IMG/VR virus record: IMGVR_UViG_3300020119_000026
Span: 1-37,495 of that record
Length of the DNA: 37,495 bases
Direction: 5' to 3' (one strand)
Source: a virus
Shown: positions 1-37,495 of the stretch, piece after piece
Layout: every line of letters begins with the position of its first letter
Position numbering within the stretch: position 1 is the stretch's first letter
The notes under the pieces: generated by a model
What the model was told of the DNA's origin: nothing
The model's database searches: none
Seen by the model: only the letters and a program-made list of their open reading frames with translations
Made by a program: the position numbers and the translations under genes

Positions 1-127
1 CTGCGCTGATTAGGTTGATGCGGTCATCGCATTGCATCATGTCCCAGCTTGAGCCGCAGCCCTTGCTGATAGCTTTGCGCTGATCTTCGAGCCACGTGCG
101 CTCATCTTCCAGCGCCTCGCGAAGTAC
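1..127. repeat. Left copy of 127-bp terminal overlap
   Basis: Bases 1-127 are identical to 37369-37495. An exact 127-bp end overlap is what a de Bruijn assembler leaves when it closes a circle with k=127, so it most likely marks a circular or circularly permuted molecule and not a biological terminal repeat. The overlap lies inside a leftward gene whose reading frame continues cleanly across the junction, which supports circularity. Physical phage ends cannot be placed from this. Confidence 0.93.
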
Positions 128-148
128 GGTAATCGGGTCTTTGGTCAT
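1..148 (-). CDS. 5' part of the junction-spanning 358-aa protein
   Basis: ATG at 146-148 on the minus strand begins MTKDPITVLREALEDER and runs off the left edge. In the circular genome it continues into the open frame that ends at 36440, giving a protein of 358 aa. The start overlaps the stop of the upstream 61-aa gene as ATGA, the usual coupling in this operon. The N-terminus is charged and helical (residues 8-30). See the 36440-37495 entry for the rest. Confidence 0.85.
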   Translation of the reverse strand, partial: MTKDPITVLREALEDERTWLEDQRKAISKGCGSSWDMMQCDDRINLISA

Positions 149-330
149 GGCTTATCCTTTCTGCGCCAGATGGCGGCAAACCAGCTAGGTGAAGAAACGT
201 AATCCTCTCTTTTTGGCACATAAGGGCATTCGCGGTTGGACTCCCAACATTTCTGGCAGAGCTGGTCAACGTATTCCGCGCCGCACTTCCCTGAGTCCAT
301 TGCCTTTTGCTTGATCGCTACACGGTCCAT
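145..330 (-). CDS. Small Cys-rich early protein, 61 aa
   Basis: Leftward gene joined by one-base TAATG overlap to its upstream neighbour and by ATGA to its downstream neighbour, so it is tightly embedded in the operon. It carries four Cys (one near residue 17, a CxxC pair near 25-28, one near 35), which could bind a metal ion, and a C-terminal aromatic/basic stretch. I do not recognise a family. The coupling on both sides is the main reason to call it real. Confidence 0.72.
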   Translation of the reverse strand: MDRVAIKQKAMDSGKCGAEYVDQLCQKCWESNRECPYVPKREDYVSSPSWFAAIWRRKDKP

Positions 331-950
331 TACATGTCGCCTTTCACTTTGCGGATTTCAGCCCTAATAAAGCGCTGAATTTCACCGATCTTGTTCAGGC
401 GCGCATTTGTGCGGGCGGTTTCTTCAATGCTGCCTTGCGATGAAATCGACCGCAGGTCTTCCAACTGATTCCATACAGCCTGCAAGACACCGTCGATCTC
501 CGCATCCGTCAGTGTCGGCGCTGCGGGTGCATCAGCAGGCGCACGATTCAGCGCAACATAGAAGCCGCAGTGGCGGCACTCGGTCAGCTTGTCGGCTGGC
601 GCTGCGGGTGGCGTCGGCGCGGTGGCGAGCATGCGCTGCACGTCAGCGAACTTGCACCATTCGCCGCTTGGATCGAGTTCAAGCGCCTTTTCCCAAGTAG
701 TCATGTAGCCGCTGCCGTATTGCGTTTCAACCAAATCGTAGCGGTCGATTGCGTCCGGCACGCTCTGGATGGGCGCTTGCTCGGGCGCGGCGGCGAGCAA
801 GATACGAAGCTGCTCGACCGTCTGCAAGTGATGCCGCGCCGAAAGCACAGCACCGTCGCGCTCGCGCGATACCCGAGCCAGTTCGGCCAGCGCGTTGTCG
901 CGCTCCTTTATAGCAAGCTCGTAGTTGTTGGCATAGATCAGCTGGTTCAT
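330..950 (-). CDS. Early protein of unknown function, 206 aa
   Basis: Leftward gene. Residues 10-50 form a charged heptad-like helix (probable coiled coil). A central segment is rich in Ala and Pro and reads like a linker, with a single CxxC (ECRHC) near residue 125. The C-terminal 55 residues are again helical. This mix of short segments joined by Ala/Pro linkers is typical of phage accessory early proteins. Start and stop both overlap neighbouring genes (ATGA upstream, TAATG downstream). No function can be assigned. Confidence 0.75.
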   Translation of the reverse strand: MNQLIYANNYELAIKERDNALAELARVSRERDGAVLSARHHLQTVEQLRILLAAAPEQAPIQSVPDAIDRYDLVETQYGSGYMTTWEKALELDPSGEWCKFADVQRMLATAPTPPAAPADKLTECRHCGFYVALNRAPADAPAAPTLTDAEIDGVLQAVWNQLEDLRSISSQGSIEETARTNARLNKIGEIQRFIRAEIRKVKGDM

Positions 951-1195
951 ACTTCGGCCCTCGATTCTTCGTAGTCATGCCCCTCGGCGTGCAGCCTGCG
1001 GCAAATGGTGGTGTGCATGCGCACGGTGTCGAGCTTGAATGGATGCTTTGCGCGGAAGGCTTCCCCGAACTGTTCGTTGTATTCGGAGCGCTCGTCCATT
1101 TCGATCTCGGCGGCCAGCTCGTCATAGCGCTCGGCACGCGCGGCGTCACGCTGCTCGCGCTCGGCAGCGGTCAACTTGCGAATGGATGGGATCAC
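947..1195 (-). CDS. Small charged early protein, 82 aa
   Basis: Leftward gene starting with GTG at 1193-1195, which overlaps the TGA stop of the upstream HTH gene (GTGA). It ends in an ATGA overlap with the next gene. The protein is strongly charged and helical (runs of Glu, Arg, Ala). Family not recognised. The GTG is chosen because coupling by 4-base overlaps is the rule in this operon and no better upstream start is visible. Confidence 0.75.
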   Translation of the reverse strand: MIPSIRKLTAAEREQRDAARAERYDELAAEIEMDERSEYNEQFGEAFRAKHPFKLDTVRMHTTICRRLHAEGHDYEESRAEV

Positions 1196-1368
1196 GATTG
1201 CGCCTCGGCGCGCTTCTTAAGCTCATTAGCGCGGTGCTGCTTGTACCCTGCCGACTTGTAGATCGACTGGCGCGCAACGCCGGCCAGGACCGCCGCTTGC
1301 TGCGGCGACTTCCCGCGCTTGATCAGGCGGAGGGCTTCGTGCATCTTGTCTGTCGTTTCCTTTGGCAT
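1192..1368 (-). CDS. 58-aa helix-turn-helix DNA-binding protein
   Basis: Leftward ORF starting at ATG 1366-1368 behind a GGGGA Shine-Dalgarno. Its core, SPQQAAVLAGVARQSIY (about residues 21-37), has the spacing of a helix-turn-helix of the resolvase/Hin or CENP-B-like type: helix, turn at Gly, recognition helix with RQSIY. The whole protein is little more than this domain. As first gene of its operon, just below a promoter whose -10 region contains a 12-bp palindrome, it may regulate its own transcript (inference). Confidence 0.8.
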   Translation of the reverse strand: MPKETTDKMHEALRLIKRGKSPQQAAVLAGVARQSIYKSAGYKQHRANELKKRAEAQS

Positions 1369-1399
1369 TTCAAAATCCCCTGTTCGTTAATGAGCTTAA

Positions 1400-1428
1400 A
1401 GGATATATCCTAAGGAAGATAAAAGCAA
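1400..1428 (-). promoter_or_regulatory. Leftward promoter with palindromic operator
   Basis: On the minus strand TTGCTT (1428-1423) lies 17 bp from TATCCT (1405-1400), an acceptable sigma70-type pair. The -10 element overlaps a perfect 12-bp palindrome, AGGATATATCCT at 1400-1411. It sits about 30 bp above the start of the 58-aa HTH gene and downstream of the preceding operon's terminator, so it probably drives the second leftward operon. Confidence 0.55.
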
Positions 1429-1451
1429 CATATAAATGACACGGTAGAAAA

Positions 1452-1477
1452 GAAAAAGCCGCCACATGGACGGCTTC
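1452..1477 (-). terminator. Rho-independent terminator, leftward
   Basis: Read on the minus strand, AAGCCGTCCATGTGGCGGCTT folds to a GC-rich hairpin with a short loop and is followed by TTTTCTTTTC. It lies just after the stop of the gene at 1495-2139 and closes the recombination operon. Confidence 0.82.
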
Positions 1478-1494
1478 GTGCGGCGCGCTGCAGC

Positions 1495-2139
1495 TTACGC
1501 TGGTGGATCTTCGAAGTCAGGCTCGGCCAGCAGGTCTTCTGGCGACTGCGCGCCCAGTGGATTGATGAAGGCCTTCTCGGCTTCCTTGCGTGCTTCGCTC
1601 TTCGGCTCTTGCGTAATGCGCTCGGCCTGTTCGAAGTTGTCGACGGCTTCTTCGATGCTGGCCTGGTGCATGCTGACCAACAGTTCTTGGTTATCCGCAC
1701 GCAGCAGGCGCAGCAAGTCGTCTTCATCATCGACCTGGCCCAGCTTGACGCGCAGGCCAAAGTTCACCGTTCCGCCGGGCAGCAGCGAGAAATGGAACTT
1801 GTCGGCTTCGCGCATCGTCAGGTACAGGTCGTTGCGCTCGTCGTCCGCGTCGTGCAATTCAATGCTGATGCGGCCCATTTCAAGCGCCCACGTGAACACG
1901 CCCAGCTCTGGGAATTTGAGCGTATGGAATGCCGTAGTGTCGATGAAGTCGTCCTGTTCCATCATATAGAGCGCCGGCCGCAATTCAGGATTCAGCTTTG
2001 CCAGGATGGCGTTTGCGAACGCGCCTGACAAAACGAGGTCATATGCCGCCACGGTCTCGTCGCCGTGCTTCTCGTCGCGCTTCTTGACTTTGACGAGCAT
2101 CGGCTCGCGGATCAGGTAAAACGGTTCTTGCTGTGACAT
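1495..2139 (-). CDS. Recombination-operon protein of unknown function, 214 aa
   Basis: Last gene of the leftward recombination operon, directly after the exonuclease gene and before the terminator. The protein is acidic with several Asp/Glu runs (DDERND, DDEDD), an internal region of alternating hydrophobic residues that looks beta-rich, and a disordered acidic tail. No catalytic motif is visible. In many phages a single-strand binding or modulator protein accompanies Exo and Bet, so a helper role is possible, but that rests only on position. ATG follows an AAAGG ribosome site. Confidence 0.75.
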   Translation of the reverse strand: MSQQEPFYLIREPMLVKVKKRDEKHGDETVAAYDLVLSGAFANAILAKLNPELRPALYMMEQDDFIDTTAFHTLKFPELGVFTWALEMGRISIELHDADDERNDLYLTMREADKFHFSLLPGGTVNFGLRVKLGQVDDEDDLLRLLRADNQELLVSMHQASIEEAVDNFEQAERITQEPKSEARKEAEKAFINPLGAQSPEDLLAEPDFEDPPA

Positions 2140-2166
2140 GTTGTTGCCTTTCTGTGGTGGGTGAAA

Positions 2167-2796
2167 TTATTGTTTGACGTTGTAGCGGGCCAGCAGCGTG
2201 CGCACATTGCCGTTGATTTCTTCGACGGCGCTTAACAGCTTTTCTTCCATGTCCGCGATGTAGGCATCATCGCGTTTGATGGTCTGGATATAGAGCTGCA
2301 TACCAGGCGGGAAGGATGGGTGGAAGCTGACGAAATCCCACTCGTCGCACTCGCACACGAACATGCCGCCCTGGACCTGGGCCATGTGTTCGGCCGGCAT
2401 GCCATTCAGCAGCGTTTCCAAGTGTACCGTTGGCGTGTACGGACATTTTGATTCGTATCCCTTGCGCTTGCCAAGCAGGCCGTCAGGGCTGCAGCCAATC
2501 TGCATATGTTTCGGGTGCCTAATGAACCCGACTTCCTCGCAGAATGCGCCTGTGGCCGCCTCGTAGTGCATGCGCGCGATAGGTTCATGCGCGTTGCCCC
2601 AATCGGTGGCCTTCGATGTCCACATAGCGCCGGGCCGGCCGGTCAGCAGTTCCAAAGTGATTTCGGTAATTGCGGTCTCGCGCGACTTCAAGAACTTCTT
2701 GCCGCTCTTGTCCATGGCGATCAGTTCGCCAAAGCGCGATCCGGTTACATGGCCCAGCCTTTCAAGGTGCCATGCTTCTGATTTCTGTTCTGTCAT
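2167..2796 (-). CDS. YqaJ/lambda-Exo-type 5'-3' exonuclease
   Basis: 209 aa, the usual size of the YqaJ-like viral recombinase nucleases. The family landmarks are in order: TGSRFGEL near residue 18, Glu71 in GNAHEPIA, GCSPDGL with Asp105, the ESKCP motif giving Glu115 and Lys117, and QVQGGM with Gln141. These form the metal-binding PD-(D/E)xK centre that degrades one strand of duplex ends to leave 3' single strands for the annealing protein. It is encoded one small gene away from the Bet protein, with ATGA coupling to that small gene. Together they make a Red-type recombination system used for replication and repair of phage DNA ends. Confidence 0.9.
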   Translation of the reverse strand: MTEQKSEAWHLERLGHVTGSRFGELIAMDKSGKKFLKSRETAITEITLELLTGRPGAMWTSKATDWGNAHEPIARMHYEAATGAFCEEVGFIRHPKHMQIGCSPDGLLGKRKGYESKCPYTPTVHLETLLNGMPAEHMAQVQGGMFVCECDEWDFVSFHPSFPPGMQLYIQTIKRDDAYIADMEEKLLSAVEEINGNVRTLLARYNVKQ

Positions 2797-3071
2797 GCGG
2801 CCCCCGTGGCTTTGGCAATGGCGGCGCGGGCGCGGTCTAACATGCCGCCATCGCTATCGTCGTTAAAATCGTCCTGACGCTCGCACATCGCAAGCAAGGC
2901 GGTCAGCTCGGACAGTAGATCAGGCGCGGCTGCGATCAGGCGGGCATTAGCTTTAATGTCTTCACGGCTGCCGCTGTGGATCCGCACGCGCATTTCCAGC
3001 CGTTCTTCTGTTTCATCGGCAATGATCGAATTTCCGCGAATGATCCACGGTCCTGGCGTGTGCGCGCTCAT
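2793..3071 (-). CDS. HTPGPW-type phage accessory protein, 92 aa
   Basis: Begins MSAHTPGPW and contains ANARLIAAAPDLLSEL near residue 40. This pair of motifs is widespread in small early proteins of phages of Gram-negative bacteria, and I know no function for it. It sits between exo and bet, coupled to both by 4-base overlaps, so its expression is tied to the recombination pair. Confidence 0.82.
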   Translation of the reverse strand: MSAHTPGPWIIRGNSIIADETEERLEMRVRIHSGSREDIKANARLIAAAPDLLSELTALLAMCERQDDFNDDSDGGMLDRARAAIAKATGAA

Positions 3072-3952
3072 GCTGCACCGCCCGTGCGCGCCAGGTCAGC
3101 TGCTTCAATCTCGGCATCGGTCATCGGCATGGCCGGCTCGGCATCAACCGTGCGCGCAGCTTCGGCCGCTTTCAGCTCGGCGCCGCGCGTGCCCACGGCC
3201 GCCTTGAACCGGTCATACAGGCCCTTGTCGCCCGCTGCCTGGATTTCCTTGATGCCGGCCTGCCATACGGCGGTGACTTCTTCCGTGGTGGCGCACGCGT
3301 CGGCTGCTGCGATCCAATCCTGCGACAGCTGCGGCGTCGGCGTGATGTCGACCTCGGCGCCGATATACTTACCTTCCATTTCTTCGGCGGTCGGCTGGCT
3401 TCCCACTTCGGGAAATGCCTTGCGCAGCGCCTGGGCCTCGGCACATTTGGCGAGCTGGCCGCGCGGTCGCTTCGTCCACATTGCATTCGGTGCGATGGAT
3501 TTTTCCTTGCCGCCCTTGATCGCATAATTTTCGATCCAGTATTCAATCGCGGTGAATTCTGCGATTGCGCCGTTATCCATCATTTTCTGCACACGCACGC
3601 GGCACCATTCCGGATATTTGATGTAAGCACCGCCCAGCGTTTCTTCGATCATCGGGCCATATTCCGGTTCGCTCATGCCTGCAAACTTGCCCGTGCGCGA
3701 TGCTTGCGTGCGGTACAGGTTCACGCCAGGCATCACTACGTCGCGCATGCTGCCGCTTTTGGCATCCCACATTGGAACGATGTGAACCGGCTTTTGCATC
3801 GGGTCGAGCCCGGCAGCCTGGCAGTACCCAAGGACCATTTGTACGGAGCCAATTTGCGCGCCTGGGTAAAGCGAGTTTTGCAACACGCGAATCAATTCAT
3901 CTTCCGTCTGCGCCACTACTGCGCCGCCCTGCTGTGCTGTGATATTGCTCAT
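3068..3952 (-). CDS. bet: Bet/RecT-family single-strand annealing protein
   Basis: 294 aa. The N-terminal two thirds match the Red-beta (phage recombination protein Bet) layout: LGYCQAAGLDPMQKPVHIVP near residue 42, a Gly-rich middle, and PRGQLAKCAEAQALRKAFPE near residue 165, the conserved segment before the oligomerisation region. The last ~90 residues are Ala/Glu-rich and variable, as is usual. Protein of this type binds single-stranded DNA left by the exonuclease and anneals it to complementary strands. The AGGAGA ribosome site is good and the start overlaps the upstream stop as ATGA. Confidence 0.9.
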   Translation of the reverse strand: MSNITAQQGGAVVAQTEDELIRVLQNSLYPGAQIGSVQMVLGYCQAAGLDPMQKPVHIVPMWDAKSGSMRDVVMPGVNLYRTQASRTGKFAGMSEPEYGPMIEETLGGAYIKYPEWCRVRVQKMMDNGAIAEFTAIEYWIENYAIKGGKEKSIAPNAMWTKRPRGQLAKCAEAQALRKAFPEVGSQPTAEEMEGKYIGAEVDITPTPQLSQDWIAAADACATTEEVTAVWQAGIKEIQAAGDKGLYDRFKAAVGTRGAELKAAEAARTVDAEPAMPMTDAEIEAADLARTGGAA

Positions 3953-4185
3953 CCCTGTTTCTCCTGTGGTTGTTTCAATTCATTGCGCGCTGCTTCTTTT
4001 CCCATGCGATAGGCAAACCAGCGCGCATCATGCGGGTGCATGCGTCCATGCTGCGCCTCGAACTCCGCGATGGCCATGTCGAAGGCGTAGCGTTCCTGCG
4101 CTGCAGTGCAGCCCGGCGCAGCGCAATCATAGATGCCGAATGTGCCGGTCTCGCCTGTGCCGCCGCACTGTTTGCAATCGCTCAT
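3949..4185 (-). CDS. CxxCGGTG zinc-ribbon-like small protein, 78 aa
   Basis: Start placed at ATG 4183-4185 (MSDCKQCGGTG), which makes an ATGA overlap with the upstream gene. The longer frame would begin inside that gene. The N-terminus CKQCGGTG plus a later Cys pair (YDCAAPGC) resembles the DnaJ-type or small zinc-ribbon pattern seen in many phage accessory proteins. The remainder is helical and ends in a charged tail. Role unknown. Confidence 0.75.
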   Translation of the reverse strand: MSDCKQCGGTGETGTFGIYDCAAPGCTAAQERYAFDMAIAEFEAQHGRMHPHDARWFAYRMGKEAARNELKQPQEKQG

Positions 4186-4379
4186 GGCACGCTCCGATCC
4201 ATCGGCGTCCACTTGGCCAAGATACGGAGCACGCCCGGCAAGTTGCGTGTTACCTGGCATTCCCGGCAATCGCATGGCTTCGCGGCCAGGCGCTCACGGG
4301 CGCCAGCGGCGATGATGCGCGCTTGCTCGGCGCGGTCGACCACGGGGAAGCCGTAATCGTTCATTTTAACGGCGCTCAT
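4182..4379 (-). CDS. Small Cys-containing early protein, 65 aa
   Basis: Start at ATG 4377-4379 (MSAVKMNDYG) fits the ATGA coupling to the upstream zinc-knuckle gene. A second ATG five codons in is also possible. A CDCREC motif near residue 36 could bind metal. Ends in ATGA overlap with the next gene. Not recognised. Confidence 0.7.
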   Translation of the reverse strand: MSAVKMNDYGFPVVDRAEQARIIAAGARERLAAKPCDCRECQVTRNLPGVLRILAKWTPMDRSVP

Positions 4380-4579
4380 TGCAGCCAGCCCGTGACAACC
4401 AGCGCGACAACAAACGCGCCAGCAGCCCAAAGAACAGCAGCGCGGTCGCGGCGCACGCCGGCCACCATCGCACGTTCATAAGACGACATTCCGAGGCCGG
4501 CCGGCATACGCGTGCAATCCTCGCTGTAGTGGTCCAGACCGCCGCAGCGGAAGCAGACACGGGGGAATCGAATAGCCAT
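4376..4579 (-). CDS. Zinc-knuckle plus transmembrane protein, 67 aa
   Basis: Start at ATG 4577-4579 is set by an AGGAGA ribosome site. Residues 9-22 read CFRCGGLDHYSEDC, an exact CX2CX4HX4C zinc knuckle (Cys9, Cys12, His17, Cys22), the type that in retroviral nucleocapsids binds single-stranded nucleic acid. Residues ~47-66 form one hydrophobic helix, so the zinc knuckle would sit on the cytoplasmic or periplasmic face of the membrane. It is encoded beside a lipoprotein and upstream of bet. The function is unknown, and the pairing of a nucleic-acid-type knuckle with a membrane anchor is unusual. Confidence 0.78.
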   Translation of the reverse strand: MAIRFPRVCFRCGGLDHYSEDCTRMPAGLGMSSYERAMVAGVRRDRAAVLWAAGAFVVALVVTGWLQ

Positions 4580-4605
4580 GATTATTTCTCCTGGTGGTTG
4601 ATTTA

Positions 4606-5076
4606 TTACTTGTTCATCATCGTTACATTGACCCAAAAATTCCCGCCACCTTGCGGGATGTAGTTGTACACATCGGCGGGGTTGATCTTCTGGCCGTTGG
4701 CGAACACCTGAATCACGGTGCTATTCACACCCAGCGCAGCGAAGCCTTGAATCTTCACATTGAAATCGTCGTCGCTGGTGATCTGCACCGTGCCGGCGTG
4801 CGGGTACGTTTTGGTGAAAAACACGCGCAGGTATTCGGCTGTCTGTTCGATCTTTAGGTCGCAGCCATACGGCGAATGGTCAACGTCGTTTTGCACGTAC
4901 CACTGGCCCGCCGAGTTTGGCCGGATGATGCAGTGAAGGTGATCGATTTCGGGGATGGCTGGTGCTGCTGCAGTGATCGGCGCAGCGGACGGCGTGGCCG
5001 TAGCAGGCGAAGTCCCGCCGCCACCGCATGCAGCGATAACGATACAGGCCGTGGTGGTTGCCAAGAATTTGTACAT
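4606..5076 (-). CDS. Phage-encoded lipoprotein, 156 aa
   Basis: Start at ATG 5074-5076 follows a strong AAAGGAG site. The longer upstream frame is rejected because the signal peptide begins here. Residues 1-16 are a short lipoprotein signal (MYK then a hydrophobic run) ending in the lipobox IAAC with Cys17, followed by Gly residues. An Ala/Pro/Thr linker follows, then a ~110-residue domain with two Cys that looks beta-rich. Gly at position 18 predicts outer-membrane sorting. It is the first gene of the leftward early operon. Early lipoproteins of phages often block superinfection at the envelope, which is a possible role here (inference). Confidence 0.8.
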   Translation of the reverse strand: MYKFLATTTACIVIAACGGGGTSPATATPSAAPITAAAPAIPEIDHLHCIIRPNSAGQWYVQNDVDHSPYGCDLKIEQTAEYLRVFFTKTYPHAGTVQITSDDDFNVKIQGFAALGVNSTVIQVFANGQKINPADVYNYIPQGGGNFWVNVTMMNK

Positions 5077-5117
5077 GGTGCTTCTCCTTTGTGGTTGTTT
5101 GTTATCCGATGTGAAGA

Positions 5118-5146
5118 AGTGTCGCACACAGAAATTTAAATTGCAA
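5118..5146 (-). promoter_or_regulatory. Leftward early promoter
   Basis: On the minus strand TTGCAA (5146-5141) is 17 bp from GACACT (5123-5118). The latter is weak as a -10 but is preceded by TG one base upstream, the extended -10 arrangement. It lies about 40 bp above the lipoprotein start and would drive the lipoprotein-to-exonuclease operon. Confidence 0.5.
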
Positions 5147-5185
5147 GTAAATCTTTTGCACCAGTAAATTTTCTTGCGCAGTAAA
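5141..5185. promoter_or_regulatory. Three-copy operator, AGTAAA repeats at 17-bp spacing
   Basis: AGTAAA occurs at 5146-5151, 5163-5168 and 5180-5185, exactly 17 bp apart. Each is preceded by TTGC at 5-7 bp. The set lies between, and overlaps, the two divergent promoters, like the operator cluster between the early promoters of lambdoid phages. The adjacent 77-aa XRE protein is the obvious candidate ligand (inference). Confidence 0.6.
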
Positions 5186-5202
5186 GAAAAGTGCTGCATA
5201 AT
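5174..5202 (+). promoter_or_regulatory. Rightward early promoter
   Basis: TTGCGC (5174-5179), 17-bp spacer, CATAAT (5197-5202): a good sigma70 match, 33 bp above the XRE regulator gene and within the AGTAAA repeat cluster. Confidence 0.72.
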
Positions 5203-5234
5203 TCATTCAGAAATTCAACCACACGGAGGAATCA

Positions 5235-5468
5235 ATGAGGAAGCAACAAGGCCCGGATATGTCGGGCAAGCTGTTCGATGTGATCATGAAGAAGCAGAAG
5301 ATCACGAAGGAAAAAGATTTGGCCGAATACCTGGGCGAGCATCAGACAGCCATCAGCCAGGTACGCAACGGGCACCGTGAAATCAGCGCCGAAATGCTGA
5401 TGCGCATTCTTGATAAAACCGGCATGACGTACAAGGCAGCGAAGGCACACATTCAGGAGCGCGGATAA
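5235..5468 (+). CDS. XRE/Cro-type transcriptional regulator, 77 aa
   Basis: First gene of the rightward early operon, with GGAGGA 5 bp before the ATG. KDLAEYLGEHQTAISQVRNGHR (split around residues 28-49) is a classic XRE helix-turn-helix: DLAEYLG, turn, QTAISQVRNG as recognition helix. Its size is that of Cro proteins, and it probably lacks the separate dimerisation domain of CI. It likely binds the repeats just upstream and balances the two divergent operons (inference). It ends in a one-base TAATG overlap with ninB. Confidence 0.85.
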   Translation: MRKQQGPDMSGKLFDVIMKKQKITKEKDLAEYLGEHQTAISQVRNGHREISAEMLMRILDKTGMTYKAAKAHIQERG

Positions 5469-5917
5469 TGCCATCCTTCCAAAAGCGCACCATATATTTG
5501 AGGGAAGAAAAGCAGCGCGAGACCCTGCTGGCCCTGATCCCAAACCTGCCGCTGGACGCCGACCGCCCGCTGCAGATCACCATCGAGGAATTCAGGCCCG
5601 CGCGGCGCTTGTCGCAGCAGGCATACCTGTTTGCTGGACCGCTGCGCGACATTGCAGAACAGGCTTGGATCGACGGCAAACAATTCAGCGCTGACGTGCT
5701 GCACGAGTTCCTGAAACGCGAGCTGCTGCCCGAAGAATTCGATCCGGAGTTCTGCAAAGATTCTTACCAAAAATGGCGCTACGACCCGAAGGGAAATCGC
5801 ATCCTGGTCGGCAGCACGACAGACCTTACCGTCAAGGGATTCGGCCGCTACATCGAGCAAGTACAGGCCTTCGGCGCCGCGCTGGGGGTTCAATTCCACG
5901 AACGGAGCCAATCATGA
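5468..5917 (+). CDS. ninB: NinB-like recombination protein
   Basis: 149 aa, similar in size to lambda NinB/Orf (about 146 aa). An N-terminal RPLQITIEEFRPARRLSQQ segment and the C-terminal pattern STTDLTVKGFGRYIEQ with AALGVQF match the NinB family, whose lambda member is a DNA-binding recombination mediator that works with Exo/Beta. Here it would assist the Bet/exonuclease pair encoded on the other strand. It overlaps the next gene as ATGA. Confidence 0.82.
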   Translation: MPSFQKRTIYLREEKQRETLLALIPNLPLDADRPLQITIEEFRPARRLSQQAYLFAGPLRDIAEQAWIDGKQFSADVLHEFLKRELLPEEFDPEFCKDSYQKWRYDPKGNRILVGSTTDLTVKGFGRYIEQVQAFGAALGVQFHERSQS

Positions 5918-6372
5918 AACTCACCCGCCGCTGCGCGCGCATCACAATCGAGCGCGCCACGAAGCTTCAAACCATCATCAACCATATGCGCAAAGGTCCG
6001 CTGACGATTTGCGAGATCCAAGATATCGTCGGCATTGGACAGTCTGGAACGCACAAGTACATCGACGACCTGTGCGAAAACCGTATTGCCATCAAGACCA
6101 AATACACAGGAAGCAAGCCACGGATTTACGTGCAGTATCGACTGATAGATGATCCTGCACGCGTCGAAGAATTCCTGCGCCTGATTACGCTGCCTGGCGT
6201 CGATGGCCAGCCGCGCCGCCGTGGTAGCAACGTCAGCACCGAAGACTGCGCGCGCAAGGTCCACATCACCAAGGACGACGAGCCGATCAAGATCAAGCTG
6301 GGCGCCAAGAAGCCGCCCAAGCAGTTCGACCTGCTGCTGTACCTGTTCGGTATGAATATGGAGGTAGCGTGA
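5914..6372 (+). CDS. Winged-helix DNA-binding protein, 152 aa
   Basis: Start at ATG 5914-5916, overlapping the ninB stop and preceded by GGAG. The longer upstream frame is a ninB shadow. Residues ~18-65 have winged-helix spacing: LTICEIQDIVGIGQSGTHKY followed by a DDLCENRIAI beta wing. The C-terminal half is basic and Pro-rich (KKPPKQ). It could be a transcription factor or a replication accessory protein; there is no further evidence. Its TGA overlaps the GTG of the methyltransferase and lies one base before the ATG of the overlapping second frame. Confidence 0.72.
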   Translation: MKLTRRCARITIERATKLQTIINHMRKGPLTICEIQDIVGIGQSGTHKYIDDLCENRIAIKTKYTGSKPRIYVQYRLIDDPARVEEFLRLITLPGVDGQPRRRGSNVSTEDCARKVHITKDDEPIKIKLGAKKPPKQFDLLLYLFGMNMEVA

Positions 6373-7121
6373 ATGAGTTGGCTCTTTTCGCAGGCGCTGG
6401 TGGAGGAATACTCGGTGGGCACCTCCTTGGATGGCGCACCGTGTGCGCAGTTGAACGTGATGCCTACGCCGCACAAGTTCTGGCGCAACGACAAAATGAT
6501 GGAATTCTCAGACCTTTCCCAATTTGGTCTGACGTTACAACTTTTGACGGACGACCATGGCGCGGAATTGTTGACGTTTTATCGGCAGGGTTTCCTTGCC
6601 AAGACATCAGCAGCGCAGGACGTGGGGCAGGAATTGACGGAGCCAAAAGCGGACTTTGGGTGGAAGTGGGCCGGATCATTGGCGAAGTTCGACCACGACG
6701 CGTATGGCTGGAAAACTCGGCAAGGCTCACTTCTAGGGGACTCGGACGAGTTCTTGGAGACCTGGCCAAACTGGGGTTTGATGCTCGATGGGGAATTATT
6801 GGAGCAGATGACTGCGGGCTTTCCCATGACAGAAAACGAATATGGATCTTGGCCTACTCCAAAAGCTCGGGACTGGCGCAGCGGTGGCACAGATCCGTTG
6901 AAAGTGCAGGCACGAATAGAGCGCCGCAAGAATCAGGGGGTTATAGATTTACCGGATGCAGCCGTCCATCGGTTTTGGAAGCAGGGGTTCAGTGGTCATC
7001 TGAAACCGTCCTTCTCCGAAAGTCTCATGGATTGGCCAATCGGATGGACCGACTTACAGCCATTGGCAATGGCCAAGTTCCGCGAGTGGCAGCAACGGCA
7101 TGGGATATCTTGCATGGCTGA
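6369..7121 (+). CDS. C5-cytosine DNA methyltransferase A
   Basis: 250 aa starting with GTG (6369). The Dcm-type motifs are all present: motif I LFAGAGGGILGG (residues 6-17, SAM binding), motif IV GFPCQDIS with catalytic Cys77, motif VI as ENS (116-118, usually ENV), motif VIII HDRKRIWILAYS, and motif X NGQVPRVAATAW at the end. It is short for the family (M.HhaI is 327 aa), because the target-recognition region is reduced. It likely methylates phage DNA to evade host restriction; no partner endonuclease is encoded nearby. Base composition looks lower in GC than its neighbours. The GTG lies only ~3 nt after the GGAGGT site, whereas the ATG of the overlapping frame is spaced better. Confidence 0.88.
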   Translation: MNELALFAGAGGGILGGHLLGWRTVCAVERDAYAAQVLAQRQNDGILRPFPIWSDVTTFDGRPWRGIVDVLSAGFPCQDISSAGRGAGIDGAKSGLWVEVGRIIGEVRPRRVWLENSARLTSRGLGRVLGDLAKLGFDARWGIIGADDCGLSHDRKRIWILAYSKSSGLAQRWHRSVESAGTNRAPQESGGYRFTGCSRPSVLEAGVQWSSETVLLRKSHGLANRMDRLTAIGNGQVPRVAATAWDILHG

Positions 7122-7176
7122 TCCACTATCGGACCCGCACGAAGTGCTGACATTTCACGACCTGGTGCAGCCATGA
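6373..7176 (+). CDS. ORF overprinting methyltransferase A (+1 frame), 267 aa
   Basis: Open frame in the +1 phase covering the whole methyltransferase gene. ATG at 6373 is directly after the stop of the upstream gene and 7 nt from GGAGGT, a better ribosome spacing than the methyltransferase GTG has. It ends at 7176 in an ATGA overlap with the DUF1364 gene, the coupling style of this operon. Motifs AKTS, WKTRQ, TWPNWG, SWPTPKARDW and LMDWPIGWTD recall, from memory, strings in phage hypothetical proteins. Many coincide with shifted methyltransferase motifs (AKTS is the shift of PCQDIS). Against it: near the N-terminus it diverges from its counterpart at silent methyltransferase positions. Coding status is unresolved. 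Confidence 0.45.
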   Translation: MSWLFSQALVEEYSVGTSLDGAPCAQLNVMPTPHKFWRNDKMMEFSDLSQFGLTLQLLTDDHGAELLTFYRQGFLAKTSAAQDVGQELTEPKADFGWKWAGSLAKFDHDAYGWKTRQGSLLGDSDEFLETWPNWGLMLDGELLEQMTAGFPMTENEYGSWPTPKARDWRSGGTDPLKVQARIERRKNQGVIDLPDAAVHRFWKQGFSGHLKPSFSESLMDWPIGWTDLQPLAMAKFREWQQRHGISCMADPLSDPHEVLTFHDLVQP

Positions 7177-7559
7177 AGCGCAGCGCACCGATGAAGCGCA
7201 CAGCCTTCAAGCAGAAGGCGCCGGCCGAGCGCAAGCCGATGAAGTCGCGCGGCCCGAAAATGACGCCTATCCGCCGCGCCGCGCGGGGCGAGGATTGCAC
7301 GCTGCAAATTCCGGGCGTGTGCAACTTCGACCCGGCCACGGTTGTGCTGTGCCACTCGAACGAGCTAGCGGACGGGAAGGGCATGGGCCTCAAGGCGCCT
7401 GATACCGCCGCGTGCTTCGGGTGCAGCGCTTGCCACGACCTGCTCGACGGCCGCCGGCCACGCCCTGAGGGGATCACGCTGCTAATGGTGCAGGGCGCCT
7501 TCGTGCGCGCGGTGGCCAGGACGCACGAACGACTGAGACTGAAAGGAATTCAGGTATGA
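7173..7559 (+). CDS. DUF1364-like putative nuclease, 128 aa
   Basis: A basic N-terminus (repeated MKR/MKS segments) is followed by ARGEDCTLQIPGVCNFDPATVVLCHSNE and a CSACHDLLDG segment. The Cys/His pattern C..C...H...CxxCH is that of the DUF1364 phage family, found beside RusA and Nin-region genes and thought to be an HNH-like metal-binding nuclease. Position directly before rusA agrees with that family. It overlaps both neighbours by four bases. Confidence 0.8.
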   Translation: MKRSAPMKRTAFKQKAPAERKPMKSRGPKMTPIRRAARGEDCTLQIPGVCNFDPATVVLCHSNELADGKGMGLKAPDTAACFGCSACHDLLDGRRPRPEGITLLMVQGAFVRAVARTHERLRLKGIQV

Positions 7560-8008
7560 AGCAGATCGTTTTGACGCTGCCCTATCCGGTCTCGGCAAAC
7601 GTGTACTGGCGCACACGCGTGGCCGGCAAGCTGGCCATGACCTACGTTTCGGCCGAGGCGAAGGCGTACAAGAAACAGGTGCTGGCGCTGGCCCGCGCCT
7701 CTGGCATCGACGACCCGATCACCGGCCGGGTGCAAGTTGAAATCTGGCTGTACCCGAACCGGCCGCAGGACTGGCAGAAACGCCAGCGCCAGCACGGCGC
7801 GCTGTGGGACGATACCGTTCGGGTAATTGACCTTGACAATGCAAACAAGGTGCTGCTCGACGCGCTCAAGGACGTTGCCATGGAAGACGACAAGTTCGTG
7901 CGTCGCCTGACATCGCAGCGCATGGAGCCGGACGACAAGCCCGCGCGCGTGGTCGTGCGCATTACCGCAATAGATGTACCAAAAACGCAACAGGAGCTAA
8001 TTGCATGA
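7556..8008 (+). CDS. rusA: RusA-type Holliday junction resolvase
   Basis: 150 aa. It begins with the LPYPVSANVYWR signature and carries DLDNANKVLLDALKDVAMEDD near residue 95, giving the conserved Asp residues and Lys that bind metal in RusA. Such enzymes cut four-way junctions made by recombination, so this works with Exo, Bet and NinB to resolve replicating or recombining phage DNA before packaging. It overlaps the next small gene (ATGA). Confidence 0.9.
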   Translation: MKQIVLTLPYPVSANVYWRTRVAGKLAMTYVSAEAKAYKKQVLALARASGIDDPITGRVQVEIWLYPNRPQDWQKRQRQHGALWDDTVRVIDLDNANKVLLDALKDVAMEDDKFVRRLTSQRMEPDDKPARVVVRITAIDVPKTQQELIA

Positions 8009-8115
8009 AAACGATCCGCAGCACGGCCGCTGGCGCGGTCTACTTTATCGCCTGCCTGGTCTTCGCACTGGGCTGGGCATTGGCTGAAATCATAGAAGGA
8101 CCGCGCGATGAATAA
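8005..8115 (+). CDS. Single-helix membrane protein, 36 aa
   Basis: ATG at 8005 overlaps the rusA stop. The 36-residue product has a short basic N-terminus and one hydrophobic helix (residues ~9-28) with an acidic tail. It overlaps the next gene by 8 nt. Too small for family assignment; it is supported by position and coupling only. Confidence 0.55.
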   Translation: MKTIRSTAAGAVYFIACLVFALGWALAEIIEGPRDE

Positions 8116-8332
8116 ACCCCTCGTCGCCCAGCTGTTGGCAAAGACAGGGCCGCTGCCGATTTACTTGTCGCCAGCGCTCATCGAACAATGCCGCGCCGCT
8201 GGCATAAATCTGCCGAGCAACTTTATCCCGCTCGAAAAATTACCATTGACCCCAAAGCCGCAAGCAACAACAGAAGGTGTTGCCGAAGCAATCCGTAAAA
8301 TCAGGAGCAAAGAAAATGACCAATCCGAATAG
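8108..8332 (+). CDS. Small protein of unknown function, 74 aa
   Basis: ATG at 8108 follows AAGGA inside the preceding small gene. The protein is Pro-rich in the middle (PLEKLPLTPKP) and helical at both ends. It overlaps the next gene by 17 nt. No recognised domain. Confidence 0.6.
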   Translation: MNKPLVAQLLAKTGPLPIYLSPALIEQCRAAGINLPSNFIPLEKLPLTPKPQATTEGVAEAIRKIRSKENDQSE

Positions 8333-8504
8333 GCCCGCTGCGGCCCGTATCCGCCCGCTGGCGAGCATCCCGATGAAGGAAGGCTTCGTTATTATCGGCG
8401 TTCACAAAAACGGCTCAGAAGCGCTCCTGACGGTTTTCGTGGACAAGGACGGATTCCACAAGGTTCCCGGCTATCACGAGCTGGCCGGATGGAAATTGCC
8501 TTGA
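8316..8504 (+). CDS. Small protein of unknown function, 62 aa
   Basis: Start at ATG 8316 (MTNPNRPAAAR), 10 bp after an AGGAG site; the longer frame lacks a site. The second half alternates hydrophobic and charged residues, consistent with a small beta domain. It is the last gene before the 190-bp structured leader of the replication gene. Confidence 0.62.
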   Translation: MTNPNRPAAARIRPLASIPMKEGFVIIGVHKNGSEALLTVFVDKDGFHKVPGYHELAGWKLP

Positions 8505-8520
8505 CTGTTGCAATTCTTGA

Positions 8521-8547
8521 CGGCGCTCAATTTATCGATTGACGCCG
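8521..8547 (+). other. Strong hairpin in the replication leader
   Basis: CGGCG-c-TCAAT, loop TTATCG, ATTGA-CGCCG: ten base pairs with one bulged C. It is not followed by a U run, so it is not a typical terminator. It lies 54 bp before the C4-like RNA, in the same untranslated leader, and could mark a processing site or the operon end. Confidence 0.5.
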
Positions 8548-8579
8548 CACAAGATTTCCGGGAAGATTCTTCACATGCC

Positions 8580-8599
8580 TTGGCGGGCGACAATTCAGG
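8580..8599 (+). promoter_or_regulatory. Predicted target of the C4-like RNA
   Basis: TTGGCGGGC (8580-8588) can pair with GTCCGCCAA of the RNA (8637-8645; nine pairs, one G-U). TCAGG (8595-8599) can pair with CCTGA in the RNA's first loop (8627-8631). The two pairings are in antiparallel order with gaps of 6 and 5 nt, the bipartite a/b arrangement of C4-type regulation. Confidence 0.5.
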
Positions 8600-8600
8600 C

Positions 8601-8680
8601 GGGCTTCAAATGCATCGTGCCGGGTTCCTGATCCCGGTCCGCCAACACCGAAAGGTGACGGTGCATTTGAGGCCCTTTTT
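8601..8680 (+). ncRNA. Structured RNA resembling C4/CI antisense RNA
   Basis: About 80 nt folding as a compact three-way junction. P1: 8601-8614 pairs with 8662-8675 (14 bp, one G-U). P2: CCGGG 8620-8624 with CCCGG 8633-8637, loop TTCCTGAT. P3: CCG 8639-8641 with CGG 8659-8661, then CACC/GGTG closing a GAAA tetraloop (8650-8653). Five T follow (8676-8680). The size (C4 is ~77 nt), the fold, and the loop and internal-loop complementarity to upstream sequence match the C4 antisense RNAs of P1/P7 and the CI RNA of P4. Those control an antirepressor or replication operon by pairing. The ribosome site of the next gene (GGCGG, 8686-8690) can pair with the same CCGCC. Family assignment is from memory. 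Confidence 0.62.
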
Positions 8681-8696
8681 ATTTGGGCGGTACGAA

Positions 8697-9638
8697 ATGT
8701 ATTACTACCAACACAACATAGGCGACTTCGACAAGAAGACTCGTCACCTTACCAGGGTAGAGCGCAGCATCTACCTGGACATGATCCACCTCTACTACAC
8801 GACCGAGCAGCAGCTCACGCTTGACGTTGCGATGATCTGTCGCAAGGTACTGGCTCGCACCGAGGAAGAAAAGGCAGCTGTCCTGGCCATCCTTGACGAG
8901 TTCTTCGAGGAAACACCGAGCGGCTGGTTCCATGATCGGTGCGAAGAGGAGCTGGCCGCTTACCGCAAAACCAAGTCGCAGGCATCCGCTGCCGGCCGTG
9001 CTTCTGCCGCCGCGAAAGAGGAACGCAGGCAACAGGCAATCAACGGCGGTTCAACGGACGTTGTAACGCCTGTTGAACGTCGGTTGAACGACCGTGCAAC
9101 GGCAAGTCAACGGCTCGTCAACCAACCAATAACCAATAACCAAGAACCAGTAAACATGAACCAGGACCCAATAACCGGGAACCAGGTTCAAGAACAACCC
9201 CAACAGCAACCCCTTCCCGAAGCGGTTCCCGCCTCGGCCCCGGCCAAAGCGCCTCGCAAGTCCAAGCCTGCAGAACCTGGAACCGGCAAGGTGTGGGCAG
9301 CTTATGCCACTGCCTACTGGAATCGCTACGGTGTTGAGCCTGTCCGCAATGCGATGGTCAACGCTCAGCTGTCGAACCTTGTTCGCCGCATTGGTCTTGC
9401 AGATGCCGAACAGGTTGCGGGCTTTTTCCTCGGGCACCAGCACCGCTTCTACGTCGAGAAAATGCACGCTGTTGGCCTGCTGCTGGCCGATTGCGAGAAG
9501 CTGCGCACCGAATGGGCGACCAGCTCGCAAATGACCGCCGCCAAGGCCGTGCAGCAGGACCGCACGCAGACAAATTTCGATGCGTTCGCCCCGCTGCTGG
9601 CGGAAGCGCGTGCGATGGAGGCGGCAAATGGCAAGTGA
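8697..9638 (+). CDS. DUF1376-type replication protein, 313 aa
   Basis: Start at ATG 8697 (MYYYQHNIGDFDKKTRHLT): this opening is the DUF1376 hallmark, and the in-frame extension upstream lies in the structured leader. Residues 1-90 are the DUF1376 domain, often found at the front of phage replication initiators. Residues ~105-190 are a low-complexity Gln/Asn/Pro linker encoded by the repeat region. The C-terminal ~120 residues are a helical domain. It probably recognises the origin and recruits host replication enzymes, since the genome has no polymerase or helicase of its own. The ribosome site is weak (GGGCGG) and may be occluded by the antisense RNA. Confidence 0.78.
   Translation: MYYYQHNIGDFDKKTRHLTRVERSIYLDMIHLYYTTEQQLTLDVAMICRKVLARTEEEKAAVLAILDEFFEETPSGWFHDRCEEELAAYRKTKSQASAAGRASAAAKEERRQQAINGGSTDVVTPVERRLNDRATASQRLVNQPITNNQEPVNMNQDPITGNQVQEQPQQQPLPEAVPASAPAKAPRKSKPAEPGTGKVWAAYATAYWNRYGVEPVRNAMVNAQLSNLVRRIGLADAEQVAGFFLGHQHRFYVEKMHAVGLLLADCEKLRTEWATSSQMTAAKAVQQDRTQTNFDAFAPLLAEARAMEAANGK
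9041..9113. other. Iteron-like repeats, candidate replication origin
   Basis: CAACGG occurs at 9041, 9052, 9097 and 9108, and its near-inverse TTGAACG at 9073 and 9084. Within each pair the spacing is exactly 11 bp, so sites lie on one face of the helix. The cluster is inside the replication gene, as lambda's iterons lie inside gene O, and is followed at 9119-9190 by a strand-biased A/C-rich stretch built of AACCA-like units that would melt easily. Confidence 0.5.
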
Positions 9639-10284
9639 AAAATTGATCATGGCTATCGCGGCCACTGCCGAGCTGTGCGGTAAAGTGTATTCCCCGGCCG
9701 CTGCGCGCATGCTGGCGCAGGACCTGGACGGCTACGACGAGTCCGGCGTGCTGGTTGCGCTGACGCGCTGCCGCAAGGAACTGGATGGCAAGCCGTTCAA
9801 CGTGGCCGCCATCATTGCTCGGATCGACGACGGTCACCCTGGCGTTGAGGAAGCATGGGCCATGATGCCGATGGCGGAAACGCAGTCTGTTGTCTGGACG
9901 CAAGAAATGGCTGACGCTTTCGGGCTGGCCAGGCCGCTGCTGGAATCTGGCGACCGCATCGGCGCGCGCATGACGTTCAAGGAGGCGTACCAGAAGGCAG
10001 TCGTGCTGGCCCGCGATGCCAAGCGCCCGGCAAAGTTCCTGCCGTCCCTGGGTTCCGATGTGGCTGGGCGCGAATCGGTTATCCGCGATGCAATCGACCG
10101 TGGCCGCCTGAACGTCAGCCATGCGCGCGCGTTCGTTCCGCAGATCGAAGCCGAGCAGGCGCCGCAGTACCTGCTGGAAGCACCGAAGCGCACGCCAGGC
10201 GCCAAGCCTGACCTGAAAGCCCTTCTCCTTTCCCTGAATCAAAAAACTATGCCAGCCCCGGAGGGCCAAGATTATGAGAAATGA
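9628..10284 (+). CDS. Probable replication accessory protein, 218 aa
   Basis: Start at ATG 9628, 6 bp after GGAGG, overlapping the replication gene by 11 bp. The first 70 residues (AATAELCGKVYSPAAARMLAQ, then DGYDESGVLVALTRCRKE and DDGHPGVEEAWAM) look like a domain often encoded just after phage initiators, in the place of lambda P or a helicase loader. No Walker motif is visible, so it is not a DnaC-type ATPase. A loader or adaptor role is inferred from position only. Confidence 0.68.
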   Translation: MASEKLIMAIAATAELCGKVYSPAAARMLAQDLDGYDESGVLVALTRCRKELDGKPFNVAAIIARIDDGHPGVEEAWAMMPMAETQSVVWTQEMADAFGLARPLLESGDRIGARMTFKEAYQKAVVLARDAKRPAKFLPSLGSDVAGRESVIRDAIDRGRLNVSHARAFVPQIEAEQAPQYLLEAPKRTPGAKPDLKALLLSLNQKTMPAPEGQDYEK

Positions 10285-10642
10285 AACGCAAGTAGACCAT
10301 TCGCTGTGCGCCGCCGGCAGCTGCAACATGATAGCGAGTATGAGCAAGGGCACGACCGGCGGCGCCGACTGGCTGTGCTTCATCCACTTTGCGGCGGAGC
10401 AGCGCGACTGGCCCCTGATCACCCAAGAGCTGGCCCGGCTCGACTGGCTGGTGCAGCTGGTCAAGAGCCTGCGCATGGCGGGCCGGCGACAGAACTTCGA
10501 CGAAGTACGCGAACAGGCCCGCCAGGCGTCCGCATTGGCCCAGCGCGGCGATTTGAACATCACGGACAAGGAAAGCATGCTCTCGTACATGATCCGCCTG
10601 GAAGGCGTTTTAAAGGCTTCGGCAAAGGAGGCGTGCAAATGA
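10274..10642 (+). CDS. Protein of unknown function, 122 aa
   Basis: It starts inside the end of the previous gene behind a GGAGG-like site. The N-terminus has three Cys (CAAGSC and a later WLCF) that could hold a metal ion; the rest is helical with Arg/Gln-rich segments. ATGA overlap with the next gene. Not recognised. Confidence 0.68.
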   Translation: MRNETQVDHSLCAAGSCNMIASMSKGTTGGADWLCFIHFAAEQRDWPLITQELARLDWLVQLVKSLRMAGRRQNFDEVREQARQASALAQRGDLNITDKESMLSYMIRLEGVLKASAKEACK

Positions 10643-11046
10643 ACCGCCCACTGATCGACCCAATCGTATTCCTGACCAAAAAGCAACTGATTGGCCAGGA
10701 GGATACCGACAAGATCGAGTTGCCCGTCCTGATTCACTTCGACGCAGCCAAGCGCGGGCGCATCACAAACCCCGGCTACAACTTCATCAGCCGGCACCTG
10801 GTCATGGCCAATTTCCTGGCCGTGCGCCTGAAATCGCGCAGCTTCCAGACCATCAGCGAGTGCGCGGGCAAGCTGTGGAGCAAGGCCGGCGCTCGCCCGG
10901 GAGAGTTCGCCAGCCTGACCACGAAGGAATACGCCGCGATCCGCGCCTGCCTGGGCGTCTACTTCCGGCACCTGCCGCGCGTGGAGATCGGCCTGTACAT
11001 GCAGGCCAACCAGGTGGCCGCCCAGCTGATGGGCGACGAGGCTTAA
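10639..11046 (+). CDS. Protein of unknown function, 135 aa
   Basis: Start at ATG 10639 (MNRPLIDPIVFLTKKQL), overlapping the upstream stop and preceded by AAAGGAG. It is basic and mixed alpha/beta, with an N-terminal hydrophobic segment too short for a membrane helix. As the last gene of the rightward early operon it holds the place where late regulators are often encoded, but no DNA-binding motif is clear. Confidence 0.68.
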   Translation: MNRPLIDPIVFLTKKQLIGQEDTDKIELPVLIHFDAAKRGRITNPGYNFISRHLVMANFLAVRLKSRSFQTISECAGKLWSKAGARPGEFASLTTKEYAAIRACLGVYFRHLPRVEIGLYMQANQVAAQLMGDEA

Positions 11047-11060
11047 AATTGCCGAACGGA

Positions 11061-11089
11061 AGTTAATATCTGGCAAATTGGCGTATACT
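11061..11089 (+). promoter_or_regulatory. Possible promoter before the small membrane genes
   Basis: TATACT at 11084-11089 is a good -10. The -35 region AGTTAA (11061-11066, 17-bp spacer) is poor. It lies 26 bp before the 56-aa gene in a 69-bp gap after the replication operon. Confidence 0.35.
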
Positions 11090-11115
11090 TGCAGCATCAT
11101 TTGGGGAGGGGAAAC

Positions 11116-11286
11116 ATGGAAATCGTTCTCGCAGCGGTCATTATCGTGGGCCTGCTCGCTGTCCTGGCCCTCGCAACGGTTTGGGCTGAGCCAAAAGGGA
11201 CGCCCGACCCCTCCCCGGAAGAGGCCGGCATTCTCGCCCGTGCCCTCGGCGCCCTCATCGCCAAGATCAACACGGAGCGCATGTAA
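11116..11286 (+). CDS. Single-helix membrane protein, 56 aa
   Basis: Start at ATG 11116 with a strong GGGAGGGG site. Residues 2-24 are one hydrophobic helix, followed by a short Pro-rich spacer and a small helix. First of three consecutive small membrane proteins. One-base TAATG overlap with the next. Function unknown. Confidence 0.7.
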   Translation: MEIVLAAVIIVGLLAVLALATVWAEPKGTPDPSPEEAGILARALGALIAKINTERM

Positions 11287-11531
11287 TGGACGCCATCGTC
11301 GTAGCCCTGGTACTCGGCGCAATCCTCCTCCTGATCGTCGCCCTGCTCGAGAACGCAATCGGCCGCTTCCGGGTACGCCGCATGTCCGAAGAGCTGGACC
11401 GCCACCGCGCCCAGCGCCAGCGCATCGCAGAGCGCCAGAAGGCAGAAGCCGCCGCCCCGATCCCCTGGGCCGCACCAGACGATCACCTGGACCTGGCCAA
11501 GCTGAAAGTCACCGAAGCGGGGGAGTCATGA
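11286..11531 (+). CDS. Membrane-anchored helical protein, 81 aa
   Basis: N-terminal hydrophobic helix (residues 3-22), then a charged helix rich in Arg, Glu and Gln (residues ~28-55) that looks like a coiled coil. The topology is that of an inner-membrane spanin or a small phage anchor protein, but it lies far from the lysis genes at 33-35 kb, so a spanin role is doubtful. ATGA overlap with the next gene. Confidence 0.68.
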   Translation: MDAIVVALVLGAILLLIVALLENAIGRFRVRRMSEELDRHRAQRQRIAERQKAEAAAPIPWAAPDDHLDLAKLKVTEAGES

Positions 11532-11797
11532 TCGATTGGTCGTTGACAGCCTTGCTCATGGCCCCTGTGGCGCTGCTCTCCGTTGTCGTCATCGCAGTAG
11601 AGCGGCACATATGGCGCACCTATGGCATAAGCTTCACTGGAATCAAGAAACCGAATATTGCGCAGAAACGCGAAATCGCAGCAGATCCTGCTGACCAAGT
11701 GCCAGATAATCGCGGTTTAGACCAAAACGATTGCGCAAAAACGGGGAAATGCAGCAGATTCTGCTCTCGCGTGCGTGCGCGCGCGTTTGGATCCTGA
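11528..11797 (+). CDS. Small membrane protein, 89 aa
   Basis: ATG at 11528 overlaps the upstream stop. Residues 4-24 form a transmembrane helix. The C-terminal half is encoded by the region holding two 36-bp DNA repeats and is Cys- and Arg-rich. Because the repeats fall in different frames, that half is probably shaped by the DNA element and not by protein function. The N-terminal half looks genuine. Confidence 0.55.
   Translation: MIDWSLTALLMAPVALLSVVVIAVERHIWRTYGISFTGIKKPNIAQKREIAADPADQVPDNRGLDQNDCAKTGKCSRFCSRVRARAFGS
11657..11692. repeat. 36-bp direct repeat, copy 1
   Basis: Matches 11730-11765 at 30 of 36 positions, with a period of 73 bp. It begins ATTGCGCA and ends with the inverted repeat CAGCAG-ATC-CTGCTG (which extends one base past the copy). 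The period is not a multiple of three, so the repeat is a DNA-level element. Confidence 0.7.
11730..11765. repeat. 36-bp direct repeat, copy 2
   Basis: Second copy. It contains the perfect palindrome TTGCGCAA (11731-11738) and the inverted repeat AGCAG-ATT-CTGCT. It lies between the early and the virion genes, where an operator, origin or packaging site would be plausible. Confidence 0.7.
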
Positions 11798-11809
11798 CCC
11801 GTGGGCGCC

Positions 11810-12055
11810 ATGGAACAACTGCCCGACCTTCGCGTGGACTGGTTCCGCGTCCTGGTCCAACTGCAGGCCGAGGGCTACAGCCTGCACGGCGTCGCCTACT
11901 TCATCGGCATCCCCAAGTCGACCCTGATCGCCTACAAGCAGGGCATGCAGCCGTCCTACAACGTGGGCGCCCGGATCATCCGGTGCTGGGCCGAGGTGAC
12001 GGGCAAAGACCCGGCCACGGTCCCCATGATCAGCCCGTATTCGTTCAAGGCATAG
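11810..12055 (+). CDS. HTH regulator before the virion operon, 81 aa
   Basis: ATG at 11810 (MEQLPDLRVDWFRVL); a GTG three codons earlier is also possible. Residues ~17-40 (GYSLHGVAYFIGIPKSTLIAY) have helix-turn-helix spacing, with PKSTLIAY as recognition helix, and a Trp/Val-rich C-terminal helix may form the dimer face. It ends 9 bp before the first copy of the 16-bp late element, so it is a candidate late-gene regulator (inference). Confidence 0.7.
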   Translation: MEQLPDLRVDWFRVLVQLQAEGYSLHGVAYFIGIPKSTLIAYKQGMQPSYNVGARIIRCWAEVTGKDPATVPMISPYSFKA

Positions 12056-12064
12056 CGGGGATTC

Positions 12065-12093
12065 GGTCGAGATTCTGACCCGGCCATAGGCCG
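12065..12093 (+). promoter_or_regulatory. Late element copy 1 (GGTCGAGATTCTGACC)
   Basis: The 16-mer at 12065-12080 is identical to copies at 16622 and 31078. It is followed directly by the inverted repeat CGGCC-ATA-GGCCG (12081-12093). It sits in an 85-bp gap, 60 bp before the first gene of the head operon, so a late promoter or activator site is likely. Confidence 0.65.
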
Positions 12094-12140
12094 ACAATCC
12101 GAACCGTTACTATCCATTAACCTTTTTCGGAGCAAATCCC

Positions 12141-12392
12141 ATGACCGCACCAGCCAAGACCAACCGCGCGCTCGACCTGGCCACGCCGGGCGAAGTCCCG
12201 CCAGCACCAGACACCATCATGGCCGCCGCCGAGAACGGTGCAATCGAGAAGCCGAAGCTGGCCAAGGAGCGCGTGCGCGTGTCGCAGGACTACCGCACCA
12301 TGCGCGCCGCTGACGTCGACGCCACCACCCTGACTTCCCCTGTGCTGACCCTGGACGGCTATGTTTGCCCAGCCCCAGCGGACAAGAAGTAA
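12141..12392 (+). CDS. Small virion-operon protein, 83 aa
   Basis: First gene of the head operon, with CGGAG 8 bp before the ATG. It is Ala/Pro-rich and hydrophilic with no hydrophobic core, so probably flexible. Position before the portal suggests a minor head or assembly protein, without family evidence. Confidence 0.68.
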   Translation: MTAPAKTNRALDLATPGEVPPAPDTIMAAAENGAIEKPKLAKERVRVSQDYRTMRAADVDATTLTSPVLTLDGYVCPAPADKK

Positions 12393-12425
12393 GCGCCTCT
12401 CAATACCAACAACAAGGAGTCGCCC

Positions 12426-12653
12426 ATGTGCGGAGCCAGCCCAACACTTCCCCCAGCAGTAGACCCGAAGGCCGAGCGCGAGAAAGCAGCAGCCGAGGCG
12501 ACGACCTCAGCCAACGCCAAAGCGGCCATGAACCGTAAGAGCAAGCGCTCGCAGTCGCTGCTGGCGAGCGGCGCCATGGGCTCGACTGGCCCCGTGCAAT
12601 CAAGTTCTATCCTGGCGCAGGGTCAAACGACCATGGGCGCTGGCGGAGGCTAA
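12426..12653 (+). CDS. Small protein before the portal, 75 aa
   Basis: AAGGAG precedes the ATG. It begins MCGASP, then has a charged Ala-rich helix (residues ~14-40) and a Gly/Ser/Gln-rich tail. Small proteins of this build commonly precede the portal in T7-like gene clusters, and some are virion components. Three bases separate it from the portal gene. Confidence 0.68.
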   Translation: MCGASPTLPPAVDPKAEREKAAAEATTSANAKAAMNRKSKRSQSLLASGAMGSTGPVQSSSILAQGQTTMGAGGG

Positions 12654-12656
12654 CCC

Positions 12657-14267
12657 ATGACGAACCCTATCGCCACGCAAGTGCTGCGCCGCAAGGAGGC
12701 GCTGTACGCGCTGCGCCTGCCCAATGAGCAAATCTGGCGCGACTGCTTCGACTACTCGTTCCCCGAGCGCAACGATGGATTCAGCGGCGAGCGCAACGAC
12801 GCAATGGGCCTGCAAGCCAAGCGCGCGCGCCTCATGGACAGCACCAGCACCGACAGCAGCCAGATCCTCGCCGCGGCGATCATGTCCGGCGGCACGCCGA
12901 GCAACAGCCGCTGGTTCGGCCTGACCACCGGCCAGGACAGCGACGAGGAAAAGCGCTGGTTCGATACCTGCGCCGAGACCATCTTTCAAAACATTCACGG
13001 CAGCAACTATGACGCCGTGGGCTTCGAAGCCTGCACCGACCTGATCCCCGCCGGCTGGTTCGTCCTGTTCATCGACGTCGACCGGGAAGAGGGCGGCTAC
13101 CACTTCGACCTGTGGCCCATGGCGACCTGCTGGATTGCCTGCTCGAAGCCGGGCGGCCTGCCCGATACCCTGGTGCGTACCTACGAGCTTACCGCCGAGC
13201 AGGCCGTCAACGAGTTCGGTGCGGACAACGTTTCTGCCAAGGTCAATCGCGCCATGGCCGACAACAAGCCGGACCAGAAGTTCCAGTTCTGCCTGTCGAT
13301 CTATCCGCGAGCTCCCGAGGCAACCGGCGCCCGTGCCAAGAATCTGCCGTTCGCCTCCTGTCACATCGAGGTCGAGAGCATGACGGTTGTCCGCGAGTCG
13401 GGTTACAACGAATGCCCGTTCGTCGCGCCGCGCTGGGCGAAGCTGCCCAACAGCGACTATGCCATCGGCCCGATGTTCCGCGCGCTGCCCGACGTCAAGC
13501 AGCTGAACCGCTTGGTCATGATGGAAGACACGAACATCGACATGGCCATTAGCGGAATGTGGATCGCGGAAGACGATGGCGTGCTGAACCCGCGCACCGT
13601 CAAGGTGGGCCCGCGCAAGATCATCGTTGCGAACAGCGTCGACAGCATGAAGCCGCTAACCTCCGGCTCGAACTTCGAGATCAGCTTCACCAAGAAAAAG
13701 GAGCTGCAAGACTCGATCCGCAAGACCCTGATGGCCGACCAGCTCAGTCCGCAGGATGGCCCAGTACGCACGGCAACCGAGATCCACCAGCGCACGCAGA
13801 TGATCCGCCAGCTGCTCGGCCCGATCTACGGCCGCCTGCAGGCCGAGTGGTATCAGCCGATGATCAACCGCTGCTTCGGCCTGGCCCTGCGCGCGCCTGG
13901 CGTGCTGCCACCACCACCGCAGTCCCTGGCTAACAAGTCCTACAGTGTCGTGTTCGTGTCTCCGATGGCCAAGGCGCAGAAGCTGGAAGAGGTCAACGCC
14001 GTCGAAACCACGTTGCAGGCTGTCGGCATGCTGGCGCAGGCCACTCAAGACCCGGCCGTATGGGACACCATCGACACCGACGAGAGCGTTGCAATCATCC
14101 TGGAAGGCCGTGGCGCCCCGGCGCGCGTGGGCCGCAGCAAGGACGACATCGCGGCGATCCGCGACAACCGGGCCAAGCAACAGCAGCAGGCCCAGCAGCA
14201 ACAGCAGCAGGCCGAAATGGCGCAGAAGACCGCGCCCGTGATGGCCAAGGCAATGACAGAGGCATGA
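12657..14267 (+). CDS. Portal (head-to-tail connector) protein, T7 gp8-like
   Basis: 536 aa, the size of T7 gp8 (536). The family features are present: an N-terminal helical segment with W and FPER near residues 26-38, SNSRWFGLTT near residue 83, and a central LPDVKQLNRLVMMEDT segment. A C-terminal Gln-rich tract (about residues 500-521) is disordered. Twelve copies form the ring at the capsid vertex through which DNA is packaged and ejected. It overlaps the next gene by four bases. Confidence 0.93.
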   Translation: MTNPIATQVLRRKEALYALRLPNEQIWRDCFDYSFPERNDGFSGERNDAMGLQAKRARLMDSTSTDSSQILAAAIMSGGTPSNSRWFGLTTGQDSDEEKRWFDTCAETIFQNIHGSNYDAVGFEACTDLIPAGWFVLFIDVDREEGGYHFDLWPMATCWIACSKPGGLPDTLVRTYELTAEQAVNEFGADNVSAKVNRAMADNKPDQKFQFCLSIYPRAPEATGARAKNLPFASCHIEVESMTVVRESGYNECPFVAPRWAKLPNSDYAIGPMFRALPDVKQLNRLVMMEDTNIDMAISGMWIAEDDGVLNPRTVKVGPRKIIVANSVDSMKPLTSGSNFEISFTKKKELQDSIRKTLMADQLSPQDGPVRTATEIHQRTQMIRQLLGPIYGRLQAEWYQPMINRCFGLALRAPGVLPPPPQSLANKSYSVVFVSPMAKAQKLEEVNAVETTLQAVGMLAQATQDPAVWDTIDTDESVAIILEGRGAPARVGRSKDDIAAIRDNRAKQQQQAQQQQQQAEMAQKTAPVMAKAMTEA

Positions 14268-14494
14268 TGAATAATCCATCCCCCGAGCTGTACAAGGCTG
14301 TATTCGAAGACGATAAGCGGGGCGCTGCGATTCTGGAACACCTGACCCAGATATTCGCCCGCCCCGCTGTCGTCAAGGGCGGCATCGATGCGGTGCTGGA
14401 AACATACCAGCGTGACGGGCAGCGCCGCGTCCTTGAGCACATCGTCAACCAGATCAACCGCGCTCATGGCGTGGAAACAACCGAAGAGGAATAA
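14264..14494 (+). CDS. Bbp19-like head protein, 76 aa
   Basis: ATG at 14264 overlaps the portal stop (a second ATG follows at once). YKAVFEDDKRGAAILEHLTQ and the GQRRVLEHIVNQIN segment match what I recall of the Bbp19-like domain named from Bordetella phage BPP-1, found next to the portal in related podoviruses. All helical. Its role in the virion is not known to me. Confidence 0.72.
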   Translation: MMNNPSPELYKAVFEDDKRGAAILEHLTQIFARPAVVKGGIDAVLETYQRDGQRRVLEHIVNQINRAHGVETTEEE

Positions 14495-14496
14495 CC

Positions 14497-15684
14497 ATGC
14501 CACTTTCAACACTGGGCCCGCAGGGCTACATCGTAGACACTCTCGTCAGCCCTTCCGCCGGCGTCAAGGGAGCTGGAACCATCCGCAACGTTCCAAGTTC
14601 AGGACCTGGCGCCGGGCTATCGAGTTCGTACGCGCGCACGCGCGCCGCTCTGGCTCGAGTCAAAGCCAAGACAGGGAACATGCGCATTGGCTTCATCGGA
14701 GATTCGACCCAAACAGGCGCGTTCTCGCTGGGTTCTGGCGTCGGCGTCATTGGCAACCGCGCAGTGAGCCATGTTGTTTTCGCAGCAAATGCGCTCAATT
14801 CGAAGGACACGCCGGCCATTTCCTCGTCGGTTTGGGGTGACCAAAACATCGTTGGCGCTACTACAGCCCAGTATGACCCACGTGTCGTGCAGGGCTCGGG
14901 CTGGGGCGTGGCCACTGGAAGGTCGATTGGCGGGTTCATTCATTACAACGCGACCACTACCGCGTCGCTTACGTTCCTGCCGACCAACGAAGTCGACACC
15001 TTCGAAATCTACTATGCCATTGCAGCTGGCGCCGCCGACTTCACGGTATCGCGCACCGGTGACACAACCTCCGGAACCATCGTCACAGCAGGCGCCAACG
15101 GCATTGGCAAGTACACGTTCACTGGTGCGCTGGGCGGCGACAATCCTATCAGCATTCAGCGGACCGGCACCGGGACCGGCCTGTTCATCATCGGCATCAA
15201 CGCGTACAACAGCGCCCAGTCGTCGATCCAGTGCTTTAATTGGGGCTGGTCAAGCGGAGCGGTTGCCGATTGGTGCGTGTCGACCCTTCCCTACAATCCG
15301 TTGCCCGCCATGCAATATGCGGCCTGCGATCATTACGTGCTGACCTACGGCATCAACGAATGGGCGAGCGGGGTCAACCTGGCCACCTCAAAAGCCAACC
15401 TGGCTACCATCGTCGACGCGTTGCTGCTGGTTGGGGACGTAAGCCTGGCAACCGGCTACCCGTCACAAAAGAGCGCGGCGACGCTGGCAGTGCAGCGCAG
15501 CTATATCGATGCTCTGTATGACGTGGCCAATACGCGCGGCCTGGCTGTCAACGACGTATGGCAGAAGGTCGGCTCATACGAGCAAGGCAACGCATTCGGC
15601 TACTACGCCAACAACTTGCACCCGGTCAGGGCGCTGTATCAGCTGAAAGCTGAGGCAGATGCTGCTATGATCGTTTCGCTGTAA
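14497..15684 (+). CDS. SGNH/GDSL-type hydrolase in the head cluster, 395 aa
   Basis: RIGFIGDSTQTG (residues 63-74) is block I with nucleophile Ser70. LTYGINEW (282-289) fits block III, GIN in place of GxN. ANNLHP (371-376) provides His375 of block V, with Asn where Asp is usual. Residues ~120-235 form an inserted beta-rich domain that may bind carbohydrate. Enzymes of this family on phages remove acetyl or other ester groups from capsule or O-antigen. Lying between portal/Bbp19 and the scaffold is unexpected for a host-surface enzyme, which is usually encoded with tail genes. GAGGAA precedes the ATG. Confidence 0.8.
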   Translation: MPLSTLGPQGYIVDTLVSPSAGVKGAGTIRNVPSSGPGAGLSSSYARTRAALARVKAKTGNMRIGFIGDSTQTGAFSLGSGVGVIGNRAVSHVVFAANALNSKDTPAISSSVWGDQNIVGATTAQYDPRVVQGSGWGVATGRSIGGFIHYNATTTASLTFLPTNEVDTFEIYYAIAAGAADFTVSRTGDTTSGTIVTAGANGIGKYTFTGALGGDNPISIQRTGTGTGLFIIGINAYNSAQSSIQCFNWGWSSGAVADWCVSTLPYNPLPAMQYAACDHYVLTYGINEWASGVNLATSKANLATIVDALLLVGDVSLATGYPSQKSAATLAVQRSYIDALYDVANTRGLAVNDVWQKVGSYEQGNAFGYYANNLHPVRALYQLKAEADAAMIVSL

Positions 15685-15707
15685 CCACCAACCAGAAGGA
15701 AGAGAAA

Positions 15708-16571
15708 ATGAACTTCAAGCGCATGATGTCCCGCTACATGGAACAGGCCGGCGAGCCAGCACCAGGCGGCGCACCAGCTGCACCAGTACCGGCCCCAGCT
15801 GGCACGCCAGCACCAGCAGAACCGGCTGCGGCCGCTCCCTCGCTCCTGCAAAGCGGCGCCACCCCGGCCGAGCCGGGCGCCTTCGACTTCATCCCCGAGA
15901 AGCTGCGCGTGAACAAGGAAGACGGCGCCTTCGACCTGGAAGCATCCAGCCGCAAGATGGGCGAGGCATACAGCGCGCTCGAAAAGCGCTTCGGCGCCGG
16001 CGATGTCCCGCCAAAGACGGTCGACGAATACAAGGTGGCCGTGCCCGACGCATTCAAGGAAGCCATCGACCCTGCCACCGATGAGGGCATGAAAGGCTTC
16101 CTGGCCGGCGCGCTCGAACAGGGAATGACGCAAAAGCAGGTCGATTTCGTCATGAGCAAGTATTTCGACATGGCCCCTAAGCTGGTCGAAGGCGCGCAGC
16201 AGTACGACACCGAGAGCGCCAAGGCCGAGCTGGGCAAGGTCTGGAACAACGAAGCGGACATGAAGCGTGGCGTGCGCAATGCATTCGTCGGCGCCAGCGC
16301 GGCGGCACAGAAGGCGGGTATGGACATCAACGCCATCATGAACGGCCGCCTGGGCAATGATCCCGACTTCGTGCGCCTCATGGCCGCCCTGGGCCCCGAG
16401 TTCCAAGAAGATCCGGGCGTCGGCGGTATGCAGATGGTAACGCAGGACGACATCACGACCTTGCTGTCGTCGGATGCCTACAAGGACTCGCGCCACCCCG
16501 AGCATGCCAAGACCAGCGCCAAGGTGCGCGCGTACTACGAACGGAAGCACGGCACCGCGCCGGCGGGCTGA
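15708..16571 (+). CDS. Scaffolding (capsid assembly) protein, T7 gp9-like
   Basis: 287 aa, directly before the major capsid gene. An Ala/Pro-rich flexible N-terminus (residues 14-50) is followed by FDFIPEKLRVNKEDGAFDLE near residue 59, a segment found in many T7-type scaffold proteins. A helical C-terminal half ends in a basic tail (KVRAYYERKHG) suited to binding the capsid protein. It guides capsid assembly and leaves the prohead before packaging. AAGGAAG precedes the ATG, and a strong terminator follows the gene. Confidence 0.85.
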   Translation: MNFKRMMSRYMEQAGEPAPGGAPAAPVPAPAGTPAPAEPAAAAPSLLQSGATPAEPGAFDFIPEKLRVNKEDGAFDLEASSRKMGEAYSALEKRFGAGDVPPKTVDEYKVAVPDAFKEAIDPATDEGMKGFLAGALEQGMTQKQVDFVMSKYFDMAPKLVEGAQQYDTESAKAELGKVWNNEADMKRGVRNAFVGASAAAQKAGMDINAIMNGRLGNDPDFVRLMAALGPEFQEDPGVGGMQMVTQDDITTLLSSDAYKDSRHPEHAKTSAKVRAYYERKHGTAPAG

Positions 16572-16591
16572 TCAGCACCCGCTCCAACCTG

Positions 16592-16616
16592 GGCCAGCCT
16601 TCGCGCTGGCCTTTTT
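16592..16616 (+). terminator. Terminator between scaffold and capsid genes
   Basis: GGCCAGC, loop CTTCGC, GCTGGCC, then TTTTT. It ends the portal-scaffold transcript and lies 6 bp before late-element copy 2, so the capsid gene appears to need its own promoter. Confidence 0.88.
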
Positions 16617-16617
16617 C

Positions 16618-16668
16618 ATTTGGTCGAGATTCTGACCACCACGCCGCGCAATCATTGCCACCAATCAA
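16618..16668 (+). promoter_or_regulatory. Late element copy 2, before the major capsid gene
   Basis: ATTT plus the 16-mer (16622-16637) are identical to copy 3. ATTG (16654-16657) and CCAATCAA (16661-16668) follow at exactly the same distances as in copy 3. It lies in a 241-bp gap after a terminator and 145 bp before the capsid ATG. No sigma70 hexamer pair is obvious. The rest of the gap (16669-16812) shows only GGAGA before the ATG. Confidence 0.68.
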
Positions 16669-16812
16669 GGGCCTGACCTGGCGCGCAGACAACCCTACAG
16701 CCCGCACCACAGCATGACTAGCCGATGCCGTGGACGTAGCAAAGGCCCGGTAACGGACAACCTCAAGGCGAAACGAAACCATCCTTTTTGCTTCACCTTC
16801 GGAGAATAGAAA

Positions 16813-17673
16813 ATGTCCAATACCATTACCAAAGCATTTGTCATCCAGTGGGATGATACGATCCGCCTGCAAGCGCAACAGAAAATCTCGCGCCTCGCTT
16901 CGTGCGTCTTCGACAAGGGCACGATCACCGGCGAGTCGTTCACCGCCAACCGCCTGGGCCCAATCGACGACACCCCGCTCAACACCGTGCGCCACGGCGA
17001 CACCGAATGGAGCGAATCGGTTCACTCGACCCGTGTCGCCCTGATGCAGGACTTCTACCAGGCCCTGCCGGTTGACCGCGCCGACGAAGCCAAAGTGCTG
17101 GCCAACCCGACCGGTTCCTACATGGAATCGCTTGTGGCCGCCTGGAATCGTCGCCAGGATAACCTGATCTTCAATGCCCTGATCGGCAACAGCCAGGCCA
17201 AGGACGGTTCCCTGATTGCCCTGCCAGCTGGCCAGAAGATCGCCGCCGGCGCCGCTGCCTTCACCAAAGCGAAGATCATCACCGCGAAGAAGATCTTCCG
17301 CAAGAACGAAGCCGACCAACACAACGGTGAAGAACTGTACATCACCTACAACAGCGAAATGCTGGAAGACATCCTGGCCGACACCACCCTGACGAGCGCC
17401 GACTTCTTGGCCGTCAAGATGCTGCAGGAAGGCGATGTCACCGGCAAGTGGATGGGCGTGAACTGGATCCCTTACGAGCGCATCCAACTGGTCTCGACGA
17501 CCTACTCGACCGTGATGTGGGCCAAGTCGGCGCTGCATCGCGGCATGGGCTTCGTCGAAGGCAAGAGCCAGCGTCGCGGCGACAAGAAGGACACCATGCA
17601 GGTCTCGATGGCTGCTTCCTTCGGTGCGGTTCGCGTCGAAGAAGAAAAAGTGGTTCAAATCGACTTCGTCTAA
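16813..17673 (+). CDS. Major capsid protein
   Basis: 286 aa, placed after the scaffold and before the cement candidate and tail genes. The sequence (NTITKAFVIQWDDTIRLQAQQ, later FTKAKIITAKKIFRKNE and MWAKSALHRGMGF) fits the HK97-fold capsid proteins of BPP-1-like podoviruses. The codon choice is biased to a restricted set (CTG, ACC, GGC), as expected for the most abundant protein. Own ribosome site GGAGA. It forms the icosahedral shell. Confidence 0.85.
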   Translation: MSNTITKAFVIQWDDTIRLQAQQKISRLASCVFDKGTITGESFTANRLGPIDDTPLNTVRHGDTEWSESVHSTRVALMQDFYQALPVDRADEAKVLANPTGSYMESLVAAWNRRQDNLIFNALIGNSQAKDGSLIALPAGQKIAAGAAAFTKAKIITAKKIFRKNEADQHNGEELYITYNSEMLEDILADTTLTSADFLAVKMLQEGDVTGKWMGVNWIPYERIQLVSTTYSTVMWAKSALHRGMGFVEGKSQRRGDKKDTMQVSMAASFGAVRVEEEKVVQIDFV

Positions 17674-17682
17674 ACCCAGTAG

Positions 17683-17704
17683 CGGCTCGGTAATCGCCGG
17701 GCCG
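17683..17704 (+). other. Stem-loop between capsid and cement genes
   Basis: CGGCTCGG, loop TAATCG, CCGGGCCG: eight pairs with one G-U. No U run follows, so it is not an efficient terminator. It may stabilise the 3' end of capsid mRNA or reduce read-through into the next gene. Confidence 0.45.
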
Positions 17705-17733
17705 CATGCAAGCAAAATTCAAGGAGCACTATC

Positions 17734-18189
17734 ATGGCTGAAAGCAATACCACCCAAGGCGCGAAGATCATCGCCAACACCAAGCTGGTCCCGCACGAAT
17801 CGCACGGCCGCATCCGCGTTCTGTGCTCGAAGATGCCGACGACCTATGCATCGATTCCCATCGCTGACACGATCTTCATCGGCCGCGTCAAGGCAGGCAC
17901 GCGCTTCCTGGCCAACGGCAAAGTGTCGTGCGCCGCCGGCACCGCATCGTCGACGATCAGTATCGGCCTGCGCGAAACCGCAACCGGAACGGTGATCAGC
18001 GCCACCGCACTGGCCACTGGCCTGGACGTTGCCGCCGCTGGCCTGAAACAGGTTGACACCGGCGCCTACATCGCCGCTGGCGCCGAGTACGTCACCCTGA
18101 AAGAATGCGATGTCTACGCCACCGTGGCCGGCGCAGCAATCGCAGCCAATCAGGCGCTCAAGTTCGAGCTGCACTACGTGCAAGACTGA
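17734..18189 (+). CDS. Probable capsid cement (decoration) protein, 151 aa
   Basis: AAGGAG precedes the ATG. It is Ala/Gly/Thr-rich with alternating hydrophobic residues, which reads as an all-beta fold. It is encoded directly after the capsid gene and followed by its own terminator. BPP-1 has a jelly-roll cement protein encoded next to its capsid gene, and size and place agree. No catalytic motif. The function is inferred from position and composition. Confidence 0.65.
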   Translation: MAESNTTQGAKIIANTKLVPHESHGRIRVLCSKMPTTYASIPIADTIFIGRVKAGTRFLANGKVSCAAGTASSTISIGLRETATGTVISATALATGLDVAAAGLKQVDTGAYIAAGAEYVTLKECDVYATVAGAAIAANQALKFELHYVQD

Positions 18190-18220
18190 TTCTCGCTTCA
18201 TACCTGCCCTTTTGGGCTTC

Positions 18221-18250
18221 GCCGGGGCCTTTGTGCCTCGGCTTTTTTTT
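18221..18250 (+). terminator. Terminator after the cement gene
   Basis: GCCGGGGC pairs with GCCTCGGC (one G-U) around a short loop, followed by eight T. It separates capsid genes from tail genes and would allow high capsid expression with reduced tail expression. Confidence 0.87.
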
Positions 18251-18263
18251 GAGGGTCCGAATT

Positions 18264-18854
18264 ATGGCAACCGACGTAAGTATCTGTTCAAACGCCTTGA
18301 TCATGCTGGGCGGCGCGCCGTTCGCATCGTTCGACGAGCCCAAGCCGCACGTGCGCATCGCGGCGAACCTGTACCCCTCCGTGCGCGATACTGTGCTGCG
18401 CGCCCACTCGTGGAACTGCTGCACTGCGCGCGTTATCCTGGCACCGCTCACCGAGGCCCCGGCCTATGACTTCACCAAGCAATTCCAGCTGCCGGGCGAC
18501 TGGCTGCGCACGCTGCAAGTTGGCTACAAGGACTACCCGCTGGAATATCGCATGGAAGGCTTGCGCATCCTGGCCGACGTTACCGCCCTTCCGCTGGTCT
18601 ACACGTTCCGCAATACCGTAGAAGACACCTGGTCCACGAACCTGATTCATGTGATGGAACTGGCCATGGCTGCCAAGATGGCCTACGCCGTCACCAGCTC
18701 GAGCAGCGTGCGCGACAGCCAGCGCGACGAGTACATGCGCGAAATGAAGTATGCCAAGGCTGTGGACGGGCAGGACGATCCGCCGGAAGAGTTCCGCGCC
18801 GGGACGTTCCTTGAATCGCGCTTCGCCAGCGGTTCCGGCAACACGAATTACTAA
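18264..18854 (+). CDS. Tail tubular protein A (gp11-like adaptor)
   Basis: Start at ATG 18264 (MATDVSICSNALIMLGG), just after the terminator; the longer frame covers the terminator and is rejected. 196 aa, as T7 gp11. SICSNALIMLGG and VRDTVLRAHSWNCCTARV are family hallmarks. Twelve copies form the ring between portal and nozzle. Confidence 0.88.
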   Translation: MATDVSICSNALIMLGGAPFASFDEPKPHVRIAANLYPSVRDTVLRAHSWNCCTARVILAPLTEAPAYDFTKQFQLPGDWLRTLQVGYKDYPLEYRMEGLRILADVTALPLVYTFRNTVEDTWSTNLIHVMELAMAAKMAYAVTSSSSVRDSQRDEYMREMKYAKAVDGQDDPPEEFRAGTFLESRFASGSGNTNY

Positions 18855-18863
18855 GGGGGCCAC

Positions 18864-21059
18864 ATGCCACGCGTCACCATCAACAGCACCAATTTCACCG
18901 CCGGCGAGGTCTCGCCCAAGTGCTACGGCCGCGTCGACCTGGCGCGCTACCAGAACGGCGCTAAGGCCATGCCGAATTGCATCGTCAACATTCACGGCGG
19001 GGCCGAGCGCCGGCCCGGTTCGATCTTCGTCAAGGAGACCCGTGATTCTCTGCAGAAGTCGCGCCTGATCCCCTACATTTTCAGCACCACGCAAGCATAC
19101 ATTCTGGAATTCGGAAACCAGTACATGCGCGTCTACCTGCAATCGGGCGGCCAGGTCGAGATCTCCCCCGGCGTTCCTTATGAGATCCCAACGCCATACA
19201 CGCCGGCCATGCTCGACGCGCTCGATTACACGCAAGGCGCTGACACTATGTTCCTGTTCCATAAGGATGTCCCGGTCTACACGCTGCAGCGCGTGCTGTC
19301 CGATTATTGGACCCTGCAGCCGGCGCCATTCGTGGTGCAGCCGTTCGAAGAAATTGGCATGACTTTCCCCGAAACGCTATCGCTATCTGCAACAACGGTC
19401 GGGGTTGGACGAGTGGCAACGGCAAGCGGAAACATTTTCTTGCGTGGTGATGTTGGGCGGCGAATTGTCTACGGTTCTGGAAATTCACTGATAACCCTTT
19501 ACGGCGGAACAAACCAGGTAACGATTACGATAAATGCCCCATTTTCCGGCACACCACTTCCAGCCAGCCAGTGGGAATTGCTGGATTCTCCGCAGGTTGA
19601 CTTAACTCCTTCTGTGGCGACTCCAATCGGTATTAACGTTGTTTTGAATGCGACTTCTGGCGGTGCTCCAATGGCGAGTTTTCGCGTTGATGATGTTGGG
19701 AAATACATTCGGATTAACGGCGGCCTCGTTCTTGTAACAGGGTGGGTTTCAACGACACAAATTGTGGGGACGATCAAGGAAGAATTATCATCCGTTGTAC
19801 CCGCGCCGGCTAATGCCTGGACCCTGGAATCGTCGGTTTGGAACCCGCTGTACGGCTACCCAAGCTGCGGCGCTCTGTACGAGCAGCGCCTAATTGCGGC
19901 TGGATCGATCCGCAACCCGCAAACGGTATGGGGCTCGCGCTCGGGCCTGCCGTACGATTTCACTATCGGACTCAACGACGACGACGGCTTTAGCTTCTCG
20001 CTGCCATCCACCGGCCAGATCAACCCGATTCAGCGCATGGCGTCGACAAGTACCCTGCTGCCGCTTACCTACGGCGGCGAGTACACCATGGAAGGCGGCA
20101 ACAGCTACGCCCTGACGCCGACCAACGTCAAGACGCGCGCGCCGTCCGTCTATGGCTGCAACCAGGTCAAGCCGCACCGTGTCGGCAACGAAGTGCTGTT
20201 CGTGCAGCGCAGCGGCCGCAAGATTCGTTCGCTTGCCTATCGCATCGAATCCGACACCTACAACGCGCCGGACCTGACCGTGCTGGCCGAACACATCACC
20301 CTGTCCGGGATCAAGGATATGACCTACCAGCAGGAGCCGCGCTCCGTGCTGTGGTGCGTGCGCAACGACGGCAAGATCGCCACGCTGACGCTCGACCGCG
20401 ACGAAGGCGTGACGGCATGGACGCCGCAGGAAACGGACGGCGTTTATGAATCGGTGGCCGCCATCCCGAGCGCGAATGGCGATGAGGTTTGGACCATCGT
20501 GCAGCGCCTGGTCGGGAATGCGGTAAAACGCTACGTCGAGCGCTTTGACACGACCCGCTACACCGATTGCGGCATCATCGGCAACAACGTCGGCGGCGCG
20601 GCAACCTGGTCCAACCTGGGCCACCTGGAAAGCAAGACCGTCGCCGTGAAAGCGGACGGCGTGTACATGGGCACGTTCGTTGTCACGGGCGGGCAGATCA
20701 CCCTACCGCGCACCGCGCTCAACGTGGAAATTGGCCTGCCGTTCTCGAACAGTGTCACGCTACTGCGCCCTGAGATTCAGGCCGGCGACGGCACTGCGCA
20801 GGGCAACGCGAGCCGCGTGCATGAGGTGTCGATGCTGGTAATGGAAACAATCGGGATGAAGATCAACAACGACGAAGTAGCATTCCGCGAGTTCGGCCCG
20901 GACCTTCTGGACGAAGCGCCCGAAATCTTCTCCGGGTTTAAGCGCGCCGGCTTGACAGGGTGGTATCGTGGCGATGAGCAAGAAATCACGGTGAAGCAGG
21001 ACGAGCCTTACCCGTTCCATCTGCTTTCCGTGGTCCGTAAATTCACCGTCAACAGCTGA
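18864..21059 (+). CDS. Tail tubular protein B (gp12-like nozzle)
   Basis: 731 aa. FTAGEVSPKCYGRVDLARY and GGAERRPGS near the N-terminus are the family signature; T7 gp12 is about 794 aa. Six copies make the tail nozzle and carry the fibers. Residues ~172-315 (bases 19380-19805) are encoded by DNA with visibly lower GC than the flanks and hold two similar beta repeats, each with a DVGR/DVGK-x-I core and a later W-(E/L)-L strand, suggesting a swapped-in segment. Confidence 0.9.
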   Translation: MPRVTINSTNFTAGEVSPKCYGRVDLARYQNGAKAMPNCIVNIHGGAERRPGSIFVKETRDSLQKSRLIPYIFSTTQAYILEFGNQYMRVYLQSGGQVEISPGVPYEIPTPYTPAMLDALDYTQGADTMFLFHKDVPVYTLQRVLSDYWTLQPAPFVVQPFEEIGMTFPETLSLSATTVGVGRVATASGNIFLRGDVGRRIVYGSGNSLITLYGGTNQVTITINAPFSGTPLPASQWELLDSPQVDLTPSVATPIGINVVLNATSGGAPMASFRVDDVGKYIRINGGLVLVTGWVSTTQIVGTIKEELSSVVPAPANAWTLESSVWNPLYGYPSCGALYEQRLIAAGSIRNPQTVWGSRSGLPYDFTIGLNDDDGFSFSLPSTGQINPIQRMASTSTLLPLTYGGEYTMEGGNSYALTPTNVKTRAPSVYGCNQVKPHRVGNEVLFVQRSGRKIRSLAYRIESDTYNAPDLTVLAEHITLSGIKDMTYQQEPRSVLWCVRNDGKIATLTLDRDEGVTAWTPQETDGVYESVAAIPSANGDEVWTIVQRLVGNAVKRYVERFDTTRYTDCGIIGNNVGGAATWSNLGHLESKTVAVKADGVYMGTFVVTGGQITLPRTALNVEIGLPFSNSVTLLRPEIQAGDGTAQGNASRVHEVSMLVMETIGMKINNDEVAFREFGPDLLDEAPEIFSGFKRAGLTGWYRGDEQEITVKQDEPYPFHLLSVVRKFTVNS

Positions 21060-21067
21060 GGAAAGAA

Positions 21068-21526
21068 ATGCCGATCCGCCCCGCAACGCTTGATGATCTC
21101 CCCCGCATCCTGGAATTGGGGGAAATGCTGCACCATGAGAGCCCGCGCTGGTCCCGCCTGTCGTTTAGCCGCGAGCGCGCCGCCGACTTTATCTCGCGCC
21201 TGATCCTGTCGGATTGGGGTTGCGTGTTCGTGGCCGAAGCAGACGGCGTAGTGGTTGGCGGAATCGCTGGCACTGCTTTGCCGCACTGGTCGAGCGACGA
21301 TATCCTGGCGCAGGAGGCGAGTTTCTTCATGCTTCCCGAGGCGCGCGGGAGCATGGCGGCGGTGCGGTTGATCAGCACCTTGACCGCCTGGGCGAAGATG
21401 CGCGGCGCGGTATGGCTGCATGCTGGAACGTCGACAGGTTTGGACCCCGAGCGCTGCGCGGGGCTTTACGAGCGGTTGGGCTTTGCCCGCTGCGCAATTG
21501 GATTGGAGGTGTACTGTGGGAATTGA
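21068..21526 (+). CDS. GNAT-family N-acetyltransferase
   Basis: 152 aa. IRPATLDDLPRILELGEML at the N-terminus, the central VFVAEADGVVVGGIAG strand pair, and a C-terminal LYERLGFARCAIGLEV make a standard GNAT fold; the acetyl-CoA loop (LPEARGSMAAVRLI) replaces the usual Q/RxxGxG/A. It lies between the nozzle and internal virion genes, a place where podophages often carry such a gene. Substrate unknown: it may modify a virion or host protein. It overlaps the next gene. Confidence 0.85.
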   Translation: MPIRPATLDDLPRILELGEMLHHESPRWSRLSFSRERAADFISRLILSDWGCVFVAEADGVVVGGIAGTALPHWSSDDILAQEASFFMLPEARGSMAAVRLISTLTAWAKMRGAVWLHAGTSTGLDPERCAGLYERLGFARCAIGLEVYCGN

Positions 21527-22001
21527 AACTAGCGTATTGCTGATGTACGGCGCGCTTGCATCGGCGGCGGTGGGGACTGTGGCCACGCTGTACCAGGCCG
21601 ACACGGCAAAGAATACTGCCGAAGCAAATGCCGAGCTGGCACGGCGCGAGGGCGCGGCCGAGAAGGATGCGGCTGTAGCGCAGGCCGAGAAGATCCGGCG
21701 CGCTGGCCGGGCGCAGGCGGCGGCTGCGAATGCCTCGCTGGCCGCCTCTGGTGTCGCCATCGGGGAGGGCACAGCGCTACGAATTAACGAGCAGATTTAT
21801 CAGGATTCGGAGAGCGATGCCTATACAGCGTTGCTGACCGGAACCCGGCGCCAACGTACCAATGACAATTCCGCGATGATCATGCAGTCAGAAGGGAAGG
21901 CAGCGCAGACAGCGGGATACCTGAATGCGGGTTCGACGATGCTGGCGGCCGGCTCGCAATACGGCAAGTGGAAAATGTCTCAACAGAAAGGCGGGGGCTG
22001 A
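21516..22001 (+). CDS. Internal virion protein, gp14-like, 161 aa
   Basis: GTG start at 21516, placed 5 nt after GGAGGT, overlapping the GNAT gene by 11 bp. One hydrophobic helix near residues 6-24 is followed by a long Ala-rich charged helix and ASLAASGVAIGEGTALRINEQ, typical of T7 gp14-like ejection proteins. These leave the virion first and form an outer-membrane channel for DNA entry. Confidence 0.78.
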   Translation: MGIETSVLLMYGALASAAVGTVATLYQADTAKNTAEANAELARREGAAEKDAAVAQAEKIRRAGRAQAAAANASLAASGVAIGEGTALRINEQIYQDSESDAYTALLTGTRRQRTNDNSAMIMQSEGKAAQTAGYLNAGSTMLAAGSQYGKWKMSQQKGGG

Positions 22002-22002
22002 T

Positions 22003-24006
22003 ATGCGGATTCCAGTCGGTAATTTCGGGAACGCCGTTGCGGCGCCCGAGCAGCAGGCGAAATTCAGCGGGCGCGATCCGATCGGCCAGGCCCTGGGCGG
22101 GCTGGCGCAGTCGATCGGCGGCGCCGTGGAAACCATGCAGCAGGCCGAGCTGCAGAAGCAACGCTCGCAGGCGGCCATGACGGCGGCCACCTTGTCAAAC
22201 GACCTGCACGACATTCACGACCAGATCGGGCGCGATGTCTCCGAAGGCAAGCTGCCGGCCGAACAAGCCGTGCCCGAGTTCGAATCGCGCATGGGCAAGC
22301 TGAAAGGCGAGCGAACGAAAGACCTGACCAACGATCAACGCATGGTCATCGACGAACACCTGATCAAGCCTGCCGGCGCGCTGCAGCGAAACTTGAACGG
22401 CATCGCCATCGCGCGCACGCAAAGCGAGACCGGGGCGAACATCATGGGTATTGGCGAGCAGCTAGGCCGCGCCGCGCAGCGTGACCTGAATGGATCGATC
22501 GAGCAATACAAGACCGTCGTCGACACAATGGGCCCATCTGCTGGCTGGTCGCCCGAGCAGATCGCCAAGCAGAAACAGGCATTCGTCGAGCAGTCCACCT
22601 ACAATTTTCACGACTCGGCGCTGGAAGGCGCAGCGCAAACTGGCAAGCTGGAACTGGTCACATCGGTACGCGAGCAGATTCAGGGGGACGCTGGCGAGCC
22701 GCTGGACCCCGCGCGCCGCACCGCCCTGATCACGAAAGCTTACGGCATCGAGAACGGTATCAAGGCTTCAACCATTCGGGACCAAGAACGCCAGCTGCGC
22801 GAGCAGGAAGCGCGCGAGAACAAGGCGTTCGACGCGTTCAAGGAGGCCGACAACATGGTGCAGGACGGCCGGTACATGTCGACCGAATTTATCAGCAACC
22901 TGTCCACCGTCACCGCCGGCACGAAGATGGCGCCCGTAGTGCAGGAGCTGGTCAAGTCCCAAGCCAAGTATGCGGGCTTCGCCTCCTACCCGGTCGCCCG
23001 GCAGAAGGCCGAGATCGAGCAGCTGCGCGCGCAGGGCAGCACGCCAGGAGTCGGCAGCTCCCCCGATCAGGAGAAGTACATCGCCAATTTGCAGAAGATC
23101 GCAGACGCGACGGAGAAGGGCTACACCGATAACCCGTGGAAAACGGCGCAGGAGCACGGCGTTATCAAGCGCGCGCCCGAGATCGCGCTCACCGACATGA
23201 ACACGACCATGACCGTGCTGCAGGGCCGCATGGGGCAGATCGGCGCCATCGAGGCGGCGGCCGGGCGCAAGGTATCCCCGCTGCAGCCGCAGGAAGCTGA
23301 GCAGATCGGGCGTCTGGTCAAGTCCATGCCACCAGATCAGCAGTCTGCCGCACTGGCCGGCTTCGGCAAGATGATCGGGGATGCTGACCGCCTGGCCGAC
23401 TTCGCGCGCCAGATCGACAGCAAGGACCGGGTGTTGGCCACGGCCATGATGGTGGGTGACCTGCAAACGACGCAGGGCCGCTACACCTCGGAGCTGATCA
23501 TCAAGGGCAATCGGGCGCTCAAGGACAAGGCGATCATGGTCGACGCCGCCAAAGAAACTGGCTGGCGTGGTGCTATTGCCAACGAGATTGGCGACGCCTT
23601 CCCCAATCAGGAAGTGCGCGATCGCACCATCGAAGCGGCGTATTTGGCCACGGCCGGCATGGTGTCGGAGGGGCAAAGCGCCGATGTCAAGCGCGCGCTG
23701 CGCCTGGTATCTGGGCCTATCGTCGAGCGCAACGGGATCAAGATCCCCATCCCGCGCGGCATGGAAGAAAGCGACTTCGAAAAGCGCATCAAGGCGGTGA
23801 CGCCGGCCACGCTGTCCGGGCAGGCGCCGGGCGGCCAGGTCTTCATCGGCAAGACTCCTATGCCGTTGGCCGACTTTGTGAAAACCATCCCCGACGCGAA
23901 GCTGGTCTCAGCGGGTCCGGGCAAATACAACGTGCGCGCTGGCATGGGCCTTGTGGTCAACGCCAAAGGACAGCGCATCACTATCGAGGTGGGTAATGGC
24001 CATTGA
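22003..24006 (+). CDS. Internal virion protein, gp15-like, 667 aa
   Basis: ATG at 22003, one base after the upstream stop. Mostly helical, Gln/Ala-rich, with no catalytic motif and no signal peptide. Its length and its position between the gp14-like and transglycosylase proteins match T7 gp15 (747 aa). It probably forms part of the periplasmic ejection tube. It overlaps the next gene by 11 bp. Confidence 0.77.
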   Translation: MRIPVGNFGNAVAAPEQQAKFSGRDPIGQALGGLAQSIGGAVETMQQAELQKQRSQAAMTAATLSNDLHDIHDQIGRDVSEGKLPAEQAVPEFESRMGKLKGERTKDLTNDQRMVIDEHLIKPAGALQRNLNGIAIARTQSETGANIMGIGEQLGRAAQRDLNGSIEQYKTVVDTMGPSAGWSPEQIAKQKQAFVEQSTYNFHDSALEGAAQTGKLELVTSVREQIQGDAGEPLDPARRTALITKAYGIENGIKASTIRDQERQLREQEARENKAFDAFKEADNMVQDGRYMSTEFISNLSTVTAGTKMAPVVQELVKSQAKYAGFASYPVARQKAEIEQLRAQGSTPGVGSSPDQEKYIANLQKIADATEKGYTDNPWKTAQEHGVIKRAPEIALTDMNTTMTVLQGRMGQIGAIEAAAGRKVSPLQPQEAEQIGRLVKSMPPDQQSAALAGFGKMIGDADRLADFARQIDSKDRVLATAMMVGDLQTTQGRYTSELIIKGNRALKDKAIMVDAAKETGWRGAIANEIGDAFPNQEVRDRTIEAAYLATAGMVSEGQSADVKRALRLVSGPIVERNGIKIPIPRGMEESDFEKRIKAVTPATLSGQAPGGQVFIGKTPMPLADFVKTIPDAKLVSAGPGKYNVRAGMGLVVNAKGQRITIEVGNGH

Positions 24007-26626
24007 CGAACTGTACCAGTCCGGGACCGACAAGATCCTAGACGACCGCGCAACCCGACCGCTGCCCGAGCCAATCGAACAGCGGTCTTTTGGCGTAAAC
24101 GCCTGGAGCATGGCCAAGGCCCCGGTGAAGGGCGGCGCGGCTGGCATCACCGAGTCTGGCGGGTTCCTGGCCGATGTCATGGGCGCCTACGGCGAAATGC
24201 AGGCCGGCTATGCCCGCTCGCTGGATCCGTCCCTGATGCTGGACCATGAGGCGGCTAAGAAGGTGCAGGACGAAGGCGCCGCCGCCCGCGCGCGCGTCAA
24301 GAGCGGCGAGGCATTCAGCACGGAAATGGGGACATCGTTTCGCCAGACCGCACGCGAGTATGCCCCTGATCCACAATCGGCCGGAGTGGCTGAGAATCTG
24401 CTGTTTGGCCTGCCGCGCTTCATGACCAAGGCGGTGGGCTACACGGTGGCCGGCGGCGGCGTGCCGGGCGCAGTCATGCTAGGAGCCGACGAAGGTATGA
24501 CCGAAGCCGATCGACTCAAAGCCGAGGGCGTCGACATCAACACGCGGACGAAGGTGGGCGCGGTGGCTGGTACGGTAGCCGGGGCATCCGTCCTGCTGCC
24601 GGTGGCCGGGTCGACCTGGAAGACGACGGCCGGCCTGGTCGCCGTGGGCGGCCCTGGCGGGTTCGTCGCGCAGCAGGCGGCCAGCAAAGCCATTCTTGAG
24701 CATGCCGGCTATGACAAGCTGGCCGACCAATACGATCCGCTCGATCCTGTAGGCCTGGCCGTTTCGACGCTGGTCCCCGCCGCCTTCGGTGCGCATGCGA
24801 CGCGCGCGGCACGCGGCCGGCCGATTCCGACCGAATCAAACCCAGCAGCGGCGCGCCAACTGCAGCAGATGGCCGGCAACGAAAAACTGGCCTTGCCCCA
24901 CGACGATCCCCGCCTGGATGCCTATGCCGTCACGGCGGCGCAGCGCGAAGGGATCAGCCCCGAATTGCTGCTGGCGGTCAAGAATGCCGGCGAACGATCG
25001 GCGCCGACGGCAGTATCCCCGAAGGGCGCCAAGGGCGTCATGCAGTTCATGGATGCGACCTGGGCCGAGTTTGGCAAGGGCGACCCACGCGACCCGGTGG
25101 CATCGATCGACGCCGGCGCGCGTTACCTGAAACACCTGGTCGACAAGTACAACGGGAACGAGCAGGCCGCGCTGGCGCACTACAACGGCGGCTACAAGGC
25201 GGGCGACGCCATCATGGCCGGCAAGCCAGCGCCAGCCAAGGAAACGCGCGACTATCTGGCCCGATCCGAAAAATACATGGCCGAGCGCAAGGGCGAGGAA
25301 GCAGGCAAGGCCGCCGCAGAAGACCCCGACATGGTTGCCGCCGCGCGCGTGCAGCAGGTCCGGGACACATTGGAAGCATCAAACCTGCATGACCCAGCTA
25401 GCGCCGCCGGCCATGAGCAGCACTTTGACGCTGCCATGCGCGCCGCCGACCAGATCGGGGCGGGCGAGCCGGTCGATGTCAGCGCCATTGCTGGGCTGGA
25501 CCACAGCGGGCAAACCAAGTTGCTCGAGCAGATGGCCGCGCGCCTGGAAGCCGCGCATCAAGACCTGGCCCCGGACGTGACAGCGGCGCCGCATGAGGTC
25601 GCCGCGCAGACCCAAGCAGACTTGCAAGCGCTGTCCGGGCTGCGGCAAACCATGGACGAAGTAGCCGCGCAAGCGCCAAAGCCAGCCGCTCCTGCAGTTG
25701 ATCCGCACGCCGCCGTAAAGTTTGACAATCCGGCCGCCGCCGACAAGTACCTGACCGAAAACAAAATCAGCAAAACGCACCGGGCAGAAATGACGGGCCG
25801 CGACCAATACAGCATTCGCCCGCGCAAAGCCGATGCCGTGGACTGGCGCACGAAGGTGGCAAACCAGGAAGCGAAGCTGGCCGAGCAGCTGCGGGTAGCG
25901 CAGGAGAATGCAGCGGCGCGCCAAGCTGCGCGGCAAGCTGCATCTGGTACTGAAAAGCTTTATCGCGGTATCAAGGAGGCCGGTCAGAAAGACGAAAACG
26001 GCGTCGTCTTCACGACACCGGACCGCGCAGCCGCGCAACGGTATGCTGGTGAGACTGGGACCGTACTGGAATTGTCGGCATCAGGTGGCCGCGTGCTGGA
26101 CCTTACAAGCCTTGGCTCTGTAAGCAAGGGCGAGGCATTGGCCAAAGCACTAGACGAAGTGCTTGGCAACCAAGGCGCAACAGACAAAGCCATGAACCAT
26201 ATGCGCGAAAATGATGCTGGGCAGGTTGATACCTACAAGCTTCTACGCAATGCCATTGCTGTAGAGCAGCTGCGCACAGCTGGAATCAATGAAGTTCGAT
26301 TCTCGCAGATTGGCGGCGATGGGAAAGACCATGTGACGGTGGCCTTATTGGGAAATAATGCTACAAAAGGCCCAGCAGACGCACCAGGCGCCCTGCCACA
26401 AGGCGCAAAGCCGAAAGCCGAAGCAAACCCCATCGCCGCGTCAATCGAGGCGCAGGCGGCCGAAATTGCCAAGTTCTCGCCCGATATGATTGTGCAGCTG
26501 GAAGGAATGGAAGCGCCTATGCGACTGGCCGACGCGCTCGAAGCGGTCAAGGCCGAGGCTGCAAAGGAAGCCGAAACCGCCCCACTGTTCGAAACTGCCG
26601 CGCAATGCGCATTGCAAAACCTATAA
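23996..26626 (+). CDS. Internal virion lytic transglycosylase, gp16-like, 876 aa
   Basis: ATG 23996 (MAIDELYQSG). Residues ~307-430 are an SLT transglycosylase domain: AVSPKGAKGVMQFM, an AGARYLKHL helix and ALAHYNGGY, with the likely catalytic Glu near residue 333 in NAGERSA. It would cut peptidoglycan during DNA entry. Hydrophobic segments at ~140-200 may enter the inner membrane. Residues ~654-790 differ: LYRGI, FTTPDRAAAQRYA, LDLTSLG and a KDHVTV end recall ADP-ribosyltransferase-like domains of phage polyvalent proteins, and this part looks less GC-rich. T7 gp16 is larger (1318 aa); the next gene may supply the remainder. Confidence 0.83.
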   Translation: MAIDELYQSGTDKILDDRATRPLPEPIEQRSFGVNAWSMAKAPVKGGAAGITESGGFLADVMGAYGEMQAGYARSLDPSLMLDHEAAKKVQDEGAAARARVKSGEAFSTEMGTSFRQTAREYAPDPQSAGVAENLLFGLPRFMTKAVGYTVAGGGVPGAVMLGADEGMTEADRLKAEGVDINTRTKVGAVAGTVAGASVLLPVAGSTWKTTAGLVAVGGPGGFVAQQAASKAILEHAGYDKLADQYDPLDPVGLAVSTLVPAAFGAHATRAARGRPIPTESNPAAARQLQQMAGNEKLALPHDDPRLDAYAVTAAQREGISPELLLAVKNAGERSAPTAVSPKGAKGVMQFMDATWAEFGKGDPRDPVASIDAGARYLKHLVDKYNGNEQAALAHYNGGYKAGDAIMAGKPAPAKETRDYLARSEKYMAERKGEEAGKAAAEDPDMVAAARVQQVRDTLEASNLHDPASAAGHEQHFDAAMRAADQIGAGEPVDVSAIAGLDHSGQTKLLEQMAARLEAAHQDLAPDVTAAPHEVAAQTQADLQALSGLRQTMDEVAAQAPKPAAPAVDPHAAVKFDNPAAADKYLTENKISKTHRAEMTGRDQYSIRPRKADAVDWRTKVANQEAKLAEQLRVAQENAAARQAARQAASGTEKLYRGIKEAGQKDENGVVFTTPDRAAAQRYAGETGTVLELSASGGRVLDLTSLGSVSKGEALAKALDEVLGNQGATDKAMNHMRENDAGQVDTYKLLRNAIAVEQLRTAGINEVRFSQIGGDGKDHVTVALLGNNATKGPADAPGALPQGAKPKAEANPIAASIEAQAAEIAKFSPDMIVQLEGMEAPMRLADALEAVKAEAAKEAETAPLFETAAQCALQNL

Positions 26627-26636
26627 GGATCGCACC

Positions 26637-29147
26637 ATGAACCCACGTTGCAGACAAGCAGTCGAAGCCGCCGCCGGGCGCCGCATGACGGAAGGCGAAA
26701 TCAAGGCCATCGAAGACCGGATCAGCCGCACCATGCGCGAGCTGGCACGCACCGATCCGGCCGGCTGGCGATCCAAGAGTTCCAATGAGCGCATGATTGA
26801 AGCGGCGCAGCGGGCGGCGCAGGATGTCGTCGCAGAGGCACAGCTCAAGGTGCAGCGCGCGCAGATCCAGATTATCGCCACTGCCGGCATGGAAAACCGC
26901 GTGGGCGACTTGATGGCGGCATATGCTACTGAGCGCAGCCGGGCGCTGGTCAAAGAAATGGAGCTCACCGACAACTATGCCGAGGGCGTCAAGCGCGAGA
27001 TCATGGGCCAGCTCATCCCCCTGATGGATGCCGTGACCAGTCGCGATGGTGTCAGCGCCGGCCGGGGCGCGCTCATGTTCCTGTTCGATGCCGAAAACCC
27101 GCAAATGACGCAAGACCTGGCGCGCGAGATATTCACCAACGGCAGCGGCGCCACCGGAAACCAGATGGCGCAGAAGGCAGCAAAGGTATGGCTCGACCAG
27201 ATTGAGGGGCTGCGCACGCGATTTAATGGCGCCGGCGGCGATGTAGGCAAGCTGGATTATGGCTACCTGCCGCAGCCGCACGACCAGGCCCTGGTGCGCG
27301 GCAATGGCGACGCTGCGGCGCGCACGAAGTGGGTCGAATCCACGTTGCCGCTCATGGACCGCAGCCGCTACCTGCTCGAAGACGGCACCCGCATGACCGA
27401 CGACCAGGTAGCAGAGGTGCTGGCCCGCGCATGGGAGACCATCGCCACCGGTGGACTGAACAAGATGGAACCGGGCAAGAACGGGGCGAGCGGCGCCAAG
27501 GCCAACGCCGGCAGCGAGTCGCGGCAGATCCACTTCAAGGACGCCGACGCGTACCTGGCCTACATGAAGGATTACGGCGGCGGGAGCATGTACGACGCGA
27601 TGCTGGGCCACATCGGCGGCATGTCGCGCAACATTGCGCTGGTCGAGCGCTACGGGCCGAACCCGGAAACGCAGATGCGGCTACAGTTCGACCTGGCCGC
27701 CAAGGCCGACACGCGCGACGTTACCGACCTGCCGCGCTCCTTCGGCATGCGGCCCCAATCGTATTGGGACATGCTGAGCGGGAAAACAGGCATGGCCGGC
27801 AATGGCAATCTGGCACGCGTGGCGCAGGACCTGCGGAACATTCAGGTCTTCGGCAAGCTGGCCAGCGCGGTTATTTCGAGCGTCACCGACATGGGAACGT
27901 ACTTCGTGACCACCGGGTTCAACAAGCTTTCGTACTGGGAAGGGCTCAAGAACATTGGCAAGCTGGCCGCCAGCGGCGACACGCGCGACTTCCTGACCAT
28001 GCACGGCATTATTGCCGAGTCGATGGTGTCGAACCTGAATCGCTGGTCCGGCGACAACATCAAGAACAACTGGTCAGGCCGCCTGGCCAACAGCACCATG
28101 AAGCTGTCGCTCATGAACGCCTGGACCGACACCATGCGCCGCGCCTTCTCGCTGACCATGATGGGCGGCCTTGCCAAGCTGTCGAAAACGGACTGGCCGG
28201 CGCTATCAGAATGGGACCGCGCGCACATGACGCGCAAGGGCATAACGGCCGACGACTGGGCCGTGATCCGCCAGGCGCAGTTGACGCCGCACGGTGGCGC
28301 CGAGTTCCTGACGCCCGAGGCGATCCGTGCCGGGAACCATCCGCGCGCAAATGAGGTAGTCGCAAAGGTGTTGGGCCTGATCACCGACGAATCAGAATAT
28401 GCGGTGCTCAATCCGGACATGGCTACCAAGGGCATTGCCAGCGGCGGCGGCACCTCGCGCGGCACCGTCCGGGGCGAGCTGGCGCGAGCGGTGATGCAGT
28501 TTAAAAGCTTCCCCATTGCGATGGCTTCCCGGCACTGGCGCCGCATGATAGACACCCCTAGCGGCCAAAGCGGCGCGCCTGTGCTCGCCAACAGGCTGGC
28601 CTACGGCGCGGCCATGATGACAAGCCTGACCGCCCTGGGCGCCGTCGCCTACCAGGCCAAGCAGGTTGTTCAAGGCAAGGACCCTATGGATATGACTACG
28701 CCGAAGTTTTGGCTGCGCGCGCTGGCGCAGTCGGGCGGACTGTCGATTGTCGGAGACTTCCTGTTCACCGATCCGACCGAGAACCCCGGCGATGCGACGG
28801 CAAACGCGGTCAAGACCCTGGCCGGCCCGACTGTGGGCAGCACCATCGACCTGACCTATAAGCTGGGCATCGAGAACGCATACGAGGCGTCCAAGGGCAA
28901 GGACACGCACATCGCAGCGGAGGCTATCCGGTTCGGCCGTTCGCACCTACCGTACGTGAATCTTTGGTACGCTAAGGCGGCAATCGACCACATGGGCATG
29001 CACGCGCTGCAAGAGAATCTTTCCCCGGGGTATTTGGGTAAAATGAAGCAGCGCGCGAAAAAGGAAAACGGTCAAGACTATTGGTGGAATCCTGGTACTG
29101 GCGGCCCGGATCGCGCGCCCGACTTCGCCGCCGTGAAAGGGAAATAA
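26637..29147 (+). CDS. Large internal virion (ejection) protein, 836 aa
   Basis: ATG 26637 (MNPRCRQAVEAAAG); the longer frame lies inside the previous gene. Helical throughout, with a hydrophobic patch near residues 655-680 and many Met/Ala-rich helices in the last third. It has no recognisable enzyme motif. It follows the transglycosylase and precedes the terminase, and its size fits the C-terminal half of gp16-like proteins, so it is probably ejected with the DNA (inference). Confidence 0.72.
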   Translation: MNPRCRQAVEAAAGRRMTEGEIKAIEDRISRTMRELARTDPAGWRSKSSNERMIEAAQRAAQDVVAEAQLKVQRAQIQIIATAGMENRVGDLMAAYATERSRALVKEMELTDNYAEGVKREIMGQLIPLMDAVTSRDGVSAGRGALMFLFDAENPQMTQDLAREIFTNGSGATGNQMAQKAAKVWLDQIEGLRTRFNGAGGDVGKLDYGYLPQPHDQALVRGNGDAAARTKWVESTLPLMDRSRYLLEDGTRMTDDQVAEVLARAWETIATGGLNKMEPGKNGASGAKANAGSESRQIHFKDADAYLAYMKDYGGGSMYDAMLGHIGGMSRNIALVERYGPNPETQMRLQFDLAAKADTRDVTDLPRSFGMRPQSYWDMLSGKTGMAGNGNLARVAQDLRNIQVFGKLASAVISSVTDMGTYFVTTGFNKLSYWEGLKNIGKLAASGDTRDFLTMHGIIAESMVSNLNRWSGDNIKNNWSGRLANSTMKLSLMNAWTDTMRRAFSLTMMGGLAKLSKTDWPALSEWDRAHMTRKGITADDWAVIRQAQLTPHGGAEFLTPEAIRAGNHPRANEVVAKVLGLITDESEYAVLNPDMATKGIASGGGTSRGTVRGELARAVMQFKSFPIAMASRHWRRMIDTPSGQSGAPVLANRLAYGAAMMTSLTALGAVAYQAKQVVQGKDPMDMTTPKFWLRALAQSGGLSIVGDFLFTDPTENPGDATANAVKTLAGPTVGSTIDLTYKLGIENAYEASKGKDTHIAAEAIRFGRSHLPYVNLWYAKAAIDHMGMHALQENLSPGYLGKMKQRAKKENGQDYWWNPGTGGPDRAPDFAAVKGK

Positions 29148-29148
29148 C

Positions 29149-29526
29149 ATGCGTGCCGATCAATACCAGCGTTTGCAGGAGCTGCAAGAAAAGCTGACCG
29201 AAGTATTCCTGGATGAGGCAGACCCGGCCCATTGGAACGGGGCCGGCGTCAAGCTGGCCGACATGGACCAGGAGACACGCGGGAATGCCTATTGGTGCAA
29301 GAAGAACGCCGCCGCAACCCTGTCGGTCCTGATGCGAACAACTAACCTGATCGGCGTGATTCAAATGCGCAGCGACCCGAGCCGGAATGATGCGGCCGGC
29401 GTCCCGGCGCCGGAACAGGACAAGGAAGAAAACACGCTCGACGCCGAGGTGCGCGCGGCTGAGAAAGAGGCGAACAAATTGCTGGCCAAAATGCAGTCCA
29501 CCATGTCGAGCCATGGAAAAGCATAA
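29149..29526 (+). CDS. Small terminase subunit candidate, 125 aa
   Basis: Starts two bases after the previous stop and overlaps the large terminase gene by 14 bp. The N-terminal ~75 residues (LQEKLTEVFLDEADPAHW, RGNAYWCKKNAAATLSVL) form a helical DNA-binding-like unit, and the C-terminus is a charged coiled coil ending in MSSHGKA. Position immediately before TerL matches T7 gp18/gp19. It would choose phage DNA for packaging. Family recognition is moderate. Confidence 0.7.
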   Translation: MRADQYQRLQELQEKLTEVFLDEADPAHWNGAGVKLADMDQETRGNAYWCKKNAAATLSVLMRTTNLIGVIQMRSDPSRNDAAGVPAPEQDKEENTLDAEVRAAEKEANKLLAKMQSTMSSHGKA

Positions 29527-31156
29527 CGTCAGCTTTTTGACCTTCTTCGTGATGTGGGCGAATTACATGCGCTGGGAGGTCCCGGAACTGCACGTTCGCA
29601 TTTGCGTGTGGCTGGAGACCTGCAAGGAACCGGAGCGCGTCTTGATGGTCTTCCGGGGCGCGGCCAAGTCCACTATCTACGCGGTCTGGTGCGCATATCG
29701 CCTGTACCGGGACCGCACGCACCGCGCGCTGGTCTGGTCGGCCGACAATCCAACGGCCGGCATGCTGACCGCCGACGCCATCAATGTCCTGCGCAATCAC
29801 CCGCTTTGCCGCGGCATGCTGCCGTCGAAGCCGGGCGCGAAAAAGTTTTGGGTAGTGGGCGCCACCGATGCGCGAAACGCCAGCATGCGCGCATCCGGGG
29901 TCGATTCCAACGTGACCGGCGCGCGCGCGGTCGACATCGATTTCGATGACGTCGAAGTGCCAGGCAACATCGAGTCCCCCGAGGCGCGGCTCAAGCTGCG
30001 CAATCGCCTATCCGAATCGACGCACATTGCATTGCCTGGCGCACAGCAAACGCTGATCGGCACGCCGCACACGCACGATTCGATCTACCCGGAGCGCATC
30101 GCCGCCGGCGCGGCCTTCCTGAAAATCTGCCTGTTCGAGTCGGTCAAGCGCTACGAAGACACGACCAAGGAAAAGCGCTACCGCTTCGACTTCACGCCAG
30201 GCGAGGATGGAATTTACGTCATGCTCGGCATCGGGGCAAACGCGAAGATGTGCGTGCCAGGCGAAGATTACGAAGTGCACGGCGATCACATCGTGTTCCC
30301 AGCGCCGCCGCGCGCCACGCTCGATATCTGTGCGAACTGCTCATGGCCAAAGCGCTTTGACCGGGCCGAGATCCACGAGCGCCGCCGCAAGACGCTGACG
30401 CTCAACGCCTGGGATTCCCAGTACCAGCTGGAAGCCAAACCTCTAAAGGAGTCGAAATTGGACCCGAACAAACTGCGCGCCTACGATGCCATGCCGTCGA
30501 TTGTGCGCGCCAACGGCGGCGTGCGCATGATGCTTGGCAAGGCGCAGATCGTCAGCGGCCGCGCCGTGTGGGACCCGTCCCTTGGCAAGATCCACAGCGA
30601 CAGGTCGGCATTCTCGCTGATCCTGGACGACGCCATGGGGAACTATTATTGGCAGTGCGCCGAGGCATTCACTGGTGAATATGCGGAATTCTCCGATGCC
30701 AAGAACAGCCAGATCACGGGCGGCCAGGTCATGCAGGCAGTAGCCCTGATCAAGAAATATAACATTGTCCACATCTACGTCGAGACCAACGGCGTCGGCG
30801 CGTTCACAGAAAAGCTGCTGCAGCGCGCGATCAAGCAGGAAGGGCTGGTTTGCGGCGTGACCGCGATCACGGCAACCAGCAACAAGAACAAGCGGATCCT
30901 GGACGGCCTGGAAGGACCGATGAAGTCAGGCGTGCTGTGGGCGCACGTCGATGTCTTGAACGGGCCGGCCTGGGATCAAATGATGGTCTGGAACCCGGAA
31001 GTATCGAACCAGCCGGACGATTACCTCAACAGCGCCGCCGATGCCATCCTGCAAGCGCCTGTCCGGATAAACCATTTGGTCGAGATTCTGACCGTTCACA
31101 GAGGCGAAGATTGGCGCCAATCAACAAGTGTTCATGAAGTGACCCTTGAAACCTGA
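29513..31156 (+). CDS. terL: Large terminase subunit (packaging ATPase/nuclease)
   Basis: Start at ATG 29513 (MEKHNVSFLTFF), inside the end of the small subunit; the longer frame is rejected. 547 aa, near T7 gp19 (586). Walker A is FRGAAKST (residues 47-54), Walker B VDIDFDDVE (140-148). Later acidic residues (LILDDAMG, YVETNGVG, DDYLNSAADA) form the nuclease centre. It translocates DNA into the prohead and cuts it. Bases 31078-31124, inside its last codons, carry late-element copy 3, so the extreme C-terminus is shared with a regulatory sequence. Confidence 0.92.
   Translation: MEKHNVSFLTFFVMWANYMRWEVPELHVRICVWLETCKEPERVLMVFRGAAKSTIYAVWCAYRLYRDRTHRALVWSADNPTAGMLTADAINVLRNHPLCRGMLPSKPGAKKFWVVGATDARNASMRASGVDSNVTGARAVDIDFDDVEVPGNIESPEARLKLRNRLSESTHIALPGAQQTLIGTPHTHDSIYPERIAAGAAFLKICLFESVKRYEDTTKEKRYRFDFTPGEDGIYVMLGIGANAKMCVPGEDYEVHGDHIVFPAPPRATLDICANCSWPKRFDRAEIHERRRKTLTLNAWDSQYQLEAKPLKESKLDPNKLRAYDAMPSIVRANGGVRMMLGKAQIVSGRAVWDPSLGKIHSDRSAFSLILDDAMGNYYWQCAEAFTGEYAEFSDAKNSQITGGQVMQAVALIKKYNIVHIYVETNGVGAFTEKLLQRAIKQEGLVCGVTAITATSNKNKRILDGLEGPMKSGVLWAHVDVLNGPAWDQMMVWNPEVSNQPDDYLNSAADAILQAPVRINHLVEILTVHRGEDWRQSTSVHEVTLET
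31074..31124 (+). promoter_or_regulatory. Late element copy 3, before the tailspike gene
   Basis: ATTT plus the 16-mer (31078-31093), then ATTG at 31110-31113 and CCAATCAA at 31117-31124 in the same register as copy 2. Here the second block is the perfect palindrome GATTGGCGCCAATC (31109-31122). It lies within the 3' end of terL, 74 bp before the tailspike ATG. Confidence 0.68.
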
Positions 31157-31197
31157 GCGTCGAGCGTCTAGGCGGCGCTCCTACCGGACCCGCCGCC

Positions 31198-33183
31198 ATG
31201 ACCGTATCAGCTCAACCCACCCTATTCCAATATGTCGGCAATGGCGTTACTACCGTATTCGCCTACAACTGCCAAGTTTTACAGCCTAGCGACCTGAATG
31301 TCTACGTCAATGGTGTTGCCGTCACAAGCGGGATCACCAAAGGCGGGATCGGCTCGCTGACTGGCGGCACCGTTACCTTCTCCGTTGCCCCGGCCAACGG
31401 CGCCCAAGTGATCCTTGAACGCGAAGTAGTTCTCGAACGCACCACCGACTACCAGCAGAACGGTGACTTCCTCTCGCGTGTGGTCAACCCCGATTTCAAC
31501 AGAATCTGGATGGCGCTGCAGCAGCTCATGACTGGTTTTTCGCGCGCGCTCAAGGTTCCTAAAACTGATGTCTCCCCGATCACCGAATTGCCACCGGCTG
31601 CCACCCGAGCCAACAACCTTTTGGGTTTCGATGCAAGCGGCAATCCGATCACGGTTGCGCCAAATGCGCAATCGGCAACAGCGCTTCAAACCCTGTATGC
31701 AACTAGCGCAGGTTCAAGTCTGATCGGGTTTATTCAAGCCGGTGTAGGCGCTATCCTGCGCACGCTGCAAAGCAAGTCGCGCGACATCATCAACGTGCGC
31801 GATTTTGGCGCTGTGGGCGATGGCGTTACCGACGACACCGCAGCGATTCAGGCCGCCATCAACTACGTCCGCACGCGCAGCGGCGCCACGCTGTACTTCC
31901 CGGCGCAAGTAGCCGGCCAGTTCTACAAGACCACGGCGCCGCTTACCTGTGACGGCTCTATTACGATTGTGGGCGACGGCATGCACGCGGTAATCATTAT
32001 TGCCACCGGCCTGAGCGCTGGGCAGTACGTGCTCGACTTCAACCTGCCGCTGGCGTCGAACTACTATTTCAACATTTCGGGCATCACCCTGCGCAGCAAC
32101 AACGCGCTTCCGAAAGCCTTGCGCCTGACAAACACCTCGTACGTCGTTCTGAAAAACGTGCAGTTTTACAATGTCGCTGATGGCGCCGTCTTCTCCGGCG
32201 GTAACACGTTCTCGAACTATTTCGACAACGTGGTCGGCTACCAGATCACGCGCAACACCGTGCGCTTCGAAGCGTTTAACGGCGGTGGACAGTATGCATT
32301 CTCCAATTGCACTTTCACGGGCGACGAAGGTTTCTACCTGCACTCCGACAGCGCGACAAATAACCTGTCGATCACCAATACGAACTTCGAGCAATGCGTT
32401 ACAACGAGCCTGTCGATTGCCGGCACGGTCGAGGGTTTGAACCTGGCCGGCTGCCGCACCGAGGGCAGCAACTTGAACGACTTCGTACTCAACCAGGCTG
32501 TCGGCAAATCGATAACAGGTATCTCGATCACGGGCTGCTATTTCAGTTCCGACACTGTGGCATCGCGCCCTGTTCAGTTGGGCGGAACTGGCGGCAAGGT
32601 GCGCGGCTTCAACATCAGCGGCAACCACGTTTCCGTAGCAACTGGCGCCATGGTCACACTCAACGGCGAGGGCGAATCTGGCGTCATCTCAGGAAACTAC
32701 CTAGCCACCGCGACCGCCACTCCAACGAATACCCAGCGCGCCGGCGTCGAGGTCTTCGGCAACGAGAACACGGCCGGGAAATGCGCCGAGTATTGGGGCA
32801 CTGCAACGTGGGACGTCAAAGAAGGCACGTTCACGCCGACCGATGCCAGCGGCGCCGGGCTGTCGTTCGCTGCCGCTTCTGGCCGCTATACGAAGATCGG
32901 GCGGCAGGTTCACTGGCACGCGTACCTGCTGTTCCCTGCCACCGCCAACGGCGCGGCAACCGATATTGCCGGCCTCCCGTTCGCAGTGAACTTGAGCACC
33001 AACGTGATGGGCCGCGCCGGCGCGCGTGTAGACCTGTGCAATGTCGGCAGCGCCATCGGCGTCATGCAGGGATACAGCACAACGACACGCTTCTCGTTCT
33101 GGAATCCAACCGCCCTCACGCAAATTACCAATGCCACCCTGTCCGGGAAAGAGCTGTACATTTCCGGGACTTATTTCGTTTGA
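31198..33183 (+). CDS. Tailspike with pectate-lyase-type beta-helix, 661 aa
   Basis: Residues 1-125 (TLFQYVGNGVTTVFAYN, later REVVLERTTDYQ and DFNRIWMALQQL) are the virion-attachment domain of T7-type fibers. From residue ~199, NVRDFGAVGDGVTDDTAAIQ opens a right-handed beta-helix of the Pectate_lyase_3 type, followed by turn repeats to about residue 530 and a beta-rich C-terminal domain. Such spikes bind and often degrade capsule or exopolysaccharide. No clear Shine-Dalgarno is seen before the ATG (CCCGCCGCC), though a small hairpin GAGCG/CGCTC lies at 31162-31180. Confidence 0.87.
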   Translation: MTVSAQPTLFQYVGNGVTTVFAYNCQVLQPSDLNVYVNGVAVTSGITKGGIGSLTGGTVTFSVAPANGAQVILEREVVLERTTDYQQNGDFLSRVVNPDFNRIWMALQQLMTGFSRALKVPKTDVSPITELPPAATRANNLLGFDASGNPITVAPNAQSATALQTLYATSAGSSLIGFIQAGVGAILRTLQSKSRDIINVRDFGAVGDGVTDDTAAIQAAINYVRTRSGATLYFPAQVAGQFYKTTAPLTCDGSITIVGDGMHAVIIIATGLSAGQYVLDFNLPLASNYYFNISGITLRSNNALPKALRLTNTSYVVLKNVQFYNVADGAVFSGGNTFSNYFDNVVGYQITRNTVRFEAFNGGGQYAFSNCTFTGDEGFYLHSDSATNNLSITNTNFEQCVTTSLSIAGTVEGLNLAGCRTEGSNLNDFVLNQAVGKSITGISITGCYFSSDTVASRPVQLGGTGGKVRGFNISGNHVSVATGAMVTLNGEGESGVISGNYLATATATPTNTQRAGVEVFGNENTAGKCAEYWGTATWDVKEGTFTPTDASGAGLSFAAASGRYTKIGRQVHWHAYLLFPATANGAATDIAGLPFAVNLSTNVMGRAGARVDLCNVGSAIGVMQGYSTTTRFSFWNPTALTQITNATLSGKELYISGTYFV

Positions 33184-33201
33184 CCTTAAAAGGAAATCAC
33201 C

Positions 33202-33291
33202 ATGAAACACTTGAACATGGCCGGCAACGGCAACCCTCCGCCGCCGCCAACTGACCCAAAGAAATCCACTAGCAAGGGAAAAAAGAAGTGA
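33202..33291 (+). CDS. Proline- and lysine-rich small protein, 29 aa
   Basis: AAAAGGAAA precedes the ATG at a good distance. The 29 residues have a run of five Pro and a Lys-rich end. GTGA overlap with the next gene links it to the lysis cluster. Very short but well supported by its ribosome site and coupling. Confidence 0.6.
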   Translation: MKHLNMAGNGNPPPPPTDPKKSTSKGKKK

Positions 33292-33656
33292 CCTCCTACG
33301 CGATCATCTTCGCGCTTGCGCTGGCACTCAATGCGCGCGACCGCCGCATGCTGGCGCTGTCGCTGGTGGTCGCGTGCGGTATCTTCGTCCCGATACCTGA
33401 CGAGAATTTCTACCTGATGTGCATGGGCGCCGAGGCGGTGGTGGCGTTCGCCGCGCATCGCATTGACGCCCCCGCCTCCGCCATGATCATTCGGCTGTCC
33501 GTACTGCTGGGCTGCCTGCATGCCCTGGGCTGGGTGTTCGACGGCTACCCGCCGGCTAGCCCCTACCATGCCAGCGTCAAGCTGCTCGAGCACGCCGAAC
33601 TGATCCTTTGCTGCCTGTTCTCCCGCCCCATTTACAAGAGGTGTTTCCATGCTTGA
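33288..33656 (+). CDS. Polytopic membrane protein, 122 aa
   Basis: GTG start overlapping the upstream TGA. Three or four hydrophobic segments (residues ~3-35, 42-57, 65-82, 98-110). It lies in the lysis region and might be a holin-like or antiholin protein, but a better holin candidate is at 34488. It overlaps the next gene by 8 bp. Confidence 0.7.
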   Translation: MTSYAIIFALALALNARDRRMLALSLVVACGIFVPIPDENFYLMCMGAEAVVAFAAHRIDAPASAMIIRLSVLLGCLHALGWVFDGYPPASPYHASVKLLEHAELILCCLFSRPIYKRCFHA

Positions 33657-33987
33657 CCCATCTAACCCCGTCCCTTGGATCGTCGTGCTGCTGGTGGCCA
33701 TCGTCGGCTATTTCGTCAAGGACCAGCACAAGACGATCACGCACCGGATTTCAGAGAATGCCACTCGTCAGGAACTGGAAGCCGCGAAGGAATCCTGGCG
33801 TACCGATCTCCGCGAGACCCGCGAGGCGCACCAGATCGAGGCCGCGCGCATGGAACGCCAGTACGAACAGCGCTTCTCCGCCGTCGTGCAGCAGTTCCAG
33901 GGCCGCATGGACAGCATGGAAAAGAGCCTGACCGACAAAATCGACCTGGTGCTGCACATCATCGAACGCCGTAACAACCGAGACTGA
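33649..33987 (+). CDS. Membrane-anchored coiled-coil protein, 112 aa
   Basis: Residues 8-24 are one transmembrane helix, then a long charged coiled coil (residues 30-105). This is the topology of an inner-membrane spanin (i-spanin, Rz-like) and its position directly before the endolysin fits. An embedded o-spanin lipoprotein was not found in the other frames I checked, so the call stays provisional. Confidence 0.65.
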   Translation: MLDPSNPVPWIVVLLVAIVGYFVKDQHKTITHRISENATRQELEAAKESWRTDLRETREAHQIEAARMERQYEQRFSAVVQQFQGRMDSMEKSLTDKIDLVLHIIERRNNRD

Positions 33988-33988
33988 C

Positions 33989-34486
33989 ATGACCCCTTTG
34001 CGCCTGCTGCTGACCGCCATCATCCCCGCCCTGTCCGATCTCGCATCGGGCGGCATTCCAGATTCCCCGGCCGCGCGCCGCTTCCTGCTGGCCATTGCGC
34101 TCCAAGAGTCCCGCCTCAAGAACCGGCGCCAGGTCGGCGCGAGCGGTCTCGAAGATGGGCCCGCTGTTTCGTTCTGGCAGTTCGAGAAGGGCGGCGGCTG
34201 CAAGGGCGTCCTGGGCCATCAGGCGACCTCCGGGCACATGCGCTGGGTGTGCGACGCCTACAACGTCGAGCAGACCGCCGAGGGCCTGTGGCAGGCCATG
34301 CGCTTTAACGACATCGTGGCCGCCTGCGCCGCGCGCCTGCTGGTCTACTCGCTGCCGCAGAAGCTGCCTGAGACTTCCGCCGAAGGCTGGGCCCAATACC
34401 TGGCCGCCTGGCGGCCCGGGAAGCCGCACGTAGCCACCTGGGCCGAATGCTGGGACATTGCTGATCGACTGACCAAAGGAGCATGA
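33989..34486 (+). CDS. Endolysin, lysozyme/transglycosylase-like, 165 aa
   Basis: LLAIALQESRLKNRRQV near residue 32 contains the likely catalytic Glu in QESRL. GPAVSFWQFEKGGGCKGVLGH is the substrate-cleft motif of this phage lysin family. The N-terminus (TPLRLLLTAIIPALSDL) is only weakly hydrophobic, so it probably needs the holin for release. It cuts peptidoglycan at the end of infection. One base separates it from the gene before. Confidence 0.82.
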   Translation: MTPLRLLLTAIIPALSDLASGGIPDSPAARRFLLAIALQESRLKNRRQVGASGLEDGPAVSFWQFEKGGGCKGVLGHQATSGHMRWVCDAYNVEQTAEGLWQAMRFNDIVAACAARLLVYSLPQKLPETSAEGWAQYLAAWRPGKPHVATWAECWDIADRLTKGA

Positions 34487-34487
34487 C

Positions 34488-35009
34488 ATGGACCCTATCA
34501 CCATTGCGCTGGCTCTGGCCGGCCAGTTCGCCCCGGACATCATCCGGTATTTCACGAACAGCGACACCGCCGGCAGCGTGGCCGGCAAAGTGATTGACAT
34601 CGCCAAGACTGTCACTGGCAAGGGAACGCCCGATGAGGCCATGGCAGCGATGAAGGCCGACCCGGCGCTGGCGATCCAGTTCAAGACCGCCGTGATGGCC
34701 AACGACAGCGACCTAGAAAAGGCCTACCTGGGCGACCGCCAGAACGCCAGGGCCCGCGATGTGGCCATCGTGCAGGCCGGCCGCTACAACTGGCGCGCCG
34801 ATGTGCTGGCGGTGCTGGCGGTGGGCGGGCTGGTGCTGTGCGTCTACTTCATCGCGCGCGACGCTGGTCTGCCTGAACGCGCGGTCAACGCCATCATGTT
34901 CGTGGCCGGCGTCCTGGCGTCGGCCGTGCGCGACGTGTACGGGTTCGAGTTCGGATCGAGTCGCAGCTCACAGACCAAAGACGCGACGATCAACAATCTC
35001 ACGAGATAA
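34488..35009 (+). CDS. Holin, 3-TM (GTA-holin-like) family, 173 aa
   Basis: The C-terminal region ARDVAIVQAGRYNWRADVLA, followed by two hydrophobic helices and the ending VRDVYGFEFGSS, is the signature of the 3-TM holins related to gene-transfer-agent release. An N-terminal hydrophobic segment gives the third helix. It permeabilises the inner membrane to let the endolysin out. GGAGCATGAC provides the ribosome site. It is the last gene of the rightward late operon. Confidence 0.83.
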   Translation: MDPITIALALAGQFAPDIIRYFTNSDTAGSVAGKVIDIAKTVTGKGTPDEAMAAMKADPALAIQFKTAVMANDSDLEKAYLGDRQNARARDVAIVQAGRYNWRADVLAVLAVGGLVLCVYFIARDAGLPERAVNAIMFVAGVLASAVRDVYGFEFGSSRSSQTKDATINNLTR

Positions 35010-35010
35010 A

Positions 35011-35035
35011 AAAAGGCCCGTAACAGGGCCTTTTC
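35011..35035. terminator. Bidirectional terminator between convergent operons
   Basis: AAAAGGCCC, loop GTAACA, GGGCCTTTT: A-run on one side and T-run on the other, so it works in both directions. It lies 2 bp after the holin stop and 3 bp before the end of the leftward operon. Confidence 0.92.
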
Positions 35036-35037
35036 CT

Positions 35038-35760
35038 TTACCGCTCGAAGCGCCGCCGCTCGTATGGCGGCCTGCCCTCTCCCTGTTGTGGCGCCGATGC
35101 GGCAATGGCTGGCGGTGGTGGGAGCGGCATCCAGTGCGTTGGATCTGGCGTCATACCACCTTCGCAATCGAGCCAGCCATCGAATCCGTCATGCTCAGCT
35201 TGGCCCATGTAGTAGCCTTCGATATCGCGCTCTTCTCTGATATACGGTTCCTCGTGTTCCCACCAACCTTGTGCGACAATGGCGCCATTGGTAAGCATTA
35301 CCTGCGTTCCATCCTTCGGCGCCGTTTCAATCGGCTGCCACCCTGCCGCCCTATCAGCGCTCGCGCACCTGCATAGCGGCACGAGCGTCGCCTGATCCTT
35401 GACCGTGTGCGCGCTGTCGCCAAAGAGCAGCGTCTTGCCGTCTGTGGTGATGAAGGCAATCGGGTCAGCGCTCGGTGCGCGGTCAGGGGCGGCGCGCTTA
35501 TCCTCGCAGGCTGGGCAAACGCCGTAGTAGTCGGCATTGAGTCCACAAATGTGCGGCGTTCCTTTGGGCCAGTCATCAGACAGCGCCACCGGCTCGGCGG
35601 TAGCCTGCGCGGCTCGGGCTTGCCAGCCTTGCTCAAACGCTTCAATAAGCGACATTTTCCCGCCGGTGAGAGCGTGCGGGCCAAGTCGTTCCATCAATGC
35701 GTTCGCCATCGCGTCGCTGTCCTCGCGCTCAATGTCGCGCTGTGGGGTGGTTGGTTTCAT
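35038..35760 (-). CDS. DUF551-like phage protein, 240 aa
   Basis: Start at ATG 35758-35760 (MKPTTPQRDIERED), overlapping the methyltransferase stop as ATGA; ten extra upstream codons are rejected. The C-terminal part has GWQPIETAPKDGT and THWMPLPPPP, the DUF551 signature common in phage accessory proteins of unknown function. A central Cys set (HICGLN..CPACEDK) may bind zinc. Ala/Pro linkers join the parts. Last gene of the leftward operon. Confidence 0.8.
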   Translation of the reverse strand: MKPTTPQRDIEREDSDAMANALMERLGPHALTGGKMSLIEAFEQGWQARAAQATAEPVALSDDWPKGTPHICGLNADYYGVCPACEDKRAAPDRAPSADPIAFITTDGKTLLFGDSAHTVKDQATLVPLCRCASADRAAGWQPIETAPKDGTQVMLTNGAIVAQGWWEHEEPYIREERDIEGYYMGQAEHDGFDGWLDCEGGMTPDPTHWMPLPPPPAIAASAPQQGEGRPPYERRRFER

Positions 35761-36443
35761 GCTGGCTCCATTTCTGTTAAAAGTTTCCATGCTTCTGCAA
35801 CCACTGCTGGAATTTGCCCGTTTCCAGTGGCTTTGAGTCGGTCCATCCGATGGGCCAATCCATCAGCCATTCGTGATTCGTCGGGGTAGGTCGCCCAAAC
35901 ACTCGGACAAATTCTTGAGCGCATTTCCATTTCTGCATTGACTTGGCCGCATAGTTTGCTGTGCAGGTCGGTGTATGCAAGAAGCCAATATCGTTCCCGT
36001 ACATGGTCTGCACCCAGGTCCGACGCGGCCATTTTGACGCAGCGGACGGAATAACCCAGCGCTTCAAGGTCGTCTGCTGCCCAATCAATCGCTTGCTTAC
36101 TGACGTTCTCAGCCCATACGTACCTGGGAGCGACATCTGCCACGATCCGCAGCTTTTCCGGCCAGAGATCGTCTGCATTATTTTTCCCCGCAGCTGCTGT
36201 GGAATATCTTTGGCAGGGAAAGCCGCCAGAAACCACGTCAATAATTCCTCGGAACGGGCGTCCGTCAAAAGTACGTACATCGTCCCAAATGGGGAACGGT
36301 GGCAAGTGCCCCTCATTTTGTCGCTGCATGAGTCGTCTTGCGCAAAAGGCATTGAACTCCACAGCGCAGACTGTTTTCCATCCAAGGAGTTTGCCGCCAA
36401 GAATGCCGCCTCCAGCGCCTGCGAAAAGTGCCAGCTCATTCAC
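35757..36443 (-). CDS. C5-cytosine DNA methyltransferase B
   Basis: 228 aa from GTG 36443. Motif I LFAGAGGGILGG, motif IV GFPCQRYS with Cys77, motif VI ENV (112-114), motif VIII RERYWLLAY, motif X NGQIPAVVAEAW. The first 29 residues match methyltransferase A at 27 positions; the middle is diverged, so the two probably differ in target sequence. GTG overlaps the upstream stop as GTGA, the same arrangement as copy A. A second frame overlaps it (35777-36439). Likely anti-restriction DNA modification. Confidence 0.87.
   Translation of the reverse strand: MNELALFAGAGGGILGGKLLGWKTVCAVEFNAFCARRLMQRQNEGHLPPFPIWDDVRTFDGRPFRGIIDVVSGGFPCQRYSTAAAGKNNADDLWPEKLRIVADVAPRYVWAENVSKQAIDWAADDLEALGYSVRCVKMAASDLGADHVRERYWLLAYTDLHSKLCGQVNAEMEMRSRICPSVWATYPDESRMADGLAHRMDRLKATGNGQIPAVVAEAWKLLTEMEPA
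35777..36439 (-). CDS. ORF overprinting methyltransferase B (+1 frame), 220 aa
   Basis: ATG directly after the upstream TGA, as in copy A. It shares MSW-FSQAL at the start and a C-terminal LMDWPIGWTD-KPL-KF-W-QKHG pattern with the ORF overlapping methyltransferase A (18 of 27 residues identical there), but differs strongly between. Unlike copy A it ends inside the methyltransferase gene with no coupling to the next gene. It may be a real overprinted protein or a by-product of methyltransferase conservation. Confidence 0.35.
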   Translation of the reverse strand: MSWHFSQALEAAFLAANSLDGKQSALWSSMPFAQDDSCSDKMRGTCHRSPFGTMYVLLTDARSEELLTWFLAAFPAKDIPQQLRGKIMQTISGRKSCGSWQMSLPGTYGLRTSVSKRLIGQQTTLKRWVIPSAASKWPRRTWVQTMYGNDIGFLHTPTCTANYAAKSMQKWKCAQEFVRVFGRPTPTNHEWLMDWPIGWTDSKPLETGKFQQWLQKHGNF

Positions 36444-37495
36444 GTCGCCCCCTTCTCACCGCTACTTGCAGCGGTGGCCGGGAAGTTCGGCACGTATCCG
36501 TCCGGGCAATCTTTCGTGAGCCCGCAGCGTTGGCACGACTTCGGCCAAACGCGAGCGCCTTCGTTGATCATCTGATTGCGGCATGGCTGAGCACTGTCGG
36601 GCGCTGCAACTGGCGTGCGGGCGTCGAGCAGTTGCTGAATTCGATCAGGCATGCGCTCAAGAGCCGCTTCCCAAAACATGCCATTGCTTCCGGGCCAGAG
36701 CTTCGCTACGCACGAGATCAGAATCGACGGCAACTTGCTCACATCAAAGCCGTTGAAGTCTGCATCCCCAATGCTTCCCTTCGCAGCGATAGGCGCGGAC
36801 TTGCGGGCGGCACGGTCGGCCAGCACGTAGGCGGCAACATCGGCGCAAGCGAAGAAGGGGCCATCGCTTTTAGTGACGTGTTTGAATGGGGCTCTTGGAG
36901 AGCCGGTCCATACGTATTGCTGTAGATCCGGCGGCGGCAAATCGCTCGCCTCGTGCTTGACTGCTGGCGCGGTGGGGGCGTGGCCCGTGATATGTTCCGA
37001 GCGCAGCAATCCGCACCAGCAACGCTCATTCGGAAGCGTGACCGAGCAACGATCGCGCGCGTGCTTCTGCCAGTACCAGCTAACGACATCGGCAAAGCCC
37101 GGTATTTGATGCAGCCCGCAATGGCACGGCGCGGCCACCTGTTCGGCTTTCGCCTCGGGTACAGGAGCCGATACAGGGGCGATGGGCCGATAGAGCGCGC
37201 CTACTCGATGAAGCCGTGGGTTGCGCGATTCAAAGCCGTTCGTCAGGTCGAAATCAGACACGAACAACTCGCGCCCGGTGTCGCCATGCTGGAATAGGTG
37301 CCCTACTTTGTGCCATCCGTCGATATCGCCCGCTGGTTGAATAGCTGCGGGAGCGGCTGCTTCGATTTCTGCGCTGATTAGGTTGATGCGGTCATCGCAT
37401 TGCATCATGTCCCAGCTTGAGCCGCAGCCCTTGCTGATAGCTTTGCGCTGATCTTCGAGCCACGTGCGCTCATCTTCCAGCGCCTCGCGAAGTAC
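36440..37495 (-). CDS. Junction-spanning early protein, 3' part (358 aa in total)
   Basis: Frame open to the right edge; in the circle it starts at base 148. The full protein has an N-terminal helical region, Ala/Pro linkers, several Cys groups (CHCGLH near residue 160, a WCGL segment and CQRCGLTKDC near the C-terminus) that resemble small zinc ribbons, and a middle domain with a FFACADVAAYVLADRAA helix. It looks assembled from modules, like other phage early accessory proteins. An internal ATG at 37408 would give a shorter 322-aa form. It ends as GTGA with methyltransferase B. Confidence 0.75.
   Translation of the reverse strand, partial: VLREALEDERTWLEDQRKAISKGCGSSWDMMQCDDRINLISAEIEAAAPAAIQPAGDIDGWHKVGHLFQHGDTGRELFVSDFDLTNGFESRNPRLHRVGALYRPIAPVSAPVPEAKAEQVAAPCHCGLHQIPGFADVVSWYWQKHARDRCSVTLPNERCWCGLLRSEHITGHAPTAPAVKHEASDLPPPDLQQYVWTGSPRAPFKHVTKSDGPFFACADVAAYVLADRAARKSAPIAAKGSIGDADFNGFDVSKLPSILISCVAKLWPGSNGMFWEAALERMPDRIQQLLDARTPVAAPDSAQPCRNQMINEGARVWPKSCQRCGLTKDCPDGYVPNFPATAASSGEKGAT
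37369..37495. repeat. Right copy of 127-bp terminal overlap
   Basis: Exact copy of bases 1-127. Removing one copy gives a 37,368-bp circle. The reading frame of the leftward gene ending at 36440 is open to the window edge and resumes in phase at base 148 on the other side. Confidence 0.93.

Follow-up and report, generated by a model that had tools for sequence, protein, structure and literature searches.

Only a few temperate phages and satellites are known to use antisense immunity of the C4/CI type. Plasmids such as pT181 and pIP501 limit their replication by an antisense RNA that acts on the rep leader as it is being made and favours formation of an intrinsic terminator. The pT181 attenuator is listed as a type (PMC3753616). 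The CI RNA of P4 is reported to cause premature transcription termination by pairing both upstream and downstream of cI (PMC4825925, citing Sabbattini 1995 and Briani 2000). According to the annotation of phage P1, a2/b2 are the elements through which C4 RNA covers the ribosome site of icd. The Group 1 C4-like sRNAs of Acinetobacter combine a C4-like structure and a variable target loop with high expression and apparent processing (PMC5320573). In Rfam, the C4 RNA has the entry RF01695, accompanied by RF03163 (c4-a1b1) for the target motif.

Here we describe a leader RNA that resembles these systems in its pairing plan and differs from them in the arrangement of its parts. It is encoded in a viral DNA of 37,495 nucleotides (IMG/VR record IMGVR_UViG_3300020119_000026, positions 1-37,495), referred to below as the window.

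A structured leader in front of the replication gene

The leader is encoded at window positions 8574-8680 on the plus strand, with its elements in the order P0, b1, P1 5' strand, P2, a', P3, P1 3' strand and U-run. The end of the U-run is separated by 16 nt from the ATG (8697) of the replication gene. The features of the locus are as follows.

8540-8574, plus strand: presumed promoter region; transcript start near 8574-8576
8576-8589, plus strand: 5' hairpin P0 (from the sequence), with stem TGC/GCG including one G-U pair; its 8-nt loop CTTGGCGG (8579-8586) presents a1
8580-8586, plus strand: target a1, TTGGCGG, complement of the joining strand a'
8595-8599, plus strand: target b1, TCAGG, complement of the P2 loop; 1 nt 5' of P1
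8601-8618, plus strand: 5' strand of stem P1 (from the fold), pairing with 8658-8675
8619-8638, plus strand: hairpin P2 (from the fold), with stem 8619-8624 / 8633-8638 and, as variable specificity loop b', TTCCTGAT (8625-8632)
8639-8645, plus strand: joining strand a', CCGCCAA (from the sequence)
8646-8657, plus strand: GAAA-capped hairpin P3, CACC-GAAA-GGTG (from the fold)
8658-8680, plus strand: 3' strand of stem P1 (8658-8675) and U-run of five T (8676-8680), presumed intrinsic terminator and RNA 3' end
8697-9638, plus strand: replication gene, encoding a DUF1376 / primosomal, replication-initiation-like protein of 313 aa (Pfam PF07120, E 2.9e-27)

A preliminary description of this DNA had placed a three-way-junction RNA immediately before the replication gene, and both sequence and fold confirm it there. 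The closing stem, given in that description as 14 bp, proved to be 18 bp long, compared with 19 bp in most relatives, and the hairpin P0 had been overlooked. The window RNA folds with a predicted energy of -55.7 kcal/mol (z -2.22). Two short upstream segments had also been claimed to complement the RNA in antiparallel order; they are a1 (a name taken over from phage P1) and b1, which complement the joining strand and the P2 loop, respectively. The combination of a1 and b1 occurs twice in the window (0.10 expected by shuffling), once in the leader itself and once, on the minus strand, in the RNA; the same search revealed no second a1...b1 target downstream of the RNA within the window.

The window's own -10 hexamer (AAGATT) is weak, and a strict scan detected none. 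Among relatives of the RNA, however, a -10-like hexamer ends 9-12 nt 5' of a1 in 79 of 101 cases, where about 2.8 would be expected per offset, and this position places the transcript start at P0. The replication gene itself matches PHROG 4118 (primosomal protein) and PHROG 391 (replication initiation, O-like).

A family of leaders with a variable pairing code

Relatives were collected with a two-part DNA pattern (a1 ... a'), which gave 21 viral contigs, 19 of them true members, and with a relaxed pattern, which gave at least 120 matches; a filter for a long P1 stem and a T-run, applied to all loci collected, left at least 119 relatives in phage contigs. Members were therefore selected on a1, a' and the stem/T-run filter, while P0, P2, P3 and b1:b' were left unforced by the search; in the first family (a1/a' TTGGCGG/CCGCCAA) the a' sequence is invariant by design. 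An exact-sequence search of viral contigs with the P2/joining region of the window found nothing. BLAST of the window member against phages identified a true member in MW202462, a circular myovirus genome from Manatee Spring that carries one copy, and BLAST of two other members against phages gave no matches. In two contigs encoding relatives of the replication gene (L001 and L002) the structure is kept despite changed sequences, and a U-run of 4-9 T directly follows P1 in all 101 parsed relatives. The family model, R1, gave a moderate match in Saprospira (33.6 bits); another match to it, at locus L107 (24.4 bits), turned out to be a plain long inverted repeat.

Covariation in related phages had been named beforehand as a supporting sign, and it is extensive. 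Among 51 aligned sequences, each with a loop of its own, changes on both sides are seen in 34 of 35 pairs and 93% of cells pair; the covariation score is 0.814 against 0.202 for shuffled and no more than 0.15 for slid controls. The support spans five helices, P2 being joined by P0 (4/4 pairs changed on both sides, 91% paired), P1 (17/18 pairs), P3 (4/4 pairs, 100% paired) and the helix between b1 and the loop (4/4 pairs). The upstream complementarity, whose loss in relatives would have spoken against the original proposal, is retained: b1 matches the loop of its own RNA over a mean of 4.65 nt, and over 2.70 nt when loops are permuted among the 51 sequences, a value as high being reached in none of 10,000 trials. 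The b1:b' helix is nevertheless only 4-7 nt long in many members, and 4 nt in phage BcepIL02.

Since a1 and a' were fixed by the first searches, their pairing was assessed by a database comparison of double mutants. The original pair TTGGCGG/CCGCCAA accounts for at least about 119 members. The compensated pair TTGGCAG/CTGCCAA gave 41 matches, of which 36 pass the stem and U-run test, whereas the mismatched pair TTGGCAG/CCGCCAA gave a single match that lacks the structure, and thus no members. A third pair, TTGGCTG/CAGCCAA, produced one match, by chance. Together with the covariation, the compensatory a1/a' variants strongly support the suggestion that the RNA follows a C4/CI-like design with its target upstream.

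Comparison with C4 and CI RNAs

The expectation that the RNA would be recognised by the Rfam C4 model was not borne out. RF01695 gives no match in the window, whether the cut-off is its gathering score or E<=10, and none in 17 related loci or in the named phages that carry the RNA. Phage P1 (68.8 bits), N15 (78.8 bits) and P4 (74.9 bits) are all matched by the same search, so the absence of a C4 match in the window is real. Reciprocally, R1 does not find the C4 RNAs of phage P1, N15 and P4. The window family is thus not a member of RF01695. That it is a canonical C4 RNA which has merely drifted would account for the common pairing plan and for the a' core YGCCAA, which resembles the C4 consensus UgCcAA; given the two negative searches and an exchanged hairpin order, we consider this highly improbable.

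The likeness is nonetheless close. The C4 RNA of P1/P7 and the window RNA are both three-way junctions closed by a P1 stem, in both the loop and the joining strand are complementary, in antiparallel order, to a1...b1 upstream in the same transcript, and in both a variable loop confers specificity. In the alignment of phage P1, C4 reads P1 5' strand, UUCG-capped hairpin, specificity hairpin, joining strand, P1 3' strand, whereas the window RNA reads P1 5' strand, specificity hairpin, joining strand, GAAA-capped hairpin, P1 3' strand. The unit of specificity hairpin and joining strand is therefore common to both, and the capped hairpin lies on its opposite side. The targets annotated in phage P1, a1 (TTGACAG) and b1 (GTTAGTGC), are ordered as in the window, but b1 lies 66 nt from the stem in phage P1 and 1 nt from it in the window. 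Unlike C4, the window family displays a1 in the loop of a 5' hairpin, ends in a U-run, and has no a2/b2 at the ribosome site.

The CI RNA of P4, itself matched by RF01695, likewise governs a replication operon and pairs with an upstream leader sequence, but in P4 the targets (seqA/seqC) flank cI, and the window has a single upstream one; the arm order also differs, and in the window the presumed terminator forms part of the antisense RNA. From pT181 and pIP501 the window differs in that their antisense RNA comes from the opposite strand, and that of the window belongs to the sense leader itself. The Acinetobacter Group 1 sRNAs, finally, match Rfam C4 and reside in bacterial genomes, in those sampled of which the window family was not seen.

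The target lies in the leader of the same operon and pairs with loop and joining strand in a compensatory manner, and a C4/CI-type mode of working is likely. The window RNA is best classed as a permuted C4/CI variant with its own target display and terminator. We did not find this arrangement in the literature on C4, CI and IsrK RNAs outside subscription journals. A functional tie to C4 is provided by one member (locus L171, 6736-6838), which directly precedes an AntA/AntB antirepressor gene (PF08346), since the C4 RNA of phage P1 controls an antirepressor.

The downstream genes of the family are otherwise diverse. In a clustering by similarity linkage the largest group accounts for 48 of 117 and includes the DUF1376 replication genes; others encode RecT or NUMOD4/HNH endonucleases, and in the Burkholderia phages a winged-helix protein heads the replication operon. 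In cultured Bordetella, Acinetobacter, Vibrio, Thalassomonas and Moraxella phages the DUF1376 relative is packed into its operon with little or no space for a leader, and R1 found no match in the three of them searched (L247, L250 and L252). RNA and DUF1376 are thus not tied to each other.

A further RNA was seen upstream of a DUF1376 relative at another locus (L004, 4700-4815). It has the canonical C4 order, with the capped hairpin first, and its loop CGTTAG pairs with upstream CTAACG and its joining strand TCTGCCAA with TTGGCAGA. The Rfam C4 model does not detect it, which indicates that this model misses some C4-like RNAs.

Nascent-strand folding and proposed mode of action

Transcripts of 101 relatives were folded at increasing lengths. 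In the nascent RNA, a cis helix between a1 and a' belongs to the minimum free energy structure in 99 of 101, with b1:b' nested inside it in most. This helix holds until the transcript is, in the median, 11 nt short of the U-run (7 nt in the window), at which point P1 prevails, and in the complete RNA its pairing probability is 0. The cis a1b1:a'b' state and the P1 state are mutually exclusive by folding. By prediction, stem P1 greatly exceeds the cis structure in stability, and any readthrough would therefore depend on co-transcriptional kinetics.

From this exclusion it is proposed that cis pairing delays the terminator and that free RNA removes the delay. Transcription from the promoter would produce a leader with its own target at the front (a1 in P0, then b1) and, behind it, the C4-like antisense domain, the U-run and the replication operon. 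When free antisense RNA is lacking, nascent a1b1 would pair in cis with a'b' and withhold the 5' strand of P1 until the polymerase nears the U-run, so that some polymerases would continue into the replication gene. The transcripts that terminate, which may also be trimmed at P1, would build up to form an antisense RNA about 80-105 nt long. In newly started leaders, whether the phage's own or those of a homologous phage, this RNA could bind a1b1. With a1b1 occupied, the cis antiterminator would be blocked, P1 and the U-run would form, and the operon would be turned off. The outcome would be a self-limiting replication switch coupled to sequence-coded self-immunity, by a logic equivalent to that of P4 CI and of plasmid rep attenuation.

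We regard it as reasonably probable that an antisense-controlled terminator of this kind sets early-operon expression and self-immunity, with termination, action in trans and immunity as its conjectural parts. It is supported by the structure with its covariation, the single copy per genome, the single target in the window, the promoter position, the U-run and the cis folding, and also by the differing b1/b' pairs of Burkholderia phages, the unrelated code of phage JC1, the downstream genes with the antirepressor gene at L171 among them, and the 36 compensated against no mismatched a1/a' pairs. The weak promoter of the window, the great stability of P1, the short b1:b' helix of many members and the possible incompleteness of most contigs weaken it. 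It is also weakened by the fact that an attenuator working only in cis, in which a1b1/a'b' and P1 compete within one transcript and transcription speed, a protein or a ribosome is sensed, would show the same base pairing. Such a device, with no trans-acting RNA, would fit the one copy per genome, the single target lying in cis in the window and the two exclusive structures; but a cis switch has no need of a loop and target that co-vary so widely across phages (51 distinct loops), and the display of a' and b' in a joining strand and a loop is that of the trans-acting C4/CI RNAs. We think it rather unlikely.

It had also been suggested that CCGCC might pair with GGCGG in the ribosome-site region of the replication gene. 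The window does contain GGCGG at 8686-8690, able to pair with CCGCC, and regulation of translation through the ribosome-binding region, in trans or in cis, would have a precedent in the covering of the icd site by C4. This sequence follows the U-run, however, in just 5 of 101 relatives, no b2 counterpart lies close to the ribosome site, and the U-run terminator precedes that site, all of which makes a C4-style translational repressor very unlikely.

Distribution and exchange among phages

One copy per genome was found in all 20 records checked. Cultured carriers are the Burkholderia phages BcepMigl, BcepIL02, DC1 and CSP3 (R1 82-96 bits), in which the RNA lies in a stretch of about 210 nt that carries no annotation and precedes the replication operon; even closely related Burkholderia phages differ in their b1/b' pairs. 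No member was found in Limnohabitans phage DC33 or phage zth2-2. Burkholderia phage JC1 (L245, 600-700) has, in the same position, an RNA with the same pairing plan and an unrelated a1/a' code: an 18-bp P1, a1/a' GCCAAACC/GGTTTGGC, b1/b' CCAGCA/TGCTGG and no clear P3. This case suggests that many more members with other codes exist.

In five contigs (L007, L010, L011, L013 and L018) the promoter-RNA cassette is identical and the flanks differ, as do the downstream genes where readable, from which it follows that the cassette moves as a unit. Such exchange would suit an RNA whose main role is against other phages or host mRNAs, as in co-infection exclusion, with a1b1 serving for autoregulation only. 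Against this, the operon starts at a near-fixed distance from the RNA, the first start codon lying mostly 16-21 nt after the T-run begins, and the own leader is the sole good target in the window; a main role of this kind is accordingly unlikely. Returning to the antisense-controlled terminator, the RNA probably lets each phage recognise its own kind and switch off its early genes.

That no integrase is visible holds for the window, but not for all its cultured relatives: BcepMigl and CSP3 (PMC10269572) have integrases. A tyrosine integrase (PF00589) was detected in 0 of 16 and 3 of 25 records, and a serine recombinase (PF07508) in none of 26. Most members are metagenomic contigs, possibly incomplete, and a strictly lytic lifestyle is not claimed for these phages. 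The first pattern gave 92 matches in 84,980 bacterial genomes, and among those examined as loci none has a P1 stem with a U-run; the relaxed pattern gave 5 matches in 770 further genomes, fewer than its reversed-pattern controls and without stems. These scans, which see one a1/a' code only, thus found no member in an integrated prophage.

CSP3 has lysogeny genes, but no lysogens were seen; the lysogens of its relatives are unstable, and those of JC1 are stable (PMC10269572, PMC9144972). The RNA is relevant to the question of why lysogeny genes are present in Bcep22-like phages and why the behaviour of these phages is ambiguous (PMC9144972, PMC10269572). The family is large, absent from Rfam 15, unannotated even in cultured phages and apparently undescribed, and it presents the C4/CI logic in rearranged form, with target and terminator contained in the molecule itself. 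Its a/b code would be a simple predictor, readable from sequence, of which phages should interfere. More speculatively, such attenuators may be a distinct and widespread class of 'self-barcodes', with one exchangeable cassette of promoter, target, antisense RNA and terminator per phage and an a/b code by which co-infecting phages silence the early operons of kin and spare those of strangers, mostly in phages without a detected integrase; we put this forward only as a tentative idea.

Neighbouring genes

A lambdoid early region adjoins T7-like virion genes in the window. Between a YqaJ/RecT block and NinB/YbcO/RusA genes lies a divergent pair, placed like a cI/cro switch, that encodes a 197-aa protein without a family match (4606-5199, minus strand) and a 77-aa HTH regulator (5235-5468, plus strand). 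Two otherwise different proteins, encoded at 6373-7176 (plus strand) and 35777-36439 (minus strand), have a short C-terminal domain in common (PHROG 26627/35493). Limnohabitans phage DC33 (L261, PQ492659) is classed in the Inoviridae, yet this assignment looks wrong, since its genome of 39 kb contains a 9.4-kb gene; its DNA is similar to recombination genes of Burkholderia podoviruses.
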